A stretch of DNA of 64,000 nt from Plantactinospora sp. BC1. GTDB lineage: Bacteria > Actinomycetota > Actinomycetes > Mycobacteriales > Micromonosporaceae. Positions 1-64,000 of the stretch are shown here, piece after piece. The stretch spans positions 4,898,001 through 4,962,000 of the forward strand of contig NZ_CP028158.1 in NCBI RefSeq assembly GCF_003030345.1. The letters run 5' to 3'. The first letter of the stretch is position 1. Each line of letters begins with the position of its first letter. The position numbers were made by a program, and so were the translations under genes. The notes under the pieces are model-generated. The model searched no databases. It was given only the letters and a program-made list of their open reading frames with translations, and was not told the DNA's origin.

Positions 1-1613
1 TCGATCTCCCGCCGTGCCGGGGTGCTCCGGTCGACCGGACTCCAGTCGCCGAAGACGCCGGCCGCGTGTAGCTGGGCCGGCGGGGCGACGATCAGTGGCG
101 GGGTCCGGACGGCCGCGGCGAGCTGGGCGAACCGCTCGGCGGAAGGCGTGCCGCCGAGCGCCCAGAAGTACATCTCGGTGGTGCGCGCGATCCCGTACGG
201 GCTGCCGAAGCCGGGCTCGTAGTCCTCGTACGTGATCTCCAGCCCCTCCAGCTGCTCCGGATAGCTGTCCTGGCCCATCCCGTCGTGGTAGAAGCGCAGG
301 TCCATCGGGGTGGCGTCGGGTGACCAGAGCCAGACGGTGACCTCGGCGCTCTCACCGGCCGCGCCCCGGACGTCGAGCTGGGTCGGGTGCAGCTGCCAGA
401 AGTCCTTCATGCCGAAGGCGAGACCGCCGGAGACGCCACCCAGATAGCCGAGGCCGCCGGCCCGCCGACCGGTGTCGACCTGCACCCAGCCGTGCCCGGC
501 CCGGGTGCGTTTGCGGATGTCGAAGCAGCCGTCGGAGAGCTGCCGCAGGCTGTAGTCGCCCCAGGCCGGCACGAGGTGCAGCCGGCCGCTCACCCGGGTG
601 TCCCAGCTGGCCACGTCGGGGGTCCGCTCGCCGGCGACCTGCGCCTGCCGGACCGCCGCACCCGGGTCGCGGCGCAGGCCGGTGATCCCGCGAACGGCCT
701 CGCCGAGGATCCCGTCGCCGTCCCCGGCGAACCGCACGTGCCGGTCGTGCGGCTGGTCGGTCATCGGTACCTGGAACCGGACGCCGAGGCCGCTGACGAA
801 GTCCCTGCGCTCGTCGCCGTCGAAGACGAAGGTGTGCACCATCCGGATGCCGTCGCTGCCGGCGTAGAGGTAGAGCCGGATCGTGAACGGCAACCACTCC
901 CGGCGACCCCGGACGGCCCGGTGCCGACCGTCGACCCGGACCACCGCCCGGACCGGGCCGCGCTGCTCGACCCGTACCTCGTGGATCTCGGCGCTGAACC
1001 GCTGCTGCCGGACGGTGCCCGCCTCGTCCTCGCCGGTGGCGTCCCGGCGCAGGCAGACGAGGGTGCCGTTCGCCGCGACGGTGCGGTCGCCGCGGACGAT
1101 CGAGGGCACCAGCACCCGACCGCGCCGGGCGATCCGGCAGCGGACGACGCCGGTGTCCACCTCGATCACCCTGGCGGTCTCGGTGACCCGCAACGGGACG
1201 TCCGGTGCGGCCGGCTGGCCGGGCCGGAGCAGGTAGTCGTCGGCGGGTGGTACCCCGGTGCCGATCGCGTGGGCGGTCCACTTGACCGTGCCGTCCGGCC
1301 AGAATCCGGTCGGCCAGGACTGCACGGGTACGGGCGTGCCGGCGGCGGTGGTCAGGGCGAGTTCCTGGCCCCGGGGCAGGGCGCCGCGCGGCCACGGCAC
1401 ACCCCAGGTCGCGCCGACCAGGGCGCGGGGTGCGTCGCCGTCGAGCCAGCGCAGCGGCACCCGGGCGTCGGGGTTGGCGGCGGGGGGCGTTTCGGGTCGG
1501 GCCGGTGCGACCCGGGGTGGGGCGGCGGCGGCCGGTCGGGGGCCGGGGAGTTGGGTCGCGACGCCGGCCATCGCGACGCCCATCAGCAGGCTGCGTCTGG
1601 GCAGTTGGGGCAT
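1..1613 (-). CDS. Exo-rhamnogalacturonan lyase family protein (PcRGLX/YetA-like), 3' end outside window
   Basis: Partial gene: 537 codons are visible and the C-terminus lies beyond position 1. The N-terminus looks like a Tat-type signal (PRRSLLMGVAMAG, then an Ala/Pro-rich stretch). The following domain carries the family pattern VPLRWLDGDAP...GVPWPRG...FWPDGTVKW near residues 60-120, the first domain of PcRGLX/YetA proteins. Members of this family act on rhamnogalacturonan I oligosaccharides; the exact reaction is inferred. The ATG at 1611-1613 (complement) follows GGAG at 7 nt. A LacI-type palindrome lies about 47 nt upstream. It is divergent from the DUF2264 gene and shares its intergenic region. 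Family assignment is from motif memory, not a search. Confidence 0.8.
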   Translation of the reverse strand, partial: MPQLPRRSLLMGVAMAGVATQLPGPRPAAAAPPRVAPARPETPPAANPDARVPLRWLDGDAPRALVGATWGVPWPRGALPRGQELALTTAAGTPVPVQSWPTGFWPDGTVKWTAHAIGTGVPPADDYLLRPGQPAAPDVPLRVTETARVIEVDTGVVRCRIARRGRVLVPSIVRGDRTVAANGTLVCLRRDATGEDEAGTVRQQRFSAEIHEVRVEQRGPVRAVVRVDGRHRAVRGRREWLPFTIRLYLYAGSDGIRMVHTFVFDGDERRDFVSGLGVRFQVPMTDQPHDRHVRFAGDGDGILGEAVRGITGLRRDPGAAVRQAQVAGERTPDVASWDTRVSGRLHLVPAWGDYSLRQLSDGCFDIRKRTRAGHGWVQVDTGRRAGGLGYLGGVSGGLAFGMKDFWQLHPTQLDVRGAAGESAEVTVWLWSPDATPMDLRFYHDGMGQDSYPEQLEGLEITYEDYEPGFGSPYGIARTTEMYFWALGGTPSAERFAQLAAAVRTPPLIVAPPAQLHAAGVFGDWSPVDRSTPARREI

Positions 1614-1653
1614 AGCGCACTCCACTTCGTCGGGTCGCGGCCGGGGCCGCTGT

Positions 1654-1704
1654 GGAAACGCTTACTATGTCGTGCAGGTAACCAGAGAGTTGCATCGATG
1701 TCAA
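1654..1704 (-). promoter_or_regulatory. Promoter of the YetA-like gene with LacI-type operator
   Basis: On the minus strand there is a TTGACA -35 (1699-1704), a 17-nt spacer and a weak TTACCT -10 (1676-1681). GGAAACGCTTAC (1654-1665) follows near the expected transcription start. The palindrome GnAAnCGnTTnC is typical of LacI/GalR operators and recurs at 1787, 3742, 8481 and 8549. The position around +10 to +20 suits repression. Confidence 0.6.
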
Positions 1705-1743
1705 TGAGAGGAGCTCGCGGCTGGTCGCGCTGGTACAAGGGAG

Positions 1744-1798
1744 TTGATCGTGATCAGGGCGGTGACCTATGCTCGTCCGCATCGGTACAAACGCTTTA
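1744..1798 (+). promoter_or_regulatory. Promoter/operator region at the start of the DUF2264 gene
   Basis: TTGATC (1744-1749), an 18-nt spacer and TATGCT (1768-1773) form a plausible promoter. ACAAACGCTTTA (1787-1798), a LacI-type half-conserved palindrome with core AAACGCTT, lies just downstream. The -10 box overlaps the only usable ATG (1769-1771), which makes the annotated start questionable. Confidence 0.45.
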
Positions 1799-3724
1799 AC
1801 TAAGCCTCCGGCTGTCGATGGTTGGCTCTCGCCGTACACCGGGTGGACCCGGGCGCACTGGGAGGCCGCCGCCGACCGCCTGCTCGACGCGGTGCTGCCC
1901 TACGCGGTGCCGGGCTTCGCCCAGGTGCGCCTGCCCGGGCGGCCGGGCAGCGCCGGCCTTTCCTGCGACGGCCTGGAGGGGTACGCCCGGACGTTCCTGC
2001 TCGCCGCGTTCCGGATCGCCGGTGCCGGCGGTGACGTGCCGGCGGCCCTGATCGAGCGCTACGCGGACGGCCTCGCCCACGGCACCGACCCCGCACACCG
2101 GTACGCGTGGCCGGCCCCGGCCGACTGTTCCCAGCAACTCGTCGAGGCGGCCTCGATCGCCCTCGCCCTGCACGAGACCCGGCCGTGGCTCTTCGACCGG
2201 CTCGACCCGCCGGTGCGACAGCGGGTGGTGGAGTGGCTGGCCGGAGTCGCCGGCAAGCGGACGTGGCAGAGCAACTGGGTGCTCTTCCCGGTGGTGGTCC
2301 AGCAGTTCCTGGCCACCGTCGGGGCGCCGCACGATCCCGCCGAGATCGACGCCGGGCTGGACCGGATCGAGCAGTGGTACGTCGGGGACGGCTGGTACAC
2401 CGACGGCGCCGGGCAGTGCTTCGACTACTACGCGGGCTGGGCGATGCACCTCTACCCGCTGCTCTGGGCCCGGATGTCCGGCGACCGGGCACGCGGCGAC
2501 CGGTACCGGGAGCGGCTGCGCGCCTTCCTGGGGCAGTACCAGCACATGTTCGGCCGGGACGGCGCGCCGGTGCACCAGGGTCGGTCGCTGTGCTACCGGT
2601 TCGCCAGCGTCGCCCCGCTCTGGCTCGGCGAGCTGACCGACGCCACCACGCTGCCGCCGGGCCGGACGCGCCGGATCGCCAGCGGGGTGCTGCGGCATTT
2701 CCACGAGCGGGGCGTGCCGGACGAGCGGGGGCTGCTCGACCTCGGCTGGTACCAGCGGTTCCTGCCCTGCACCCAGCCCTACTCCGGGCCGGCGTCGCCG
2801 TACTGGGCCAGCAAGGCGTTCCTCGGCCTGCTGCTCCCCGCCGACCATCCGGTGTGGACGGAGCGGGAGAGCGCCGCCCCGATCGACGATGCCGACCGGG
2901 TCGTCGCGCTGCCCGCACCCGGCTGGCTGCTGCACGCCACCCGGCACGACGGGATCGTGCGGCTGGTCAACCACGGCAGCGACCGGGCCCGTCACCTCGG
3001 CGCCGACGGGTTGGAGGACCCGCACTACACCCGGTTCGGATACGCCTCGCACGCCGCCCCGGAGACCGGCGAGGAGGCCCGGGCCCGTGCGGTGGACGGC
3101 CACCTCGCCGTACTCGCGCCGGACGGCACGATCTCCCGCCGCCGCCGGATCGAGCCGATCGCCGTACACGACCGGTTCGCCGCCTCGGCGTACGCCGACG
3201 AGTTGCCGGGCGGCCCGGTACGGGTGCAGACGGCATCGGTGGTGCGCGGGCCGTGGGAGCTGCGGATGCACCGGGTGACCGCGCCACCGGGCTGTCGGGT
3301 ACGCGAGGGCGGGTACGCACTCGCCGCTGCCCGCCCGCCGAGCGTCGACACCGGGCCCGGGTGGGCCTCGGTGCGGCGGCCGGACGGACTGGCCAGCGTG
3401 GCGATCGCCCGGTACGGGTTGCGGGACGCCGCCGTGGCCCACGCCCTGGACGCGAACGCGTACGGGGTCTGCTCCGCCACCCCGTACCTGACCGCGCCGG
3501 AGCATCCCGGCGGTAGCGCGGTCTACGTCTGCCTGGTCGCGCTCACCGGCGACCGCGTCGACCCGGCCGCGGTCGCCGAGTCGGTCACCGTGCTGGTCGA
3601 CGGCGACCGGGTGGCGGCGACCTTCCCGGACGGCGAGCGGGTCGAGGTGACCCTCGGCGCCGAACCCGGATACGCCCGCTTCCCGGCCGGCGGTGGCGCG
3701 CCCCTGCGATGGCCCGCGGGTTGA
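1769..3724 (+). CDS. DUF2264 domain protein (putative pectin/rhamnogalacturonan-associated glycosidase)
   Basis: 651 aa. The conserved family opening (SPYTGWTRAHWEAAADRLL) starts at about residue 21 and is followed by an alpha/alpha-barrel-like region to about residue 370 (for example GWYTDGAGQCFDYYAGWA) and a beta-rich C-terminal half. DUF2264 proteins are often found with pectin-degradation genes; their activity is not settled, and a glycoside-hydrolase-like role is inferred. The ATG at 1769 is the only ATG, GTG or TTG in frame upstream of the domain, and its ribosome site is weak (GGGCGG). It falls inside a possible -10 hexamer, so initiation may be from a non-standard codon or another promoter. 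The stop overlaps a TTGACA that may drive the lacI gene. Confidence 0.8.
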   Translation: MLVRIGTNALTKPPAVDGWLSPYTGWTRAHWEAAADRLLDAVLPYAVPGFAQVRLPGRPGSAGLSCDGLEGYARTFLLAAFRIAGAGGDVPAALIERYADGLAHGTDPAHRYAWPAPADCSQQLVEAASIALALHETRPWLFDRLDPPVRQRVVEWLAGVAGKRTWQSNWVLFPVVVQQFLATVGAPHDPAEIDAGLDRIEQWYVGDGWYTDGAGQCFDYYAGWAMHLYPLLWARMSGDRARGDRYRERLRAFLGQYQHMFGRDGAPVHQGRSLCYRFASVAPLWLGELTDATTLPPGRTRRIASGVLRHFHERGVPDERGLLDLGWYQRFLPCTQPYSGPASPYWASKAFLGLLLPADHPVWTERESAAPIDDADRVVALPAPGWLLHATRHDGIVRLVNHGSDRARHLGADGLEDPHYTRFGYASHAAPETGEEARARAVDGHLAVLAPDGTISRRRRIEPIAVHDRFAASAYADELPGGPVRVQTASVVRGPWELRMHRVTAPPGCRVREGGYALAAARPPSVDTGPGWASVRRPDGLASVAIARYGLRDAAVAHALDANAYGVCSATPYLTAPEHPGGSAVYVCLVALTGDRVDPAAVAESVTVLVDGDRVAATFPDGERVEVTLGAEPGYARFPAGGGAPLRWPAG

Positions 3725-3741
3725 CACGGCGACCTGTTTCT

Positions 3742-3753
3742 GTAACCGTTTTC
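3742..3753. promoter_or_regulatory. LacI-type operator upstream of the lacI-family gene
   Basis: GTAACCGTTTTC matches the GTAAnCGnTTAC palindrome with one change. It lies 28-39 nt before the ATG of the regulator and downstream of TTGACA (3721-3726), suggesting autoregulation. Confidence 0.55.
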
Positions 3754-3780
3754 CGGAACACCTGCCCGGGATGGAGGACG

Positions 3781-4848
3781 ATGGCGCGGCGGACGGCTGA
3801 ACCTGCGGGTGGGCGGCGGCGGTCCACGATCCGCGAGGTCGCCGACCGGGCCGGCGTCTCGGTCGCGACCGTCTCCCGGATCCTCAGCGGCAGCTACCCG
3901 GCCGCGCCGGCCACCCGGGCCCGGGTGATGCGCGCGGTCAAGGAACTCGACTACGTCGCCAACGCGCACGCCCGGGCCCTGGCCGGCACGCCCAGCAAGA
4001 GCGTCGCCATCGTGCTCAACTCGGTGATCTCGCCGCACTACGCGCACGTCGCCCAGGGGGTGGAGACCCAGACCGCCGCCGAGGGCCGGCTCTGCCTGAT
4101 CGGTACCACCGGCGGCGACCCGGAGCGCGAGCTGGCGATGGTGAAGTTCATGCGGGAGCAGCATGCCGAGGCGGTGATCCTGGTCGGCAACGTGGTGGCC
4201 GACGAGAAGTACCGCGAGCGGATGAGCCAGTACGCGCACGCCCTGGCCGCGATCGGTTCCCGGCTGGTGCTGTGCGGCCGGCCGCCGCTCGGCCCGGACG
4301 TCCCCGCCGTGGTGGTGGAGTACGACAACGCCGGTGGCGCCTTCGCGGCCACCAGCCACCTGCTCTCCGCCGGGCACGAGCGGATCCTCTTCGTCGGCCG
4401 CCGCCCCGGCTACACCACCGCCGACGGGCGGCTGGCCGGCTATCGGCGGGCGCTGGAGGCGCACCGGGTGCCGCACGACCCGGCGCTGGAGGTCGAGGGC
4501 ACGATGGAGTGGCACGAGGGCTACCGGATGATGAAGGAGCGGCTGGTCGCCGGTCCGCCGGACTTCACCGCCGTCTTCTGCGTCAACGACCTCCTCGCCG
4601 GTGGTGCCCACAGGGCGCTGGCCGAGCACGGGCTGCGGGTGCCCGACGACGTGTCGATGGTCGGCTTCGACGACCTGCCCCCCTCGCTCGACCTCGGCCT
4701 GACCACCGTGCACCTGCCGCACGAGGAGGTGGGGCGCACCGCCGTGCGACTCGCGCTGGAGCACGAGGCGCGCGGCGGCACCCCGCCGCACGTCACCCTC
4801 GGCACGCACCTGGTCGTCCGCGACTCGGTCCGCCCCCGCTTCCGGTGA
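3781..4848 (+). CDS. LacI/GalR-family transcriptional regulator
   Basis: 355 aa. The N-terminal HTH (STIREVADRAGVSVATVSRIL, residues about 18-38) and the hinge-like segment with LAGTPSKS are classic LacI features. Residues 75-350 form the periplasmic-binding-protein-like effector domain, ending in the family-typical DDVSMVGFDDLPPSLD. The ATG was chosen because GGAGG lies 4-8 nt upstream. An upstream in-frame ATG at 3709 would put the operator inside the gene. The protein probably represses this sugar-acid island, and the effector is likely a pectin-derived oligosaccharide (inference). It is convergent with the transporter operon. Confidence 0.93.
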   Translation: MARRTAEPAGGRRRSTIREVADRAGVSVATVSRILSGSYPAAPATRARVMRAVKELDYVANAHARALAGTPSKSVAIVLNSVISPHYAHVAQGVETQTAAEGRLCLIGTTGGDPERELAMVKFMREQHAEAVILVGNVVADEKYRERMSQYAHALAAIGSRLVLCGRPPLGPDVPAVVVEYDNAGGAFAATSHLLSAGHERILFVGRRPGYTTADGRLAGYRRALEAHRVPHDPALEVEGTMEWHEGYRMMKERLVAGPPDFTAVFCVNDLLAGGAHRALAEHGLRVPDDVSMVGFDDLPPSLDLGLTTVHLPHEEVGRTAVRLALEHEARGGTPPHVTLGTHLVVRDSVRPRFR

Positions 4849-4856
4849 CAACCCCG

Positions 4857-4876
4857 GTGACGACGCCGGTCGTCAC
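4857..4876. terminator. Short inverted repeat between lacI and the transporter operon
   Basis: GTGACGA / TCGTCAC arms of 7 bp with a 6-nt loop span the 24-nt gap between two convergent genes and include the stop codon of the binding-protein gene. This is a candidate bidirectional terminator; there is no T-run, as is usual at high GC. Confidence 0.45.
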
Positions 4877-6513
4877 TTCGCCGCCGCGTACTCGACGGCG
4901 AGTTCCTCGGCGACCCGGTCGCCGCCGGCCTGGCGCCACTGGCTGACCGCGTCCTTCCAGGAGGAGACCGCCCGGCGGCCGAACACGATCGCCGAGACCG
5001 CGTCGCCGGCGATCCGGCTCAGCTCGGCGCCCTTGCTGCTCACGGTCGCCGAGCGCAGCCCCACCTCCGGGTTGGCGACGCTCTTCGGCAGGACCGCCTT
5101 CTCCCACTCGTGGGCGGCCCGGGCCGCCTCGGGAAAGCCGGGGAGATACAGCACGGAGGGTGCGACCCCGAGGTACTTGACCGGCAGGTTGGTGTTGTTC
5201 TCCACCTTGTACAGCTCGGTCGTCCTGATCCCGTCGGCGTCCTTGGTGTGGTGGACGCCCTCGACGCCGTAGTTCGCCAGCTCGAATTCGGCGGTGCCGA
5301 ACGGGGCGCTGAGATAGTCGCTGATCCGCAGCAGCATCCTGACCCGGTCGGTGCTCGCCTTCTTGAAGGTGACGTAGCCGAAGAGGCTGTTGCCGCGCCA
5401 CGGCGTCGGGTTCGGCCCGTACGGCCGACCGAGGTCGAACTCGAACCGACGGTCGATCTTGGAGATGTTCGACAGCGCCACGGTGCCGAACCCGTCGGTG
5501 ATCGACACCACCGTGCCGTTGTACCAGAATGTCTGGAGGTCGGTGGCGCTCAGCGTGAGGGTGTCCGGGTGGTACGCGCCGGCCTCGGCGAGGCGCCGCA
5601 TGACGCCCAGCGCCTCCTCGAACTGCGGGGTGGTCAGGGTACTGACGAACTTCCCGTCCTCCACCCGCCAACCGTTCGGGGCGCCCATCGACCCGGCGTG
5701 GTAGGTGACCGCGCCGAGGCCGCCGAAGAGCGACTTGGAGCCGGCGATGCCCCACCGCCGGCCGCCGGTGACCTTCCTCGTCCCGGCGACGTACCCCTCG
5801 ACGTCCCAGTCCTTCGGCACGCCCGCCTGGTTCAGCGCGGTGCGGTTGACGAAGAGGCTGTTGCCGGGGACGGGCCGTTCCAGCGGGACGCCGTAGATCC
5901 GGCCGTTGATCCGGCCCATGCCCTGCCAGGTGCGGGTCGGGATGTTGGCCAGGTTGGGATAGTCCCGGACCGCGTCGCCGCCGACCAGGTCGGAGAGGTC
6001 GGCGCAGCGGGCCTGGACGAACTCCGCGGCGCGGGGCAGGGCGAGGTTGGTGAACATGATGATGTCCGGCAGGTCGTCGCCGGAGGCCATCAGGGTGGCC
6101 ATCTTCTGGCCGTACTCGGCGTCGGGTACGACCACGACCCTGAGGTTGACGTTGAGCGCCTTGTTGATCGCCTGCCAGTACCTGTTCGCCTCCACCGGCC
6201 TGGGCGGTGCGCCGTACGTGATGACCATCGCGGTGACCTCGGAGCCGTCCCCGACGGTGTCGGCGACCGACCGGACCACCTGCTTCGGGTAGCTCAGGTA
6301 GAGCGGCTGCACGCCGGTCTCGTCGCCGGGCGCGTCCGGTGGCGGGCCGGCGAACGGCAGGTAGGTGGGCCAGGGCACGAGGTCCTTGCCGGCGTTGCCG
6401 ACGTCGCCGCCGGAGCCGTCGCCGCAGCCGGTGAGCAGCGGTCCGGCGGTGCCGGCGAGCGCGCCGACGCCGGCCAGCTTCAGCACCGACCGCCGGGTAG
6501 CGTGCAGAGTCAT
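4873..6513 (-). CDS. Extracellular solute-binding lipoprotein of a sugar ABC importer
   Basis: 546 aa. The N-terminus carries a twin Arg and a lipobox (ATRRSVLKLAG...LLTGC), so it is an exported lipoprotein. The large size and the partner permeases resemble the LplA/YtcQ type of importer that takes up pectin-derived oligosaccharides in Firmicutes and actinomycetes. The ATG at 6513 has GAGAGGAC upstream. It is the third gene of the operon, 28 nt after the second permease. No ATPase gene is present, so it probably shares a multi-use ATPase such as MsiK (inference). The ligand is inferred from the adjacent YetA-like and DUF2264 genes. Confidence 0.9.
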   Translation of the reverse strand: MTLHATRRSVLKLAGVGALAGTAGPLLTGCGDGSGGDVGNAGKDLVPWPTYLPFAGPPPDAPGDETGVQPLYLSYPKQVVRSVADTVGDGSEVTAMVITYGAPPRPVEANRYWQAINKALNVNLRVVVVPDAEYGQKMATLMASGDDLPDIIMFTNLALPRAAEFVQARCADLSDLVGGDAVRDYPNLANIPTRTWQGMGRINGRIYGVPLERPVPGNSLFVNRTALNQAGVPKDWDVEGYVAGTRKVTGGRRWGIAGSKSLFGGLGAVTYHAGSMGAPNGWRVEDGKFVSTLTTPQFEEALGVMRRLAEAGAYHPDTLTLSATDLQTFWYNGTVVSITDGFGTVALSNISKIDRRFEFDLGRPYGPNPTPWRGNSLFGYVTFKKASTDRVRMLLRISDYLSAPFGTAEFELANYGVEGVHHTKDADGIRTTELYKVENNTNLPVKYLGVAPSVLYLPGFPEAARAAHEWEKAVLPKSVANPEVGLRSATVSSKGAELSRIAGDAVSAIVFGRRAVSSWKDAVSQWRQAGGDRVAEELAVEYAAAK

Positions 6514-6541
6514 CACGTCCGTCCTCTCGGGAGGGTGGAGA

Positions 6542-7441
6542 TCAGGCCTTGAGGGCTCCGGTGAGTACGCCCTTGACGAAGTAGCGCTGGAGGAACGGGT
6601 AGACGCAGACGATCGGCGCGGTGGCGAGCACGACCACGGCCATCTGGGTCGACTGGGGCGCGGCGACGGCGGAGGCCTCACCGGTGATGTCGGCCCCGCT
6701 GGTGACGTACTGCCGCAGGACCGTGCCGATCGGCCACTTCGACTGGTCGTTGAAGTAGATGATGGCCTCGAAGAAGCGGTTCCAGTAGGCGACCGCGTAG
6801 AAGAGCCCGACGACCGCGAGTACCGCCTTGGACAGGGGCAGCACCACCCGCCACAGCACCGCCCAGTCGCCGGCACCGTCGATCCGGGCCGCCTCCAGCA
6901 GCTCGGCCGGGATCGACTGGAAGAACCCCCGCATCACCACGAGGTTGAAGACGTTCACCAGGAACGGCAGGACCAGCGCCGCGTACTGGTCGAACAGCCC
7001 GGTGCTGCGCACCACCAGGAACAGCGGGATCATCCCGGGCGGGAAGAGGAACGTGAAGAGCACCAGCAGCAGCACCGGCCGCCCGCCGTAGCGGCCGGGG
7101 CGGCTCAGCGCGTAGGCGAGGGCGACCGTGCAGGCCAGGCTCAGTGCCGTGCCGACCACGGTGACGCCCGCGCTGACCAGCAGCGCCCGCGTCACGATGC
7201 CGCCGTCGAGGATCTCCGCGTACGCCTCGAAGCTGACCCGCCGTGGCCAGACCACCCAGCCGCCGTTCGCGATCACGTCCTGCGGCTCGGCCAGACTGGT
7301 CGCCACCACCGTCCACATCGGAAAGAGCACGAGCAGCACGACGACGGCCAGCGCGACCGCCTTGGCGATCCGGATCCCCGGCCCCGGCCTGCCCTGCCAG
7401 GCGGGGTAGCTCGCCCGGCTCTGCCGGACCACGGCTCTCAT
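6542..7441 (-). CDS. Carbohydrate ABC transporter permease (LplC/YtcP-like, MalG family)
   Basis: 299 aa with about six membrane spans. The EAA loop motif is visible as ELLEAARIDGAGDWAVLWRVVLPLS, about residues 180-205, the site that contacts the ATPase. It ends in YFVKGVLTGALKA, typical of MalG-type permeases. Its ATG overlaps the stop of the preceding permease by four bases (ATGA, 7438-7441), so the two are translationally coupled. It forms the heterodimeric channel with the product of the upstream gene. Confidence 0.93.
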   Translation of the reverse strand: MRAVVRQSRASYPAWQGRPGPGIRIAKAVALAVVVLLVLFPMWTVVATSLAEPQDVIANGGWVVWPRRVSFEAYAEILDGGIVTRALLVSAGVTVVGTALSLACTVALAYALSRPGRYGGRPVLLLVLFTFLFPPGMIPLFLVVRSTGLFDQYAALVLPFLVNVFNLVVMRGFFQSIPAELLEAARIDGAGDWAVLWRVVLPLSKAVLAVVGLFYAVAYWNRFFEAIIYFNDQSKWPIGTVLRQYVTSGADITGEASAVAAPQSTQMAVVVLATAPIVCVYPFLQRYFVKGVLTGALKA

Positions 7442-8424
7442 CGGTGGTACACCCCCTGCTCGCCGAGCCGGTGCGCGACCTTGTTCGCGGTGTAGACCAG
7501 GGCCACCCCGATGACCCCCTTGAACAGGCCGGCGGCGGCCGCGTACCCGAACTCGCCGTTGGCGAAGCCGGTGAAGTAGACGAAGGTGTCGAGCACCTCG
7601 CCGGCCTCCGGGCCGACCGCCTGGCGCTGAAGGAAGAACTGCTCGAAGCCGACGTCGAGGAACTCGCCGAGCCGCAGCACCAGCAGCAGCACCAGTACCG
7701 GGCGGATGCCGGGCAGCGTCACGTGCCACAGTCGCCGCCACCAGCCGGCACCGTCCAGCGCCGACGCCTCGTACTGCTGCTCGTCCACCTGGGAGAGTGC
7801 GGCCAGGAAGATGATCGTGGCCCAGCCGCACTCCTTCCAGATCAGCTGCGCGACGACCAGCGGCCGGTAGGTGTCGGGGTTGCCCATCACGTGTACCGAA
7901 CCGAGGCCGAGTTCGCCCAACCAGCCGTTGAGCACGCCCGCGCCGCCGAGCATGTGTTGGAAGAGGGCCAGGACGATCACCCAGGAGAGGAAGTGCGGCA
8001 GGTAGACGACGCTCTGCACGAACCGCTTGACGGTGCTGCCCACCAGGCTGTGCAGCAGCAGCGCCAGGGCGAGCGGGGCGGGGAAGAAGAAGACGAGCTG
8101 GAGCACGGCGATCACCAGCGTGTTGCGTACCGCGTTCCAGAACTCGGGGTCGCCGAACATCTGCCGGAAGTTGTCCGGCCCGACCCACTCGCTGCCGGCC
8201 AGTCCCAGGAACGGCACGTAGTCGACGAAGGCGAGCGTGTTGCCGAAGAGCGCGCCGTAGTGGAAGACCAGGAAGTAGGCCACCCCCGGCGCCATGAGCA
8301 GCAGGAGGACCAGATCGCGCCGGATCCGCTGGCGGTGGCCGAGCCGGCGCCGGGGACCGGTGGCGGCGGCGGAGCGCCCGGCATCCCGGATCTCCGACGG
8401 CCGCCTGGTATCGGTGGCACTCAC
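7438..8424 (-). CDS. ABC transporter permease (LplB-like, MalF family)
   Basis: 328 aa with six predicted membrane segments starting at about residue 35 (DLVLLLLMAPGVAYFLVF). The EAA motif appears as EASALDGAGWWRRLWHVTLPG. The GTG at 8422-8424 is preceded by GGGAGG at 7 nt, by far the best ribosome site. Longer ATG starts at 8439, 8442, 8454 and 8505 are possible, but the most distal lies upstream of the operator and -10 box, so it would not be transcribed. It is the first gene of the importer operon and is controlled by the LacI-type operator at 8481. Confidence 0.9.
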   Translation of the reverse strand: MSATDTRRPSEIRDAGRSAAATGPRRRLGHRQRIRRDLVLLLLMAPGVAYFLVFHYGALFGNTLAFVDYVPFLGLAGSEWVGPDNFRQMFGDPEFWNAVRNTLVIAVLQLVFFFPAPLALALLLHSLVGSTVKRFVQSVVYLPHFLSWVIVLALFQHMLGGAGVLNGWLGELGLGSVHVMGNPDTYRPLVVAQLIWKECGWATIIFLAALSQVDEQQYEASALDGAGWWRRLWHVTLPGIRPVLVLLLVLRLGEFLDVGFEQFFLQRQAVGPEAGEVLDTFVYFTGFANGEFGYAAAAGLFKGVIGVALVYTANKVAHRLGEQGVYHR

Positions 8425-8476
8425 CCGGCGGCCTCCCATCATCACGATCGTCATGTGACCGAAACAAGGTGGCACG

Positions 8477-8505
8477 AAGATAAAGCGTTTACCTAGGCGA
8501 GTCAA
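8477..8505 (-). promoter_or_regulatory. Promoter of the sugar importer operon with embedded LacI operator
   Basis: The minus strand shows TTGACT (8500-8505), a 17-nt spacer and TATCTT (8477-8482). The palindrome GTAAACGCTTTA occupies the spacer (8481-8492). Placement between -35 and -10 is the classic repression geometry for LacI-family regulators. Confidence 0.7.
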
Positions 8506-8548
8506 CCCATAGACCTCTTGCCCTCTGTCTGCCTAGGCTCCTGCTTAG

Positions 8549-8560
8549 GTAACCGTTTAC
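8549..8560. promoter_or_regulatory. LacI-type operator upstream of the hydroxyacid dehydrogenase
   Basis: GTAACCGTTTAC is the most symmetrical copy of the motif in the window, with one mismatch between its halves. It lies 28-39 nt before the GTG of the dehydrogenase and 57 bp from the divergent copy at 8481-8492. Confidence 0.65.
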
Positions 8561-8587
8561 ACCACAGCCAGCTCAGGAGACCGATCC

Positions 8588-9595
8588 GTGCCGGACCGCC
8601 CCGCCGCCGCCCTCGCCATGCAGCCCTGGGCGCTGCCCGCCCTCTTCCCCACGGATCTGCTACAGCGGCTGCGGACGCTGGTCCGACTGGCGCCGGACGC
8701 GGTCCTCACCTCGTTCGACACCCCGGCGGCCCGGGCCGCGCTGGGCGAGATCGAGGTGCTGGTCACCGCCTGGGGCTGCCCGCCGATCGACGAGCGGGTG
8801 CTCGCGGCCACGCCCCGGCTGCGCGCCGTGGTGCACGCCGCCGGCTCGGTGAAGAGGCACGTCACCCCGGCCGTCTTCGAGCGCGGCATCGCCGTCTCCT
8901 CGGCAGCGCAGGCCAACGCCGTACCGGTCGCCGAGTACACCGTGGCGGCCGTCGTATTCGCCGGCAAGCGGGCGCTCGTCCGGGCCCACTGGTACGCCCA
9001 CGACCGGACCGGCGGCGATTGGCGCTCCGGCACCGGCACCGGCCTGTACGGCCGGACGGTCGGGGTGATCGGGGCGTCCCGGATCGGCCGGCTCGTCCTG
9101 GAGCGCCTGCGCGCCTTCGACGTCCAGCCGCTGCTCGCCGACCCGTACCTGAGCACGGCCGAGGCGCGACAGCTCGGCGCCGAACTCGTCGACGCCGACG
9201 AACTCTGCCGCCGCAGCGACGTGGTCAGCATCCACGCGCCCGAGCTGCCGGAGACCCGCCACCTGCTCGACTCCCGGCGACTGGCCCTGCTGCCGGACGG
9301 CGCGACGGTGGTCAACACCGCCCGGGGCTCGCTTGTGGACACCGCCGCCCTCACCGAGCACTGCCGCAGCGGCCGGATCGACGCGGTGCTCGACGTCACC
9401 GAACCGGAGCCGCTGCCGGCGGACCACCCGCTGCTGCGGCTGCCGAACGTCCTGGTCACGCCCCACCTGGCCGGCTCGCAGGGGCACGAGCTGAGGCGGC
9501 TCGGCGAACACGCGGTGGCCGAGGTGGCCCGGCTGGCCAACGGTCAACCGCTGGCGGGCCGGGTACGCGGTCGCGACCTGGACCGGATCGCCTGA
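8588..9595 (+). CDS. D-isomer-specific 2-hydroxyacid dehydrogenase family protein
   Basis: 335 aa, the usual size. The NAD-binding fold has GVIGASRIG near residues 158-166. Catalytic residues fit the family: R246 in NTARGS, Glu in the TEPEPL region and H293 in TPHLAG. It would interconvert a 2-keto acid and a D-2-hydroxy acid using NAD(P)H. The GTG start follows AGGAGA at 7 nt. It is divergent from the importer operon with a shared regulatory region, so it likely handles an intermediate of the same sugar-acid pathway (inference); the substrate is unknown. Confidence 0.88.
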   Translation: MPDRPAAALAMQPWALPALFPTDLLQRLRTLVRLAPDAVLTSFDTPAARAALGEIEVLVTAWGCPPIDERVLAATPRLRAVVHAAGSVKRHVTPAVFERGIAVSSAAQANAVPVAEYTVAAVVFAGKRALVRAHWYAHDRTGGDWRSGTGTGLYGRTVGVIGASRIGRLVLERLRAFDVQPLLADPYLSTAEARQLGAELVDADELCRRSDVVSIHAPELPETRHLLDSRRLALLPDGATVVNTARGSLVDTAALTEHCRSGRIDAVLDVTEPEPLPADHPLLRLPNVLVTPHLAGSQGHELRRLGEHAVAEVARLANGQPLAGRVRGRDLDRIA

Positions 9596-9604
9596 GCTAC
9601 GCCT

Positions 9605-9634
9605 GCCGGCCCTCTCCGGTCCGACCCGGCCGGC
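9605..9634. terminator. Candidate bidirectional terminator
   Basis: GCCGGCC / GGCCGGC arms separated by 16 nt lie in the 84-bp gap between convergent dehydrogenase and marR genes. The loop is rather long, so support is modest. Confidence 0.35.
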
Positions 9635-9679
9635 TCGCGCGTCCTCTCCGGGACCTGGCGGCCGGGGCGACCGACGGGA

Positions 9680-10195
9680 TCACCGCCCGATTTCCGTGGT
9701 CGGGCCGCCGTCGCAGCCCGGCCCGGCCCGCTCCATGCCGATGGCGAGGGTCGCGAGCTTCTCCAGCGCGCTGTTGAGATGGACGATCTCCTCCTCGGTG
9801 AGGGCGGAGAGGAACGCGGTGTTCCGGGCCCGCGCCGCGGCGATCAGACCCCGGTAGGTGCGCAGGCCGGCCGGCGTCAGGGAGAGGGGTGAACTGTTGC
9901 CGGGGCCGCTGGAACGAACGACGAAACCGCGGTCGGCGAGTTTGGTGACGATGCGGCTCATTTGAGCGGGGTCGATGCCGGCGAGTCGGGCAATGCGATT
10001 CGTGGTGCTCGCCACCCCGCCTCCGAGCAGCGCCAACGCTCGCCATTCGCCGAGGCTGACATCGAATTCCCGGCGGAAGAGCAGGGCCGCACTGCGCTCG
10101 AATGCGTTGACCACCCGGTGCAGCCGAAATGAGAGCAGCTCGGTAATCACCAGATCCGGCGCCAGGGTCTCCCCGCCTGCGGTCGCGTCCACCAT
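9680..10195 (-). CDS. MarR-family transcriptional regulator
   Basis: 171 aa with the MarR winged-helix layout: EWRALALLGGG, NRIARLAGIDPAQMSRIVTKLADRGFV (recognition helix about residues 65-90) and a C-terminal dimerisation helix. The ATG at 10195 starts right before the conserved region; longer in-frame starts would reach into the divergent promoter. It is divergent from the acyl-CoA ligase gene and probably represses that operon, with an acyl-CoA or aromatic ligand typical for such arrangements (inference). Confidence 0.88.
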   Translation of the reverse strand: MVDATAGGETLAPDLVITELLSFRLHRVVNAFERSAALLFRREFDVSLGEWRALALLGGGVASTTNRIARLAGIDPAQMSRIVTKLADRGFVVRSSGPGNSSPLSLTPAGLRTYRGLIAAARARNTAFLSALTEEEIVHLNSALEKLATLAIGMERAGPGCDGGPTTEIGR

Positions 10196-10383
10196 GCGGG
10201 CAAGTTTGCCACGCCGGATCCGGACCGCTCCGGGCCGGCCGTGCCGGGCGGTGCCGGTCACGGCCGGGCGTCCGGTCGATCTTCGCGGGCCCGGCGCGCG
10301 CAGCCGCGTCGATGTCCGGGAATCGGGCGTGGTCCGTGCCGTCGCCGCAGGCCGTCCCGCCGACGAACGACCTGGCGCGAGAC

Positions 10384-10415
10384 TGTTGACATTCACAACA
10401 CCCGGTGCACATACT
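10384..10415 (+). promoter_or_regulatory. Promoter with a MarR-type palindrome
   Basis: TTGACA (10386-10391) and CATACT (10410-10415) are separated by 18 nt and drive the acyl-CoA ligase operon. TGTTG-N7-CAACA (10384-10400) overlaps the -35 box, which is the size and position expected of a MarR dimer site. The start codon lies about 75 nt downstream. Confidence 0.65.
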
Positions 10416-10488
10416 CTGCGATCATCACCACCGGCCCTGGCCCCGTTCGTCCTGGCTGCGGGCGGTCGGCCCCTGGAACGGAGAATCC

Positions 10489-12609
10489 ATGCAGACTCCG
10501 CGGTACGAGTCGATCCGCTACCTGTTGCGGCCGTCGAGCATCGCTGTCGTCGGCGCGTCCGACCGGCCCGACCGGATCGGCGGCCGCCCGCTGCGCATCC
10601 TCGCCGACCGTGGCTACCGAGGGTCGGTCTACCCGGTCAACCCCAAGTACGAGTCGGTGCAGGGCCTCCGCTGCTATCCCGACATCGCCGCGCTGCCGGC
10701 GGATGTCGAGCTGTTCGTCATCTGCATTCCGGCGGAGGCGGCGGTCGCCGCGCTGGAACAGGCGGCCGAGCGCGGGGCGCGGGCGGCCGTGGTGTTCGGC
10801 GGCGGATTCGCCGAGACCGGCGCCGACGGAAAGGCGCTCCAGGATCGGCTGTCCCGCATCGCCGAATCGGCCGGAATAGCGCTCGCCGGACCGAACAGCC
10901 TCGGGCTCGCGTCGTTCGCGCACCGCTCTTTCGCGACGTTCGCGACGACCCTGGAAACCATGCCGGCGATCGAGCCGGGCGGGGTGGCGCTGGTCTCGCA
11001 GAGCGGCGGCACCGCCTTCAACCTGCTGACCGAGGCGTACTGGGCGGGCGGCCGCTTCTCACACGTCGTCGCCACCGGCAACGAGGCGGGGGTGACCTTC
11101 CCCGACTACCTCCGCTACCTCGCCACCGACCCGGCCACCTCGGCCGTGCTCGGCTACGTCGAGGGCGTCGCCGACGGCGACCAGTTGGCGGTCGCACTCG
11201 GCGAGTTGCAGTCCGCCGGCAAGCCGGTCTTCCTGCTGAAGTCCGGCGCGTCCGAGCGGGGGAGCCGGTCGGTCGCCTCGCACACCGCGCAGTTCTCCGG
11301 TGTGGACAGTGCCTTCGACGCCGTCTTCGACCGGTTCGGCGCGGTCCGGCTGGCGAGCATGGACGACGCCGTCGACGTCGCCCGCGCCCTGACCATCGAG
11401 ACCCCGGTCGACGGGCTGGCGGTGGCGACCAACTCCGGCGGCGCGGCGGCGTACCTGTCGGACGCCTGCGACCGGTACGGCGTACCGCTGACCGACCTCG
11501 CCGACGAGACCATGCGGGAGCTGCGGGCAGCACTGCCGGCGTTCGCCGGACTGACGAACCCGATCGACTTCACCGCCCAGGTGATCAACGACGTCGACCT
11601 GATGGCGAACACCCTGCGGATCCTCGACCGCGACCCCTCGGTCGACACGCTGCTGGTCTTCCTGGGCAGCATGGAGTACCTCGGGGAGAAGCTGATCGAC
11701 ATCCTCGTCCGCACCCGTGCCGAACTGCGCAGCCCGCTGGTGCTCTCCTGGCTCGGCGTCAGTGACCGGATCCGCCTCGCGGCCGCCCAGGCCGGCCTGG
11801 TGGTCGGCGCCGACCCGGCCCGGGCACTGCGCGGGATGGGGCTCGTCCGCGCCGGTCGACACGGCCAGCGGCAGGCACCCGGCCGGTCCGGTCCGGCGAC
11901 AACGGTCGACCTCGGCGGGGCGCTGCGGGACGACCTGCCGTGGCTCGGGGACGGGCAGCGGCACGGCCTCGACGAGGCGCGCACGATGGCGCTGCTGGAC
12001 CGGCTGGGCGTACCCACACCGCGCCGGGTCGGGGTCGGCAGCGCGGCGGAGGCGCTCACCGCGGCCGACGAGATCGGGTACCCGTGCGTGCTCAAGCTCG
12101 TCGAGCCCTTCCTGGCGCACCGCGCCCGGCAGGGAGCGGTCGAGGTCGGGCTGGACGGCCCGGACCGGCTCGCGGCGGCGTACCAGCGGATGGCCGGGCA
12201 GTTCGGCATGACCAGGGCACTCGTCGTCGAGCAGGTACCGGCCGGGCCGGAGCTGATCGTCGGGGTGCTGTCCGACGCGACGTTCGGCAGCCGCGCCGTG
12301 CTCGGCAGCGGCGGGATCTGGGCGAACGAGATCGACGACGTACGGACCCTGGTGCCGCCGTACGACCCGGGGTACGTCGCACACGAGCTGCGGCGGCTCA
12401 AGCTCCGGGCACAGTTCGAGACGCCGACGTCGGTCGACGTGCCGGCACTGGCCGAGCAGCTCGCTGCCGTACTGGCCCGGCTCGACGCCGTCGTGCGGGA
12501 CGGCACGGCGGGGATCGGCGAGATCGAGTGCAACCCGATCCGGGTGGTCGACGGCCGGATCGTGGTCCTCGACGCGCTGGCCTTCACCACCGGCGGGGCC
12601 GGCCGATGA
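10489..12609 (+). CDS. ADP-forming acyl-CoA synthetase (acetate-CoA ligase family, fused alpha-beta)
   Basis: 706 aa. The order is a CoA-binding Rossmann domain (SIAVVGASDRPDRIGG, residues about 15-30), a succinyl-CoA-ligase-like domain with the phosphohistidine motif SHTAQFSG (H265), and a C-terminal ATP-grasp domain (about residues 490-700, LVVEQVPAGPELIVGVL). It forms a CoA thioester from a carboxylic acid and ATP, releasing ADP and Pi. The ATG follows GGAGAA. It overlaps the next gene by four bases. In this operon it would activate an imported or oxidised acid before hydration and cleavage; the substrate is not readable from sequence. Confidence 0.88.
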   Translation: MQTPRYESIRYLLRPSSIAVVGASDRPDRIGGRPLRILADRGYRGSVYPVNPKYESVQGLRCYPDIAALPADVELFVICIPAEAAVAALEQAAERGARAAVVFGGGFAETGADGKALQDRLSRIAESAGIALAGPNSLGLASFAHRSFATFATTLETMPAIEPGGVALVSQSGGTAFNLLTEAYWAGGRFSHVVATGNEAGVTFPDYLRYLATDPATSAVLGYVEGVADGDQLAVALGELQSAGKPVFLLKSGASERGSRSVASHTAQFSGVDSAFDAVFDRFGAVRLASMDDAVDVARALTIETPVDGLAVATNSGGAAAYLSDACDRYGVPLTDLADETMRELRAALPAFAGLTNPIDFTAQVINDVDLMANTLRILDRDPSVDTLLVFLGSMEYLGEKLIDILVRTRAELRSPLVLSWLGVSDRIRLAAAQAGLVVGADPARALRGMGLVRAGRHGQRQAPGRSGPATTVDLGGALRDDLPWLGDGQRHGLDEARTMALLDRLGVPTPRRVGVGSAAEALTAADEIGYPCVLKLVEPFLAHRARQGAVEVGLDGPDRLAAAYQRMAGQFGMTRALVVEQVPAGPELIVGVLSDATFGSRAVLGSGGIWANEIDDVRTLVPPYDPGYVAHELRRLKLRAQFETPTSVDVPALAEQLAAVLARLDAVVRDGTAGIGEIECNPIRVVDGRIVVLDALAFTTGGAGR

Positions 12610-13436
12610 GCGAGGCGACCTCCGAACCGGCGCTGCGCCGCCCGGACCTCGGCATCTCCACCAACGTCGGACACGCCAACGCGCAGCGGATCGAACTGCG
12701 CCGGTACGACCTGGTCGAGGAGCTGATCGGGCACACCTCGTACACCGAGACCCTGCTGCTCACCGTGACCGGCCGGCGGCCCTCGGCCGCGCAGGTCCGG
12801 GCGGTCGACGCCGTGCTGGTCAGCCTGGTCGACCACGGGATGCAGCCGAGCGCCCTGGCCGCCCGGCTCACCTACTCGGCGGCGCCGGACGCGCTCCAGG
12901 GCGCCCTGGCCGCCGGGGTGCTCGGCGCCGGCAGCTCGCTGCTCGGCTCGATGGAGCAGGCCGGCAAGCTGCTGGCGGAGATCGGCGCGCGGATACGGGC
13001 CGGCACCGGCCCCCGGGTCGCGGCCGAGCACGCGGTCGGCCGGATCCTCGACGACGGCCGCCGGGTACCCGGCTTCGGGCACGGGCTGCACCGGACCGGT
13101 GATCCCCGGGCGATCCGGCTGCTACAGGTCGCGTCCGAGCTGGACGTGGCGACCGAGGAGACCGGCTGGCTCGCCGAGGTCGGTGCCGCGATCGAGGAGC
13201 GCAGCGGCCGGCGGCTCGTGGTGAACGCCACCGGAGCGGCGGCGGCGATCCTGCTCGGGGCCGGCGTCCCCTGGCACCTGCACCGGGGGATGGCGATCGT
13301 CAGCCGTACCGCCGGACTGCTCGCACACATAAACGAGGAACTCGACCAGCCGATCGCCCCCCGGGTACGCAGCGCGCTGCGCGAGGCGAGCTGGCTGGAC
13401 GAGGAGCGCGACCCGGCGGGTGGCCCCGATGCGTGA
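12606..13436 (+). CDS. Citryl-CoA lyase-like protein (citrate synthase fold)
   Basis: 276 aa, shorter than citrate synthase (about 370-430). It keeps the active-site segment PGFGHGLHRTGDPR (H159, H162) and the helical EELIGHTSYTETLLL start typical of citryl-CoA lyase and short citrate-synthase-like proteins. Such enzymes cleave or form a C-C bond between an acyl-CoA and a keto acid. The start overlaps the ligase stop (ATGA). The partner hydratase downstream suggests cleavage of a 3-hydroxy-3-carboxyacyl-CoA such as a citramalyl-CoA-like compound (inference). Confidence 0.82.
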   Translation: MSEATSEPALRRPDLGISTNVGHANAQRIELRRYDLVEELIGHTSYTETLLLTVTGRRPSAAQVRAVDAVLVSLVDHGMQPSALAARLTYSAAPDALQGALAAGVLGAGSSLLGSMEQAGKLLAEIGARIRAGTGPRVAAEHAVGRILDDGRRVPGFGHGLHRTGDPRAIRLLQVASELDVATEETGWLAEVGAAIEERSGRRLVVNATGAAAAILLGAGVPWHLHRGMAIVSRTAGLLAHINEELDQPIAPRVRSALREASWLDEERDPAGGPDA

Positions 13437-14394
13437 TCCGTCGACGATCGTCGGCAACAGCACCGGCTGGGCGCCGTTCGTCTGCGAGCGCTGGCGGGCC
13501 GAGCGGGTCCGGCAGGTCTCCGGGCTCGCCCAGCACCCCTACCTGCCGGCCGACGGCCAGGCCGAACTGGTGCCACCGTCCTTCCTGAGCGCGCAGTACG
13601 TGGACGCCTTCGCCCTGGGCGTCCCGGACGCGCCCGCCCGGCTCAACGGCGGCAACGCGTGCCGCTGGCTGGCGGACGTCCGGGTCGGCGACGCGCTCGA
13701 ACGGAACTCCACGGTGATCGACGCCGAGGTCAAGAACGGCCGGACCGGCCGGCTGGAGATCTACACCATCGAGACGGTGTACCGCCGGGCCGACACCCCG
13801 GTCGAGGTGGCGAGGCTGCGGTACACCGCGATCCGGCGGTACCCGGAGTCGTCGGCAGTACCGCCGGCACCGCCGACGGCGACCGGAGCGCGGCCCGCCG
13901 CAGCCGGTCGGCCCACCGGGGCGGAACTGCCCGGGGACGCGGTCCGGGTCTTCTCCGCCACCGTCTCCAGTCGGGACGTCGTGCAGTACGCGGTCGCCAC
14001 CGACGACCTCTACGAGGCGCACTACGACGAGTCCTACGCGCGGGCCAGCGGCCTGCCCGGAACCATCGTGCACGGCCTGCTGAAGCTGGCCTGGCTGGCC
14101 CGGGGCGCGCTGGAGTACGGCGGCACCGGCAGCGTGCTGCGGGAGCTGTCGGCGTCGTACCGGGGGATGGACCTGGTCGGCGCGGACTTCACGGTCTGGG
14201 TCGAGCCCGACCCGGCCGGCGGCGACGGCGGGACGAGACTCCGGCTCTACGGCCAGTCCCAGGGCGGTCCCGTCTCCACCGTCGGCACCGCCCTGCTCGA
14301 ACCGGCGCCGGCCGCGTCGGCATCCACCGCGCTCCGGCCGGACCCGGACCGCGCGGCTACGCAGACCCGATCCCCAACCCAGGAAGAGGAGTGA
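13429..14394 (+). CDS. FAS1-like/MaoC hot-dog dehydratase (possible mesaconyl/itaconyl-CoA hydratase type)
   Basis: 321 aa. An N-terminal FAS1-like dehydratase hot dog (about residues 1-145) and a C-terminal MaoC-like hot dog (about 165-290; DLYEAHYDESYARASGLPG then IVHGLL, with Asp/His active-site spacing) form a double hot-dog enzyme. Members hydrate enoyl-CoAs, including mesaconyl- and methylfumaryl-type CoAs. The ATG at 13429 overlaps the lyase gene by 8 nt; a GTG at 13420 is an alternative. Position between lyase and dehydrogenase supports one pathway. Confidence 0.8.
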   Translation: MRDPSTIVGNSTGWAPFVCERWRAERVRQVSGLAQHPYLPADGQAELVPPSFLSAQYVDAFALGVPDAPARLNGGNACRWLADVRVGDALERNSTVIDAEVKNGRTGRLEIYTIETVYRRADTPVEVARLRYTAIRRYPESSAVPPAPPTATGARPAAAGRPTGAELPGDAVRVFSATVSSRDVVQYAVATDDLYEAHYDESYARASGLPGTIVHGLLKLAWLARGALEYGGTGSVLRELSASYRGMDLVGADFTVWVEPDPAGGDGGTRLRLYGQSQGGPVSTVGTALLEPAPAASASTALRPDPDRAATQTRSPTQEEE

Positions 14395-15881
14395 GTGTCG
14401 TGGCTCAGCCCGTCACCGCGGAATTCGACGCCGGCCTGCTGCCCGGCGAGCCCGGTCGGACCCTGCTCATCGCCGGGAAGTGGACGACCGCCGAGACCAC
14501 CTTCGACGTGCTCGACCCGGCGACGCTCGACGTCGTCGGACGCGCCGCCGACGCCGGGGAGGCGGAGGCCCGCGCCGCGGTCGAGGCGGCGGTGGCCGCC
14601 TACGACGGCTGGCGTACCGAGGCGGCCGAGGCCCGGGCCGGCCGGCTGCGCGCCGCCGTGCAGGCGATCCGCGCCCACGCCGAGGGGCTCGCCCGGCTGC
14701 TCTCGGTCGAGAACGGCAAGCCGTACGCCGAGGCGCACGGCGAGATCCTGCGGGGCGCCGCCATGCTGGAGTGGGGGGTCGAGGAGGGGCGCCGGGCGTA
14801 CGGCCGGATCACCCCCTCCTCGGCGAACGGCCGAGGCGTCGTCCTCACCGCCCCGGTCGGTCCGGCGTTGCTGGTCACGCCCTGGAACTTCCCGGCGAGC
14901 ATGCTGATGCGCAAGATCGGTCTGTCGCTCTCGGTCGGCTCGCCGGTGGTCGCCAAGCCGGCCGAGCAGACCCCGCTGATCGCGGTCGCGGTGACCAGGC
15001 TGATCAACGAGCAGCTTCCGCCGGGCGTGCTCAACGTCCTCACCACCTCGCGGCCGGCCGAGGTCGTCAACGCGGTCATGGACGATCCCCGGATCCGCAA
15101 GGTGAGCTTCACCGGCTCCACCGAGGTCGGGCTGAGCCTGGCCCGCCGGCCGGGTGCCGTGCTGCGGCGCGTCTCGCTGGAGATGGGCGGCCACTCGCCG
15201 GCCATCGTCTTCCCGGACGCGGAGCTGGACAGCACGGTCGACAACCTGATGTTCGCGAAGTTCCCCAACGCCGGCCAGAGCTGCATCTCGATCAACCGGC
15301 TCTTCGTGCACCGGTCCCTGCTGGCCGACCTGACCGGCCGACTCGCCGAGCGGATCGCCGCGCTGCGCCTCGGGCGCGGGCTCGACGCCGGGGTGACGAC
15401 CGGTCCGCTGATCGACTTCGCCGGCCTGGCCAAGGTCGAGCGGCACGTCGAGGACGCGGTCGCGAAGGGTGCCACCGTGCTGGCCGGCGGCGGGCGCTGG
15501 ACGCCGGACGACCCTCGGCTCAAGGGCGCCTTCCACCAGCCGACCCTGCTGACCGACGTGCACGAGGGGATGCAGATCGCCCACGAGGAGACCTTCGGGC
15601 CGGTGCTCCCGGTCTACCCGTTCGACGACGGCGACGACGTGGTCGCCCGGGCCAACGACACGACGTACGGGCTGGCCGCCTACGTGTTCGGCGCGGACTT
15701 CAACCGGCTCTGGGACGCGATGGAGCGGCTGGAGTTCGGCGTCATCGGGGTCAACGACGCCATGCCCAACCGGCCGGAGCTGCCCTTCGGCGGCTTCAAG
15801 AACAGCGGCCAGGGCCGGGAGGGCGGCACCGAGGGGATCGAGGACTACGTCGAGACGAAGGCCATCGCGATCAGGCGATGA
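14391..15881 (+). CDS. NAD(P)-dependent aldehyde dehydrogenase
   Basis: 496 aa, normal for the superfamily. The catalytic thiol is C298 in NAGQSCISINR and the general base is E264 in LEMGGHSP; TPWNFP and FTGSTEVG mark the cofactor fold. It oxidises an aldehyde to the acid that the ligase could activate. The GTG at 14391 overlaps the previous stop (GTGA) with AGGAAG upstream; a second GTG at 14400 behind GAGGA is equally possible. It resembles the NAD-dependent succinate-semialdehyde/benzaldehyde dehydrogenase branch, but the substrate is unknown. Confidence 0.93.
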   Translation: MSVVAQPVTAEFDAGLLPGEPGRTLLIAGKWTTAETTFDVLDPATLDVVGRAADAGEAEARAAVEAAVAAYDGWRTEAAEARAGRLRAAVQAIRAHAEGLARLLSVENGKPYAEAHGEILRGAAMLEWGVEEGRRAYGRITPSSANGRGVVLTAPVGPALLVTPWNFPASMLMRKIGLSLSVGSPVVAKPAEQTPLIAVAVTRLINEQLPPGVLNVLTTSRPAEVVNAVMDDPRIRKVSFTGSTEVGLSLARRPGAVLRRVSLEMGGHSPAIVFPDAELDSTVDNLMFAKFPNAGQSCISINRLFVHRSLLADLTGRLAERIAALRLGRGLDAGVTTGPLIDFAGLAKVERHVEDAVAKGATVLAGGGRWTPDDPRLKGAFHQPTLLTDVHEGMQIAHEETFGPVLPVYPFDDGDDVVARANDTTYGLAAYVFGADFNRLWDAMERLEFGVIGVNDAMPNRPELPFGGFKNSGQGREGGTEGIEDYVETKAIAIRR

Positions 15882-16013
15882 CCGCGTCCGGCTCCTGGGG
15901 ATGAGCGCCGGCACCGCCCGGCGGTGCCACACCGAATTGCGACGTTCCACCACCCCGCCCGGCTCGGGCGCAGAGGCCAGCCGCCACACCGGCCGGCCGG
16001 AATAGGAGACCTG

Positions 16014-17183
16014 ATGTTCCACCGCAGGCGACCCCCACGATGGATATCCGCGAGCACCCGCACCACCCTGGCCCTTGTCCTCGCCGCCGGGGCGCTCTCG
16101 GCCTGCTCACTCGACTCCGGCAGCGTCACCGCCGCCGGTGAGGAGTCGGCCTCCGGCGAGGTACTGGTCGGCGTCGCGCTGCCGTTCTCCGGCGCGGTGT
16201 CCCGGACCGGGAACCTGTACCGCAAGGGCATCGAGCTGCGCCTGAAGCAGGCCGAGGAGTCCGGCGAACTCGGCGACATCTCCGTCAAGGTCGACTTCCA
16301 GGACGACGCGAACAACCCCAGCGAGGCGGTACCGCTGGTGACCCGGTTCGCCCAGGCCGGCGCGGTCGCCATGTTCGGGGCGCACTCGTCGCCGGTCGCG
16401 CTCGCCCAGGCGAACGCCGTCGAGGCGGCCGGGCTGCCCGAGTTCGTCTTCGGCGCCAGCAACTCGATCAAGAACCCGTTCCAGTACCAGGTGAACGCCC
16501 GGGACTCGGAGCAGATCAGGAACGTCATCAACTTCGCCGCCCGGAACAACTTCCGCCGGGTCGGCATCTTCACCGACACCGGCGCGTACGGCACCTCGGC
16601 GAAGCAGCAGCTCGACGCCATTCTCGGCGCGTCCGACCTGGAGATCGTCGGGTCCGAGACGTTCGAGCCGACCGCCTCGAACCTGGCACCGCAACTCGTC
16701 TCGCTGCGGCGCAAGAATCCCGACTTCGTGGCGATGTTCAGCTTCGGCACCCCGTACGCGGCGGTGGTGAAGGGCAAGGCGGAGATCGGCTGGAACGTGC
16801 CGATCGTCGGCAACGTGGCCGCCGGTGACATCGCGGTCGGCGAGATCGCCGGCAAGGACGCCGACGGCCTCTACTTCATGACGCCGCTGGGCGACGAGTC
16901 CGAGGCCAGCCGGGCCCTCGCCGAGTCCTGGGCGAAGGCGTATCCGGACGACCCGCTGACCTTCGAGGGCGCGACCGCGTACGACGCGATGACGGTGCTG
17001 ATCCGGGCGTTCAAGCAGGGCGGCACCAGCCGGCAGGCGGTGCAGGAGTGGCTGTCGAAGGCGACCGCGATCGAGGGTCTGGCCTGCGGCAGGTCGCCGT
17101 GGAACCTGACCGAGCGGGCACCGATCAAGGCTGACGACCTCGCGTTCCGGCTCTGGAAGACAGGAGAGACGGTCGCTGTCTGA
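16014..17183 (+). CDS. Branched-chain amino-acid-type ABC substrate-binding lipoprotein (LivK-like)
   Basis: 389 aa with a signal peptide and lipobox (LVLAAGALSAC). The body follows the Leu/Ile/Val-binding fold: GVALPFSGAVSRTGNLYRKG near the N-terminus and GIFTDTGAYG in the middle. ATG with AGGAG at 5 nt. In catabolic clusters such proteins often bind aromatic or branched acids rather than amino acids, so the ligand is probably the substrate of the neighbouring enzymes (inference). First gene of the Liv-type set. Confidence 0.92.
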   Translation: MFHRRRPPRWISASTRTTLALVLAAGALSACSLDSGSVTAAGEESASGEVLVGVALPFSGAVSRTGNLYRKGIELRLKQAEESGELGDISVKVDFQDDANNPSEAVPLVTRFAQAGAVAMFGAHSSPVALAQANAVEAAGLPEFVFGASNSIKNPFQYQVNARDSEQIRNVINFAARNNFRRVGIFTDTGAYGTSAKQQLDAILGASDLEIVGSETFEPTASNLAPQLVSLRRKNPDFVAMFSFGTPYAAVVKGKAEIGWNVPIVGNVAAGDIAVGEIAGKDADGLYFMTPLGDESEASRALAESWAKAYPDDPLTFEGATAYDAMTVLIRAFKQGGTSRQAVQEWLSKATAIEGLACGRSPWNLTERAPIKADDLAFRLWKTGETVAV

Positions 17184-17194
17184 CCGCACCGGAG

Positions 17195-18079
17195 ATGACT
17201 GAGCTACTTTATTTCACGATCATCGGGCTCTGCATCGGCTGCGGCTACGCGCTGGTGGCACTCGGCATCTCGACGCTGTTCAACGGCACCGGCGTGCTGA
17301 ACTTCGCCCAGGGTGACATCGTCATGCTCGCGGCGCTCTTCGTCGCCGTCCGCACCACCGCCGGTGGGGGATACCTCAGCGGCTTCCTGGAGGCGGTCGC
17401 GGTGGTGCTGGTCGCCAGCGTGCTGCTGGGGCTGCTCTTCGTCCGGCCGGCGATGGCCCGGCGTCGGGACATCGACCTGATCATCGTCGGCACGATCGGC
17501 GTCTCGACGGTACTGGCGAATCTCGCGAACAACGTGCTCGGCTCCGAGACGTACCGGCTGGCGAGCCCGGTCACCGCCCAGGCGGTCAGGCTGGAGTCGT
17601 TCAGCATCTCGTTCGACTACTTCGCGATCCTGCTCGCCGCCGGGCTGCTGATGGCCGCCTTCTTCGTCTTCTACCGGAAGACCGACATCGGGTTGCAGAT
17701 GCGCGCGATGTCGGCCGACGTGGACGCCGCGCGGCTGTCGGGGGTGCAGGTCGCCCGCCTGACGGTGGTCGGCTGGGTCTTCGCCGGCATCGTCGGGGTG
17801 TTCGCGGGCGTACTGCTGGGCACCGTGCTGCTGGTCAGCGCCAGCATGGGTGTGGCGCTGACGATCAGCGGCTTCGCCGCCGCGATGATCGGTGGGCTCC
17901 GGCACCCGTACGGCGCCGTCGTGGGTGGCGTGATCATCGGCCTCGCCGAGAACTACGCGGCGGGATACCTCAACACCGCCGCCCGGCAGGCGATCGCGCC
18001 GCTGATCATCATGGCCGTGCTGCTGGTGCTGCCGCAGGGCATCCTGGCCGGCCGGGGCGTCAAGGCGAGGGTGGTCTGA
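17195..18079 (+). CDS. LivH-type ABC permease
   Basis: 294 aa, about eight membrane spans, with the family N-terminus (GYALVALGISTLFNGTGVLNFAQGD, quoted in part) where NFAQGD is diagnostic. GGAG abuts the ATG directly, an unusually short spacing; coupling to the preceding gene (11 nt apart) may help. It pairs with the LivM-like permease that starts one base before its end (TGATG). Confidence 0.93.
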   Translation: MTELLYFTIIGLCIGCGYALVALGISTLFNGTGVLNFAQGDIVMLAALFVAVRTTAGGGYLSGFLEAVAVVLVASVLLGLLFVRPAMARRRDIDLIIVGTIGVSTVLANLANNVLGSETYRLASPVTAQAVRLESFSISFDYFAILLAAGLLMAAFFVFYRKTDIGLQMRAMSADVDAARLSGVQVARLTVVGWVFAGIVGVFAGVLLGTVLLVSASMGVALTISGFAAAMIGGLRHPYGAVVGGVIIGLAENYAAGYLNTAARQAIAPLIIMAVLLVLPQGILAGRGVKARVV

Positions 18080-19053
18080 TGGCGGCGGCACGCGGTGCGG
18101 CACGGGCGACCCGGCAGGGCGTGCACCTCGGCGAGGCGGCGGCGATCGCGGCCGGTGCGGTCGCGCTCGCGGCGGTGCTGGGCCCGCACGAGGCCCAGAT
18201 CGCGGCGATGACCGCGATCTTCGCCCTGGCCGGCGTCGGGCTGAACATCCTCGTCGGGTACACCGGACTGGTCTCGCTCGGCCACGTCGTCTTCTTCGCC
18301 ATCGGCGCGTACGGCTGGGCGAGGCTGACCGAGTCCGGTTCGCCGGCGCTGGCGGTGCTGGTCCCGATCCTCGTCTCGCTGGTGGTGGCGGCGCTGATCG
18401 TGCTGGTCACGTTGCGGGTCGTCGGCTACTACTTCGGCATCACGACCCTGGCCATCGGCCTGCTGTCGGTCGTCGTGGTGCAGAACGCGACCCCGCTCAC
18501 CGGCGGGTACGCCGGGATCAGCGGCATCCAGCAGATCGCCGTACCGGGATTCGCCGGTCCGGGGCAGGTACTGGTGATGTCCGGCCTGGTGCTCGCCGTC
18601 GCGTACTACCTACAGAGCAGCCTGCGGGAGTCACCGCTCGGGGCCGCGATGCTGGCCACCCGGTTCGACGTACCCGCGTCCCAGTCGCTCGGCCTCTCGG
18701 TGGCCTGGATACGACTCCTCGCCTTCATGATCAGCTCGGTGCCGGTCACCATCGCGGGCGCCTTCCTCGCCCAGCTCGTGCACTACATCGGGCCGGACCA
18801 GATGTCGCTGGAGACCTCCATCCGGCTGATCGCGATCGCCATCATCGGCGGCCGGGGCTGGCGCTGGGCGCCGGTGCTCGGTGCGGTGGTCGTGGTGACC
18901 CTGCCCGAGCTGCTCCGGCCGCTGGCCGAATACCGGCTGGTCTTCTACGGCGTCGCGCTCGCCTTCGTGGCACTGTTCATGCCGCGCGGGCTCAGCCAGC
19001 TCGTGACCTGGGTCGGCGGGCGGATCCACGCGCTGAGAGGAAGCACCGGATGA
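18079..19053 (+). CDS. LivM-type ABC permease
   Basis: 324 aa with multiple membrane spans and the LivM signature GLNILVGYTGLVSLGHVVFF at about residues 54-73. The ATG shares its A with the previous TGA. The C-terminus overlaps the start of the first ATPase gene by four bases, so translation of permease and ATPase is coupled. Confidence 0.93.
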   Translation: MAAARGAARATRQGVHLGEAAAIAAGAVALAAVLGPHEAQIAAMTAIFALAGVGLNILVGYTGLVSLGHVVFFAIGAYGWARLTESGSPALAVLVPILVSLVVAALIVLVTLRVVGYYFGITTLAIGLLSVVVVQNATPLTGGYAGISGIQQIAVPGFAGPGQVLVMSGLVLAVAYYLQSSLRESPLGAAMLATRFDVPASQSLGLSVAWIRLLAFMISSVPVTIAGAFLAQLVHYIGPDQMSLETSIRLIAIAIIGGRGWRWAPVLGAVVVVTLPELLRPLAEYRLVFYGVALAFVALFMPRGLSQLVTWVGGRIHALRGSTG

Positions 19054-19832
19054 ACACCGTTCGACTCTCCGTACGCGAGATGACCGTGCGGTTCGGCGGC
19101 GTCGTCGCGGTCGCGCGGCTCAGCCTCGACGTCACCGGCGGCGAGATCCTGGCCCTGATCGGGCCGAACGGCGCCGGCAAGAGCACCGCGATCAACGGCC
19201 TTTCCGGGTTCGTGCCGGTCACGGTGGCGGCGCTCTCCGTCCGGTACGGCGACGACGTCGTCGACCTGACCCGACTGTCGCCGCCGCAGCGCAGCCGGCT
19301 CGGCATCGTGCGTACCTTCCAGACGCCACGGCTGATCCCGGAGCTGACGGTCTGGCAGAACGTCGCGATGGGCTCGGTCGCCGGCGACGTGCGCCGCCGC
19401 TGGTTCGAGCTGCTCGGCGGGCCGGGGCTGTCCCGGGGCGCCCGGGAGCGGCGCGACCGGGCGGTCACCGCACTCGCGGCGCTCGGGCTCGACCGGCTCG
19501 CCCAGGACAGTCCGGGCGAACTCAGCCTCGGCGAGCAGCGCCTCGTGGAGATCGCCCGGGCGATGGTCTCCGGCGCCCGGGTGCTGCTGCTCGACGAGCC
19601 GTTCGCCGGACTCTCCTCGGTGGAGCAGCAGCGGCTGGCGGCCGAGATCGACAAACTGAGGTCCGCCTCGGTCGCCGCGCTGCTGGTGGAGCACAACCTC
19701 GAACTGGTCCGGTCGCTGGCCGACACCGTGGTGGCGATGGACCAGGGGGCCGAGTTCGCCCGTGGGGACGCGGCCACGGTCCTGGACTCGCACGAGGTCC
19801 GCGAACGGTACCTGGGTGAGGTGGCGCGATGA
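19050..19832 (+). CDS. LivG-type ABC ATPase
   Basis: 260 aa. Walker A GPNGAGKST (about residues 38-46), signature LSLGEQRL, Walker B VLLLDEPFAGL and switch His in VEHNLELV are all intact. It energises the Liv-type importer. The signature is the LSLGEQR variant usual for LivG. ATGA overlaps at both ends. Confidence 0.93.
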   Translation: MNTVRLSVREMTVRFGGVVAVARLSLDVTGGEILALIGPNGAGKSTAINGLSGFVPVTVAALSVRYGDDVVDLTRLSPPQRSRLGIVRTFQTPRLIPELTVWQNVAMGSVAGDVRRRWFELLGGPGLSRGARERRDRAVTALAALGLDRLAQDSPGELSLGEQRLVEIARAMVSGARVLLLDEPFAGLSSVEQQRLAAEIDKLRSASVAALLVEHNLELVRSLADTVVAMDQGAEFARGDAATVLDSHEVRERYLGEVAR

Positions 19833-20668
19833 GTGACGATCCGACCCGACAACCGGCGGCGCTGGAGCTGACCGGCTTCTCCGCCTACCACGGCGCGGTG
19901 GCCGCCGCGAAGGACGTCTCGCTCCGGGTCGAGCGGGGCAGCGCGGTCGGGGTGCTGGGCCCGAACGGGGCCGGGAAGTCGACGCTGTTGCTGGCCGCCG
20001 CCGGTTTCGTCCGGACCACCGGCGAGGTGTCGATCGGCGGACAGGTCGCCAGCCGGCTCTCCCCGGCCCGGCGGCGCCGGCTCGGCCTGGCGATGGTGCC
20101 GCAGGAGCGGGCCGCCGTCCTGGAGTTGTCGGTCGCCGAGAACCTGCGGCTATCCTGGCTCACCGGCCGGCGGGCCACCCCGTACGAGCAGGCGCGGGAG
20201 TCGGTGCTGGAGATCTTCCCGGTACTGGCGGACCGGCTCGGCGACCCGGCGGGCAACCTCTCCGGCGGCCAGCGCCAGATGCTCGCGGTCTCCCGCGGGC
20301 TGATGGCGACCTGCGACGTACTGCTGCTCGACGAGCCCACGGCCGGGCTGTCGCCGAAGCTCATCTCCGAGCTGGTGGCGGCGATCCGCACCCTGAACGA
20401 GCGCGGCATCACCGTCCTGCTCGTCGAACAGAACTTCTCGGTCGTCGAGCGCACCTGTTCGTACCTGCACGTGTTGAACGGCGGGCGGATCGTCTGGCAC
20501 GGCCCGACGAGCGCCATCGACCGGGACAGCATCGGCGACCTGTACTCGGGAGCCCGTCGGCCGCAGCCGCCGGTTCCCGGGGCGGCGGATCCGGCGCGGG
20601 AACCCCGCGTCCGGGCGGAGGCGGACCGGGCCGTACCGGCCGGATCCGGTGAACTGGGGGAGTCCTGA
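19829..20668 (+). CDS. LivF-type ABC ATPase
   Basis: 279 aa. Walker A GPNGAGKST (about residues 48-56), signature LSGGQRQM, Walker B VLLLDEPTAGLSP and H-loop region VEQNFSVV (Gln-Asn, as is usual in LivF) are present. The last ~45 residues are a Pro/Arg/Ala-rich tail not needed for the fold. Its final base is the first base of the alcohol dehydrogenase start (TGATG). Confidence 0.93.
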   Translation: MSDDPTRQPAALELTGFSAYHGAVAAAKDVSLRVERGSAVGVLGPNGAGKSTLLLAAAGFVRTTGEVSIGGQVASRLSPARRRRLGLAMVPQERAAVLELSVAENLRLSWLTGRRATPYEQARESVLEIFPVLADRLGDPAGNLSGGQRQMLAVSRGLMATCDVLLLDEPTAGLSPKLISELVAAIRTLNERGITVLLVEQNFSVVERTCSYLHVLNGGRIVWHGPTSAIDRDSIGDLYSGARRPQPPVPGAADPAREPRVRAEADRAVPAGSGELGES

Positions 20669-21903
20669 TGGAGACGGTGTTCCTACCGGCGAGCGGCTCG
20701 ACCGCCGAGTTCGTCTCGCCGGCCACGGTGGTCAGCGGCCGGGGCAGCTCCGCGCTGGTCGCCCGGGTGCTGTCGTCCCGGCTGCACCTGCCCGACGGCG
20801 CCTCGGTGCTCGTCGCGGTCGACGACGTCGTCGCGGGCGCCGGACTACTCGGGTCGATGCTGGACGCGCTGAACGCCGGGTACCGGGTGACGGTCGTCGG
20901 CGGGTTCGGCGCCGAACCGGACGACGACCGCATCGACCGGGCGGCGGCGCGGGCCCGGGAGGTCCGCGCGGACGTCGTCGTCGCGGTCGGCGGCGGCTCC
21001 GTGCTGGACGCCGCCAAGATGGTCGCGCTGCTGTTGCGCAACGACGGCGGCGCCGCCGACTGGCTCGGCCCGGTCGCGCCGCCCGGCGGCGTCGCTCCGC
21101 TCGTCATGGTGCCGACGACCTGCGGTACGGGCTCCGAGGCGACCCGGGCCGCGATGGTGACGGTGGCCGGGGCGAAACGCATCTCGGCCACCCCCGGGTA
21201 CGTCGGCACGGCCGTCGTGCTCGACCCGGCGCTGCTGGACGGGCTGCCCGGACGGATCGTCGCGATCACCGGGATGGACGCGCTGTCGCACGCGGCCGAG
21301 TCGCTGATGTCCACCGACCGCTCGCCGATGACGGTGCACCACGCCAGGGCGGCGATCGCCCTGCTGGTCGGGAACCTGGAGGCGGCCTGCCACGGTGACG
21401 TCGAGGCCCGGGCCGCCTGCCTCTGGGCGTCGCACCTGTCGGGTCAGGCGCTCAACGCGGGTGTGCTGCTGGGGCACTCGCTCGCGTACTGCGTCGCGCA
21501 CGAGCGGTCCGTACCGCACGGCGTCTCGTCGGGGCTGGCGTTGCCGTACTGCATCGCGTTCAACGCCGGTGGGCTCGAGCCGGACTGTGCCCGTACCCTC
21601 GCCCGGGCCCTCAGCTCGGACCGCGGCGACGACCTGCTCGACGCGGCGGAGGCGGTCCGGGCCCTGCTCGGTCGGCTGGAACTGCCGAGCACCCTCGCGG
21701 AGCTGGGCATCGGCGCGGAGGCGGACGACCGGATCGCGCAGCGGTGTGCCGCGGAGTACCCGCGCGCGAACAACCCGACGCCGATGACCGTGGACGCGCT
21801 GCGGCGGCTCGTCCCGGCGATGCGTACCGGCGATCTCGGCGCGGCGTTCGCGGCGGGCTCGACCGAGACGGCGACGGCGGGGTCGCGGACAGGGCTCGGC
21901 TAG
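20668..21903 (+). CDS. Iron-containing alcohol dehydrogenase
   Basis: 411 aa. Group III (Fe) alcohol dehydrogenase: the NAD-binding GGGSVLDAAK motif lies near residues 110-119 and the metal ligands D204, H208, H270 and H284 are all in place (ITGMDALSHAAES, GHSLAYC, SVPHG). It interconverts an alcohol and an aldehyde. Being coupled to the importer and in the same run as the aldehyde dehydrogenase and ligase, it could supply the aldehyde at the top of the pathway, or act on a product of C-C cleavage (inference). Confidence 0.9.
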   Translation: METVFLPASGSTAEFVSPATVVSGRGSSALVARVLSSRLHLPDGASVLVAVDDVVAGAGLLGSMLDALNAGYRVTVVGGFGAEPDDDRIDRAAARAREVRADVVVAVGGGSVLDAAKMVALLLRNDGGAADWLGPVAPPGGVAPLVMVPTTCGTGSEATRAAMVTVAGAKRISATPGYVGTAVVLDPALLDGLPGRIVAITGMDALSHAAESLMSTDRSPMTVHHARAAIALLVGNLEAACHGDVEARAACLWASHLSGQALNAGVLLGHSLAYCVAHERSVPHGVSSGLALPYCIAFNAGGLEPDCARTLARALSSDRGDDLLDAAEAVRALLGRLELPSTLAELGIGAEADDRIAQRCAAEYPRANNPTPMTVDALRRLVPAMRTGDLGAAFAAGSTETATAGSRTGLG

Positions 21904-21924
21904 CCTCGGGCGCACGGGCCGTCG

Positions 21925-21940
21925 ACGCCGCCGTCGGCGT
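21925..21940. terminator. Small hairpin between convergent genes
   Basis: ACGCCG-CCGT-CGGCGT, a 6-bp stem and 4-nt loop in the 77-bp gap between the alcohol dehydrogenase and the deacetylase. A weak candidate terminator. Confidence 0.3.
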
Positions 21941-21980
21941 ACCTCGGACGTGGCGCCCGGATTCCCGGACCCGGGTCGGC

Positions 21981-22721
21981 CTATTCGGCCTCGCCGACGG
22001 GAGCCAGCGGGAGCGCTGCGGCAGCCGACGTGTCGAGCCAGACGCGCCAGTCCGGGGTGCCGGTGCTCAGCGCGCGTCCGAGCGACGTCGGGACCAGATC
22101 CTGCGCGCCGATCCGGGACAGGATGGCGGCGGTGACCGCGCCCCGGTCGACGGCCGGCGGGTCGAAGGGCTCGGCGCCGTCGTCCGGGAGCGCGACGGTG
22201 TCGTGCGCGAGCACGACCATGCCGGGTTGGAGGTGGTCGAGTTCCGCGAACGCCAGGTCGGGGGCGACCGTGTCCCAGTCGCGGCACTCCCGCTGCCACA
22301 CCACCGGGACCAGCCCGGCATCCACGGTCGCCTGCCAGACCAGGGTGTTCTGCGCGCCGTAGGGAGGGCGGAAGAACCGGACCGGTAGCCCGGTGAGGTC
22401 CTCCAGTTCGGCGCGGGCGTCGCGGAGCAGCGCCGGCACCACCGCCGGGTCGGTGCGGGTGAGTCGACGGTGGTCGAAGCCGTGCAGCGCGACCTCGTGC
22501 CCGGCGGCGACGATCTCGGCGAGGAGCAGCCGTTCGCGGCGGACCCGGACGAGGAGGGTGAAGAAGGTCGCGTACGCGCCGGCGTGTGCGAGCTGAGCGA
22601 GAACCGGGTCGGTGTCACCGCTGCGCGGCCCGTCGTCGAAGGTCAGCGCCACCGTACGCTCGCCGGTTCTGACGCCGTGCAGTGACGAACCGATCTCACC
22701 GGGTACGAGGGATCCCTCCAT
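21981..22721 (-). CDS. Polysaccharide deacetylase family protein (NodB homology)
   Basis: 246 aa. NodB motifs are clear: VALTFDDGP (motif 1, metal Asp), HGFDHRRLTR (motif 2, H-x3-H-type), RFFRPPYGAQN (motif 3) and later WDTVAPD and VLAHD. It removes acetyl or formyl groups from sugars or acts on related amides. No secretion signal is visible, suggesting cytoplasmic action. TAGAAT 8-13 nt upstream of the ATG suggests a leaderless transcript; a longer start at 22844 cannot be excluded. Divergent from the AfsA operon. Confidence 0.85.
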   Translation of the reverse strand: MEGSLVPGEIGSSLHGVRTGERTVALTFDDGPRSGDTDPVLAQLAHAGAYATFFTLLVRVRRERLLLAEIVAAGHEVALHGFDHRRLTRTDPAVVPALLRDARAELEDLTGLPVRFFRPPYGAQNTLVWQATVDAGLVPVVWQRECRDWDTVAPDLAFAELDHLQPGMVVLAHDTVALPDDGAEPFDPPAVDRGAVTAAILSRIGAQDLVPTSLGRALSTGTPDWRVWLDTSAAAALPLAPVGEAE

Positions 22722-22865
22722 GGGCCCGAATTCTATCGACAGCCGTCGTCGCGGCGGGCGTTGCTCGGAGCCGGGCGGGCGGTGGGTGTGAGGTGCGGCG
22801 ACGACCGGCCGCTCCGGTACGTCCGGCTTCGGGTCACCGTCCACACTCGACGCCTCGTCACAGAT

Positions 22866-22881
22866 CGACTACTATCAGTCG
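22866..22881. promoter_or_regulatory. Inverted repeat over a -10 box upstream of the afsA-like gene
   Basis: CGACT-ACTATC-AGTCG is a perfect repeat with 5-bp arms. It contains TACTAT (22870-22875), a good -10 sequence; the -35 is weak. This is a candidate operator for the butyrolactone operon. The remaining 330 bp between 22721 and 23052 show no convincing gene. Confidence 0.5.
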
Positions 22882-23051
22882 CAGACGCCATGGACCTCGG
22901 AGGCGACGGTGCGGCGTGCCCGCGCCAGCGACGAGCCGAGGCTGCGGCCGGCGGAGGCATGCACCCAGGACACCTTTGCAGACACCGGCCACGACGCTTC
23001 CGCACCGGCTGGCGGATCCTCTGCGCTCCAGACAGATCAGGGGGGAATCCT

Positions 23052-23804
23052 ATGCAGCGCATGCTGGTGGTCGGCGACCGCTTCGCCACCTCGACCAACC
23101 GTCCCGACGTCCGTGGGCTGTCCCAGTTCCTCGCCGAACTTCGCGGCGGCCGATACGACGACCCGCAGGAGCGACGACAGATCATCCTCGGCCAGTGCCT
23201 GGACGGCACCGCCCGGGAGCGGATCGAGCAGGAGCTGTCCCGGCGCGGCCTCACCGGCCGGATCACCATCCCGGACCGGCAGCGGGACGTGGTGCACCCG
23301 TCCCGGGTGCACAAGCGGCGACAGGAGAACGTCCTGCTCGCCGACGTGGAACGGATCGAGCCGGAGCGGTTCCGGGCCCGGCTCTCCATCGACGTGGACA
23401 ACGAGCTGGTGCTCGACCACGTCAGCGGCTGGCACGTCTCCGGGATGGTGATCAACGAGGCGGCTCGGCAGATGATCCTCGCCGTGACCGAGGGGTTCTA
23501 CGCCGCCGAGCGGTCCGGCCCGGGTCTGCAGTACCTGCTGCACTCCTGGACCACCCGGTTCGACCGGTTCCTCTTCCCGGTCGACGCCACGGTGCTCTAC
23601 ACGGTCGACCGGCTGGACGCCCGGCGACCGGACCGCCTACGGTTCGACGTCAGCGTCGACATCGTGCAGAACGGCGCCCGCGCGGCCCAGTGCACGATGA
23701 CGTTCAGCGCGATGAACGCGACCTCGTTCACCGCGATCGAGAAGCGGATGGCGAACGAGCTTCTCGACGACATCCTCCGGGCACCGGCCGAGGTCGTCCG
23801 ATGA
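23052..23804 (+). CDS. A-factor/gamma-butyrolactone biosynthesis protein, AfsA family
   Basis: 250 aa. AfsA hot-dog hallmarks: VHKRRQENVLLADVERI (residues about 80-96) and DHVSGWHVSGMVINEAARQM (about 117-136, with the active-site-like His and Glu). AfsA proteins condense a beta-ketoacyl thioester with dihydroxyacetone phosphate. A second, degenerate repeat occupies residues 150-240. ATG with GGGGGAA upstream. It is somewhat shorter than Streptomyces AfsA. It heads a five-gene operon with 4-nt overlaps. No TetR-type butyrolactone receptor gene is adjacent. Confidence 0.85.
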   Translation: MQRMLVVGDRFATSTNRPDVRGLSQFLAELRGGRYDDPQERRQIILGQCLDGTARERIEQELSRRGLTGRITIPDRQRDVVHPSRVHKRRQENVLLADVERIEPERFRARLSIDVDNELVLDHVSGWHVSGMVINEAARQMILAVTEGFYAAERSGPGLQYLLHSWTTRFDRFLFPVDATVLYTVDRLDARRPDRLRFDVSVDIVQNGARAAQCTMTFSAMNATSFTAIEKRMANELLDDILRAPAEVVR

Positions 23805-24448
23805 CCGGCGCGCTACGCCGCTTTCCGGTCATCGCACTCGGCGTCATCGGCCTCACCACCAGCCTGGCCCTGGTGCACGCGCTCACCCGGTGGTCATCGC
23901 CGCAGTACCGGGTGGCCGTGTTCTTCCTGGCCGGCTACCTGGTCTGGCTGGTTCTGGAGGCGCACGTCACGGTACGCAGCGCCCGGGAGGACCCCCGGAC
24001 GACCGACCGGGGCACCGTGCTGCTCTACGGGCTCGCCCGGGTCGTCCTCGTGCTCGCGGCGCTGCTGATCCCGCCCAGCTGGGACTCGTACCGGCCCTGG
24101 ATGCCCCTGCTGCTGGTGCCCTTCGTCGGCGGTGTCGCGCTCCGGCTGTGGGCGATCCGGACGCTCGGCCGCTTCTACAGCCACAAGGTCCGCACCGTCA
24201 CCGACCACCAGATCGTGCGCACCGGCCCGTACCGGCTCGTCCGGCACCCCGCGTACGCCGGAATGCTGTTGGCACACCTGGCCTTCGTGCTGTTCTTCCT
24301 CAGCAACGCCAGCGCCGCCGCCCTGGTCGTACTCCTGGCGCCGGCGGTGGTGGTGCGGATCCTGGTCGAGGAGCGGCTCCTCCTCGACACCACCGAATAC
24401 GCGGGGTACGCGACCGGGCTGCGCCGCCTCGTGCCGTTCGTGTGGTGA
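23801..24448 (+). CDS. Isoprenylcysteine carboxyl methyltransferase (ICMT/PEMT)-like membrane protein
   Basis: 215 aa with five hydrophobic segments. The C-terminal part has the ICMT pattern GPYRLVRHPAYAGMLL (about residues 144-159) followed by VEERLLLDTTEYAGYA, which forms the SAM site in this family. Family members methylate prenylated carboxylates or lipids; many bacterial members have no known substrate. ATGA overlap with the afsA-like gene shows coupling. It may methylate the butyrolactone-derived product (inference). Confidence 0.85.
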   Translation: MTGALRRFPVIALGVIGLTTSLALVHALTRWSSPQYRVAVFFLAGYLVWLVLEAHVTVRSAREDPRTTDRGTVLLYGLARVVLVLAALLIPPSWDSYRPWMPLLLVPFVGGVALRLWAIRTLGRFYSHKVRTVTDHQIVRTGPYRLVRHPAYAGMLLAHLAFVLFFLSNASAAALVVLLAPAVVVRILVEERLLLDTTEYAGYATGLRRLVPFVW

Positions 24449-24453
24449 GGCCG

Positions 24454-27108
24454 ATGCGCCGGATCGTCACCGGACGGCACCTGCGGGCCGTGGCCGCCGT
24501 CGGACCGAAGTTCGCCCGCCAGGCCGAGATGGCCGCAGCGGGCCTGCCCGTCCCGCCGTTCTTCTGCCTCTCCACCCGCTGCTACACCGAGATCCTGCGT
24601 CCCCACCAGCCGGAGATCACCGACCGGCTGGGCCGGATCGACTACTCCGACCCGGCCAGCCTGGCCGAGCACGCCGCCGCACTGCGGAGCCTGGTCGCCG
24701 ACGCCACCATCCCCGCCGACCTCGCCGCCGCGACACTGCGCACCTTCGACACCACCTTCGGCCCGGACGCGGCCGTCGCGGTCCGGGCGTCGGCGGTCGG
24801 GGCAGCTCCCGGCGACAGCGAGGACTCCACCGACGACGCGTTCGCCGGGCTCAGCGACAGCTTCCTCTACGTGACCCGGGACCGGCTGCTGGAGCGGGTC
24901 CGACACTGCTGGGCGTCCGCCTTCAACCCGGAGAGCCTGCTGTACCGGCACGCCGTGGCCGGCGGTCGGGCCGGACCCGCCGGCACCGGTCGACCGGCGG
25001 TGGCGATGGCGGTGGGTGTCCAGCGCATGGTGTTCGGGGAGCGGTCGTTCGTGCTCTTCACCGCCGACCCCCGCCTCGGCAGCCGGGACACCGTCATCGC
25101 GGCGGGACATGGCATCGGCGAGGGGATCGTCCAGGAGAAGGTGCCGGTCGACCACTACTTCGTCGACCGGGCCACCGGCGAGGTCCGGTCGCACGTCGCC
25201 GAGCGCGCCGAGGCACCCGGCCCGGTGCTGCGCGGGTCGCGGCTGACCGAACTGGTCCGGCTGGGCCACCGCATCGAGGACCTATTCGGCGTACCACAGG
25301 ACATCGAAGGGACCATCACCGCGGACGGGCGGGTGCACGTGTTGCAGAGCCGGCCGATCGTGCTCGACTGGGCGCGGCAGCGACTCTGGAGCAACGCGAA
25401 CATCACCGAGAGCTTTCCCGGGGTCAGCACGGTCCTCACATACTCCTTCGCGCAGCGGTTCTACCGGGCCATCTTCACCGACCTCTACCGCCGGTTCGGG
25501 GTGAGCGCCGCCGAGCTTCGCCGCCGCGAGCCCGATCTCGACCGCATGATCGGGCGGCTGCGGGGCCGGATCTACTACTCGCTCTCCGCCTGGTACCGCC
25601 TGCACCGCGGCACCGCGCTCTTTCCCCTCTGGCGGGCGGCCTGGGAGCGGATGATGGGCCTGGAGCGGACGGCACCGGACGCCCGGCGCGACCGGCTTCC
25701 GGGTACCCCGACCGGCATCTACCGGTCGGTGCTGGCCGGACTGCGGCTGGCCGGACTGGCGGTGACCCACGACCGGGCGATGCGCGACTTCGGGCGCTGG
25801 TGGGCCGGGGTCGCCGGACCGCGCCGGGGCTGCCCACTCGACTCGACCGACCCGCTCGGACTGATCGACGACTTCCACCACGTCTGGGCGGAGGTGGGCC
25901 GGCACTGGGGCCGGACGCTGGTCAACGACCTCCTGCTGACCAGCACCGCCGGTGCGACCACGGCGCTCTTCGCACGCTGGTTGCCGGACGCCGACCCCGG
26001 ACTGCTCAGCGACCTGCTCTGCGGCGACGAGGAGAACCAGAGCATCCGGGCGCTCATGTCCATTGTCGACATCGCCGAGCGGGTCCGGGCGGACCCCCGG
26101 TTGGCGGCGGCGGTCGCCCGTGGCCCGGACGACGAGGTGTGGCGTGCGATGGCGGGCGGCGCGTACGGTGACGCGCTCGTGCTCCGGCTGCACGAGCACG
26201 TCGAGCGCTACGGCGACCGGGGACTGCACGAACTGAAGCTGGAGCAGGCCAACCCCCGGCAGCGGCCCGAGCAACTGGTCCGGGTCGTCCGGTCGTATGC
26301 GGAACAGAGCATGACGGTCGCCGGGCTGCGGGACGCCGAGCGCGCCGCCCGCGACCGGGGCGACCGCCGGCTCGCCGAACTCCTCGGAACCGGCTCGCCC
26401 CGGCGGTTGATCCTCGCGGTGCTGCTGGCCCGCCAGCGGCGCTACATCCGGTACCGGGAGGACTCCCGCTACTCCCGCAGCGAGTTGTTCGGCTACGCCA
26501 AACGCACCTTCTCGGCGCTGGGCGACGCCCTGGCCGCCCGGGGAGTGCTCGCGGATCCGGCCGATGTCGTGCACCTGACCCAGGACGAGATCTTCGGGTA
26601 CTTCGACGGTACGGGGTCGACCGACCAGCTCGACGCACTCGTCGCGGTGCGCCGGGCCGAGTACGAACGCTCGGGGCCGGAACTGCCGATGCACTTCGCC
26701 ACCATGGGGCCGGTACGGGACACCTGGCCCGATCCCGGCCGTGACCCGACCCCGGTCAACGGCGACGGTGCCGGCGGGCGGGCGCAGTTGCGCGGGCTGG
26801 GATCCAGCAGCGGCAGGGTCCGTGGCACCGCCCGGGTCGTCCGGGACCCGCACGCCCGGGTGGACGCGTGCGACGACATGATCCTGATCGCCCGGGAGAC
26901 CGATCCCGGATGGCTCTTCCTGATGATGTCGGCCCGGGGCATCGTGGTCGAGCGCGGCACCATGCTCTCGCACACGGCCATCACCGGCCGCAAGTTCGGC
27001 ATCCCGACCGTCGTGTCGGTACCCGGCGCGACGGACCGGATTCCCGACGGCGCCCCCATCGAGATCGATGGCGCCGAGGGCACCGTGACGCTTCTGGAGG
27101 AGGCATGA
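24454..27108 (+). CDS. PEP-synthase/pyruvate phosphate dikinase-like protein
   Basis: 884 aa. The N-terminal third is the ATP-grasp nucleotide domain of PEP synthases (VRASAVGAAPGDSEDS near residues 110-125; LQSRPIVL near 300). The C-terminus is the swivelling phosphohistidine domain (LSHTAITGRKFGIPTVVS, H840). The central 450 residues are divergent and the PEP/pyruvate TIM barrel is not evident. This architecture matches two-domain phosphotransferases, such as the rifampicin phosphotransferase type, that pass a phosphate from ATP via His to another molecule. In this operon it may phosphorylate the butyrolactone product (inference). ATG with GTGAGG upstream. Confidence 0.85.
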   Translation: MRRIVTGRHLRAVAAVGPKFARQAEMAAAGLPVPPFFCLSTRCYTEILRPHQPEITDRLGRIDYSDPASLAEHAAALRSLVADATIPADLAAATLRTFDTTFGPDAAVAVRASAVGAAPGDSEDSTDDAFAGLSDSFLYVTRDRLLERVRHCWASAFNPESLLYRHAVAGGRAGPAGTGRPAVAMAVGVQRMVFGERSFVLFTADPRLGSRDTVIAAGHGIGEGIVQEKVPVDHYFVDRATGEVRSHVAERAEAPGPVLRGSRLTELVRLGHRIEDLFGVPQDIEGTITADGRVHVLQSRPIVLDWARQRLWSNANITESFPGVSTVLTYSFAQRFYRAIFTDLYRRFGVSAAELRRREPDLDRMIGRLRGRIYYSLSAWYRLHRGTALFPLWRAAWERMMGLERTAPDARRDRLPGTPTGIYRSVLAGLRLAGLAVTHDRAMRDFGRWWAGVAGPRRGCPLDSTDPLGLIDDFHHVWAEVGRHWGRTLVNDLLLTSTAGATTALFARWLPDADPGLLSDLLCGDEENQSIRALMSIVDIAERVRADPRLAAAVARGPDDEVWRAMAGGAYGDALVLRLHEHVERYGDRGLHELKLEQANPRQRPEQLVRVVRSYAEQSMTVAGLRDAERAARDRGDRRLAELLGTGSPRRLILAVLLARQRRYIRYREDSRYSRSELFGYAKRTFSALGDALAARGVLADPADVVHLTQDEIFGYFDGTGSTDQLDALVAVRRAEYERSGPELPMHFATMGPVRDTWPDPGRDPTPVNGDGAGGRAQLRGLGSSSGRVRGTARVVRDPHARVDACDDMILIARETDPGWLFLMMSARGIVVERGTMLSHTAITGRKFGIPTVVSVPGATDRIPDGAPIEIDGAEGTVTLLEEA

Positions 27109-28067
27109 CGGCAGGCATGACGGCAGGCATGACGGAGAACATGACGGGTGCGGCAGGCCGGCTGCTCTCCTTCGCCCGGGAACGCTTCCCGGTGCGGATC
27201 TACGGCAGCTACGCGGTGCTCTGGGTCCTCGCCCTCGACGGCTCGATCTCGCTGGTCCAGCCGAACATCGGGCGGTGGCAGCTCAGCCCGTACCTCCTGG
27301 TGGAGATCGCCTCGGTGCTGATGACGCTGCTCTTCATCCGGATCGTCGACGAGCAGAAGGACCTGGCGTACGACCGTGAACACCACCCGGACCGGCCGCT
27401 GCCCCGGGGCGCGGTACGGCTCGGCGAGGTGCGTGCGGCGACGGTGGCCTGCGGACTGGCCGTCGTCGCCGTCAACCTGGCGATCTCCCCCTGGCTCGCC
27501 GGCTGGTCGCTGCTCAACCTCGGCTACGTCTGTCTGCTCGTCGGATGGGAACGCGCGGCGCCCCGGGCCAGCGCGCGGCTCTTCCTCAACCTGACGGTCA
27601 GCTATCCGGGTCAACTGCTGGTGAGTGGCTACATCTGGCTGGCCCTGTTGATCCGCACCGACGCCGAACCGACCTGGCACGCCGTACCGGTCCTGCTGAT
27701 GTTCGCCGCCGTCTTCCTGCACTTCGAGTTCGCCCGGAAGACCAGTTGGACCCCTCGGGACGAACCGAACTACTACTCCAACGTCGTCGGCGGACGCGGC
27801 AGCGCGGGCCTGGCGATCGGTTCCGCACTCGGGGCGGTGGCGATCGCCCTGGTGATGTTCCGGCCCTGGCGGGCCGAGGGTCTCGCGGCGTTCGCGGCAT
27901 GGTTTCCGCTCTCCGCCGGTGGCTTCCTGTGGGCCGGCGGCGAGCGGTTCCTCTCCCGGTCCGTACCGGTCTGGCCGACCGCGCCGGCAAGGGGATTCCT
28001 GGCCTGGTTCTACCTCGGGCTGATCGTCCAGGCCCTCGCGGTCCAAGAGGTCGGGTGGCCCTGGTGA
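27105..28067 (+). CDS. UbiA-family prenyltransferase-like membrane protein
   Basis: 320 aa, about eight membrane segments. The first Asp-rich site appears as IVDEQKDLAYDREHHPDRPL (about residues 66-85) and a second acidic site follows FARKTSWTPRDEPN (about 210-223), as expected for Mg-diphosphate binding in UbiA enzymes. The 5' end is a tandem 12-bp repeat giving MTAGMTAGMTENM, so four in-frame ATGs (27105, 27117, 27129, 27141) are possible starts; the first has GGAGG and the ATGA overlap. It would transfer a lipid or prenyl group; the donor is unknown. Confidence 0.82.
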   Translation: MTAGMTAGMTENMTGAAGRLLSFARERFPVRIYGSYAVLWVLALDGSISLVQPNIGRWQLSPYLLVEIASVLMTLLFIRIVDEQKDLAYDREHHPDRPLPRGAVRLGEVRAATVACGLAVVAVNLAISPWLAGWSLLNLGYVCLLVGWERAAPRASARLFLNLTVSYPGQLLVSGYIWLALLIRTDAEPTWHAVPVLLMFAAVFLHFEFARKTSWTPRDEPNYYSNVVGGRGSAGLAIGSALGAVAIALVMFRPWRAEGLAAFAAWFPLSAGGFLWAGGERFLSRSVPVWPTAPARGFLAWFYLGLIVQALAVQEVGWPW

Positions 28068-28987
28068 GTGGCGGCATCCTGCTCACCGGGAGTACCGGCT
28101 TCGTCGGCGCCGCCACGCTGCGGGCACTGCTCACCACGGTGCAGGCCCGACGCGTCCGCCTCCTCGTGCACCGCCGTGCACCCGAGATCGTGGGCGGCGA
28201 CGGCGTGCGGCTGGTCCCCGCCGACCTCGGGCAACCCTCGTCGCTGCACGGCATCTGCGACGGAGTGGAGACGGTCGTGCACCTGGCGGCCCGGATCGGC
28301 GGCGACGAGGAGACCTGTCAGTTGGTCAACCACCACGGCACCGCCGCACTGCTCGCGGAGGCGCGTCGCGCCGGGGTACGCCGGATCCTCGCCCTGAGCA
28401 CCGCCGCCGTCTACGGCGACGGGGTGCACCGGGGCCCGACCGAGGACCAGCTCGACCCTCGACCGGTTTCCCCCACCAGCCGCTCCCGGTACGACGCCGA
28501 ACGGCTGGTACGCGCCGCGGGCGGCGTCGTGTTCCGTCCGATGTTCATCACCGGCCCGGGCGACACCTGGTTCCTGCCGACGCTGCTCGACCTGGTACGC
28601 GCGCTGGGCGCCTGGGTCGACGACGGTCGGGCCTGGCTCTCCACGATCCGGGTCGAGCACCTCGGCACGGTCATCGCCACCGCCGCCACCCGCACCCCGC
28701 TGACGCCCGGCGGGGTCTACCACGCCACCGATCCGTGTCCGGTACGGGTCCGGGACCTGGTCACCCGCCATGCCAACAACCCACTTCCGGCCGAGAGCAT
28801 CAGCCTGGACGAGGCCGAACGGCGGCTCCCCGCCCCGTTCACGCCCCGGCAACTGCGGCTGCTCTTCACCGACCACTGGTACGACAGCTCACGACTGTGG
28901 CGAACCCTCGACCTACCGGAACCCGGCGGCGGCACCGGCTGTGGCCGATCCTGTCCGGCGTGCCGGTCACGTGTCGCGGACGGGTGA
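28064..28987 (+). CDS. NAD-dependent epimerase/dehydratase (extended SDR)
   Basis: 307 aa. TGSTGFVG (residues about 8-15) is the glycine-rich NAD site, VVHLAAR follows, and LSTAAVYGDG with a later SRYDAERLV supplies a Ser/Tyr-like site in which the usual YxxxK is changed (no Lys after the Tyr), so activity may be altered. The GTG at 28064 overlaps the UbiA-like stop; a GTG at 28055 with AGAGG is an alternative. Last gene of the operon; it may reduce a keto group of the product (inference). Confidence 0.82.
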   Translation: MSGGILLTGSTGFVGAATLRALLTTVQARRVRLLVHRRAPEIVGGDGVRLVPADLGQPSSLHGICDGVETVVHLAARIGGDEETCQLVNHHGTAALLAEARRAGVRRILALSTAAVYGDGVHRGPTEDQLDPRPVSPTSRSRYDAERLVRAAGGVVFRPMFITGPGDTWFLPTLLDLVRALGAWVDDGRAWLSTIRVEHLGTVIATAATRTPLTPGGVYHATDPCPVRVRDLVTRHANNPLPAESISLDEAERRLPAPFTPRQLRLLFTDHWYDSSRLWRTLDLPEPGGGTGCGRSCPACRSRVADG

Positions 28988-29149
28988 CCGGCGACCGCGC
29001 GGCCCTCGGCCGACTCGGGCGTGGCGGGGGCGGCCGACGGGACGACCACGGACGGCACAGGGCCGGACTCGGAGGGCCGATGGCGAAGCACGCTCCACCC
29101 GTCGAGCTGAGGGCCGAGGCCGGATGCGGCCCGCCCCGGTCGACGCTGC

Positions 29150-29365
29150 TCAGGCCGGGCCGGAGGGCCTCGGCTGTGGTGCCGCGCTGCGGGCGCCGCC
29201 GGACCGTACGCCGATGTCGAGTCCCAACGATCCGGCCCACACCTCGGTGTCCGTCGTCAGTACGTCGAGGGTGCTTTCCGCCGAGCGGACGGTGAGGTGC
29301 ACGCCGGCCGCCGAGGCGACGGCCCGCAGCGCGATGGCGTACGCGTCGTCGAGACAGATCGCCAC
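29150..29365 (-). CDS. Small protein of unknown function
   Basis: 71 aa from a GTG start. Third codon positions are strongly G/C and the residue pattern (LDDAYAIALRAVASAAG, then TEVWAGSLGLDIGV) looks protein-like, but there is no clear ribosome site. It lies 61 nt downstream of the next gene and may be cotranscribed with it. Not recognised. Confidence 0.4.
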   Translation of the reverse strand: MAICLDDAYAIALRAVASAAGVHLTVRSAESTLDVLTTDTEVWAGSLGLDIGVRSGGARSAAPQPRPSGPA

Positions 29366-29426
29366 CGCCGCCCCGTGGGGTGCCCGGTCAGGGTGGTTCG
29401 GTCGGTGCGTTCACCATCCGCCTCCG

Positions 29427-29795
29427 CTATGCGAAATCGAGCTGGCTGGCGGGAATTCCCAGCCGGGCCCCGTACTCCTTGACCTGCTCGTATCCGGAGG
29501 TCGAGGGGTCGACCCGGAACACCCGGTGCCGGAAGATCACGTAGTGCGCGTCCGGTGACCTGAAGTCGACGTACCAACTGCCGGGGTGAGCCGGGTCGAT
29601 GGCCTCGCTGATCCGCTGCGCCACCTCGTCCACGCGCTCGTCGTCGACCTCGATGTCGTGGCGGGTCCAGACCGTGAGCCACGGCGTCCGGTGCGCCTCC
29701 GTCACCTCTTCGACGACGGTGTTGGTGACGCTGACCTCGGCCAGTACGTCGAGTCTCTCCAGGCTCTCCCGGATGATCGACCCCGAATAGGTCAT
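29427..29795 (-). CDS. Conserved-looking hypothetical protein
   Basis: 122 aa, acidic, with a well-formed pattern of short strands and helices (SLERLDVLAEVSVTNTVVEE; WYVDFRSPDAHYVIFRHRVF). ATG with GGAG at 5 nt. It reads like a small cytoplasmic alpha/beta protein. I do not recognise a family. It is followed by the small gene ending at 29150. Confidence 0.7.
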   Translation of the reverse strand: MTYSGSIIRESLERLDVLAEVSVTNTVVEEVTEAHRTPWLTVWTRHDIEVDDERVDEVAQRISEAIDPAHPGSWYVDFRSPDAHYVIFRHRVFRVDPSTSGYEQVKEYGARLGIPASQLDFA

Positions 29796-29982
29796 CTCAG
29801 CTCCACGAACGATCGTGACAGGTAAGGCCGCGAACTCGCCCGAGCCCGAATTTACCGTGCGTACCCCCGCAGCCGCGCCTGCCCGACAGGTCCGGTCGGC
29901 GGGTTCCGCCGCCGCCGACGACCGGGCGGGAGATCGGCGGCCGCCGGGGCAGTGGGCCGGCGGACGACCGTCGAGACAGGTC

Positions 29983-30002
29983 GCGGCCTGCCCGCCGGCC
30001 GC
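29983..30002. terminator. Candidate terminator after the UgpB-like gene
   Basis: GCGGCC / GGCCGC arms with an 8-nt loop lie about 31 nt past the stop of the binding-protein gene (minus strand). The gap 29796-30033 holds no other feature I can support. Confidence 0.35.
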
Positions 30003-30033
30003 CCGCCGGCCCTCGTCACTGCCACCGACGAAC

Positions 30034-31443
30034 TCAGCCGACCGACTTGTTGTAACTCTCGATCTCCGGCTGGACGCTCGCCGCGGCGTCCTTCAACGCC
30101 TGTTCGGCCGGCTTCGCGCCGACGATCGCGGCCTCCAGGCCGTCCTCGGAGGCCTTGCGCGCCTGCGGCATCACCCCGAGCAGGCAGCCGGCGGAGGCGA
30201 CCGACGGCGGGAGCGCGTGCAACTGGTCGACCGCGGTCCGGAACTGCGGGTACTGGGCCACCCAGTCCTTGTCGATCTGCTCCTCCAGGGCCTTCGGGTT
30301 GATCGGCACGTAGCCGGTCCCGGTGTGCCACTGGGCCTGCTGGGCCGCCCCGGAGGCGAACTTCACGAACTCCCAGGCTCCGCGCTTCTCGGCGTCGCTG
30401 TGCCCGACACCGTTGATCCAGAGCGAGGCGCCACCGATGATCGGTCCACCGGCGGAGGCGTCGGAAACCTTCGGGTACGGCGCGGTGAGGACGGTGAACC
30501 GGCCCTTGGCGGCGTCGACGTACCCGCGCAGCACGCTGGTCGATTCGAGGTGCATCGCGACCGTACCGGCCTTGAAGGCGGCCTGGGCGTCGTCGGTCTT
30601 CCGGCCGGTGTTCGTCGCGTACCCGTTGCGGACCAGGTCGGCCCACCACTGCGCCACCTGCACGCCGGTGGCCTGGTCGAACTGCACCTTCGTCGCGAGC
30701 TTGTCCCGCCCGTTGCCGTTGTCGCAGTACTCCTTGCCGTCGGTGGCGAGGAGTTGTTCGAGCAGCCAGCCGTAGATCGCCGCGCCGAAGCCGTACTGGA
30801 TGGTCTTGCCGCTGCTGTCCTTGACGGTGAGCTGCCTGGCCAGCTCGCCGATCTCGGCGAGGGTCTTCGGCGGCTTGGTCGGGTCGAGCCGGGCCCGCTC
30901 GAACGCCTCCTTGTTCAGATAGAGCAGCGGGGTCGAGGAGTTGAATGGCATCGACCAGAGCTTGCCCTCGACCGAGTAGTAGCTGGCGATGTTCGGCTCG
31001 ATGTCGGCGGTGTCGAAGCCGTCCTTCTCGATGAACTTGTACATCGGGACGACCTGCTTGGAGTCCACCATGAACCGGCTGCCGATGTCGTAGACCTGGA
31101 CCAGGGCCGGGGTGTTCTTCTGCTGCACCGACGCCTTGTATTTGGCGATCGTCTCGTCGTAGCTGCCCTGGAAGACCGGTTTGACCTCGACCTTGCCGCC
31201 GCTCTGTGCGTTGAAGTCGGCGACCAGCTTGTCGACCGCGGCGGCGTTCGCGCCCTTCATGGCGTGCCAGAACTCGACGGTCGTCTTGCCGTCGGCATTG
31301 TCGAGCACCTCGGCGCCCGGTGCGTTCAGAGCCTCGGCCGAGTCGCCCTCGTCGGAGCCCGAGCCGCACCCGCCGACCAGCGCGGTGGCGACGAGCAGGG
31401 CGACGGCCGCCACACCCGTCCGGCGTAGCCGCGAATTTGCCAT
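30034..31443 (-). CDS. UgpB-like extracellular solute-binding lipoprotein
   Basis: 469 aa. Signal and lipobox VATALVGGCGSG at residues about 18-29. The body has the glycerol-3-phosphate-binding UgpB pattern: VEFWHAMKGANAAAVDKLV near residue 56, FNSSTPLLYLNK near 165 and GGASLWI near 350. It would bind sn-glycerol-3-phosphate or a glycerophosphodiester, although related proteins bind other sugars. ATG with AAAGGAG. It is the last gene of a three-gene importer; no ATPase is present. Confidence 0.88.
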   Translation of the reverse strand: MANSRLRRTGVAAVALLVATALVGGCGSGSDEGDSAEALNAPGAEVLDNADGKTTVEFWHAMKGANAAAVDKLVADFNAQSGGKVEVKPVFQGSYDETIAKYKASVQQKNTPALVQVYDIGSRFMVDSKQVVPMYKFIEKDGFDTADIEPNIASYYSVEGKLWSMPFNSSTPLLYLNKEAFERARLDPTKPPKTLAEIGELARQLTVKDSSGKTIQYGFGAAIYGWLLEQLLATDGKEYCDNGNGRDKLATKVQFDQATGVQVAQWWADLVRNGYATNTGRKTDDAQAAFKAGTVAMHLESTSVLRGYVDAAKGRFTVLTAPYPKVSDASAGGPIIGGASLWINGVGHSDAEKRGAWEFVKFASGAAQQAQWHTGTGYVPINPKALEEQIDKDWVAQYPQFRTAVDQLHALPPSVASAGCLLGVMPQARKASEDGLEAAIVGAKPAEQALKDAAASVQPEIESYNKSVG

Positions 31444-31484
31444 TTCTACTCCTTTTGAGAGATGCGATGGTCCTCGTCGGGGGC

Positions 31485-32315
31485 TTACCGCAGTGCGCCG
31501 GCGGTGAGTCCGCGCACGATGTACCGCTGGCCGAAGACGACCACGGCCAACGTGGGGAGCAGGGAGAGCGCGACGCCGGCCAGGACCAGGCCGGGCTGGG
31601 CCGCCTCGGCGTCGTTGAGCTGCGAGATGCCGATCTGGAGGGTCTGGAACTCGGCGTCCCGGATCAGGATCAGGGGCCAGAAGTACTGGTTCCAGGCGGA
31701 GAGGAAGACGTAGACCCCGACCGCGGCGATCGAGGGCTTGGAGAGCGGTACGACCACCCGCCACAGCAGCCGCCAGTGGCCGCAGCCGTCGATCACCGCC
31801 GCGTCCCGCAGCTCGGCCGGGAACTGGAGGAACGCCTGGCGCAGCAGGAAGGTGCCGAACGCCGAGGCGAGGAAGGGCAGGACCAGCCCGAGGTAGGTCA
31901 AGCCGCCCCGGGTCAGCCCCCAGTCCGAGATCGCCAGGTAGTTCGGGATGATGATCGCTTCCCACGGCACCATCAGGGTGGCCAGGAAGAGACCGAAGGT
32001 CACGGCCTTCGCCGGCATTCGCAGGAACGCGAAGGCGTACGCGGCCAGGATGCTGGTCACCACCTGGGCGAGGGTGATCACGCCGGCCTGTACGGCGGAG
32101 TTGAGGTAGAACCGGCCCAGTGGCACCGAGCGGAAGACGTCGCCGAAGTTCGCCCAGTGCAGGGCGCTCGGCACCAGCGCCGGCGGATAACTGGCCAGGT
32201 CACCGGGGCCCATCACGGCACCGGCGAACGCGTAGTAGACCGGGAAGAGCACCGGGATCAGCGCCAGCCCGAGGACGACGTAGACGACGATCCGGCCGGG
32301 GTTCGGTTTTCTCAT
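31485..32315 (-). CDS. UgpE-like ABC permease (MalG family)
   Basis: 276 aa with six membrane segments; EAA loop RDAAVIDGCGHWRLLWRVVVPLSKP at about residues 175-199. Ends YIVRGLTAGALR, typical of MalG types. The ATG overlaps the UgpA-like stop by four bases. 41 nt separate it from the binding-protein gene. Confidence 0.92.
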   Translation of the reverse strand: MRKPNPGRIVVYVVLGLALIPVLFPVYYAFAGAVMGPGDLASYPPALVPSALHWANFGDVFRSVPLGRFYLNSAVQAGVITLAQVVTSILAAYAFAFLRMPAKAVTFGLFLATLMVPWEAIIIPNYLAISDWGLTRGGLTYLGLVLPFLASAFGTFLLRQAFLQFPAELRDAAVIDGCGHWRLLWRVVVPLSKPSIAAVGVYVFLSAWNQYFWPLILIRDAEFQTLQIGISQLNDAEAAQPGLVLAGVALSLLPTLAVVVFGQRYIVRGLTAGALR

Positions 32316-33280
32316 CGGTAGTGCACCCGCCGCTCCAGGATGCCGAACTGGATCGCCGTGCAGATCAGCATGATCACCAGCAGTACCACCGCCTGGGCGC
32401 TCGCCCCGCCGAAGTCGGACGCTCCGAAGGCGAACGCCCGTTCGTAGATCGAGTACACCAGGGTGGTGGTCGCGTCGTCCGGGCCGCCCTTGGTGAGGAT
32501 GTGGATCTGACCGAAGCTCTGCAACGCGTGGATCGTGGAGACCACGACCAGGAAGAAGAGTTGCGGGGAGAGCAGCGGGATGGTGATGCCGGTGGCCAGC
32601 CGCCAGCCGGTGGCGCCGTCGAGCCGAGCCGCCTCCACCACCTCGGGCGGGATCGCCGCGACCCCGGCGGAGAGCACCAGCACGTTGTAGCCGAGGTTCA
32701 TCCAGACCGTGGCCAGACCGACGGCGGGCAGCGCGATCGACGGGTCGGTGAGCCAGTTGACCCGGTCGATCCCGACCGCTCCGAGCAGGCCGTTCGCGAT
32801 CCCGATCGCCGGGTTGTAGATGACGGCGAAGACCACCGACGCGGTCGCCACGGAGAACGCGAACGGGAGGGCGAAGGCGGTCCGCAGCACCCGTACGCCG
32901 CGCAGCCGCGCCTCCAGCAGCAGTACCACGACAAGCGCGCCGATCACCGCGGGCAGCACGCTGATCAGCGTGAACAGCGCCGTCGTGGCCAGTACCTCGC
33001 CGAACTCGCCCGACAGCATCTCGGTGTAGTGGTCGAGACCGACATAGGCACTCGGCGCACCGAAGATGTCGTTGCCGTGCGCGGAGAGGTAGAAGGTGCG
33101 GGCGAGGGGCCAGAAGATGAACAGCGCGAAGACCACGACCGACGGCAGTAACAGCAGCCAGGAGAGCGAAGCCTCACGTCGTGGCCGGCCGCGGGTTGGT
33201 GTGGGGGGATCCGCGGTGGCGCCGGCCGGGGCGCGTTCGGCAGCTAGCGGGGGAGACACTGCCGCACAGTACCAACGCAT
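32312..33280 (-). CDS. UgpA-like ABC permease (MalF family)
   Basis: 322 aa. A Pro/Arg-rich N-terminal tail (about 38 residues) precedes six membrane segments; the EAA loop is EAARLDGATGWRLATGITIPLLS (about residues 215-237). The ATG at 33280 has AGGA 3 nt upstream, and both lie in the loop of a 7-bp hairpin. A GTG at 33259 is an alternative without a ribosome site. It is followed by UgpE-like with ATGA overlap. Confidence 0.9.
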   Translation of the reverse strand: MRWYCAAVSPPLAAERAPAGATADPPTPTRGRPRREASLSWLLLLPSVVVFALFIFWPLARTFYLSAHGNDIFGAPSAYVGLDHYTEMLSGEFGEVLATTALFTLISVLPAVIGALVVVLLLEARLRGVRVLRTAFALPFAFSVATASVVFAVIYNPAIGIANGLLGAVGIDRVNWLTDPSIALPAVGLATVWMNLGYNVLVLSAGVAAIPPEVVEAARLDGATGWRLATGITIPLLSPQLFFLVVVSTIHALQSFGQIHILTKGGPDDATTTLVYSIYERAFAFGASDFGGASAQAVVLLVIMLICTAIQFGILERRVHYR

Positions 33281-33294
33281 TCGTCCTGTTGGTA
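33270..33294 (-). promoter_or_regulatory. Hairpin presenting the ugpA-like ribosome site and start codon
   Basis: TACCAAC (arm 33288-33294, minus strand) and GTTGGTA (33270-33276) are perfect 7-bp complements around an 11-nt loop AGGACGAATGC that contains AGGA and the ATG. It could be an RNA structure at the initiation site or a DNA operator for a dimeric regulator. Confidence 0.55.
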
Positions 33295-33347
33295 TTGTTC
33301 CGGCTCGATCTTGATCTGGCAGTTACCGGTGCCTGCCGCCGCACTGG

Positions 33348-34166
33348 TCAGCCGCGCCAGCGCAGGTCTGCGACCACCGCCCGGTGGTCGGAGGGATGGA
33401 CGCCCTCGACCGGCTCGCCGGCCAGCCGCACCCCCTCGACCAGCACCTGCTGGTCCTCGCGGCCGGGGCGGAAGAAGATGTGGTCGATGCGCTGGTCGAT
33501 CATCTGGGGTCCGGCCTCCAACGGCGCGGACGGATGGGTCGACGGCAGGGTGACCGCGTCGGCGGCTCCGTTGCCGGCGCTCCAGGCGTCGGTCAGCACG
33601 TCCCGTACCGGCCGCAGCACCGGGGAGTCGACGGCCGCGTTGAGATCGCCCATCAGCAGCACCGGGCAGGGGCCGTCGAAGCGGGGGTCGGTGGCGAGAT
33701 CTGCCACGAAGGCCCCCTGCGCGATGCGGTCGTCGGTGTACGGGACGCCGTAGTCGAGGCAGGCCGCCACGACGGGCAGCGGGCCGGCAGGGTGGTCGAC
33801 CCGGACGCTGAGCGCGACCGGATCCCAGCTGCGGTGCCGGGCCGGCATCACCGGCGCCTCGTGATCGAGGATCGGCCACCGGCTCAGTACCGCGATCCCG
33901 AGATCGATGTCGTCCTGGTCGGCCGCGTCCGGGTCCCTCGGCGCGGGTGGGTAGGAGGGTGCGGCGAAGACGGCGTGCATCCGCAGCGCGTCCGCCAGCT
34001 CGTGTGCCTGGGTGGTGCCAGCACCGGCCCAGACCTCCTGGAGCGCCACGACGTCGGGGCGAAACCGTTCCAGCGTCGCGCGGATGCCCGGCTGTCGGTC
34101 ACGCCAGCGCGGTCCGAACCGCCACCAGATGTTCCACGTCATCGCCCGGACCATGCTGTCGACCAT
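33348..34166 (-). CDS. Endonuclease/exonuclease/phosphatase (EEP) family protein
   Basis: 272 aa. DNase I-like fold motifs are in order: TWNIWW (residues 9-14), VVALQEVW (about 38-45, Mg Glu), LMGDLNAAVDS (about 168-178), IDHIFFR and HPSDHRAVVADL (C-terminal Asp-His). It cleaves phosphodiester or phosphomonoester bonds; without a signal peptide it is intracellular. ATG with GGAGG at 7 nt. It lies 67 nt upstream of the ugp-like importer on the same strand, which hints at use of phosphodiesters from outside (inference). Confidence 0.88.
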   Translation of the reverse strand: MVDSMVRAMTWNIWWRFGPRWRDRQPGIRATLERFRPDVVALQEVWAGAGTTQAHELADALRMHAVFAAPSYPPAPRDPDAADQDDIDLGIAVLSRWPILDHEAPVMPARHRSWDPVALSVRVDHPAGPLPVVAACLDYGVPYTDDRIAQGAFVADLATDPRFDGPCPVLLMGDLNAAVDSPVLRPVRDVLTDAWSAGNGAADAVTLPSTHPSAPLEAGPQMIDQRIDHIFFRPGREDQQVLVEGVRLAGEPVEGVHPSDHRAVVADLRWRG

Positions 34167-34251
34167 CAGCGAACCTCCGTTGCCGTGACCTTTTCATGAT
34201 CCGTATTGCCCGGCGGCGGTGACGACCATGCGAAGCGTCGGGGTCCGGGGC

Positions 34252-34289
34252 GGTGGGCCCGGACGGGGCTCGGCCCGTCCAGGCCCACC
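34252..34289. terminator. Strong hairpin terminator
   Basis: A 16-bp stem (GGTGGGCC and GGACGGG pairing with CCCGTCC and GGCCCACC, one C.A mismatch) and a 6-nt loop. It lies 33 nt past the stop of the DUF3072 gene and upstream of the EEP gene. Confidence 0.6.
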
Positions 34290-34322
34290 TCCGGTGCACG
34301 GTCGGGTCGGCGAGCGGGTGGG

Positions 34323-34529
34323 TCAGGAGCGGCCGCCGCGGCCGGTCTGCTCCTGCAACTCGTCGATGAGCTGCGAGGCCTCCGCCTTGGTCAGGTTGTC
34401 CGGCACATCCCGGCCAGCCTCGCGGGCCAGGGTGGCCAGGTACGACTCCTGCGGTCCGGTCGGCGGCTCGTCGCCGGTCACCCACTGCTCGGGGTCCTTC
34501 TCCGGGTTGTGATCGGTCACGGTGCTCAT
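34323..34529 (-). CDS. DUF3072 domain protein
   Basis: 68 aa. Matches the short DUF3072 pattern: PEQWVTGDEPPTGPQESYLATL then LTKAEASQLIDELQEQTGRG (residues about 43-62). Function unknown; often found near stress genes in actinomycetes. AGAGGAG abuts the ATG; a GTG three codons later has better spacing. Confidence 0.85.
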   Translation of the reverse strand: MSTVTDHNPEKDPEQWVTGDEPPTGPQESYLATLAREAGRDVPDNLTKAEASQLIDELQEQTGRGGRS

Positions 34530-34649
34530 CTCCTCTTTCTCGAACGCCTGTCCCATTACCCCGACGTCCGGCGCGCCGAACATCACCCGTGCGGTGCGGT
34601 GCCGACCGCCACGAGTGGGGGGAGCGGAGCCGGCACCCCGCGGCGGGGA

Positions 34650-35372
34650 TCAGCGCGGGTCCGCGGGCTTTCGCGCGAGGAAGAGCTGGTACCGGGGCTT
34701 GCCGTTGCGGTGCCGGCCCAGGACGGCCAGGGGCACGGCCGTCGTGACGAAGCCAGCCGCGGTCAGGTCGTCGTGGAGTGCGCGGAGCGGCGTGCTGCGG
34801 TAGTACATGACGAACGGGGGGCGCCACACGGCGTTGCGGACCCGCATCGCCAGGTCGAATCCGAGCGTCGCCCAGTGCCAGACCGAGGTCGGCGGCGACG
34901 GTGTGCTGATCGCGAAGGTGAAGAGCCCGCCCGGACGCAGTGCCCGGTACACCCCCTCGAAGAGGGCAGGTCGTTCGGCGGGCAGGAAGTGCCCGAGCGC
35001 CCCGAAGTTGACCGCCAGGTCGAAGCCCTCGGCGAAGGGCAGCGCCCGGGCGTCGGCGCGTACCCAGGAGGCGTCCGGATGCGCGATCCGGGCCTGCGCG
35101 AGCATGCCGGCGCTGAAGTCGACGCCGGTGATCCCAGCTCGGCAGACGGACCTGAGCACCAGCATACCCGCGCCGGTACCGCAGCAGACGTCCAACCCGT
35201 CGTCGAACGGCCCGAGCTCGGCCAGCGCGTGGGCGCTCGCGTCGAGGATCCGTTCCGGGGTGCGGAACGGGGTGTGGTCGAACTTCGGGGCCAGCAGGTC
35301 GTAGCCGCGCTCGACCGAGGACATCGCCTGGACCCAGAGTTCGCGCAGAGACGGGCCTTGGGGCGAGAACAC
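34650..35372 (-). CDS. Class I SAM-dependent methyltransferase
   Basis: 240 aa. SAM-binding motif I is DGLDVCCGTGAGMLVL (about residues 63-78), followed by GVDFSAGMLAQARI and the post-motif FDLAVNFGALGHF. The conserved lead ELWVQAMSSVERGYD lies at about residues 9-24, so the GTG at 35372 fits better than the ATG at 35324. Substrate unknown. Divergent from the small membrane protein gene at 35665. Confidence 0.87.
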   Translation of the reverse strand: MFSPQGPSLRELWVQAMSSVERGYDLLAPKFDHTPFRTPERILDASAHALAELGPFDDGLDVCCGTGAGMLVLRSVCRAGITGVDFSAGMLAQARIAHPDASWVRADARALPFAEGFDLAVNFGALGHFLPAERPALFEGVYRALRPGGLFTFAISTPSPPTSVWHWATLGFDLAMRVRNAVWRPPFVMYYRSTPLRALHDDLTAAGFVTTAVPLAVLGRHRNGKPRYQLFLARKPADPR

Positions 35373-35436
35373 CCGCCGAGGGTACCCGCCGGACGACGGC
35401 CCCGCCGGCCGAGCGCGCTCCGTACCTGCGCCTTCG

Positions 35437-35451
35437 GACGGTCGTACCGTC
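35437..35451. promoter_or_regulatory. 15-bp inverted repeat upstream of the methyltransferase
   Basis: GACGGT-CGT-ACCGTC, a perfect palindrome with a 3-bp centre, 65 bp before the methyltransferase GTG in the 292-bp divergent gap. A possible operator; no regulator gene is adjacent. Confidence 0.35.
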
Positions 35452-35664
35452 AGAAGAGGGTCTGCGTCCGGTGACCGCCGCACCGGCGTCCTGGTCTCGT
35501 TGCCGACCACCGGCAGGTTAACCCTGATCGTGTCTGCGCGCCGCGGCCCTGTCCGGGCCGGTCGGGCCGGGCGAGCATGGAGACACGGCACGGCCCCCGG
35601 ACCGAGGCGCCGGGGAGTGGGCGACGCCCGCGAGCGCCGCCCGCCGTGATCCAAGGAGCTGTTC

Positions 35665-36114
35665 GTGGGTGGGAGGTTTCGGTTCGCCCTGATCCTCGCG
35701 GCCGGTGCCGCGGCGGTGCTGGCGGGGATGTTGGCCGTCGGGTACGCCGTGCTCGACCGGGTGCTGATGGTCGCGATCGTGGCCGTACTGGGTTGGTGCG
35801 TATCTGTCGCGCCGTTCCGCCCGCCGCGCCTTGCGCTGCGGGACGACACTCGTCGACCCGACGGAGCCCCCGGCGACCCGGTCCCGGGCCGAGCGGCGGC
35901 GCGGGTGCGGTCCTCGCCGGGCCGGGCTCCACTGCCCGGACCCGACGGAACCGGGTTCTCCGCCCCACCCGGGCCGGGCGGCGCACCCGGGCCGGGCGGC
36001 GCACCCGGGCCGGGTGGCGGGGCTCGGCCGACCACGGCTGGCGGGGCTCGGCCGACCACGGCTGGCGGGGCGCCGGCAGGAGTTGCTGATGACGACACCG
36101 CTTCCGGTGCCTGA
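35665..36114 (+). CDS. Small membrane protein with repetitive Pro/Gly tail
   Basis: 149 aa. Two hydrophobic helices (FALILAAGAAAVLAGMLAVG and VLMVAIVAVLGWCV, about residues 7-50) are followed by a low-complexity cytoplasmic or external tail with GPGGAP and GGARPTTA repeats. GTG with AAGGAG upstream. No family recognised. Precedes the CBS-BON gene by 22 nt and may share its operon. Confidence 0.65.
   Translation: MGGRFRFALILAAGAAAVLAGMLAVGYAVLDRVLMVAIVAVLGWCVSVAPFRPPRLALRDDTRRPDGAPGDPVPGRAAARVRSSPGRAPLPGPDGTGFSAPPGPGGAPGPGGAPGPGGGARPTTAGGARPTTAGGAPAGVADDDTASGA
35964..36070 (+). repeat. Two short tandem repeats coding the Pro/Gly tail
   Basis: About three copies of an 18-bp unit (GGCGCACCCGGGCCGGGC type) are followed by a 24-bp unit repeated exactly from 36015 with a partial third copy. 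In-frame (multiples of 3), so length changes would not break the gene. Confidence 0.75.
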
Positions 36115-36136
36115 TCGATCGGACAGGAGGAGCACC

Positions 36137-36943
36137 ATGCAGTGGCGGGTACGCGATGTGATGACCACCGATGTGATCACGGTGCGCGACGACGCGCCGG
36201 TAGCGCAGATCGCGTCCGTGCTGACCGAACGGCAGATCAGCGCCGTCCCGGTCGTCGATCGATTCGACACCGTCACCGGCGTGGTGTCCTGGACCGACCT
36301 GCGCGACACCGTGCGGACCGACGAGGCCGGAAACGACACCAGGGGCCGCTGGTGGCCCCTGCGGTCCCCCCGGCTGCGCTGGCCCGAGACGGACGCGGTG
36401 GACGTGATGAGCGCCCCACCGGTGACCGTCCCGCCCGACGCGTCCCTGGCGGCGGCGGGCCGGCTGATGCGTCGCCGGGAGGTCGGCCGGCTGCTGGTCG
36501 TCGACGACCGGAACCGGTTGCTGGGCATCGTCACCCGCAGCGACCTGTTGAAGGTGCACGACCGACTGGACGCGGTCATCCGTGCCGAGGTGACCCAGCG
36601 GGTGCTCCAGCGCGGCCTGATGATCCCCGCCGATGACGTCCGCGCCGAGGTGGACGACGGCCGGGTCACCCTCACCGGCCGTACCCGGCGCAGGACGACC
36701 GCGATGGCGGCGGTCGCGATGACCGCGATGGTTCCCGGCGTCACCGACGTCGTCGACCTGATCACCTACGACGCCGACGACGTCCCACCGGCGGCGAAGC
36801 CGCCGACCTCCGACGGGTCACCCGCCGGATGGCAGCAGGGCGGCCCGATACCGATCAACCGGTCGCACCGGTTGCGGCGTCCCGGGTACGACCACAACGT
36901 AGCCGCGTACGGCGACAGCGGCGGATCGAAGACACGGAGATGA
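36137..36943 (+). CDS. CBS-domain pair plus BON domain protein
   Basis: 268 aa. Two CBS motifs: VRDVMTTDVITVRDDAPV (residues 5-22) and VDVMSAPPVTVPPDASL (about 88-104), each followed by the GVVSWTDL / GIVTRSDLL type strand. A BON domain follows (about 150-215, RVLQRGLMIPADDVRAEVDDGRVTLTGR). CBS pairs sense adenosyl nucleotides and BON domains bind membranes or partners. The same CBS-BON architecture is common in actinobacterial stress and hypoxia loci. AGGAGG at 6 nt. Confidence 0.9.
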   Translation: MQWRVRDVMTTDVITVRDDAPVAQIASVLTERQISAVPVVDRFDTVTGVVSWTDLRDTVRTDEAGNDTRGRWWPLRSPRLRWPETDAVDVMSAPPVTVPPDASLAAAGRLMRRREVGRLLVVDDRNRLLGIVTRSDLLKVHDRLDAVIRAEVTQRVLQRGLMIPADDVRAEVDDGRVTLTGRTRRRTTAMAAVAMTAMVPGVTDVVDLITYDADDVPPAAKPPTSDGSPAGWQQGGPIPINRSHRLRRPGYDHNVAAYGDSGGSKTRR

Positions 36944-36944
36944 C

Positions 36945-37172
36945 ATGACCAGCCGAGCCGTGGCCACCGCTACCCCAGCACACGTCCCGCTGCCCCAGGC
37001 ACCCGTCGACCGGGTACGCCCATCCGGCCAGCGCGTGCCGGCGTCGCTCGTCGACGCGCCGTACGGCGCTCCGGTGACCCCTGCCCCGGTCGCCCCGGGC
37101 GGGCCCGTCGACATCGTCGACCAGTGGGGGGAGCAGTCCTTCCCGGCCAGCGACCCGCCGGCCAACTGGTAG
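36945..37172 (+). CDS. Small protein with C-terminal EQSFPASDPPANW motif
   Basis: 75 aa, Pro/Val-rich and probably disordered, ending WGEQSFPASDPPANW. This ending recurs in short actinobacterial proteins of unknown role. GGAGA lies upstream of the ATG, one base after the previous stop, so it belongs to the CBS-BON operon. Confidence 0.65.
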   Translation: MTSRAVATATPAHVPLPQAPVDRVRPSGQRVPASLVDAPYGAPVTPAPVAPGGPVDIVDQWGEQSFPASDPPANW

Positions 37173-37377
37173 GTCGATCCCGACGCCGTAGCCACGACAC
37201 CCACCGTCCCAGCCGGCCCGAGCGGTGCCGGCGTGCCCGGCGCGGCCCGGGTGGCACCGGGGTGCCGGGCGCCGGACTTCGCCGCCGGTACGTAACGACC
37301 GGTCGCCGGAGCCGAAGCCGCGCCGGCCACGGCGGCCGGGGTTCGCTGCGCCCGTGAACTGTCTGACTGGAGCCGAG

Positions 37378-38508
37378 ATGGATCTGCTGACCGCGCCGGA
37401 TCTCGCGGAGCTGGCGAGCAGCCGCGGTGGCCTGCGAATCTCGCTGTACGTGCCGACCCAGCGCGGCGGGCCGGCGACGGTCCGGAACCGGATCCGGCTG
37501 CGGAATCTGCTCCGGCACACCGAGCGGGTCCTTCGCGCCGACGGTATCGGCGTGGGACGGCTCGACGCCGTGCTCGGACCGGCGTGGCAGCTGCTGGACC
37601 TGCCCCGGTCGTGGGACCAGCCCAGCGACGGCCTGGCGGTGTTTCTCGGCCCGGACGAGGTCCGGCAGTTGCGCGTGCCGCTCCGGCTGCCCGAGTTGGT
37701 CACCGTCGGCGACCGGTTCGTGGTACGGCCTCTGCTGCCGTTGCTGAGCGCGAGCGGCCGGTTCTGCGTACTCACGCTCACGCACGACGAGATCCGGCTC
37801 TTCGAGGGGACCCGTCGCGGCCTGGACGAGGTGGCCCTGGAAGGTCTGCCGCTGGCGGTCTGGCTGACCATGCCCCGGCCGCAGCAGCACGCCCACGCGT
37901 TCCTGGCCGGTGGGGCCGGAGCGGGTGGCGGGACGCTGTTCCACGACGGTGGCGACCAGGAGACGACGCAGCGGGTGCTACAGCACTTCCAGCGGGTCGA
38001 CCAGGCCCTCGGCGACCTCTGCCACCAGGGGCAGGTGCCGCTCGTCCTGGCCGGCGTCCGTTCCCTCCAGGCGCTGTACCGCAGGGCGAACACCTATCCA
38101 CGGCTGTTGCCGACCGGGGTGGACGGCAGTCCGCGTGGGATGCCCGTGGACGTCCTGCACCGGCGGTCGTGGGCACTCGTCGAGCCGATGCTGCGCCGCG
38201 ACGAGGCCGCCGCCGCGGCGACCTACCGACGGTTGCGCGGCACCGGACGTACCACCGTCGACCCTCGCGAGGTGCTCACCGCCGCGCAGCAGGGCCGGGT
38301 CGAGGCGCTGTTTCTCTCCACCGACGCGCCCGGCCACGCCACCGGCGTGGATGCCGGCCCGCTGGTCCGGCTCGCCGAGACGTTGCAGCCGGCCGACGAA
38401 CTCGACCTGGCCTGGGTGGCGACGCTGCGCCACCGAGGAGAGGTACACGCGCTGGCACCGTCCCGGATGCCGGAGCGCGGCCCGGTGGCCGCGACGCTGC
38501 GCGACTGA
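37378..38508 (+). CDS. baeRF/eRF1-like ribosome hibernation factor (Balon-type, AOC03_06830 family)
   Basis: 376 aa. Layout of the bacterial archaeo-eukaryotic release-factor-like family: an N-terminal domain with ISLYVPTQRGGP near residue 22, a middle domain with FLGPDEVR and LTLTHDEIRLFEG (about 140-152), and a C-terminal domain with ALFLSTDA (about 305-312). Balon-type members bind the A site of idle ribosomes in cold or stationary cells; mycobacterial Rv2629 is a homologue. No GGQ motif is seen, as in Balon, so peptide release is not expected. ATG with GGAG at 5 nt. Confidence 0.72.
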   Translation: MDLLTAPDLAELASSRGGLRISLYVPTQRGGPATVRNRIRLRNLLRHTERVLRADGIGVGRLDAVLGPAWQLLDLPRSWDQPSDGLAVFLGPDEVRQLRVPLRLPELVTVGDRFVVRPLLPLLSASGRFCVLTLTHDEIRLFEGTRRGLDEVALEGLPLAVWLTMPRPQQHAHAFLAGGAGAGGGTLFHDGGDQETTQRVLQHFQRVDQALGDLCHQGQVPLVLAGVRSLQALYRRANTYPRLLPTGVDGSPRGMPVDVLHRRSWALVEPMLRRDEAAAAATYRRLRGTGRTTVDPREVLTAAQQGRVEALFLSTDAPGHATGVDAGPLVRLAETLQPADELDLAWVATLRHRGEVHALAPSRMPERGPVAATLRD

Positions 38509-39145
38509 GGGCACGGACCGGTCCACCGCGTCGCCGCAGCCGACCCGTTCGGCAGACCCTGCCCGCCTGGGCGGCCCGAGCCGCCGATTGCCGAGGTATG
38601 GCAACGACAGCCCCGGCACGCTTCCGGCCGGTGCCGGTGCGGTGCCGGCAGCCCACGGGCAGGCTTGGAGTCAGACGTACGGCGAATGATCTGCGAAAGC
38701 GAGCCGGCGGGCGTTGACAAGTTTCAGGGCGGGCGCCCGCGCGGCAGGCCGGGCAGCGGCTGACGACGGGGTCAGCCGCTGCCCCGGCGACTACTCCGGG
38801 CACCGTGCCGCCGGTGGCGTCACCGGACGCGCGGAGCCAGCAGAGGCTCCGGCCCCAGCGGTCGGCGTCGAAAGCGGCCGGGTCGCGGTTCGCGGGCCTG
38901 GCCAAGCGTCGGGGGCCGCGCCAGACCCCGGGTCTGTCGCGGCGCCCGGCCGCTCGACGGGACGGCGCGCGGGCAGGTTCTCGCGACGGTTTCCGTCACC
39001 CGGTCATCGGGCGGGCGCGTGCACGTTCGGCTGGCAGCCCTGCCGGCCCCGCGTCGCGGGTCGGCCCTGCGTGGCGGCGGCCGTCTCCCGGCCGCGACGG
39101 AAGGAACCCGCGTCGTAAGCCCAGTCCGGTGAAGGGACGAGCGTC
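38509..39145. other. 637-bp region without a convincing gene
   Basis: Several overlapping open frames exist but none has a ribosome site together with plausible composition. It holds the strong hairpin at 38751-38784 and a TTGACA at 38714-38719 with no good -10. It may be degenerate coding sequence or carry a small RNA. Confidence 0.5.
38751..38784. terminator. 14-bp perfect hairpin
   Basis: GGGCAGCGGCTGAC / GTCAGCCGCTGCCC with a 6-nt loop. Lies 243 nt past the hibernation-factor gene. Most likely a terminator. Confidence 0.55.
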
Positions 39146-39514
39146 ATGACCCGCACCGTGTACGACCCGAGCAAGGCCACCCGCACCGCGTACGACCCGA
39201 TCGAGGCCCGCACCGGGTACGACCCGATCGAGGCGCTGCGCGAGACCCTGGAGGCGCAGTTCCAGCGGCACACCGACAAGCTCGCCGACCTCACCGTGCG
39301 GAGTGGTCCGCCCGGTCGTCGCCGCGACGACCCCGGCCTCGCCGCACAGATCGCCGCCACCCGGCAGGCGATAGCGGATACCGCGCACGCGCTGCAACGG
39401 ATGGCCGAGGGCAGCTACGGCACCTGTGGCCGTTGCCGGGCGAGGATCAGCATCGAATGGTTGCGAAACCAGCCGCACGCGCAGTTCTGCGAACCATGCG
39501 AGCGCAACGGATAG
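39146..39514 (+). CDS. DksA/TraR-family C4 zinc-finger protein
   Basis: 122 aa. The C-terminal zinc finger CGRC-N18-CEPC (residues about 95-118) with GSYGTCGRCRARISIEWL before it is the DksA/TraR signature; the middle forms a coiled coil. The first 32 residues are three YDPxxA-type repeats not typical of the family. DksA-like proteins enter the RNA polymerase secondary channel to adjust transcription under stress. GAAGGGACGAG precedes the ATG. Confidence 0.88.
   Translation: MTRTVYDPSKATRTAYDPIEARTGYDPIEALRETLEAQFQRHTDKLADLTVRSGPPGRRRDDPGLAAQIAATRQAIADTAHALQRMAEGSYGTCGRCRARISIEWLRNQPHAQFCEPCERNG
39152..39235 (+). repeat. Imperfect tandem repeat coding (T/R)xYDPxxA
   Basis: Three units starting at 39152, 39182 and 39209 (periods 30 and 27 bp) share CGCACCG-G-TACGACCCGA. 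They encode the N-terminal YDP repeats of the zinc-finger protein. Confidence 0.75.
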
Positions 39515-39625
39515 CCCGACAGCGCGCCCGTCGCGCCGGCCATGGCCCGGCTTCGCCGTGGCCGCCGCGCTCGCCCTGGCCGTACGCCTGGGCACGATTC
39601 GGCACCTGCTCTGCCGAGCGGGCGG

Positions 39626-40111
39626 TCAGCACGGATGTGCCGCCTGAACCGGTCTGGTCCGGCGACCGCTCATCTCGGTCCGGCGACGGCCGTACCGTGG
39701 CCGGTCGCGCCGGCCCCACCGTCCTTTCCGGACACTTCTGCCGCCTGTTCCGCCGGTCCGTCCGCGTCTCCGGCCGGGCGAGTATGCGAATCGCACCGGG
39801 CCGGGCGGGTCGCCGGGACCGGTTCGCGCACGGTCGCCGGGTCCGCTCTTGCGGGTGGTACGGCCGCTCTCCACCAGGTCTGCCGCCCCTGGAGTACGAG
39901 CGATCAGGTGCAGGCCGACCGGGGCGAGCGCGAGCCCGGCCGCCAGTACGAAGCCGTGTCCGGTCCGCATGCCGGTCACTGTCAACGCCACCGCCACCGC
40001 GAGTAGTAGCCAGCCGGAACGGCGGATCCGGGCGGATCGTGCCGCGCTGTGCGGATCCGACGGCCGACGGCCGGCCCGGCCGGTACGGGGTCGCTGACGA
40101 TGGCTGTGCAT
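39626..40111 (-). CDS. Possible small membrane protein with basic tail
   Basis: 161 aa. Two hydrophobic stretches (GWLLLAVAVALTVTGM and FVLAAGLALAPVGLHLIA, residues about 32-70) sit between very basic segments; the C-terminal 80 residues are almost only Arg, Gly, Pro and Thr. No family recognised. The membrane part is convincing, but the true C-terminus and reality of the tail are uncertain. Confidence 0.4.
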   Translation of the reverse strand: MHSHRQRPRTGRAGRRPSDPHSAARSARIRRSGWLLLAVAVALTVTGMRTGHGFVLAAGLALAPVGLHLIARTPGAADLVESGRTTRKSGPGDRARTGPGDPPGPVRFAYSPGRRRGRTGGTGGRSVRKGRWGRRDRPRYGRRRTEMSGRRTRPVQAAHPC

Positions 40112-40592
40112 GACTCCAGCGTCGCCGTGCGGCGGCCGTACGGCGAGGTGCGGCACCAGACGAGATCGGCCGTGCGTGATGCCGACCGTCGGCAAGCTGA
40201 CCGGGCCCTCGGCGCGACGAACCCAGCGGCGGAGCGGCCGTCACCGTACGGTTCACCAGCCCAATTGCTGACGACCGGCAACGAACAGCGGAACTAGACT
40301 TCCGGCGCCGTCCGATGGTGCCGTCGGGGGGCCCGCTTAGGCTCGATCTGCGCCGGTAGAACGGGATTCGCCAGCGGTGCGATCGTGGTCGGCTCCGAGC
40401 CGCCCGAGACGCTCGCCGGGCCGCTGCCACTCTTCCCGCCCGACCAAGAGATCCGCGCCTGAAGCCGTTCCCGAACCAGCGCGTCGCCCGAGAGACCCGG
40501 TTGGACGTATTCCGCACGGGGAACCACCGCCACCGAGCACGATGCGGTCCGGTCCGCAGGTCCACCGCATCCGATCCTGAACAGGAGTGCCC
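40112..40592. other. 481-bp gap without a supported gene
   Basis: Open frames on both strands lack ribosome sites and look like shadow frames. The last 12 bases carry the AGGAG of the broken KhtT-like gene. Confidence 0.4.
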
Positions 40593-40939
40593 ATGACGAT
40601 GGAACGCATTGGCCTGCCCGGCGTGGGGATCTCTCACGTGCTGACCACGTGGGAGGGTAACCGGTTGGCATCGTGACGCACCTCGACGGTCGACACGTCC
40701 TGGTCCTCTACGACCAGGCCGAGCCGGAGGCGGCGCTCGGCACCGTCGCGTTGCTGCCGGCCGAAGCCCGTTCGGTGGCGGATGTGCTGCACGCCACGGT
40801 CGCCATGGACCAACTGCCTGCCTGGGCCGTGATCGGCCGGGTGGCCTTCGCGGCGCTGCTGGTCGCCGTGACCCCGCCTTCTCTGTCAGCGGCCCCTGTT
40901 CCGGGTAGTCGAGGCTACCTTGCCGGCCGTCGGCAGTAA
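40593..40939 (+). pseudogene. Broken KhtT-like cation:proton antiporter regulatory subunit
   Basis: The ATG at 40593 (AGGAG at 5 nt) opens a 27-codon frame reading MTMERIGLPGVGISHVLTTW, the start of KhtT-like regulatory subunits. It stops at 40674-40676. The continuation (THLDGRHVLVLYDQAEPEAAL, LLPAEARSVADVL) lies in another frame from 40673, as if one base were lost after codon 27. The second frame then departs from the family (AVIGRVAFAALLVAV...) and ends at 40939, without the TrkA-C domain. The GTGA overlap at the break could also mean two coupled peptides, but truncation at both points favours a pseudogene. No antiporter gene follows. Confidence 0.6.
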
Positions 40940-41035
40940 GAAGACGAAGACGTTACCGACAGCGACCGGTGTTCCGGCGGCACGAGCGGCGGATGCTCGA
41001 GGTTCTATCTGGTCGCGAACGTGCGAGGAGGTGTG

Positions 41036-41215
41036 ATGACGACCGGCAGGGTCACCGATCATCTGGGCGTCGCCAACCTGCGCGCGCATGCCGTCGATGC
41101 GCCGGCCGACAGTGCACCGCTCGCGCCACCAGGTCTTGACGATCCGGCGCAGGCCAGGCCGGCGGCCCGAGTGCGTGTAGTGGCCCGCACCGCGCCCAGG
41201 GGCACCACCCGCTAA
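41036..41215 (+). CDS. Possible small protein of unknown function
   Basis: 59 aa from an ATG with an excellent GAGGAGG at 4 nt. Composition is Ala/Pro/Arg-rich (DHLGVANLRAHAVDAPAD...). No family recognised. The ribosome site is the main support; it may be a leader-type or stress peptide. Confidence 0.4.
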   Translation: MTTGRVTDHLGVANLRAHAVDAPADSAPLAPPGLDDPAQARPAARVRVVARTAPRGTTR

Positions 41216-41326
41216 GCAACAGCGCCCTGACGCACCTGCCATGACCTGGCAGGCGACCGGCGCTACCCGCATTTTCCCCGGTCAACTCCGGCGACCGATC
41301 GCACTCGACGTGGAAGGGGCTTGACG

Positions 41327-42184
41327 ATGAGCATCGTCGATCAACGCGGCGCCCTGGAATCGGCGTCCGACGCGGCCGCCTTCCGCACCGAGCCTTCGAC
41401 CACCCTGGCGAGCACCGAGCCTTCGACCTCCAGCGCCACCCACACCGAGCCGGCCGCGGTCGGGATCGACCTGGGCAGCGGCTACACCCGGATCTGGGCC
41501 TCGGGACGTCCACTGGTCCAGTTGCCCAGCCTCAACGACAGCCTGAGCAACCCCAGACCCTTGATGCGGCGCGGTCGCATCGTCGACTCGACCGGCCTGC
41601 GGGCGCTGCTCGCGCGGATCCTCTCCCGCTACCAGCGACCGCTGCCCGCCGGCGCGGTCGTGGTCGCCTGCCGACCGGTCCTGAGCAAGGCGGCCGACGA
41701 CGAGGCGATGCGGGAGCTGCTCAGTACGGTCTTCGACCCGTCCCGGCTGCTGGTCACGCCCACCATCCGGGCCGCCGCGATCGGGGCAGGCGCGGCACCG
41801 GGTCCACTGCTCATAGCGGACATCGGCGCGCAGCTCATCGAGGTCGCACTCCTGGCCGACGGTGGCCTGATAGCGGCGCGCCAGGCCAACATCGGGATCC
41901 GGGACCTCACCGGCCCCACCGCCGACGACATCATCGTGCACACCGTCACCGACCTGGTCCAGGACCTACGTCGCGACACACACGCGCGCGACGTCGACAG
42001 GGCCGCCGTACACCGTGGCCTGGTCCTTGTCGGCGGCGGCGCGATCGCGCCGGAACTGGTGGCCCGCACCACCGCCGCCCTGCGGCTACCGGTCCGGTCG
42101 GCCAGGCGGCCTCGCATCGCCGCCGTGCACGGCGCCGGTCTGTCCGCCCTCGCGGCGATACGCCGAGGGCCGCACCGACGCTGA
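41327..42184 (+). CDS. Short MreB/actin-like ATPase domain protein
   Basis: 285 aa, about 50 shorter than MreB. After a Thr/Ser/Glu-rich leader with TEPST repeats (residues about 20-40), actin motifs are in order: phosphate-1 VGIDLGSGYTRIWA (about 46-59), phosphate-2 LLIADIGAQLIEVALL (about 160-175) and adenosine-type GLVLVGGGAIAPELV (about 230-244). The region between is compressed, so subdomain IB or IIB may be missing. RodZ partners or mre genes are not nearby. ATG with AAGGGGC at 6 nt. It sits between stress-type genes. Its stop codon lies in a tandem repeat. Confidence 0.75.
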   Translation: MSIVDQRGALESASDAAAFRTEPSTTLASTEPSTSSATHTEPAAVGIDLGSGYTRIWASGRPLVQLPSLNDSLSNPRPLMRRGRIVDSTGLRALLARILSRYQRPLPAGAVVVACRPVLSKAADDEAMRELLSTVFDPSRLLVTPTIRAAAIGAGAAPGPLLIADIGAQLIEVALLADGGLIAARQANIGIRDLTGPTADDIIVHTVTDLVQDLRRDTHARDVDRAAVHRGLVLVGGGAIAPELVARTTAALRLPVRSARRPRIAAVHGAGLSALAAIRRGPHRR

Positions 42185-42230
42185 CCGGCCCGCACCCACG
42201 CTGACCGGCTCGCACCGACGTTGACCGGTC
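42171..42230 (+). repeat. 20-bp tandem repeat across the stop of the MreB-like gene
   Basis: Three copies of a 20-bp unit (CGCACCGACGCTGACCGGCC type; 42171-42190, 42191-42210, 42211-42230) with 2-4 differences. Each copy contains a TGA at the same place; the first is the real stop codon. Confidence 0.8.
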
Positions 42231-42298
42231 CGCCTCGACCCATCCACGCCGCACTCCGCGGCCCCACCAGCCTTGGTATTCCAGAGAAAGGGAGCGCC

Positions 42299-42619
42299 AT
42301 GACCACCGTTGGCAACAGCCGTCTAGAGAACTTCCAGCAGGTCCTGCAAGCCCAGCTCGACCAGCAGACCGCGGAACTGACCAAGCTCAGGGCGCACCGT
42401 ACGAACCCCGAGCAGATCGGCCTGGACCCGCAGACCGTCACCGCTCTGATCAACTCCACTCAGCGGGCCGTGGCCGACAGCACTGAAGCGTTGAAGCGGA
42501 TGACCGACGGCAGCTACGGAACGTGCGAGCAGTGCCAGCGGGAGATCCCCACCGAGCGGCTGGAGATCCTGCCGCACGCCCGCTTCTGCATGCCGTGCCA
42601 GCAGGCCCGCAACAGCTGA
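42299..42619 (+). CDS. DksA/TraR-family C4 zinc-finger protein (second copy)
   Basis: 106 aa. Zinc finger CEQC-N17-CMPC near residues 80-102 with GSYGTCEQCQREIPTERL; coiled coil over residues 8-70. It is 50-60% like the protein at 39146 in the finger region by eye but lacks the YDP repeats. ATG with AAAGGGAG. It ends 32 nt before a strong hairpin. Confidence 0.9.
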   Translation: MTTVGNSRLENFQQVLQAQLDQQTAELTKLRAHRTNPEQIGLDPQTVTALINSTQRAVADSTEALKRMTDGSYGTCEQCQREIPTERLEILPHARFCMPCQQARNS

Positions 42620-42651
42620 CCCGGTGTGCCCCGTGGCGCACCCCTCGGGCT

Positions 42652-42689
42652 GCGCGGCGCCGAACGAGCCGAGGCGTTCGGCGCCGCGC
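42652..42689. terminator. 15-bp perfect bidirectional hairpin terminator
   Basis: GCGCGGCGCCGAACG and its exact complement around an 8-nt loop, between the convergent zinc-finger and PfkB genes. Confidence 0.75.
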
Positions 42690-42762
42690 CCGTCCGGCAC
42701 CGGGTCGCGACGACCGCACCCGACCGCCTGCGCGGCGCGGCGCCCGGTGCGGCCGGCACCGG

Positions 42763-43740
42763 TCAGGTCGGCCGGGTGACGGGTTCGGCCCGGTGCGGGA
42801 CGACGTCGGGGTCCCGTAGCGGCCGGCTCGGGTCGACGTCGGTGCTGACCAGTACCGTCTGATCCGGGTCGGCGGCGGAGAAGAGCGTTCCCTCGTGCTG
42901 GACGGCCGCCGCGCCCCAGGCAACCGCGGTACGCAGTGCGGCCGTCCCGGCCCCGTCGCCGTGCAGGAAACCGGCCAGGGCGGCGTCACCGGCGCCGACG
43001 GCGCTGACCACCCGGCTCACCCGCGCCTCGGCGTGCCGTACCCCGGTGGCGTCGACCAGCAGCGCGCCGTCCGCGCCGAGGCTGGCCAGCACCGTGTCGG
43101 CGCCGAGCCGGCGCACCTGGAGCGCCGCGTCGACCACGTCGCCGAAGGTCCGCAGCGGTCGGCCGACCAGGTCGGCGAGTTCGGCGGAGTTCGGCTTGAC
43201 CAGGTCGGGTCGGCCGGCGAGGCTGGCCCGCAGCGGTTCGCCGGAGGTGTCGACCGCGACCCGGACACCTCGGGACCGGGCCGCCTCGGCCAGCCCGGCG
43301 TACAGGTTCGGCGGTACGCCGTCGGGCAGGCTGCCGCAGCAGGCCAGCCAGGTGACGCCGGTGAGGTTGTCCAGCACGGCACGTACCAGCGCGGTGGTCT
43401 CCCCGGCGTCGAGTGCCGGACCGGGCTCGTTCACCTTGGTGACGGTGCCGTCCGGCTCGACCAGACTGATGTTGCTGCGGATCTCGCCCCGCACCGGTAC
43501 CTCCCGGACGGGCAGCCCGGCCAGCCGGAGCATCCGGGAGAGCTGGGCGCCGACCGAACCGCCCACCGGCAGGACGGCGGTGGCCGACCGGCCGTGACGT
43601 TGCAGGGCCAGCGCCACGTTCACGCCCTTGCCGCTGGGTTCGCTCCAACCACGACGGCTGCGGATCACCGCCCCCCGGGGTAGCGCGTCGACGAAGACGG
43701 TGCGGTCGACACTCGGGTTGGGGGTCAGGGTGAGGATCAC
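42763..43740 (-). CDS. PfkB-family hexose-phosphate kinase (1-phosphofructokinase/tagatose-6-phosphate kinase type)
   Basis: 325 aa. N-terminal LTLTPNPSVDRTVFVD is the FruK/LacC/PfkB subgroup signature; WSEPSGKGVNVALAL binds sugar phosphate, and VSAVGAGDAALAGFL (about residues 245-259) holds the catalytic Asp. It phosphorylates a hexose phosphate to the bisphosphate. GTG with GGAG at 6 nt. It lies downstream of an FGGY kinase and near a class II aldolase, which together make a kinase-kinase-aldolase route to triose phosphates. Confidence 0.9.
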   Translation of the reverse strand: MILTLTPNPSVDRTVFVDALPRGAVIRSRRGWSEPSGKGVNVALALQRHGRSATAVLPVGGSVGAQLSRMLRLAGLPVREVPVRGEIRSNISLVEPDGTVTKVNEPGPALDAGETTALVRAVLDNLTGVTWLACCGSLPDGVPPNLYAGLAEAARSRGVRVAVDTSGEPLRASLAGRPDLVKPNSAELADLVGRPLRTFGDVVDAALQVRRLGADTVLASLGADGALLVDATGVRHAEARVSRVVSAVGAGDAALAGFLHGDGAGTAALRTAVAWGAAAVQHEGTLFSAADPDQTVLVSTDVDPSRPLRDPDVVPHRAEPVTRPT

Positions 43741-43807
43741 GGGTACTCCACTCGCGACGTCCGAGGGATGTGCTGACTGCGCTCGCCCGCGTACGGCGGT
43801 CGGCCCT

Positions 43808-45196
43808 TCACCACCGGCCCGCCACGGCGGTGTCACCGGAGTCGGCTCCCGCCGTGCTGCCAACGGCGTCCGGAAACTCGTGCACGCCGCCGTAGACCCC
43901 GGCCGCGAGCCCGGCGAGCAGAGCGGCGCCGCGCGCCCCGGCCTCGACGACCGGGGACCGGCGTACCGGGCCGAGCCGGCGGGCCTTCACCGCCATCAGC
44001 GTCTCGCTGCGCGACCAGCCGCCGACGGCGACGATCTCGCGGTGGTCGCCGCTGTACCCGGTCATCGCGTCGTGGATGGCGCCGATCTCGTCGGTGACCG
44101 TCTCCAGCGCCGCCCGCCAGATCTGCGCCGGCTCGACGGGCTGCCCCGCCGGTACGACCACCGACCGCCCCTCGTCGGTGATCCGCACCTCGACCCGGCC
44201 CGGCTCGACCCGCGCGGCGAGGGTGTCGAGCCGGGTCAGGTCGGCCCGGTCCAGGCCGAGCCCGGCGAGTACCCGTTGCAGCACGAGTCCTCCGGTGGTG
44301 GCGCCGAGCAGGCACCAGCGACCGGCCAGGGCGTGCCATCCGACGGTGACCCCGGCGGTGACCAGCCCGGCGACGGTCTCCGGGGGCAGGCCCGGCGGGA
44401 CCGACCGGACCAGTGCCTCCGCCGTACCGCAGGAGTCCAGTTCGTCGCCGGGGCGCACCGCTCCGGCGCCGATCGCGGCCACCTGGTGGTCGTGGCCGCA
44501 GACGGTGAGGGTGGCTCCGGTGAGCCGGTCGGGTCCGGTGCCCGCCTCGACGGTGCCGAGCGCCGTTCCGGCGGTCACCACCTCGGGCATCAGCGAGGCG
44601 TGCGCCCCGGACCACTCCAGCGCCTCGGGCCACCAGTCCCGGCGGTCGAGCCGCAGCCAGCCGGTCCGGGAGGCGAGGGACTGTTCGGTGGCCTCCGCCC
44701 CGCCGAGCCTGCGTACCACCCACTCGGCGATGTTGAGCCGGCGTACGGCGTTCCGGGTCTCCGGGTGGTGGGTGCGCAGCCAGCGGTGCTTGGTGAGCGC
44801 CCACTGGTGCCGCAGCGGCAGCCCGGTGGTGCGGGCGAACGTCTCCGACCCGATCCGGGCGTGCAGGTCGGTCAGCTCCGTCCCGTCCCGGGTGTCGTGC
44901 CAGGCGACGACGGGGCCGACCGGCTCGCCGGAGCGATCCAGCAGTACCCCGGATTCGCCCATGCTGGCGACGCCGAGGCCGGCGACCGGGCCGGGCGGGG
45001 CGGCGGCCAGCGCCCCGGCCAGGGCCTCGACGGCGGCGCCGAACAGGGCGGTCGCGTCGAGTTCGGCGCCGGTGCGGGTGGTTGTCCAGGGCGTGGGCAC
45101 CGAGGCCTGGGACAGCGGCTCGCCCGCCTCGGTGAAGACCACGGCCTTGCTGGCCGTGGTGCCGACGTCGAGGCCGACGAGCAGGGGAGCTGCCAC
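43808..45196 (-). CDS. FGGY-family carbohydrate kinase
   Basis: 462 aa. ATPase phosphate-1 motif LLVGLDVGTTASKAVVF (residues 5-21); family signatures WHDTRDGTEL near residue 100 and GGWSRSETLMAVKARRLG near 400. It phosphorylates a free sugar or sugar alcohol; the specificity is not readable. GTG start with AGAGGG 8 nt upstream. It is divergent from the aldolase with a 144-bp gap, and 67 nt upstream of the PfkB gene. Confidence 0.88.
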   Translation of the reverse strand: MAAPLLVGLDVGTTASKAVVFTEAGEPLSQASVPTPWTTTRTGAELDATALFGAAVEALAGALAAAPPGPVAGLGVASMGESGVLLDRSGEPVGPVVAWHDTRDGTELTDLHARIGSETFARTTGLPLRHQWALTKHRWLRTHHPETRNAVRRLNIAEWVVRRLGGAEATEQSLASRTGWLRLDRRDWWPEALEWSGAHASLMPEVVTAGTALGTVEAGTGPDRLTGATLTVCGHDHQVAAIGAGAVRPGDELDSCGTAEALVRSVPPGLPPETVAGLVTAGVTVGWHALAGRWCLLGATTGGLVLQRVLAGLGLDRADLTRLDTLAARVEPGRVEVRITDEGRSVVVPAGQPVEPAQIWRAALETVTDEIGAIHDAMTGYSGDHREIVAVGGWSRSETLMAVKARRLGPVRRSPVVEAGARGAALLAGLAAGVYGGVHEFPDAVGSTAGADSGDTAVAGRW

Positions 45197-45340
45197 CTGG
45201 TCACCCTCTTGTGCTGCGGTGCCACCCGCTTGTGCGGTGCTGCGGATACTTGCTTTTCGTCGCGGCGCTGTCAAGAGTCGGCACGTCGACCGCCCGGACG
45301 ACAACCTTCGGACCGGGAGACCCCGGGAAACGGAGCACCG

Positions 45341-46171
45341 ATGCCCCTCACCGCCACCGGCCAACTGGTCGACGGCGCGCGTGCCGCCGACACCGCGATC
45401 GTCGCCTTCAACGTGATCACCCTGGAGCACGCCGAGGCGATCGTCGCCGGGGCCGAGCAGGCCGGCCGGGCGGTGATCCTCCAGATCAGCGAGAACGCGG
45501 TCCGCTTCCACCACGGCCGGCTGGCCCCGATCGCCGCCGCGGTCACCGCGCTGGCCGAACTCGCCGCCGTGCCGGTCGCGGTCCACCTCGACCACGTGCA
45601 GAGCCCGGAGCTGCTGCACGCCGTCGAGGGCACCGGGATCAGCTCCGCGATGTTCGACGCGTCGACGCTCGACTACGCCGACAACGTCAGCGCCACCGCG
45701 CAGGCGGTCGACTGGGCGCACGCCCGCGGACTGTGGCTGGAGGCGGAGCTGGGGGAGGTCGGCGGCAAGGACGGGGCACACGCCCCGGGGGTACGCACCG
45801 ATCCGGTCGAGGCGGCCGAGTTCGTCGCCGCGACCGGGGTCGACGCGCTGGCGGTGGCGGTGGGCAGCTCGCACGCGATGACCGACCGGACCGCCGCGCT
45901 CGACTTCGCGCTCATCGGCCGGCTCCGGGAGACGCTGCCGGTGCCGCTGGTGCTGCACGGCTCCTCGGGCGTCCCCGACGACGACCTGGTCCGGGCCGTG
46001 CGGGCCGGGATCGTGAAGATCAACGTCGGCACCATTCTGAACGTCGCCTTCACCGGGGCCGTCCGGGCCGAGCTGGCCGCCGCGCCGGTCGTCGATCCAC
46101 GGAGGTACCTGGCGCCGGCGCGGGACGCGGTCGCCCGGACCGTCGCCCACCTGGTCACCACGATCTCCTAG
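45341..46171 (+). CDS. Class II fructose/tagatose-bisphosphate aldolase family
   Basis: 276 aa, the short GatY/KbaY-type length. VPVAVHLDHVQSPELL (about residues 76-91; catalytic Asp and Zn His), GLWLEAELGEVGGKDG (Zn Glu region), VAVGSSHAM (Zn His) and LVLHGSSGVPDDD (Zn His) with KINVGT are all present, so the Zn site is complete. It cleaves a ketose bisphosphate to dihydroxyacetone phosphate and an aldehyde. ATG with GGAG at 5 nt. Convergent with the GH30 gene. Confidence 0.92.
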   Translation: MPLTATGQLVDGARAADTAIVAFNVITLEHAEAIVAGAEQAGRAVILQISENAVRFHHGRLAPIAAAVTALAELAAVPVAVHLDHVQSPELLHAVEGTGISSAMFDASTLDYADNVSATAQAVDWAHARGLWLEAELGEVGGKDGAHAPGVRTDPVEAAEFVAATGVDALAVAVGSSHAMTDRTAALDFALIGRLRETLPVPLVLHGSSGVPDDDLVRAVRAGIVKINVGTILNVAFTGAVRAELAAAPVVDPRRYLAPARDAVARTVAHLVTTIS

Positions 46172-46289
46172 CGGCCACCCGTGGCATGCTCCGCCCGGCG
46201 GGTGCCGGAACCGTTTGCTGCCGTGCACGCCCGCCCGTACGTCGTGCCGGCCCACCGCCGCCGGAAGTCGGCGCCGCGGATGCTCCATT

Positions 46290-46307
46290 CGCCGCCGACG
46301 GGCGGCG
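46290..46307. terminator. Hairpin after the GH30 gene
   Basis: CGCCGCC-GACG-GGCGGCG, 7-bp stem and 4-nt loop, 7 nt past the GH30 stop on the minus strand, in the convergent gap with the aldolase gene. Confidence 0.5.
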
Positions 46308-46314
46308 GCACGGG

Positions 46315-47781
46315 TCAGGGGCTCACCCCGTCGATCTCCAGAGTCTGCACGGAGGCGGCGGGGAAGGCGAGGCTGACCGACTTGCCGCTGAGCCGGACGT
46401 CGGTGCGACGGGTGTAGCGGTCGGCACCGGCCGGGACGGTGGTCCACCGGGTCACGCCGCCGGTGACCGTGCCGAAGGCGGAGAGGTCGAACGTGAGGGT
46501 CTGTGCGGCGCCGGTGTTGACCGCGACGACGACCAGTCGTCGGGCGGCCGCGTCGTACGCCGCCACCGCGCTGCCGTTGCCGGTGTTCAGGATCCGCATA
46601 CCGGGGCGGATGTGCCGGGTGAACTGCGCCAGGACGTGGTACTTCGGCTGGACCGCTCCGGGGGTATGCGTGGTCGGGTCGTACGCGATGGCTGCCCATC
46701 CCGCGCTCGGGTCCATCACCTGCCAGTAGACCCAGGCGGTGGGGTGCAACCAGGTCCAGTCGAGGCAGAGGTTCTTGGCCATGGTGATGCCGGTGCCGTC
46801 GCTGTCGCCGGTCTCCGAGTTCCAGAGCACCTTGCCGGCCGCCCTGACGTCGTTGTAGAGCAGGTCCCGCCGGCCGCCGCTGCCCTGGTAGCCGTGCACG
46901 TTCACCTGGCGGACCACCGCCCTGGTGGCGGCGTCGAAGCTGTTCCAGGTGGTCCGGGCGAGGTCGTAGCTGGTCTCGTCGGAGGCCGAGATCGCGACGC
47001 CGGTGAGGCCCTGGTCGTCGAGGGCCGTCCGCAGGTGGGCCAGGACCGTCCGCTGAATGCTCGCGTCGATGTGGCACCCCTCCTGGGTGCCCGTCGCGGT
47101 CCACCAGCTCGACGACGGCTCGTTGAAGGGGTCGACCGTCCGGAAGGTCACCCCCCAGCTGTCCCGCGCACGGCGGGCGGTGACCGCCAGATGGTAGGCG
47201 TGCTGCGCGTAGTTCCAGGACTGGAGGTTGTTGCCGCCGCCCGCCGCGCCCGACGGGTTGTGGTTGAGGCACATCCACCACATGGGGGAGTTGGCGAAGA
47301 GTTCGCTGACCGCGCCCCGCTGGGTCGCCTTCGTCAGGGCGGCTCGCTGGTTGGCGTCGGCGTTCCAGTTCCAGGCCGAGGAGGCCGGGTCGGTGTTGCG
47401 CCAGTCCTGCCAGAAGCCCTCGATCTGCTTGAACGAGGGGATGTTGGGCGAGGCCACCATGCTCGCGTCGTCGACCGAGTTCCAACTGCACGCGCCCAGG
47501 TTGTAGCGGGCGATGGTGAGCCCGAGGCCGGGCAGCGTGACCCCGTTGTACGCCACCGACCTGGTGGTGAAGAAGATGTCGGCGAAGTCGTCCCGGTTGC
47601 CGAAGACGTTGGCCCACCAGGCGAGCGAGGTGCCCCAGCCCTCCCAGGCGCCGAAGTCGGCGCCGGGTGTGACGCTGATGGTGGCATCCGCCCGGGCGGT
47701 GCCCGCGCCGAGCAGGCCGCCCGTCGCGGCGGCGCCCGCCGCCGCGCCGGCCCCGCCGAGCACGGCTCTCCGTGTGACCAT
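46315..47781 (-). CDS. GH30 glycoside hydrolase, endo-beta-1,6-galactanase-like
   Basis: 488 aa. A Tat signal (TRRAVLGGAGAAAG... ending near residue 31) shows export. GH30 features: FGAWEGWGTSLAWWANVFG at about 43, acid/base E221 in DPFNEPSS and nucleophile E323 in WNSETGDSD, then a C-terminal beta-sandwich (VAVNTGAAQTLTFDLS). The motif set resembles GH30 subfamily 5 endo-beta-1,6-galactanases acting on arabinogalactan side chains. ATG with GGAGAG. It fits the pectin and plant-wall theme of the window. Confidence 0.85.
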   Translation of the reverse strand: MVTRRAVLGGAGAAAGAAATGGLLGAGTARADATISVTPGADFGAWEGWGTSLAWWANVFGNRDDFADIFFTTRSVAYNGVTLPGLGLTIARYNLGACSWNSVDDASMVASPNIPSFKQIEGFWQDWRNTDPASSAWNWNADANQRAALTKATQRGAVSELFANSPMWWMCLNHNPSGAAGGGNNLQSWNYAQHAYHLAVTARRARDSWGVTFRTVDPFNEPSSSWWTATGTQEGCHIDASIQRTVLAHLRTALDDQGLTGVAISASDETSYDLARTTWNSFDAATRAVVRQVNVHGYQGSGGRRDLLYNDVRAAGKVLWNSETGDSDGTGITMAKNLCLDWTWLHPTAWVYWQVMDPSAGWAAIAYDPTTHTPGAVQPKYHVLAQFTRHIRPGMRILNTGNGSAVAAYDAAARRLVVVAVNTGAAQTLTFDLSAFGTVTGGVTRWTTVPAGADRYTRRTDVRLSGKSVSLAFPAASVQTLEIDGVSP

Positions 47782-48183
47782 GACGCTCTCCCATCGATTC
47801 GCGGTCGGGCGTCGCAGGTGGGATGGGGACTCCGACTCGTGCCTTCGGTGCTAGCGAGCTTCGGTGCTGGCAAGCCAGCCTGCCATAGAGCAGGTTCGAT
47901 GTCGAGAGGTTATGTGAAGGGTTATCCGAAGTCTGTTCGAAAGGATCACCGTGTTGTCGGATCCTCCTGGTGACCGTCCGAGGGTCGCTTCGGGGCCCGC
48001 CGTCGGGGAGCCGCACCCGGCACAGCGGCTCGGGCCGGGACGGTGTCGGGCGTAACCTGCCGACGCCCGGCAAAGTATGGTCGAACAGTCAGCTCATGAG
48101 CGCGACCGAAGGTGTTCCGTCCGGGTAGGCGGTCGCCCCGTTACGGGCGTCGACGCTTCGATGCCGGTGGAGGTGAGTCGGGC
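47782..48183. promoter_or_regulatory. Divergent regulatory region between GH30 and the PucR-type gene
   Basis: 402 bp without a gene. On the minus strand ATAACC occurs twice (about 47912-47927), and TATGGT at 48076-48081 may be a -10 for the PucR-type gene. The tandem 16-mer is listed separately. Confidence 0.4.
47843..47874. repeat. Tandem 16-bp direct repeat upstream of GH30
   Basis: CTTCGGTGCTAGCGAG (47843-47858) is followed at once by CTTCGGTGCTGGCAAG (47859-47874), 14/16 identical, 62-93 nt before the GH30 start. Likely a paired regulator site. Confidence 0.6.
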
Positions 48184-49434
48184 GTGACCGAACGCAGCAG
48201 GCAACGCCCTGGCAGACCTGCGGCGCCGTCCGCGTCGTCGGCCCGGGACGAGTGGCTGGTCGACGTGGCCAATGCCGCCGCCAGCGACGCCGGTGGCGTC
48301 CCGGTCGCCCTGCTCGGCGACTATCTCTCGCTGCTGGCCGACGCCGCGGTCAGTGGACGCCGCCCCAGACGTGCCGAGCTCGACGCGGTGGGCCGGCTCG
48401 GTCGGCAAGCCGCCGAGCAGGGGATCTCGGCCGGCCGGGTGGTGCAGTTGTACCTGTCGGCGGCGCGACGGCTCTGGACCGACCTGCCGATGGTCGTCCG
48501 GTCCCGGGACCGTGAGGCGGTACGGGCCGCTGCCGCGGCCGTACTCCAGGTCATCGACGAAGCGGTGGCGACGCTCGCCGAGGGCTACGCGGTGGCGCGG
48601 CGCGACCTGGTCCGGCGCGAGGAGACGCTGCGCCGGGAGCTGATCGACGACCTGCTGCGCGGCGACTCCGACCTCGGTGCCCTTGTCGAGCGCTCCGAGC
48701 CGTTCGGGCTCGACCTGGCGCGGGCGCACCAGGTGGCGCTCGCCGCGCCGAGCCGGCGCCTGCCCGACACCGAGGCCGCGATCAGCACCCTGGAAGCGGT
48801 GATCTTCGACCGGCTCGGCGACCGGGACGTCCTGGTGGCCACCAAGGACGGGCTGCTGGTCGTGCTCGCCCCGGCCGAGGCGGCCTCGGCCGGCCGGGCG
48901 GCCCCCGTCGACGATCCGCGCAACGATCTCGGGCGACTGATGCACGGCGAGCTGAACCGCCTTCGGCACGGCCGTCCCTGGCGGATCGCCGTCGGCCGGC
49001 CGCACCCCGGGCTCTACGGGATCGCCCGCTCGTACGAGGAGGCACGCGAGGCGTTGACCATGGCCGAGCGACTACACGTCACCAACCCGGTCGTCAACGC
49101 CCATGACCTCCTGGTGTACCGGGTGCTGCTCCGCGACCAGCCTGCCATCGTCGACCTCGTCTCCGCCGTCCTCAGCCCGCTGACCCTGGCCCGGGGTGGT
49201 GCCCAGCCGCTGCTGGACACCATGGACGCCTACTTCGGCACCGGCGCGGTGGCCACGGAGACGGCGAAACGGCTACACGTCTCGGTACGGACCGTGACCT
49301 ACCGGCTGGAGCGGATCAAGAGGTTGATCGGCTACGACCCGACCGACCCGCAGCACCGGTTCACCCTGCACGCCGCGGTACTGGGCGCCCGGGCGCTCAA
49401 CTGGCCGGCCAGCCCGCTGCCCACCGCCGGCTGA
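48184..49434 (+). CDS. PucR/CdaR-family transcriptional regulator
   Basis: 416 aa. The C-terminal HTH_30 domain is clear (TAKRLHVSVRTVTYRLERIKRLIGYDP, residues about 363-389, quoted in part) with the preceding GGDEF-like/CdaR region (RIAVGRPHPGLYGIARSYEEA, about 270-290). The N-terminal half is a helical sensor of unknown ligand. GTG with GGAGG at 10 nt. Divergent from the GH30 gene and thus a candidate regulator, though PucR-type proteins act on many pathways. Confidence 0.87.
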   Translation: MTERSRQRPGRPAAPSASSARDEWLVDVANAAASDAGGVPVALLGDYLSLLADAAVSGRRPRRAELDAVGRLGRQAAEQGISAGRVVQLYLSAARRLWTDLPMVVRSRDREAVRAAAAAVLQVIDEAVATLAEGYAVARRDLVRREETLRRELIDDLLRGDSDLGALVERSEPFGLDLARAHQVALAAPSRRLPDTEAAISTLEAVIFDRLGDRDVLVATKDGLLVVLAPAEAASAGRAAPVDDPRNDLGRLMHGELNRLRHGRPWRIAVGRPHPGLYGIARSYEEAREALTMAERLHVTNPVVNAHDLLVYRVLLRDQPAIVDLVSAVLSPLTLARGGAQPLLDTMDAYFGTGAVATETAKRLHVSVRTVTYRLERIKRLIGYDPTDPQHRFTLHAAVLGARALNWPASPLPTAG

Positions 49435-49601
49435 GCGTTCCGCGACGGATTCGCGCGAGCCGCGCCGCCGCCGTCGCGTCGACCTCCTGGAGCAGTGCGA
49501 TCGCCACCCGGTGCTTGTCGGCACCACCGGCGGTCTGGTCGGTCCAGGGTCCCGCCTTTCTCGCGACGTCCCAGCCCAGCGCCGACGCGCCGTCAGGTGC
49601 A

Positions 49602-49859
49602 TCATCGACGCCGGTACAGGCTCCAGAGTCGCACCGTGACGATCGCCGAGACGACGGCGCCGATCGCGCTCAGGATGTACAGGCCGGCGCCCGCCGCCGT
49701 CACCGCGACCAGGAACGCGATGATCGCGGTCAGTTCACGCCATCCATCCGTCTGCCGGCTCCGTGGCTCGGCGGTGAACCGGTAGACGAACTCCGGGTCG
49801 TCGAGCCGGAGCCCGGCCTCGATCGCGGCGAGGCGCCGCTGTTCCGCTTCGGAGAGCAT
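49602..49859 (-). CDS. DUF3040 small membrane protein
   Basis: 85 aa. The family start MLSEAEQRRLAAIEAGLRLDDPEF is followed by two hydrophobic helices (about residues 43-77). Function unknown and very common in actinobacteria. ATG with GAGGAG at 6 nt. The 167-bp gap before it (from 49435) contains nothing I can support. Confidence 0.9.
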   Translation of the reverse strand: MLSEAEQRRLAAIEAGLRLDDPEFVYRFTAEPRSRQTDGWRELTAIIAFLVAVTAAGAGLYILSAIGAVVSAIVTVRLWSLYRRR

Positions 49860-49979
49860 GATTTCTCCTCACATCGATACGGCCCTGTCGGGACGGGACC
49901 CGGCGCGGGCACAGGAACCGTCGCCACCTCGGGTGCGGCGGGGCGCCCGGCGGATCCACGACGCCGACGGGGAGAGGGG

Positions 49980-50456
49980 TCATCGCCGCAGCCCCGGTAC
50001 CTGCCGGGCCGTTCCTCGGCGGTGTGCCGCGGCGTGGGCGGTCTCGGCGCGCGACAACCGGGTGGACCCGACGAGACCGTGCGGCGTGGTGGTGATCGCC
50101 AATCGCGGTGGCTGACTCGGGGGACCGGTGCGCGGCGTCGGATCCGGGCTGTGGGCGAGGACCGGGAGCACGCCGGTGACCTCCAGGATCCGCCGTACCG
50201 GCCGCTGCGGGTTGGTCACCAGGTACCGCAGTCGCAGCCGGACGGCGGTGTTGTGGCCGGCGACCAGCGCGCCGATCCCCGTACAGTCGAGAAACGTCAC
50301 GCCGTCGAGGTCGACCGTGACCCCGGCCGCGTGCGGCGTGCCGAGCGCGTCCTGGATCGCGGCGCGCAGCAGACCACTGGTACCGAGATCCACCTCGCCG
50401 GCCACCCCCAGGGTGACCGTCGTGTCGTGGCTGGTGCGGCTCAGTGCGAAACGCAT
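49980..50456 (-). CDS. STAS-domain anti-sigma factor antagonist
   Basis: 158 aa. STAS domain over residues 8-105: VTLGVAGEVDLGTSGLL and the phosphorylation-loop strand VTVDLDGVTFLDCTGIGAL, in which Cys-Thr replaces the usual Asp-Ser before the Gly. The last ~50 residues are Pro/Thr/Arg-rich. It would bind an RsbW-like kinase in the general stress pathway. ATG with GGAGG. It overlaps the small upstream frame by 16 nt. Confidence 0.88.
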   Translation of the reverse strand: MRFALSRTSHDTTVTLGVAGEVDLGTSGLLRAAIQDALGTPHAAGVTVDLDGVTFLDCTGIGALVAGHNTAVRLRLRYLVTNPQRPVRRILEVTGVLPVLAHSPDPTPRTGPPSQPPRLAITTTPHGLVGSTRLSRAETAHAAAHRRGTARQVPGLRR

Positions 50457-50650
50457 CGTGGCCTCCGTGCCTGCGGTGGGTAGGGCTTCTGTCGGGTGCG
50501 GCGGGGGATCGGCGAGGGCTCCGGGGTCGCCGCCCGGTCGCCGAGGCGTCGACGGCGATGGCGGTGGCGGTCGCGAAAGGCCGGCCGGTACTGTCGCCTG
50601 TGCTCGGTGCCCTGGTGGCCGGCATCGGCCGCCCGCGTTCGGCTGCTCAT
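50441..50650 (-). CDS. Possible small basic protein upstream of the STAS gene
   Basis: 69 aa, more than a quarter Arg/His (DRHRHRRRRLGDRAATPEP). ATG with GAGGGGG at 6 nt and strong third-position GC. It overlaps the STAS start by 16 nt, so its translation could couple to that gene. No family recognised. Confidence 0.35.
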   Translation of the reverse strand: MSSRTRAADAGHQGTEHRRQYRPAFRDRHRHRRRRLGDRAATPEPSPIPRRTRQKPYPPQARRPRCVSH

Positions 50651-50682
50651 CACGGCCCCCTCACGGATCCGGCGCAACCGCC

Positions 50683-50697
50683 GAGACTTAGCGTCTC
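50683..50697. promoter_or_regulatory. 15-bp inverted repeat upstream of the STAS operon
   Basis: GAGAC-TTAGC-GTCTC, perfect arms of 5 bp, 33 nt before the small basic frame. A possible operator. The gap 50651-51018 otherwise holds only the repeat at 50831. Confidence 0.4.
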
Positions 50698-50830
50698 TCC
50701 GCTGCGGCGCGGACGGCACGGGATGCCACCGGCCAACAACCGCAGTCGGTCATTGCCGACCAACAGCAACCATTTCGGCGTCACCGACGCCCGGGTGGTC
50801 ACGAGACGACGTCGATCGACCGCGTCCCGT

Positions 50831-50882
50831 CCTCGATGGACAGCGCCACGGCACCCTCGATGGACAGCGCCACGGCACCCTC
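50831..50882 (+). repeat. 24-bp tandem repeat
   Basis: CCTCGATGGACAGCGCCACG... repeats exactly with a 24-bp period (50831, 50855) and a 5-bp third start at 50879. It lies in the leader of the alpha/beta hydrolase gene. Read in frame with the hydrolase it would give MDSATAPS twice. Confidence 0.85.
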
Positions 50883-51018
50883 GGCGGCCGGTGACTCGTC
50901 CGGCGGCCCGCCGAACCCGTCCGCCGTCACCGCAGCGCGGGACCCGGGCACCGACCCTGCTATCGTCGTTTGCGAACAGCGTTCTCGAACGTATCCGGGG
51001 TGCGTCAGGGAGGTCGAC

Positions 51019-51930
51019 GTGATCAGGACGCCGCGCAGCGCGCGCAACGGCGACGTGGTCCTCGCGGTCGACGAACTCGGCGGCGCCGGTGGTGAGCCGC
51101 TGCTGCTCGTCATGGGGCTCGGCGTCTCCCGGTACTGGTGGCCCGACGGACTGGTCGACGGACTGGTCGAGGCCGGGTTCCACGTGGCCGCCTTCGACGG
51201 CCGCGACGCCGGAGGCTCGACCCGCTTCGACGACGTCCCCGCCGACAACCCCCTCGCCGCGCTGCTGCGACGCCGGCCCCCCGCCTACACCGGCGAGGAC
51301 ATGGCCGACGACACCGTCGCCGTGCTCGACGCCCTCGGCTGGTCGAGCGCCCACCTCTTCGGCATCTCCCAGGGCGGTCTGGTGGCGCAGCGCACCGCGC
51401 TCCGGCATCCGCGGCGGGTACGCACGCTGACCTCCTACGCCGCCGTACCCAGCGACGCCCGAGGGGTGGCCGTGCTCAGGTATGTCCGGCTGCCCTTCCT
51501 GGCCCGCCTGACCCGCTTCCGCTTCCCCGCCGGCCGCGAGGGCGACGTGGCGGCGGGTCTGGCCCTGGCGCGGGCGATCGCCTCCCCGGGGTACGCCTTC
51601 GACGAACCGGAGGCCCGGACCCGGGTGGAGCGCGAACTCGACGCCGGGCTGCCCAGCGGGGTTCGCGACACCCGCGCCCAGGCACGGCAGACCGGCGCGT
51701 CCTGGCACGGCCCCCGACTGCGGGAGCTACGGGTACCCACCCTCGTGCTGCACGGCGAGCGGGACCCGCTGCTGCGCCCGTCCGCGGGTCGGCGCATCGC
51801 GGCGAAGGTGCCGGGCGCACGGTACGTGGAGCTGCCGGGCACCGGTCACGACCTGCCGCGCGCCGTGTGGCCGACGGTGGTACGGGAGATCCGCGCCCTG
51901 ACGGAGACCGCCGTACGCCCGACAGGCTGA
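51019..51930 (+). CDS. Alpha/beta hydrolase
   Basis: 303 aa. Nucleophile elbow GISQGGLVAQ (Ser about residue 119), oxyanion region MGLGVSRYWW, acid TLVLHGERDPLL and final His in GTGHDLPRAVW give a full triad. Resembles the aclacinomycin methylesterase-like group of small hydrolases. The GTG at 51019 has AGGGAGG at 5 nt; an ATG at 50836 in frame would add a repeat-rich 61-residue leader and is less likely. Substrate unknown. Confidence 0.88.
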   Translation: MIRTPRSARNGDVVLAVDELGGAGGEPLLLVMGLGVSRYWWPDGLVDGLVEAGFHVAAFDGRDAGGSTRFDDVPADNPLAALLRRRPPAYTGEDMADDTVAVLDALGWSSAHLFGISQGGLVAQRTALRHPRRVRTLTSYAAVPSDARGVAVLRYVRLPFLARLTRFRFPAGREGDVAAGLALARAIASPGYAFDEPEARTRVERELDAGLPSGVRDTRAQARQTGASWHGPRLRELRVPTLVLHGERDPLLRPSAGRRIAAKVPGARYVELPGTGHDLPRAVWPTVVREIRALTETAVRPTG

Positions 51931-52004
51931 TCCCGCATCCCCGGCCCGGCCCGGCGCCGAGGGCATCGGGGGAGGCGCCGGCGGTCGCGGTAGGTTGCAC
52001 AATC

Positions 52005-52715
52005 ATGGCCTCGACCGAGGATGTCCGGCACGACCTCGCCCGGCTCGCCGACCCGCTCCGGGCGGAGGGCGTCAGCCGCTTCCTCCAGATGGTCCCCGGC
52101 GGTTACGGCGAGGGCGACCGGGCCATCGGTGTCTCCGTCCCGGACCAGCGCCGGGTGGCCGGCAGGTACTGGCGCGATCTCTCCCTGGCCGAGACGGCGG
52201 AGCTGCTGGCGAGCGGCGTGCACGAGGAGCGACTGACCTCGCTCTTCGTCCTGGTCCGCAAGTTCGCCAAGGGGGACGAGGAGGAACGGGGCCGGATCTT
52301 CGACATCGTCCTGGCCAACACCGGCCGGATCAACAACTGGGACCTGGTGGACTCGTCCGCGCCGTACATCGTCGGCCCCTGGCTGATCGACAAGGACCGC
52401 AGCGTACTGGATCGGCTGGCCGGGTCGAGCCTGGTCTGGGACCGGCGGATCGCCGTCATGGCGACCTTCGCCTTCATCCGGGCCGGCGACTTCCGCTGGA
52501 CGTTCCGGCTCGGTGAGCGGCTGCTGCACGACCCGCACGACCTCGTGCACAAGGCGGTGGGCTGGATGCTGCGCGAGGTGGGCAACCGGGACCGGGCGGC
52601 GGCGGAGGAGTTCCTGGCCCGACACTATCGGGTGATGCCCCGGGTGATGCTGCGGTACGCGATCGAGAAGTTCGAACCGCAGCGGCGTCGGGAGTACCTC
52701 TCCGGCCTGGTCTAG
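52005..52715 (+). CDS. DNA alkylation repair protein (AlkD family)
   Basis: 236 aa, all-helical HEAT-like. Family landmarks: YWRDLS, ERLTSLFVLVRKFAKGDEEE, INNWDLVDSSAPYIVG (catalytic Asp region) and SLVWDRRIAVMATFAFI. AlkD glycosylases excise bulky or cationic N-alkylated bases. TAGGTT ends 8 nt before the ATG with no ribosome site, suggesting a leaderless mRNA. It ends tail-to-tail with the permease gene, sharing four bases (CTAG). Confidence 0.9.
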   Translation: MASTEDVRHDLARLADPLRAEGVSRFLQMVPGGYGEGDRAIGVSVPDQRRVAGRYWRDLSLAETAELLASGVHEERLTSLFVLVRKFAKGDEEERGRIFDIVLANTGRINNWDLVDSSAPYIVGPWLIDKDRSVLDRLAGSSLVWDRRIAVMATFAFIRAGDFRWTFRLGERLLHDPHDLVHKAVGWMLREVGNRDRAAAEEFLARHYRVMPRVMLRYAIEKFEPQRRREYLSGLV

Positions 52716-54097
52716 GCATCCGAGGTGGCGCGTCGGCGCAGCAGGAACCGGTTGGTCAGGTAGGTGACCGCCCACAGGACGACCCCGATGACGAGCAGTA
52801 TCCCGGCCACCCGGTAGTCGTCGGCCGCCCGCCCGGAGAGCGGACTGGCCAGGTACGCGCAGGTGATCGCACCGGCCACCGGAATGAGGGTGGGCGCCCG
52901 GAAGTGCCGGTGCTCCACCGGGTCGCGCCGGAGCACCAGTACGGCGATGTTGACCACGGTGAAGACGGTGAGCAGCAGCAGCGACGTCGTACCGCCCAGC
53001 GCGGTCAGGTCGGCGAACCAGATCAGCCCGAAGGCGACCAGGGTGGTGAAGACGATGCCCACCCAGGGCGTACGCCTGGTGCGGTGGATCAGGCCGAGGA
53101 CGCGCGGCAGTACCCCCTCGTGGGCCATGCCGTAGAGCAACCGGCTGGCCATCAGCATGTTGATCAGGGCGGAGTTCGCCACCGCGAACATCGTGATGAA
53201 GGCGAAGACGGTGAGCGGGAAGGCCGGCGCCCCGGCCGCGACGACCTTGAGCAGCGGGGCGTCGCCCTCGCTGAGATCCTCGGGGGAGACCAGGGCGACC
53301 GACGAGATCGACACCAGTACGTAGATCAGCCCGGTCACGCAGAGCCCGATCAGCATGATCTTCGGGAAGATCCGGACCGGGTCCTTGGTCTCCTCGGCCA
53401 TGTTCACCGAGTCCTCGAATCCGACCATGGCGAAGAACGCCAGCGCGGTGGCCGCGGTGACCGAGAAGAACGCGTGCTCGCCCGGCGGCGACTCGAACTC
53501 CAGCAGCCGGGACATGTCGCCGTCGCCGCCGCCGAGCGCCCAGGCGCCGATGAAGATGACGATGAGCAGACCGGTCAGCTCGACGCAGGTCAGTACCACG
53601 TTCAGCTTGACGCTCTCGGCGACGCCCCGGAAGTTGACCAGGGCGATGAGCGTCATGAAGGCGACCGCGACCGCGGTGAGCCCGAGCCCCTCGCCGATCG
53701 ACAGGTCGAAGGCCTCCGCGAAGTTGCCGGCGAAGGCCTTGGACGCGCTGGACGCGGAGGTGAGGCCCGAGCACATCACCGCGAAGGTGACGATGAAGGT
53801 GAGGAAGTGGATTCCGAACGCCTTGTGCGTGTAGAGCGCGGCACCCGCCGCCCTCGGGTACTTCGTCACCAGCTCCAGGTAGCTGAAGGCGGTCAGCATC
53901 GCCACCAGGAACGCCACCAGGAAGGGGAGCCACACCGCCCCGCCCACCTCGGCGGCGACCTTGCCGGTGAGCGCGTAGACGCCGGTGCCGAGAATGTCCC
54001 CGACCACGAAGAGCAGCAACAGGCCGGGGCCGATCACCCGCTTGAGGGTCGGCTCGTCACGCTCGATGCTGTCGCCGGGTGCCGGTGCGTCCGCCAC
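52712..54097 (-). CDS. APC-family amino acid permease
   Basis: 461 aa, 12 membrane segments. The APC start GPGLLLLFVVGDILGTGVYAL (in part) with the unwound GxG helix 1 lies at residues about 24-44, and GFEDSVNMAEETKDP (about 238-252) is the helix 6 to 8 signature of this branch. It imports an amino acid by proton symport or exchange. Convergent with alkD, with overlapping stops. Divergent from the USP gene across 210 bp. Confidence 0.93.
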   Translation of the reverse strand: MADAPAPGDSIERDEPTLKRVIGPGLLLLFVVGDILGTGVYALTGKVAAEVGGAVWLPFLVAFLVAMLTAFSYLELVTKYPRAAGAALYTHKAFGIHFLTFIVTFAVMCSGLTSASSASKAFAGNFAEAFDLSIGEGLGLTAVAVAFMTLIALVNFRGVAESVKLNVVLTCVELTGLLIVIFIGAWALGGGDGDMSRLLEFESPPGEHAFFSVTAATALAFFAMVGFEDSVNMAEETKDPVRIFPKIMLIGLCVTGLIYVLVSISSVALVSPEDLSEGDAPLLKVVAAGAPAFPLTVFAFITMFAVANSALINMLMASRLLYGMAHEGVLPRVLGLIHRTRRTPWVGIVFTTLVAFGLIWFADLTALGGTTSLLLLTVFTVVNIAVLVLRRDPVEHRHFRAPTLIPVAGAITCAYLASPLSGRAADDYRVAGILLVIGVVLWAVTYLTNRFLLRRRATSDA

Positions 54098-54307
54098 AGC
54101 CCCTCCCCTCCATCTCCGCCTCCGAGGTGTGACTCGGCGCGAAGCGTGCTAAACCTCATCGATGTGCAGAGCCACACGGTATTCGATCCACCGCCCGGGC
54201 GCGCTCCGAGAGTGCCCTTGTTCCGGATACCCGACCCGGCCCAGCATTGACCCGGACGTCATGAGCGGGCGGAACCCCCGAAGCCGAGCCCGTGATCGGA
54301 GGACGAC

Positions 54308-54727
54308 ATGCACATCGTGCTAGCTGCCAACCCCGAGGCCGACCAGCCGTGGGTCGCGGACGCGGTCGCGGATCTCGTCCGGCAGAGCGGCGGGTCGGTC
54401 GCGGTGCTCGCCGTCGACGAGGTGGAACTCGAACGACTGGCCCCGGCGCCGCGCAGCGTCTTCACCGAGCGGGCGCAACAGGCCGCTTCGGCGGCGGTCC
54501 GGCGGTTGGCCGAGGCCGGGATCGAGGCGAGCGTGACGGTACGCTCCGGCCGTCCTCTGCAACAGATCCTGGAATTCGCCGACGAGCAGCGGGCCGACCT
54601 GATCGTGGTGGGGTCCAGCACCCGCCCGGCGGTGGCCGAACGCCTGCTCGGCAGCCTGCCGCTGGCACTGATCGGAAAGTCGCCCCGGCCGGTGCTGGTG
54701 GTCACCCATCCGCATCATTCCCGCTGA
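54308..54727 (+). CDS. Universal stress protein (UspA family)
   Basis: 139 aa, one Usp domain. The ATP-binding end is LIVVGSSTRPAVAERLLGSLPLALI (about residues 99-123), a G-2x-G-9x-G-like pattern with an altered first Gly. HIVLAANPEADQ starts the fold. ATG with GGAGG at 5 nt. Fits the stress-related genes elsewhere in the window. Confidence 0.87.
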   Translation: MHIVLAANPEADQPWVADAVADLVRQSGGSVAVLAVDEVELERLAPAPRSVFTERAQQAASAAVRRLAEAGIEASVTVRSGRPLQQILEFADEQRADLIVVGSSTRPAVAERLLGSLPLALIGKSPRPVLVVTHPHHSR

Positions 54728-54809
54728 CCGGGCGCCGTCGTCCGGGTGACCGCGCCCGGCCCACTGCTACGGTCGAGGCCCTGGGCGGCGGGAAGGACGG
54801 CGACGCGAC

Positions 54810-55601
54810 ATGCGGGTGGCGATGACGAGCGTCGCGGCGCCGGGCCACCCGAACGAGGACTTCACCGGCGCCGTACCCGACGCGGCCGTGCTGATCGACG
54901 GCGCCGGCATCCCCGGCGCGGAGTCGGTCTGCCGGCACGGCGTTGTCTGGTACGCCCACCGGCTGGGCGGCGCCCTGCTCAGCCGCCTGTCAGACGGGCG
55001 GGAGCAGAGCCTTGCGGCGCTGCTGGCCGACGCCATCGAGCAGGTGACGGATAGTCATCGGGGCAGCTGTGACGTCGCCGACCCGATAAGTCCGTCGGCG
55101 ACCGTCGCCCTGCTGCGCTGCCGCGACGGTCTCGTCGAGCACCTGGTCCTCGGTGATTCGGTCGTCGTGCTCGACAGGGTGGCCGGTGCACCCCTGGTCT
55201 CCGCCGACCGCCGTGAGGTGATCATCAGCGGGGCGTACCAGTCCATTCTGGAGGGCATCACTCCGGGCAGCGACGAGTACCACCGGGTCCTCGCGGAACT
55301 GCGTGCCAACCGCAACCAGCCGGGCGGGTTCTGGCTCGCCAAGGACGACCCGCGCGCCGCGTACGAGGCGGTCACCGGAGGCCTGCCCGTAACCGAGCTG
55401 ACCGGTGCCGTCCTGCTCAGCAACGGGGCCAGCCGCATCGTGGACCGGTTCGGGCTCACCGACTGGCCGGGACTGGTCGCCCTGCTGGGATCGAGCGGGG
55501 CCGCCGGAGTCATCCAGCGGGTCCGGCAGGCGGAGGCGCGCCACGAGGTGCCGGCGGACGATGCGACCATCACGTACTGTACCGAGCTCGACCGCTGCTG
55601 A
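54810..55601 (+). CDS. PP2C-like protein phosphatase domain protein
   Basis: 263 aa. PP2C-like metal residues can be placed: PNEDFTG (residues about 14-20), AVLIDGAG (about 26-33) and C-terminal DDATITY, with LVLGDSVVVL in the middle strand. The fold would bind two Mn/Mg ions and remove phosphate from Ser/Thr. The motifs are weaker than in canonical PP2C. ATG with a poor ribosome site. 82 nt after the USP gene. Confidence 0.65.
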   Translation: MRVAMTSVAAPGHPNEDFTGAVPDAAVLIDGAGIPGAESVCRHGVVWYAHRLGGALLSRLSDGREQSLAALLADAIEQVTDSHRGSCDVADPISPSATVALLRCRDGLVEHLVLGDSVVVLDRVAGAPLVSADRREVIISGAYQSILEGITPGSDEYHRVLAELRANRNQPGGFWLAKDDPRAAYEAVTGGLPVTELTGAVLLSNGASRIVDRFGLTDWPGLVALLGSSGAAGVIQRVRQAEARHEVPADDATITYCTELDRC

Positions 55602-55668
55602 CCGTTGCCGACGAGCCCGCCGCTCTGTGCTTCGTCGCGGGTCTCCGGGGCGTCGTGACGCGTGGGAG

Positions 55669-56217
55669 TCAGTCGCCGCTCCAGCCGAAGAAGTAGATGC
55701 TCTCCGGGCGGTCACCGTCGTACCCGACCACGTACGCGCCATGCCACCGCTCGAATCCGCTCAGCCCCTCCCCGAGCGCGCGTTCGACGGCGGCGACGTC
55801 CGGGCGGCGGGTGCCGAACCACCTGTCGAGTTCGTCGTCGGGCAGCGGTGCCACCCGGCCGCCCTCGGGCCGGTCCGCCACCCCGGTCATGTCGATCACC
55901 GAGTGGGTGCCGGAGAACGGCTGCGACGCGAGGAGCGTGTCCGGATCGACGACGTCGATCTGCGCCGCATGCCATTCCTCGCGAGCCAGCCCGTCGTCCG
56001 GGTCGCCCGCGTCCTCGCCGAACGCGGCGAGGAATCCCTCCCGCATCTCGGCGACCGAGGCGGCGGCGTACTCCTGCTCGCTCATCTGCCGGGCGCGCAG
56101 GTTCGGCTCGGCGCGATAGCAGTCGCCCTCCTGGTACGCCTCCTCGCGGGCCTGCTGAAGCGCCGCCGCGATGTCCGCCTGGTATGGAACCTTGCGGCTC
56201 CACGACGATGCCCCCAC
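55669..56217 (-). CDS. Conserved hypothetical protein
   Basis: 182 aa, acidic. Starts MGASSWSRKVPYQADIAAALQ and ends with IYFFGWSGD; central FSGTHSVIDMTGV recalls a widespread Streptomyces/Micromonospora family of unknown role in which a WS..VPY..DI..AL start is kept. GTG with GGGGGAA upstream. No signal peptide or membrane helix. Confidence 0.75.
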   Translation of the reverse strand: MGASSWSRKVPYQADIAAALQQAREEAYQEGDCYRAEPNLRARQMSEQEYAAASVAEMREGFLAAFGEDAGDPDDGLAREEWHAAQIDVVDPDTLLASQPFSGTHSVIDMTGVADRPEGGRVAPLPDDELDRWFGTRRPDVAAVERALGEGLSGFERWHGAYVVGYDGDRPESIYFFGWSGD

Positions 56218-56354
56218 GCTTCCCCCGATCTTGGTCGGGCGAGTGTATCGGCCCAGCCGGTCGCCGCTTCCGGGCGGCAGCCCCGACCCCCTCCCTCCCC
56301 AGCAGGACGGGATGCGCGGCGCGCAGCCGGCACGGCAACCGGCCGGTGCGGGTG

Positions 56355-56429
56355 GCGCGGCGGCGGGTCAACGCACCCTGCGCGGCGACAGGTCAGTGCA
56401 TCCGGCGCGGCGACGGATCAGGGCACCCG
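56355..56429 (-). repeat. 25-bp tandem repeat across the stop of the TOPRIM gene
   Basis: Three copies (56355-56379, 56380-56404, 56405-56429) of a unit starting GCGCGGCG. Each holds TCA, i.e. TGA on the minus strand, at the same offset; the copy at 56405 carries the true stop (56418-56420). Confidence 0.85.
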
Positions 56430-57092
56430 AACGGCGGTGAGCAACGCGTCGAGCGGCCGTGGCAGGGCGTCCCGGCCGGCCGCCGCCTCGACGAGCAACC
56501 GGGCGTACCGCAGCTTTCGACGTGAGCCGCTGCCGAAGAAGCGTCGCAGCTGCGCCCCGGGTTCCCGGCCCCGCCAGGCGGGCTGGCTCTGCAACGAGCG
56601 GAACGACCCGAGGTCGCCCTGCGAGTCGAGCAGGGTTTCGACGCCTTCGGTGCCCAGGGCGCGGATCAACTCGTCCTCCAGGTCGTCCACGCAGACGAAG
56701 AACCCGAGATCCTCCAGTTCGGCGCGGGTACCGGGTGCGCCGACGTCGGCGGCGGCGAGCCCGCGCCGGAATACCTCCGCCTCGGCCAGGTCGCAGAGGC
56801 CGGCAAGTCGGGCCCGGATCCGCAGCGCCCGGAAGCTGGTCAGGGTACGGCCGATCGCGTGTGCACCGCCGATCGGCACGACCACCACCCGCTCCGCCCC
56901 GAGATCCCGGCCACGGCACACCGCGGCGGTCTCCACGGCGATCTGGTCGCTGATGCCCTCGACGAGTACCACGACCAGGGCGCTGCCGACCTTCGTCAGG
57001 GCGTGCGCCGTTGCCGAGGTGGGCGCGGTGGGGCCACTCAGATAGCCATCGAGCGCCCGGCGGGCAAGCTCGCGGCGCTGGGCGACATCCAT
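56418..57092 (-). CDS. Stand-alone OLD-type TOPRIM domain protein
   Basis: 224 aa. LVVVLVEGISDQIAVETAA (about residues 38-56) has the TOPRIM Glu, VVVVPIGGAHAIGRTLTSF follows as in OLD nucleases, and CVDDLEDELIRAL (about 134-146) can supply acidic residues. The N-terminal ABC ATPase of full OLD proteins is absent. Such free TOPRIM proteins are often labelled ATP-dependent endonuclease; nuclease activity is unproven. ATG lacks a clear ribosome site. Divergent from the Cys-motif gene. Confidence 0.8.
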   Translation of the reverse strand: MDVAQRRELARRALDGYLSGPTAPTSATAHALTKVGSALVVVLVEGISDQIAVETAAVCRGRDLGAERVVVVPIGGAHAIGRTLTSFRALRIRARLAGLCDLAEAEVFRRGLAAADVGAPGTRAELEDLGFFVCVDDLEDELIRALGTEGVETLLDSQGDLGSFRSLQSQPAWRGREPGAQLRRFFGSGSRRKLRYARLLVEAAAGRDALPRPLDALLTAVRVP

Positions 57093-57346
57093 GTCGTTCC
57101 CCGGTCCAGGTGGCTGTGCGGCGAGGTCACCCGACGTCGCGTCGGCCCCACCCCGGTCGTCGGTGCACCGGGGAGCCGCCGGCCCGTCGGGTGGTGGGCA
57201 TGGGCGCCATCATCGTCCCGCCGTACGACGGCCGACAAGCGATTAACAGCGACCGGGTACGGCGGTCCGAAGCGGGTCGGAGAGGTCGGCACCGACGGGC
57301 GTACGGGGCCACCCCCTAATGCCACCCCCCACGATCCTCCATCGAA

Positions 57347-57374
57347 TGTGATCACACTGTGGATGGTCTATGCT
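57347..57374 (+). promoter_or_regulatory. Promoter with a 10-bp palindrome before the Cys4/YeeE operon
   Basis: TGTGATCACA (57347-57356) is a perfect palindrome over the expected -35 position; TATGCT (57369-57374) is a good -10. A 77-nt leader separates it from the ATG at 57452. The rest of the 359-bp divergent gap shows nothing else. Confidence 0.5.
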
Positions 57375-57451
57375 TGCCCGCGATCAGCAGACAGGGACCG
57401 CGCTCGACCGCCAGGTCCGCCGGGTGGCGCAGCGGGTGAGACTGGAGTGAT

Positions 57452-57895
57452 ATGGGCTGCCCACACAGTGAACGATGCCCGCTGTTTCCACTCCTCAACG
57501 CCAGTTTACGAAGCTGGCGGGACTACTACTGTGACACCGCGGACGGTTGGCAGGAGTGTGCCAGATACCGGCTGTCACTGACCGGCGCGGTCGTGCCGAT
57601 CATATTGCTGCCGAACGGAGTCAACGCCCAGCACCTGAAGTCGGCCGCTGCGGGAGTCGACCGGGCCGGACCGGCCCAGCCGGCCCGGCCACACTGGTCC
57701 GGTCCTGATCCCCGACGCCCGGTGGAGCGGCCGACGGCCTTCTTCGAGCAGGCCGCGACGCGACCCCAACCGCCGACGCACCCGCTGTTTCCACACGTCG
57801 CACAGAGTCCACGGAACACCCCAGCGGGGCCGCCGCAACCCCGGCGCCGCCGTTGGTGGACCCGCCTTCTCGATTGGATCTCAGGCCCCGCATGA
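57452..57895 (+). CDS. Small four-Cys protein cotranscribed with YeeE genes
   Basis: 147 aa. The first 39 residues carry C3, C9, C27 and C36 in GCPHSERCPLFP and YYCD...ECARY, a set that could hold an Fe-S cluster or metal; the same pattern occurs in short conserved actinobacterial proteins. The middle is Pro-rich and the end (RRRRWWTRLLDWI) is a basic amphipathic helix that may touch the membrane. ATG with GGAG. Its stop overlaps the YeeE start (ATGA), implying joint function. Confidence 0.72.
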   Translation: MGCPHSERCPLFPLLNASLRSWRDYYCDTADGWQECARYRLSLTGAVVPIILLPNGVNAQHLKSAAAGVDRAGPAQPARPHWSGPDPRRPVERPTAFFEQAATRPQPPTHPLFPHVAQSPRNTPAGPPQPRRRRWWTRLLDWISGPA

Positions 57896-58563
57896 GCAAC
57901 TACTGGCCCTGGTGGGCAGGCGCCGTCGGCCTTGCCGTCGTCACCATCAACTACACCGTCAGCACCGATCGGTCCTTCGGGGTCTCCTCGGCCTGGGAAC
58001 GCGTCCTGCACTGGCGGGAGGAGCGCCGGGCCGAGCGGATGGAGGCCCAGTTCGCCGACGAGCGTGCGCTCACCGAGGCGCTCGCGGCAGCCACCGCCGC
58101 GCACTTCGGGACCCGGGCCGGGGCGCCCACGCCGCCGTACGCCGGGGGCGTCGAGCCGGAGACGGCCGCCCGGGGGGTCGAACCGACCACGGGTACGCCG
58201 AGCGCGACCGCGCCCGACGCGACCACCAGCCCGCGCCCGGCGCCGCTGGTCAGCCAGGCGGCCCTGCTCCTGTCGATCTTCGTCGGTGGCTGGGTGGCGG
58301 CGGTGACGGCGGGACGGTTCGAGTTCCGCCTCGACATGGGCGACGGCTTCCGCGAGATCGTCACCGGCTCTCCGCCGCAGATGATCGGGGTCCTCTTCGT
58401 CGGCGGCGTACTCGTCGGCTTCGGTACCCGTCTCGCCGGAGGCTGTTCCTCGGGTCACGGACTCAACGGCTGCGGACGGCTGCATCCGGACAGCATCGTC
58501 GCGACGGCCGTCTTCTTCGGTACCGCCGTCCTGGTCTCGTTCCTGCTCTGGAAGGTGGTGTGA
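57892..58563 (+). CDS. YeeE/YedE-family sulfur transporter subunit, first half
   Basis: 223 aa. Membrane helices near residues 3-20, 120-140, 160-180 and 200-223 are separated by a charged, Pro/Thr-rich loop (about 35-115). The family motif is GGCSSGHGLNGCGRL (about 184-198), where the Cys is thought to guide thiosulfate or another sulfur species. The second half is encoded by the next gene (TGATG). ATG overlaps the four-Cys gene. Confidence 0.85.
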   Translation: MSNYWPWWAGAVGLAVVTINYTVSTDRSFGVSSAWERVLHWREERRAERMEAQFADERALTEALAAATAAHFGTRAGAPTPPYAGGVEPETAARGVEPTTGTPSATAPDATTSPRPAPLVSQAALLLSIFVGGWVAAVTAGRFEFRLDMGDGFREIVTGSPPQMIGVLFVGGVLVGFGTRLAGGCSSGHGLNGCGRLHPDSIVATAVFFGTAVLVSFLLWKVV

Positions 58564-58979
58564 TGCGTACCCGGGGCGGACTTCTGATCGCCAACATCAT
58601 CGCCGGGCTCGCCCTCGGTTTCACCGTCACCAACATCGGGTTCGGTGACTACGCCGAACTGAACCGCATGTTCACGTTCCAGGACCTGCGCATGCTCTTC
58701 GCCTTCGGTGGCGGTGTCGCGCTGATCGTCGCGGTCTTCGCCCTGCTCCGGGTCCGCCGCACACCGGGACGCATCCACCCGGGCGTGATACCCGGCGCGC
58801 TGCTCTTCGGCGGCGGCTGGGCGCTCTCCGGCGGATGCCCGGCGATCCCGATCATCCAGGTCGCCAGCGGATACCTGCCGGCCCTGGTCACCATCGTGGG
58901 CATCGTGGTCGGTACCCGGCTCTGTCGCTGGGTCAACGCCAGATACCTGCACCTCGACGTCGGATCCTGCGGTCGGTGA
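58563..58979 (+). CDS. YeeE/YedE-family sulfur transporter subunit, second half
   Basis: 138 aa, about four membrane helices. The conserved GGGWALSGGCPAIPIIQVASG (about residues 80-100, in part) has the second substrate-path Cys. Together with the first half it rebuilds a full YeeE-like channel. The start shares its A with the previous stop. Only 24 nt separate it from the convergent STAS gene. Confidence 0.87.
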   Translation: MRTRGGLLIANIIAGLALGFTVTNIGFGDYAELNRMFTFQDLRMLFAFGGGVALIVAVFALLRVRRTPGRIHPGVIPGALLFGGGWALSGGCPAIPIIQVASGYLPALVTIVGIVVGTRLCRWVNARYLHLDVGSCGR

Positions 58980-59003
58980 CCACCGCGACCGACTCTGGCG
59001 GTT

Positions 59004-59456
59004 TCAGGTGTCGGTGGCCGGCGGGAGGCCGAACAGTTCGGCGACCCGGGTGACCTCGAAGATCAGCCGTACGAACGGACTGGGTGAGACGACCAGCAGC
59101 GTGCCGCCGAGCGCGTTGGTCCAGGCCCGGCATTCGAGCAGCGCCCTGATCCCGGCCGCGTCGCAGAAGGTCAACCGGGAGAGGTCGACGGTGAGGCTGG
59201 CGAGTTCTCGGTCGAGCAGTTGTCCGAAGACACGGCGCAGCGTCTCCACCGTGTCCATGTCCAGATATCCGTCCAGCCGGAGCGTCACGTCGCCGTCGGG
59301 ACGAGGGTCGACGGCGACGTCGAGCGTCTGCTCCTCGCGGGTACCCGGGTCAGCGGAGAGCGGGTCCAGCCGAGGAACCGCTTCCGGGGTACCGGTCGGG
59401 GGTTGCCCCGTCGTCGAGCTGGCGGCCGGGTCGACGAAGGGTCGCTCGGTCGCCAT
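59004..59456 (-). CDS. STAS-domain anti-sigma factor antagonist
   Basis: 150 aa. After a Pro/Thr-rich 45-residue leader, the STAS domain shows VTLRLDGYLDMDTVETL and LTVDLSRLTFCDAAGIRALLEC (Cys-Asp-Ala-Ala in place of the usual Asp-Ser phospho-site, so the acceptor Ser is missing). ATG with GGGGAGG. Divergent from the STAS-HATPase gene, a likely binding partner. Confidence 0.85.
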   Translation of the reverse strand: MATERPFVDPAASSTTGQPPTGTPEAVPRLDPLSADPGTREEQTLDVAVDPRPDGDVTLRLDGYLDMDTVETLRRVFGQLLDRELASLTVDLSRLTFCDAAGIRALLECRAWTNALGGTLLVVSPSPFVRLIFEVTRVAELFGLPPATDT

Positions 59457-59662
59457 CACGCCTCCCCGAGGATCGCGGCGATCGGTTCGGACGGCTCGGG
59501 GTCGGCACGACGAGTCCAATCTGCCCGGACCTGCCGGGGCGTTACCCTGCGGACAGGTAGCCAAACGTCGATGTCGCGGTGGCCGTGTCGGATCCGCGAC
59601 CGGCGCACGGTTCCGCAACCCGGACAGGAGTGGACGGGCCCGCATCGGGGAATGATGCCGGG

Positions 59663-60403
59663 ATGGCTCCAGTGATCCGGTGTGACGTCGAGGTAGCGGG
59701 CAGTTACCTGCTGGCTCGGCTCACGGGTGACCTCGCCCTGGTGACCACCGCGACGGTGCGGGCCGGCCTGTTGCAGTGTCTCGCCGAGCAGCCGGACGGG
59801 CTGCTGGTCGACCTCTCCGAGATGCTGGTCCGGGAAGCGACGGCGCTGTCGGTGTTCGGGACGGTGGCGCGGCAGGCGGCCCTGTGGCCCGGAACTCCGG
59901 TACTCCTCTGCGCCCCCGACCCGGGGACCGCGAGGTTGCTGGCCGGCGGCGCCTTCGGCCGGCTGGCGGTGTTCGGCTCCACCAGGGAGGCGGTGGCGGC
60001 CGAGCCGGGCCGGCGACTGCCCTCGGCCGGCGAACTGCTGCTGCCGCTCGCGGGTTCGGCGAGCCGGGCCCGCGACGTCGTGACGGAGGCCCTCACCCGA
60101 TGGGAGCTGCCCAATCTGGTCGCCCCGGTCAGCATCGTGGCCACCGAGCTGGTGGCGAATGCGGTGCTGCACGCGCGGACGATGATGGACCTGCGGATCT
60201 CCCGGTGTCCTTCCCAGGTGATGCTCTCGGTCTGTGACGGCAGCACCGTCGGGCCCCGGCTCTGCCGCCCGTCGCCCGAGTCGGCGGCTGGTCGCGGGCT
60301 GATGCTCGTCGACGCGACGGCCCGGCGGTGGGGAAGCCTGCCCACCGACGGCGGCAAGGTGGTGTGGGCGGTCTTCCACACCGACGCCCGGTCGCCGTAC
60401 TGA
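59663..60403 (+). CDS. STAS-like domain fused to an RsbW-type histidine-kinase-like ATPase
   Basis: 246 aa. Residues 1-100 resemble a STAS domain (LARLTGDLALVTTATVRAGL, LLVDLSEMLVREATAL). Residues 125-240 are an anti-sigma kinase ATPase: N-box SIVATELVANAVLHA, D-x-G box SVCDGS and G2 box ESAAGRGLMLVDATARRWG. Such a fusion could be self-regulating, with the STAS part bound to its own kinase. ATG with GGGGAA at 10 nt. Confidence 0.85.
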   Translation: MAPVIRCDVEVAGSYLLARLTGDLALVTTATVRAGLLQCLAEQPDGLLVDLSEMLVREATALSVFGTVARQAALWPGTPVLLCAPDPGTARLLAGGAFGRLAVFGSTREAVAAEPGRRLPSAGELLLPLAGSASRARDVVTEALTRWELPNLVAPVSIVATELVANAVLHARTMMDLRISRCPSQVMLSVCDGSTVGPRLCRPSPESAAGRGLMLVDATARRWGSLPTDGGKVVWAVFHTDARSPY

Positions 60404-60504
60404 GCGGGCGCCCGTCGGGCCCACCTGTCCACCATGACGCGTGCTCGGGGCTACCCGGGATCGGGCGGCTCCGGGGCGCCGCCGGATCTGACCCGCCCTC
60501 GGCC

Positions 60505-60547
60505 GTCGACGGGGCCGCGGGCGTACCGATGCCGCGGCCCCGTCGAC
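60505..60547. terminator. 16-bp perfect bidirectional hairpin terminator
   Basis: GTCGACGGGGCCGCGG and its exact complement around an 11-nt loop, 2 nt past the GH5 stop (minus strand) and about 100 nt past the STAS-ATPase gene (plus strand). Confidence 0.75.
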
Positions 60548-60549
60548 GT

Positions 60550-62265
60550 TCAGCTGGTGCTGCCGGTCAACGAGTCGCCGGATCTGGTCAGGTGGTACGT
60601 GATCCGGGTGCCGCTCCAGAAGTGGAACGTGAGGGTCACGGTGCCGTCGTCGACCTCGGCGAAGAACGCGGGTTTCAGGATGATGGTGTCGGCGTCGTAG
60701 TCCGGCTGGAAGTGCTGCCAGAACTCCTTGAACGAGGTCCAGTTCGCCGGTCCGGCGGGGGTTCCGTCGGCGTACCTGGCCTCCATGGTGGCGAGCTGGT
60801 CGCCGCGGAACCGGGTGGGGATGGCGAACGAGGCGGTGGTGCCGGTGGTGGCCGCCTGGGTCGGCGGGTCGGAGCTGATGATGCTGATCTGCCACGGCAC
60901 GCCCTGGGAGAACCGGGCCTCGATGGTGGCGTTGACGCCGTAGGCGCGGTCGCCGGCCAGCCGGGTGAGGGCGGCCGGGGTGAGGGTGAGCGTGGTGCCG
61001 GAGACGGTGTAGTCGCTGCCCCGGGCGAGGCTGCGCCCGCCCTGCCACAGGCCCTGGAACGACGTGCCGTTGGGGTTCAGCGTGAGCGTCCTGCCGGTGA
61101 TGGTGCCGCTGCGGGGCACGTACACCTGGTCGGAGGAGGCGGTGCCGGAGCGGGTGGTCCAGCCTGCCCTCATCATGGCGAAGACGCCCGGGTCACGCCA
61201 GCGCAGCTCGGTACGCTCCAGGAACTGGCCCGCGTCCCAGACCATGGTGGTGAGGTTGCGGATCCGGGCGTGGTAACCGACCGCCTCCAGGAACTTGAGG
61301 AACTCGCCCCGTTCGATGACGCCCGGCCGGTTGTGGTCCCAGTTGAGCAGGGCCCACTCGCCGATGATGACCGGGATGCCTCGGGCCACGAACGAGTCGC
61401 GGACCCGGTCGAACGTACCGGTCAGGTCCTGTTCGACGTTGGCGTCGTAGCGGGTACCGCCGGCGATGTTGACGCTGAACGGCCACCAGCCGTAGAAGTG
61501 GACGGTGGCGGCGAGGTGGGGGTCGCGGAGCTGGTCGAACGTGGCGTTCAACGCATCGAGCCGCCCCTGGTCGGCGTTGGTGAACAGGGTCGGCAGCACC
61601 AGCAGCCGGGTCGTGTTGTTACCGCCGGACCGGCGGACGATCCGCACGAACTCGGTGTTGAGTTCGTGCAGCAGGGCGTAGCTCTGCTCGTCGGTACTGT
61701 CGGCGAACTGCGGTTCGTTGATGCTCTCGAAGACGAGCCGGGGTGAGTGGTCGCGGAACGCGGCGCTGATCTGGGTCCAGAGCGCGTCGTACCGGGCGAG
61801 CACGCCGGCGCGGTCACCGGGGTAGGTGTTGATCCACTGCCAGGAGTCGTGGTGCAGGTTGATCATTACGTACAGGCCCTCGGCCAGTGACCAGTCGACG
61901 ATCTGGCGGACCCGGTTCAGCCAGGCGGCGTCGATGGCGTATTCCGGTGCGGGGCCGTGATGGTTGCTCCAGGTGATCGGGAGCCGGATGCTGCGGTAAC
62001 CCTGCGACCGCACGTGGCGCAGCAGGGTCCGGGTGGTGAGCGGGTTGCCCCAGGCGGTCTCGTCCGGGATGGCGTCCAACGTGTTTCCCAGGTTCCAGCC
62101 CGGCTGCATGGCGGCCACCGTCGCCATCGGGTTGCCCGGCGGGGGAGGGGTCGCCGCCGCCGGGGCGCCGACCGCCACCATCAGTCCGGCGACCAGCAGG
62201 GCGGCGGCGCCACCGGCGACCAGGCCGACTCGCAGCCGCGCCCGTCGTCTGTTCAGCAGATTCAT
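60550..62265 (-). CDS. GH5 cellulase with X2/CBM46-like C-terminal modules
   Basis: 571 aa. Signal peptide to about residue 39. The GH5 barrel (about 45-360) starts MQPGWNLGNTLDAIPDETAWG; acid/base E184 is in ESINEPQF and the nucleophile E303 in IIGEWALLNWD. It resembles GH5 subfamily 4 endoglucanase/xyloglucanase. Residues about 375-465 form an X2 Ig-like module and the last ~100 resemble CBM46 (FKEFWQHFQPDYDADTIILKP, in part). Extracellular beta-glucan degradation. 84 nt after the LPMO gene, probably one operon. Confidence 0.88.
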   Translation of the reverse strand: MNLLNRRRARLRVGLVAGGAAALLVAGLMVAVGAPAAATPPPPGNPMATVAAMQPGWNLGNTLDAIPDETAWGNPLTTRTLLRHVRSQGYRSIRLPITWSNHHGPAPEYAIDAAWLNRVRQIVDWSLAEGLYVMINLHHDSWQWINTYPGDRAGVLARYDALWTQISAAFRDHSPRLVFESINEPQFADSTDEQSYALLHELNTEFVRIVRRSGGNNTTRLLVLPTLFTNADQGRLDALNATFDQLRDPHLAATVHFYGWWPFSVNIAGGTRYDANVEQDLTGTFDRVRDSFVARGIPVIIGEWALLNWDHNRPGVIERGEFLKFLEAVGYHARIRNLTTMVWDAGQFLERTELRWRDPGVFAMMRAGWTTRSGTASSDQVYVPRSGTITGRTLTLNPNGTSFQGLWQGGRSLARGSDYTVSGTTLTLTPAALTRLAGDRAYGVNATIEARFSQGVPWQISIISSDPPTQAATTGTTASFAIPTRFRGDQLATMEARYADGTPAGPANWTSFKEFWQHFQPDYDADTIILKPAFFAEVDDGTVTLTFHFWSGTRITYHLTRSGDSLTGSTS

Positions 62266-62349
62266 CGGTACTCTTCCTTGCCGTAGTTTCGTCCTCGTCC
62301 GGGCGCGCCGGGTCGCCCCACCGCTGCGGGGCGGGCCCGACGCGGTGGG

Positions 62350-63402
62350 TCAACGGGTGGCCACGCAGCCGAGGCTGGGGGCCCGGTTCGCGCCGAGCCA
62401 GGCGCCGAGCACCCCGAAGGTGGTGCTGGCCCCGGCGGCGAGGTTGCCGTTCTGGGTGGTGTTGCCGGCGGTGACCGTCGAGCCGTTCGAGCTGACCGAG
62501 GCGTTCCACGACTGGCCGACCGTCTGCCCGTCCGGGAAGACCATGCTCACCGTCCAGCCCCGGATCGCGGCGCTGCCGGCGGTCACCTTCACCTCGGCCT
62601 GGAAGCCACCGTTCCACTGGCTCGTGACGGCGTACGTGGCCGTGCAGCCGTCGTTCCCCGGCGGCGGGGAGGGCGGCGGGGTGGTCGGGTCCGGCGTACC
62701 GCCGGGGAAGCGTACGTCCGAGCACATGTAGTAGTTCTGGTCGGCGTGCCCGGCCCGCCAGACCGCGTACACGATGTGCCGGCCGGTCCGCCCGGGTGCG
62801 CTGACCTGGAAGGAGTAGTCGACGCCGTTGAGCAGCGGGTCGTCCGGTCTGGTCGGCCATCCCGTGTCGGGGAACGGGCCGGTGTCCCTGACCAGTTCCA
62901 GGTCGCTCCAGCGCAGGCGTTGGGTGACGGGGTCGAAGCCCTGTCTGGTGACGTAGATGCGGATGTAGGCGGCGCCGTGCCGGGCCTGGTCGTGCATGGT
63001 CCAGGTGAACGTGTTGGGCACGACCTGGGCGCGCCACAGGCCGGGGTTGTCCAGCGCGGAGTACGTGGCGTCCCCGCCGCCGCAGAGCTGACCGTCCGGT
63101 ACGCGTGCCCGGTGGTCGTTGTGCACGTTGTCCTGGATGAGGCCGTTCCAGGTCCACATCGCGGCCGGGTTCGCCTGGTACGCCTGCCAGCACATCGGGT
63201 CCTGGGTGCGCATGACGGGATTCAGCCAGTCCACCCAGCGGGTGGCGCAGCCGTAGTGGCGCGACGCCGGGTCGACGGCCGAGCCGTGCGCCTCGGCGGG
63301 TTGCGGGTCGACCAGGAAGACGGTGAGCATGAGCAGGGCCGTCGCGGCGACGGCGAGCGGGCGCGGCACCGACGGCCGGCGTGCCCGGGCGGACGAGGAC
63401 AT
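62350..63402 (-). CDS. AA10 lytic polysaccharide monooxygenase with CBM2
   Basis: 350 aa. The signal peptide ends PAEA|HGSAVDP, leaving H39 as the N-terminal copper ligand; a second His of the copper brace is near VHNDHRARVPDGQLCGG. An AA10 body to about residue 230, a Pro/Thr linker and a CBM2 (about 250-350, WNGGFQAEVKVTAG, SWNASVSSNGSTVTAGN) complete the usual layout. It oxidatively cleaves crystalline cellulose or chitin. ATG with GGAGG at 6 nt. Leads the LPMO-GH5 operon. Confidence 0.93.
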   Translation of the reverse strand: MSSSARARRPSVPRPLAVAATALLMLTVFLVDPQPAEAHGSAVDPASRHYGCATRWVDWLNPVMRTQDPMCWQAYQANPAAMWTWNGLIQDNVHNDHRARVPDGQLCGGGDATYSALDNPGLWRAQVVPNTFTWTMHDQARHGAAYIRIYVTRQGFDPVTQRLRWSDLELVRDTGPFPDTGWPTRPDDPLLNGVDYSFQVSAPGRTGRHIVYAVWRAGHADQNYYMCSDVRFPGGTPDPTTPPPSPPPGNDGCTATYAVTSQWNGGFQAEVKVTAGSAAIRGWTVSMVFPDGQTVGQSWNASVSSNGSTVTAGNTTQNGNLAAGASTTFGVLGAWLGANRAPSLGCVATR

Positions 63403-63494
63403 GGAGCCTCCAGCGCTCGTAGCGGGTGGATGATGCGCGGCGTTGCCGCGACGACCGATCGGGTCACCCGGCCTGCCCACGCGCGAGCGACGGA

Positions 63495-63508
63495 TCGGAG
63501 TGCTCCGC
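63495..63508. promoter_or_regulatory. CebR-like operator candidate
   Basis: TCGGAGTGCTCCGC matches 10 of 14 bases of the CebR cellobiose-repressor box TGGGAGCGCTCCCA. It lies about 93-106 nt before the LPMO start. Confidence 0.4.
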
Positions 63509-63579
63509 GGAGGCTGCCCGATGCCTCCGCGAGACGCTGCCTGCTCCCACAGCGACGGAAACCTGCGGTACTCAACGCC

Positions 63580-63739
63580 GAAAGTTTCTGCCCGAAGACG
63601 CTACGCCTTTCTATGATAGGCGTCAATGTATGTGATAGAGCGCGGCCCGAGCCTGGCGCTTGCCGAGGTTGTCGCCGAGATCGGTAAGCGTCACTACGCT
63701 CCGCTTCGGAAACTATCGGGACCGCATCCAGAAAGTTTC
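63580..63739. repeat. Two GAAAGTTTC palindromes upstream of the LPMO operon
   Basis: GAAAGTTTCT occurs at 63580-63589 and 63731-63740. GAAA(C/G)TTTC boxes are known in promoters of actinomycete xylanase and cellulase genes. One is 178 nt before the LPMO start; the other is nearer the gene that starts at 63869. The gap 63403-63868 holds no gene I can support. Confidence 0.5.
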
Positions 63740-63868
63740 TAGGCTCGGTGCTCGGCCCCGGGGCGCCGGGCGGGCTTGGCGGGGCATCGATCGGCACGCC
63801 GGTCCGGCTCCACATCGGACCGCTGCGCGGCCACGCCCGGACACGGCCGAACCGGCTATCCTTGCGCC

Positions 63869-64000
63869 GTGAACGGCGCCCGTGGCCGGCCGTACGGTCG
63901 GCGTGGCGGTGCCGCCAGCACGGGACGGGCGACGGAGGGGGCCACCTTGTCGAGCGCCGAGTCGGGCGGACCGGTCACCGACCGGGAGTACCCGCGGGGC
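63869..64000 (+). CDS. Start of an unidentified gene, cut by the window end
   Basis: GTG at 63869 follows TATCCT (63857-63862) by 6 nt, the geometry of a leaderless transcript. An in-frame TTG at 63947 has GGAGGGGG upstream and is the other candidate. Only 44 codons (ending VTDREYPRG) are visible, too few to name a family. Confidence 0.35.
   Translation, partial: MNGARGRPYGRRGGAASTGRATEGATLSSAESGGPVTDREYPRG

Follow-up and report, generated by a model that had tools for sequence, protein, structure and literature searches.

Natural phosphotriesters are very rare, and to our knowledge the salinipostin cluster is the only gene cluster linked to such a compound. The nine-gene spt operon responsible, a Salinispora operon for salinipostins and Sal-GBLs, lies in a genome that we take to be that of S. 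tropica, homologues of the spt type reportedly span 12 phyla, and the salinipostin products of the pathway keep their phosphorus. We know of no gene cluster for cyclophostin, and a literature search for one found none. Cyclophostin is described as carrying P-OCH3, and the cyclipostins and salinipostins as carrying a lipophilic P-O-alkyl group (PMC6681047). A lone AfsA-like domain has been reported to join 3-ketothioesters to DHAP in vitro (PMC7756379), and GblE/JadW2 are called essential, at a step given as unknown (PMC5735094).

Organization of the five-gene operon

We analyzed a 64,000-nucleotide stretch of DNA from Plantactinospora sp. BC1 (the window), in which five genes, all on the plus strand, occupy positions 23052-28987. 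The original prediction had described five coupled genes, and all five are present, conserved and tightly coupled. Adjacent genes overlap by 4 bases at three of the four junctions (ATGA, ATGA and GTGA); at the fourth, the ICMT and phosphotransferase genes lie 5 bases apart with no overlap. Alternative in-frame GTG starts for the phosphotransferase gene are found at 24442 and 24445.

The intergenic stretch 22845..23051 separates the first gene from a divergent neighbor that by eye resembles a polysaccharide deacetylase, and the operon promoter should sit here. A scan of this stretch for the sigma-70 consensus gave no match, and a G-rich ribosome-binding site stands directly ahead of 23052. An Fe-alcohol dehydrogenase gene (20668-21903) was rejected as a member of the operon, because it ends a plus-strand run and the divergent gene intervenes; by eye, the genes of that run look like those of a branched-chain amino-acid ABC transporter. 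Defense-system models had no matches in the window, the 64 kb contain no tRNA that would mark an island, and the GC content is 0.71-0.73 across the operon and 0.68-0.75 across the window.

The afsA-like gene (23052..23804, plus strand; 250 aa) encodes an N-terminal alpha/beta segment of about 66 aa followed by one hotdog domain. The protein had been read as having two such domains, a reading that has to be abandoned: it matches PF03756 in a single stretch (61.4 bits, cut-off 24), and its AlphaFold2 model (pLDDT 85.3), whose best PDB matches are FabZ and thioesterase folds, contains a single hotdog. The tandem pair of AfsA/ScbA was not found, and the ScbA/BarX equivalog model gave 39.5 of 200 bits. 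The original prediction hinged on the AfsA active-site residues surviving alignment, and D122, H123, H128, E136, R139 and Q140 (the DH-H-ExxRQ motif) are all kept. Among the unaligned sequences, the full motif was present in 17/17 rows of the single-hotdog type and 16/78 of the two-domain type, and ExxRQ by itself in 72/78 of the latter, the type being that of the best-matching query and not a count of domains. In a mixed alignment, D122, H123 and H128 were each conserved in 93/94 rows, with E at 136 in 44/94 and R at 139 in 32/94; we think that the two low values reflect one- and two-domain proteins aligned out of register. We predict that the gene product is a phosphorylated-butenolide synthase.

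The second gene (23801..24448, plus strand; 215 aa) encodes an integral-membrane methyltransferase of the ICMT family (PF04140; 68 bits, cut-off 24). The RHPxYxG motif and the EE pair are kept in the alignment (H149 and P150 in 78/78 rows, E190 and E191 in 77/78). The NCBIfam isoprenylcysteine methyltransferase equivalog scored below its cut-off (54 of 160 bits), and there was a weak match to LmtA, a lipid A 1-phosphate methyltransferase model (20.8 bits, cut-off 325). The lmtA product is said to methylate a lipid A phosphate (PMC4103559). We predict that the window ICMT methylates a phosphate, giving P-O-CH3.

The third gene (24454..27108, plus strand; 884 aa) is annotated as PEP synthase and contains PPDK_N (162.3 bits) and PEP-utilizers (73.5 bits) domains. 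No NCBIfam model passed: the best PEP synthase model gave 538 of 883 bits, rifampin phosphotransferase (RPH) 259 of 999, RedH 282 of 1350, and PigC 213 of 1300. The best PDB relatives include 5fbs (RPH-Lm). The conserved residues are K19, R111, R668, E669 and H840; across the phosphotransferase loci, H840 is present in 102/103 (with one gap) and R668 and E669 in 103/103. In the alignment to RPH, H840 corresponds to the phosphate-carrying His and R668/E669 to the Arg-Glu pair that passes the phosphate on; replacing the His and Arg-Glu of RPH with Ala is reported to abolish rifampin inactivation (PMC4844700). The catalytic His had been expected in mid-protein, as in PEP synthase, which proved wrong: it lies near the C-terminus, as in RPH. 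The window protein thus shares with RPH a C-terminal phospho-His, the ATP-grasp Lys/Arg and the acceptor Arg-Glu, but it falls under the RPH cut-off, and RPH chains in the PDB align only to its ATP-grasp and C-terminal parts. The residues support phosphotransfer by what would be an RPH-like dikinase.

The fourth gene (27105..28067, plus strand; 320 aa) encodes a membrane enzyme assigned to the UbiA superfamily by its predicted fold. The PF01040 match falls short of its cut-off (26.5 against 34.2 bits), but the AlphaFold2 model (pLDDT 91.5) has a UbiA fold, with DGGGP synthase (6m31 closest) and UbiA homologues as its top PDB matches. The first Asp motif (D82/D86/D90) is present in 93/93 rows. 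A second Asp-rich prenyltransferase motif was not found in the protein; E208 (90/93) and K212 (92/93) stand instead at what we take to be its site.

The last gene (28064..28987, plus strand; 307 aa) encodes an extended SDR (PF01370, 74.8 bits) that matches at 47% an S. globosus gene adjoining ScbR and belongs to the family of the SDR found beside ScbA and ScbR. Through this GBL-locus family it can be likened to GblE/JadW2, which we compared by description only. The protein was said to lack the Lys of YxxxK, and we confirmed this: Tyr143 is followed by Arg147 at the Lys position. Because Tyr and Lys occur together in 0/31 aligned SDR rows (the window row included), the missing Lys is a trait of the subfamily, and we rejected the idea that it reflects decay.

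Relatives of the operon and the split from spt

We collected 110 phosphotransferase loci, with relatives sampled as the best 80 of 134. Two were removed for length (L053, cut by the locus end and from the same genome as L092, and L083, in which the phosphotransferase gene is broken) and five as duplicates (L189, L190, L195, L208 and L224). The 103 non-redundant loci contain AfsA in 93, UbiA in 94 and ICMT in 80, a sample that leans toward ICMT clusters because the scan profile contained no spt sequence. The exact five-gene order is found in 10/103 loci, the window included, two of them in Pseudomonas; with the identical order at nine other loci, the arrangement is not due to chance. A variant order (AfsA-ICMT-SDR-PEPS-UbiA) occurs in 12/103, with a weak SDR match (25-34%) in 10 of these 12. 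Relatives extend to Burkholderia, Corallococcus and cyanobacteria. KAS, SnoaL, P450, TetR and ligase genes were first named by eye in the relatives, and most are annotated in S. durmitorensis. The notion of a common "reductase slot" was not upheld, as a search for four types of reductase found not one of them in 40/103 loci.

The association of the genes is also seen when other members are used as the starting point. In 394 genomes of the class, 10/10 UbiA matches outside the window lie beside AfsA and phosphotransferase genes, and in 354 genomes of the family the same is true of 10/10 ICMT places outside the window at E <= 3.6e-32. At L140, what is present of the phosphotransferase gene is a fragment at the end of the contig. 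Of 13 weaker ICMT places, the two that were opened (L141 and L142) lack this AfsA and phosphotransferase neighborhood.

The gene-by-gene comparison with spt proposed in the original prediction bore out a common core of AfsA, a PEP-synthase-like phosphotransferase (31% identity between spt and the window), a UbiA-like enzyme (33%) and an extended SDR. Beyond this core the two operons differ. The spt operon lacks ICMT and contains an AMP-ligase, an ACP, a nucleotidyltransferase-like gene, an NDK and a luciferase-like oxidoreductase; its SDR is of the fatty-acyl-reductase type (PF07993, 154 bits), whereas that of the window is of the GBL-locus type; and its AfsA has two hotdog stretches, the window AfsA one. 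A tblastn search near the window operon found no match to the spt alkyl module (ligase, ACP, PF07993 reductase, NDK and nucleotidyltransferase-like gene).

In a tree of the phosphotransferases, the 10 SPT rows group together on a branch apart from the other 93, among which the window falls. ICMT occurs together with two or more spt modules in 0/110 loci, and in the tree this exclusion reflects one old split and not a series of independent swaps. The set had been called smaller than spt, but with its phosphotransferase in a separate large branch it is no trimmed version; a reduced spt operon was rejected on this placement and on ICMT being the sole extra gene. The suggestion that methyl- and lipid-transfer functions had been added stands for ICMT and fails for UbiA, since spt has a UbiA-like enzyme of its own. 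ICMT itself is dispensable, as an ICMT-less group of seven rows (L060, L065, L137, L183, L203, L204 and L210) is nested within the ICMT branch.

Predicted product and alternatives

We propose that the operon encodes a small, probably self-contained pathway whose product is a phosphorus-containing butyrolactone with an O-methyl group. The most likely structure is a methyl enol-phosphotriester resembling cyclophostin, and we give this proposal about an even chance. AfsA would join a 3-ketoacyl thioester to DHAP to form a phosphorylated butenolide, as family precedent suggests, and the SDR would then work on the ring, perhaps as a reductase. The RPH-like dikinase would use ATP for enol phosphorylation or phosphate activation, chemistry akin to the formation of the enol phosphate PEP, and the UbiA-fold enzyme may close or transfer the phosphoester through its Asp motif. 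Finally, ICMT would place a methyl group on phosphorus, replacing the module that supplies the fatty alkyl group in spt. The phosphorylated AfsA product is well supported; the placing of the methyl group on phosphorus is inferred.

An alternative that we consider unlikely is a phosphorus-free methylated butenolide, furan or ester, in which ICMT would methylate an enol or a carboxylate and the dikinase, working as a ligase of the RedH/PigC kind, would activate a carbonyl through transient phosphorylation. Named ICMTs have carboxylates as substrates, and the RedH model outscores that of RPH. However, the RedH and PigC scores are far under their cut-offs, the RPH acceptor Arg-Glu is invariant (a count that covers the phosphotransferase loci only), and the spt homologue serves a pathway whose products retain phosphorus. 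In favor of this alternative, furans and butenolides are reported to arise from AfsA products in other systems (PMC7756379).

Less probable still is a gamma-butyrolactone hormone of the conventional, receptor-dependent kind, which the extra genes would decorate. GBL loci contain AfsA and SDRs of this type, and a TetR-like gene (by eye) adjoins the cluster in L082, L083, L085 and L138. No TetR gene was seen by eye beside the window operon, however, and a whole-genome search for the ScbR family gave 46 matches, none above the cut-off (best 62 of 150 bits); sub-threshold TetR matches were likewise found in 13/14 control genomes. A-factor synthesis, moreover, needs neither a dikinase nor a UbiA enzyme. 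Of the phosphorylated butyrolactone signal originally proposed, the phosphorylated AfsA product is the best reading; with no ScbR-family protein above the cut-off in the genome, the case for a signaling role is weak. Very improbable is a modified membrane lipid, in which AfsA makes acyl-DHAP, UbiA acts as an archaeal DGGGP synthase and ICMT caps a phosphate, with the product retained in the membrane: ICMT and UbiA are membrane proteins and the UbiA model is nearest to DGGGP synthase, but the operon has no polyprenyl synthase gene, E208/K212 occupy the presumed site of the second Asp motif, and the core is common to spt.

Returning to the methyl enol-phosphotriester, we suggest tentatively, with the balance somewhat against us, that AfsA-ICMT-phosphotransferase-UbiA clusters are the missing genes for cyclophostin-type methyl organophosphates, that at least five phyla (Actinomycetota, Pseudomonadota, Myxococcota, Cyanobacteriota and Bdellovibrionota) make enol-phosphotriesters, and that the five window genes are a minimal set. 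If so, a large group of proteins labeled "PEP synthase" and "isoprenylcysteine methyltransferase" would acquire a role. We know of no product for any of the ICMT-bearing clusters found here, and no ICMT-bearing AfsA cluster was described in the titles and abstract openings that our literature search covered, which included few subscription papers.

One such cluster, for which we also know of no product, lies on the Streptomyces clavuligerus megaplasmid (AfsA-ICMT-PEPS-UbiA-oxidoreductase, WP_003953131 to WP_306584020). It resembles the window operon in gene order, its AfsA best matches the single-hotdog type, and its phosphotransferase is 52.6% identical to that of the window and falls with it in a seven-row clade (support 100); it differs in that an NADP-dependent oxidoreductase replaces the SDR. 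Pseudomonas mangiferae (L163) and Pseudomonas sp. RIT-PI-AD (L176) have all five genes in the window's order but belong to another phylum, and their AfsA is assigned to the two-hotdog type, by two Pfam stretches in L163 and by best match only in L176. The window set suggests that in similar clusters a single-hotdog AfsA can replace the two-domain enzyme. With a compact five-gene set found in one and the same order from Streptomyces to Pseudomonas, it can be tested gene by gene where the P-O-alkyl group and the enol phosphate come from. The main interest of the operon is that cyclophostin-type biosynthesis becomes testable: cyclophostin, a Streptomyces lavendulae compound, is described as a bicyclic enol phosphotriester with P-OCH3 (PMC6681047), the chemistry that we predict for the window, and by this analogy the operon may be linked to it.

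Composition and occurrence of the operon

The original prediction placed five genes at window positions 23052–28987, and sequence inspection and a Pfam search confirmed them there, on the + strand. In order, they encode AfsA (Pfam AfsA, 61.4 bits), an ICMT-like methyltransferase (ICMT, 68 bits), a PEP-synthase-like phosphotransferase (PPDK_N, 162.3 bits; PEP-utilizers, 73.5 bits), a UbiA-like protein (UbiA, 26.5 bits, below the cut-off of 34.2), and an SDR (Epimerase, 74.8 bits), joined by three 4-base overlaps and one 5-base gap. A short repeat at the 5' end of the UbiA gene (27105–27140; MTAGMTAGMTENM) contains several in-frame ATG codons, so its actual start is unsure. Upstream lie ABC transporter genes (branched-chain amino-acid kind, by eye) and then an iron-containing alcohol dehydrogenase gene (PF00465) at 17195–21903, separated from the operon by a divergent polysaccharide deacetylase-like gene (21981–22844, by eye).

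The window covers contig positions 4898001–4962000 of an 8.33-Mb genome that contains one AfsA match. Two genomes of its family (G126 and G106) carry loci identical to named ones from Micromonospora chaiyaphumensis and Dactylosporangium fulvum, which identifies the family as Micromonosporaceae. AfsA was present in 52 of 250 genomes of this family but in none of the other six of the genus; among the seven genomes of the genus, the UbiA gene occurs only in the window's own. Many Micromonosporaceae genomes carry single-hotdog AfsA relatives (26–39% identity), and the stretches fetched around them had no match to the other four operon genes (comparison loci L031–L035, L037, L038, L040–L044, L046, L048, L050, L069, L071–L074, L076, L077, L079, L086, and L088).

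An ICMT search of 354 genomes of the family gave 10 places outside the window (E 5.3e-48 to 3.6e-32), and all 10 adjoin AfsA and the phosphotransferase gene (L075, L080–L085, and L138–L140), although at L140 the contig stops after a fragment of the phosphotransferase gene. We opened two of the 13 weaker places (L141 and L142), and neither had these partners. At L083 (Micromonosporaceae), the phosphotransferase gene is broken (7799–8770; matches cover the N-terminal region and a short C-terminal fragment), and its neighbors AfsA, ICMT, KAS, P450, and UbiA all matched. A UbiA search of 394 genomes of the class likewise gave 10 non-window matches, every one adjoining AfsA and the phosphotransferase gene. 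One of these matches, L129 from another family, has counterparts of all five genes, arranged as in the window (AfsA 35, ICMT 49, phosphotransferase 56, UbiA 53, and SDR 52% identical), and the S. clavuligerus megaplasmid carries AfsA-ICMT-PEPS-UbiA-oxidoreductase (PEPS being the phosphotransferase), with its UbiA annotated 'hypothetical'.

Mutual exclusion of ICMT and spt modules

We compared 110 loci with the phosphotransferase gene, drawn in part from the best 80 of 134 relatives in a phosphotransferase-profile scan of a named genome collection. ICMT was present without two or more modules of the Salinispora salinipostin (spt) operon in 86, spt modules without ICMT in 11, and neither in 13; none of the 110 had both. 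Since no spt sequence went into the scan profile, the sample is biased toward ICMT clusters. When two short and five duplicate rows were left out, AfsA accompanied the phosphotransferase in 93 of 103 loci, ICMT in 80, and UbiA in 94; 10 loci were spt-type and 13 were without ICMT. With at least 3.5 kb on each side (n = 75), the counts were 72, 67, and 69, with all three in 59. Six of the 13 ICMT-less loci (L157, L158, L168, L169, L172, and L196) begin 2.8 kb or less from a DNA end, so their ICMT may be cut off, and the remaining seven form one group in the phosphotransferase tree.

In that tree (103 rows, quick method, midpoint root), a branch of length 2.04 divides the 10 spt rows from the remaining 93. 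ICMT is spread over the other branches, including those of cyanobacteria, myxobacteria, and several proteobacteria (many represented by metagenome bins); the exclusion is thus a single old split and does not amount to many independent swaps. The window groups with L129 and five Streptomyces loci (seven rows, support 100), six of the seven having the single-hotdog AfsA type (one- or two-domain type is assigned here by best-matching query). The nesting of Pseudomonas and Burkholderia rows among actinomycetes suggests gene transfer between phyla.

The window's gene order recurs across 10 of the 103 loci, itself included (L129, L149, L151, L160, L161, L163, L164, L176, and L202), and 12 have the order AfsA-ICMT-SDR-PEPS-UbiA; the SDR matches are 25–34% identical in 10 of these and 54 and 52% in the two from Burkholderia. 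Other arrangements were also seen. An ICMT-less subclass (L060, L065, L137, L183, and L203) has the phosphotransferase, UbiA, a two-domain AfsA type, and a ketosynthase; L203 adds two genes that have no Pfam match above cut-off, one P-loop kinase-like and the other containing a HIT-like HxHxW stretch. Nine non-actinobacterial loci, each a metagenome bin (L150, L155, L159, L165, L170, L173, L200, L220, and L226), have two successive ICMT-like matches ahead of the phosphotransferase gene, which could mean two methylations. Mycobacteriaceae loci (L212, L214, L216, L218, L219, L222, and L225) show AfsA-ICMT-phosphotransferase-P450-UbiA.

Conserved residues

The AfsA active-site residues, on which the original prediction depended, are kept: D122, H123, and H128 are each present in 93 of 94 aligned rows, and all 17 rows of the single-hotdog type show the DH-H-ExxRQ pattern. 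Structure prediction (nine sequences in the alignment) gave one hotdog and an N-terminal alpha/beta segment. Because the single-hotdog type occurs in P450-bearing clusters (L192, L194, and L197; L194 as one Pfam stretch) and further such clusters have the two-domain type instead, both types may catalyze one reaction. In gladiostatin synthesis, a lone AfsA-like domain is reported to perform this condensation chemistry (PMC7756379).

RPH-Lm (5fbs) is one of the three best PDB matches to the phosphotransferase. H840 lies near the C-terminus, like its RPH counterpart, and 102 of 103 rows retain it (one gap); R668/E669, kept in all 103, align with RPH Arg666/Glu667, which are reported to be required for transfer to the acceptor (PMC4844700). 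Against an RPH reading count the NCBIfam scores, none of which reached its cut-off (RPH 259/999 bits, RedH 282/1350, best PEP synthase model 538/883). The predicted UbiA structure has the UbiA fold, with DGGGP synthase closest in a PDB fold comparison, and the first Asp motif is present in 93 of 93 rows. E208 and K212 occupy what we take to be the site of the second motif, which in our reading points to an unusual substrate. The RHPxYxG and EE residues of ICMT are conserved.

Relatives of the SDR adjoin AfsA in loci without the phosphotransferase (L055, L059, L063, L064, L066, and L067), and one in S. globosus adjoins ScbR, near ScbA. By location, this is the place of GblE/JadW2, reported as essential with its step of action unknown (PMC5735094).

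Proposed pathway and comparison with spt

For this conserved gene set with intact active sites, we infer all substrates and the final product. AfsA would convert a 3-ketoacyl thioester and DHAP to a phosphorylated butenolide, and the SDR would process the ring. The dikinase would perform ATP-driven phosphotransfer; we favor an enol or phosphate as acceptor because PEP synthase makes an enol phosphate, as is the cyclophostin/salinipostin core. UbiA may catalyze phosphoester closure or transfer in the membrane, and ICMT may methylate on phosphorus.

A profile search found no ScbR-type protein above cut-off in the genome, and no ScbR-type gene was seen next to the operon. In Ruegeria pomeroyi, an AfsA cluster is reported to be required to kill competitors (PMC7426152), so the product here is possibly a weapon and not a hormone.

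Nine genes make up the AfsA locus of G180, encoding a PEP-synthase-like protein, AMP-ligase, nucleotidyltransferase-like protein, ACP, SDR, NDK, UbiA, luciferase-like oxidoreductase, and AfsA. We take this genome to be Salinispora tropica CNB-440, and the locus thus to be spt. Both operons therefore contain a phosphotransferase, a UbiA, and an SDR gene, and ICMT is the sole gene of the window operon beyond spt. The original prediction that the set adds methyl- and lipid-transfer functions holds for ICMT but not for UbiA, which spt already has. The spt SDR is of the PF07993 fatty-acyl-reductase type (154 bits, with a YxxxK stretch), unlike that of the window. In spt, the ligase, ACP, and reductase could provide the long alcohol of a P-O-alkyl group, a set that the ICMT clusters lack; cyclophostin bears P-OCH3, whereas cyclipostins and salinipostins bear lipophilic chains (PMC6681047).
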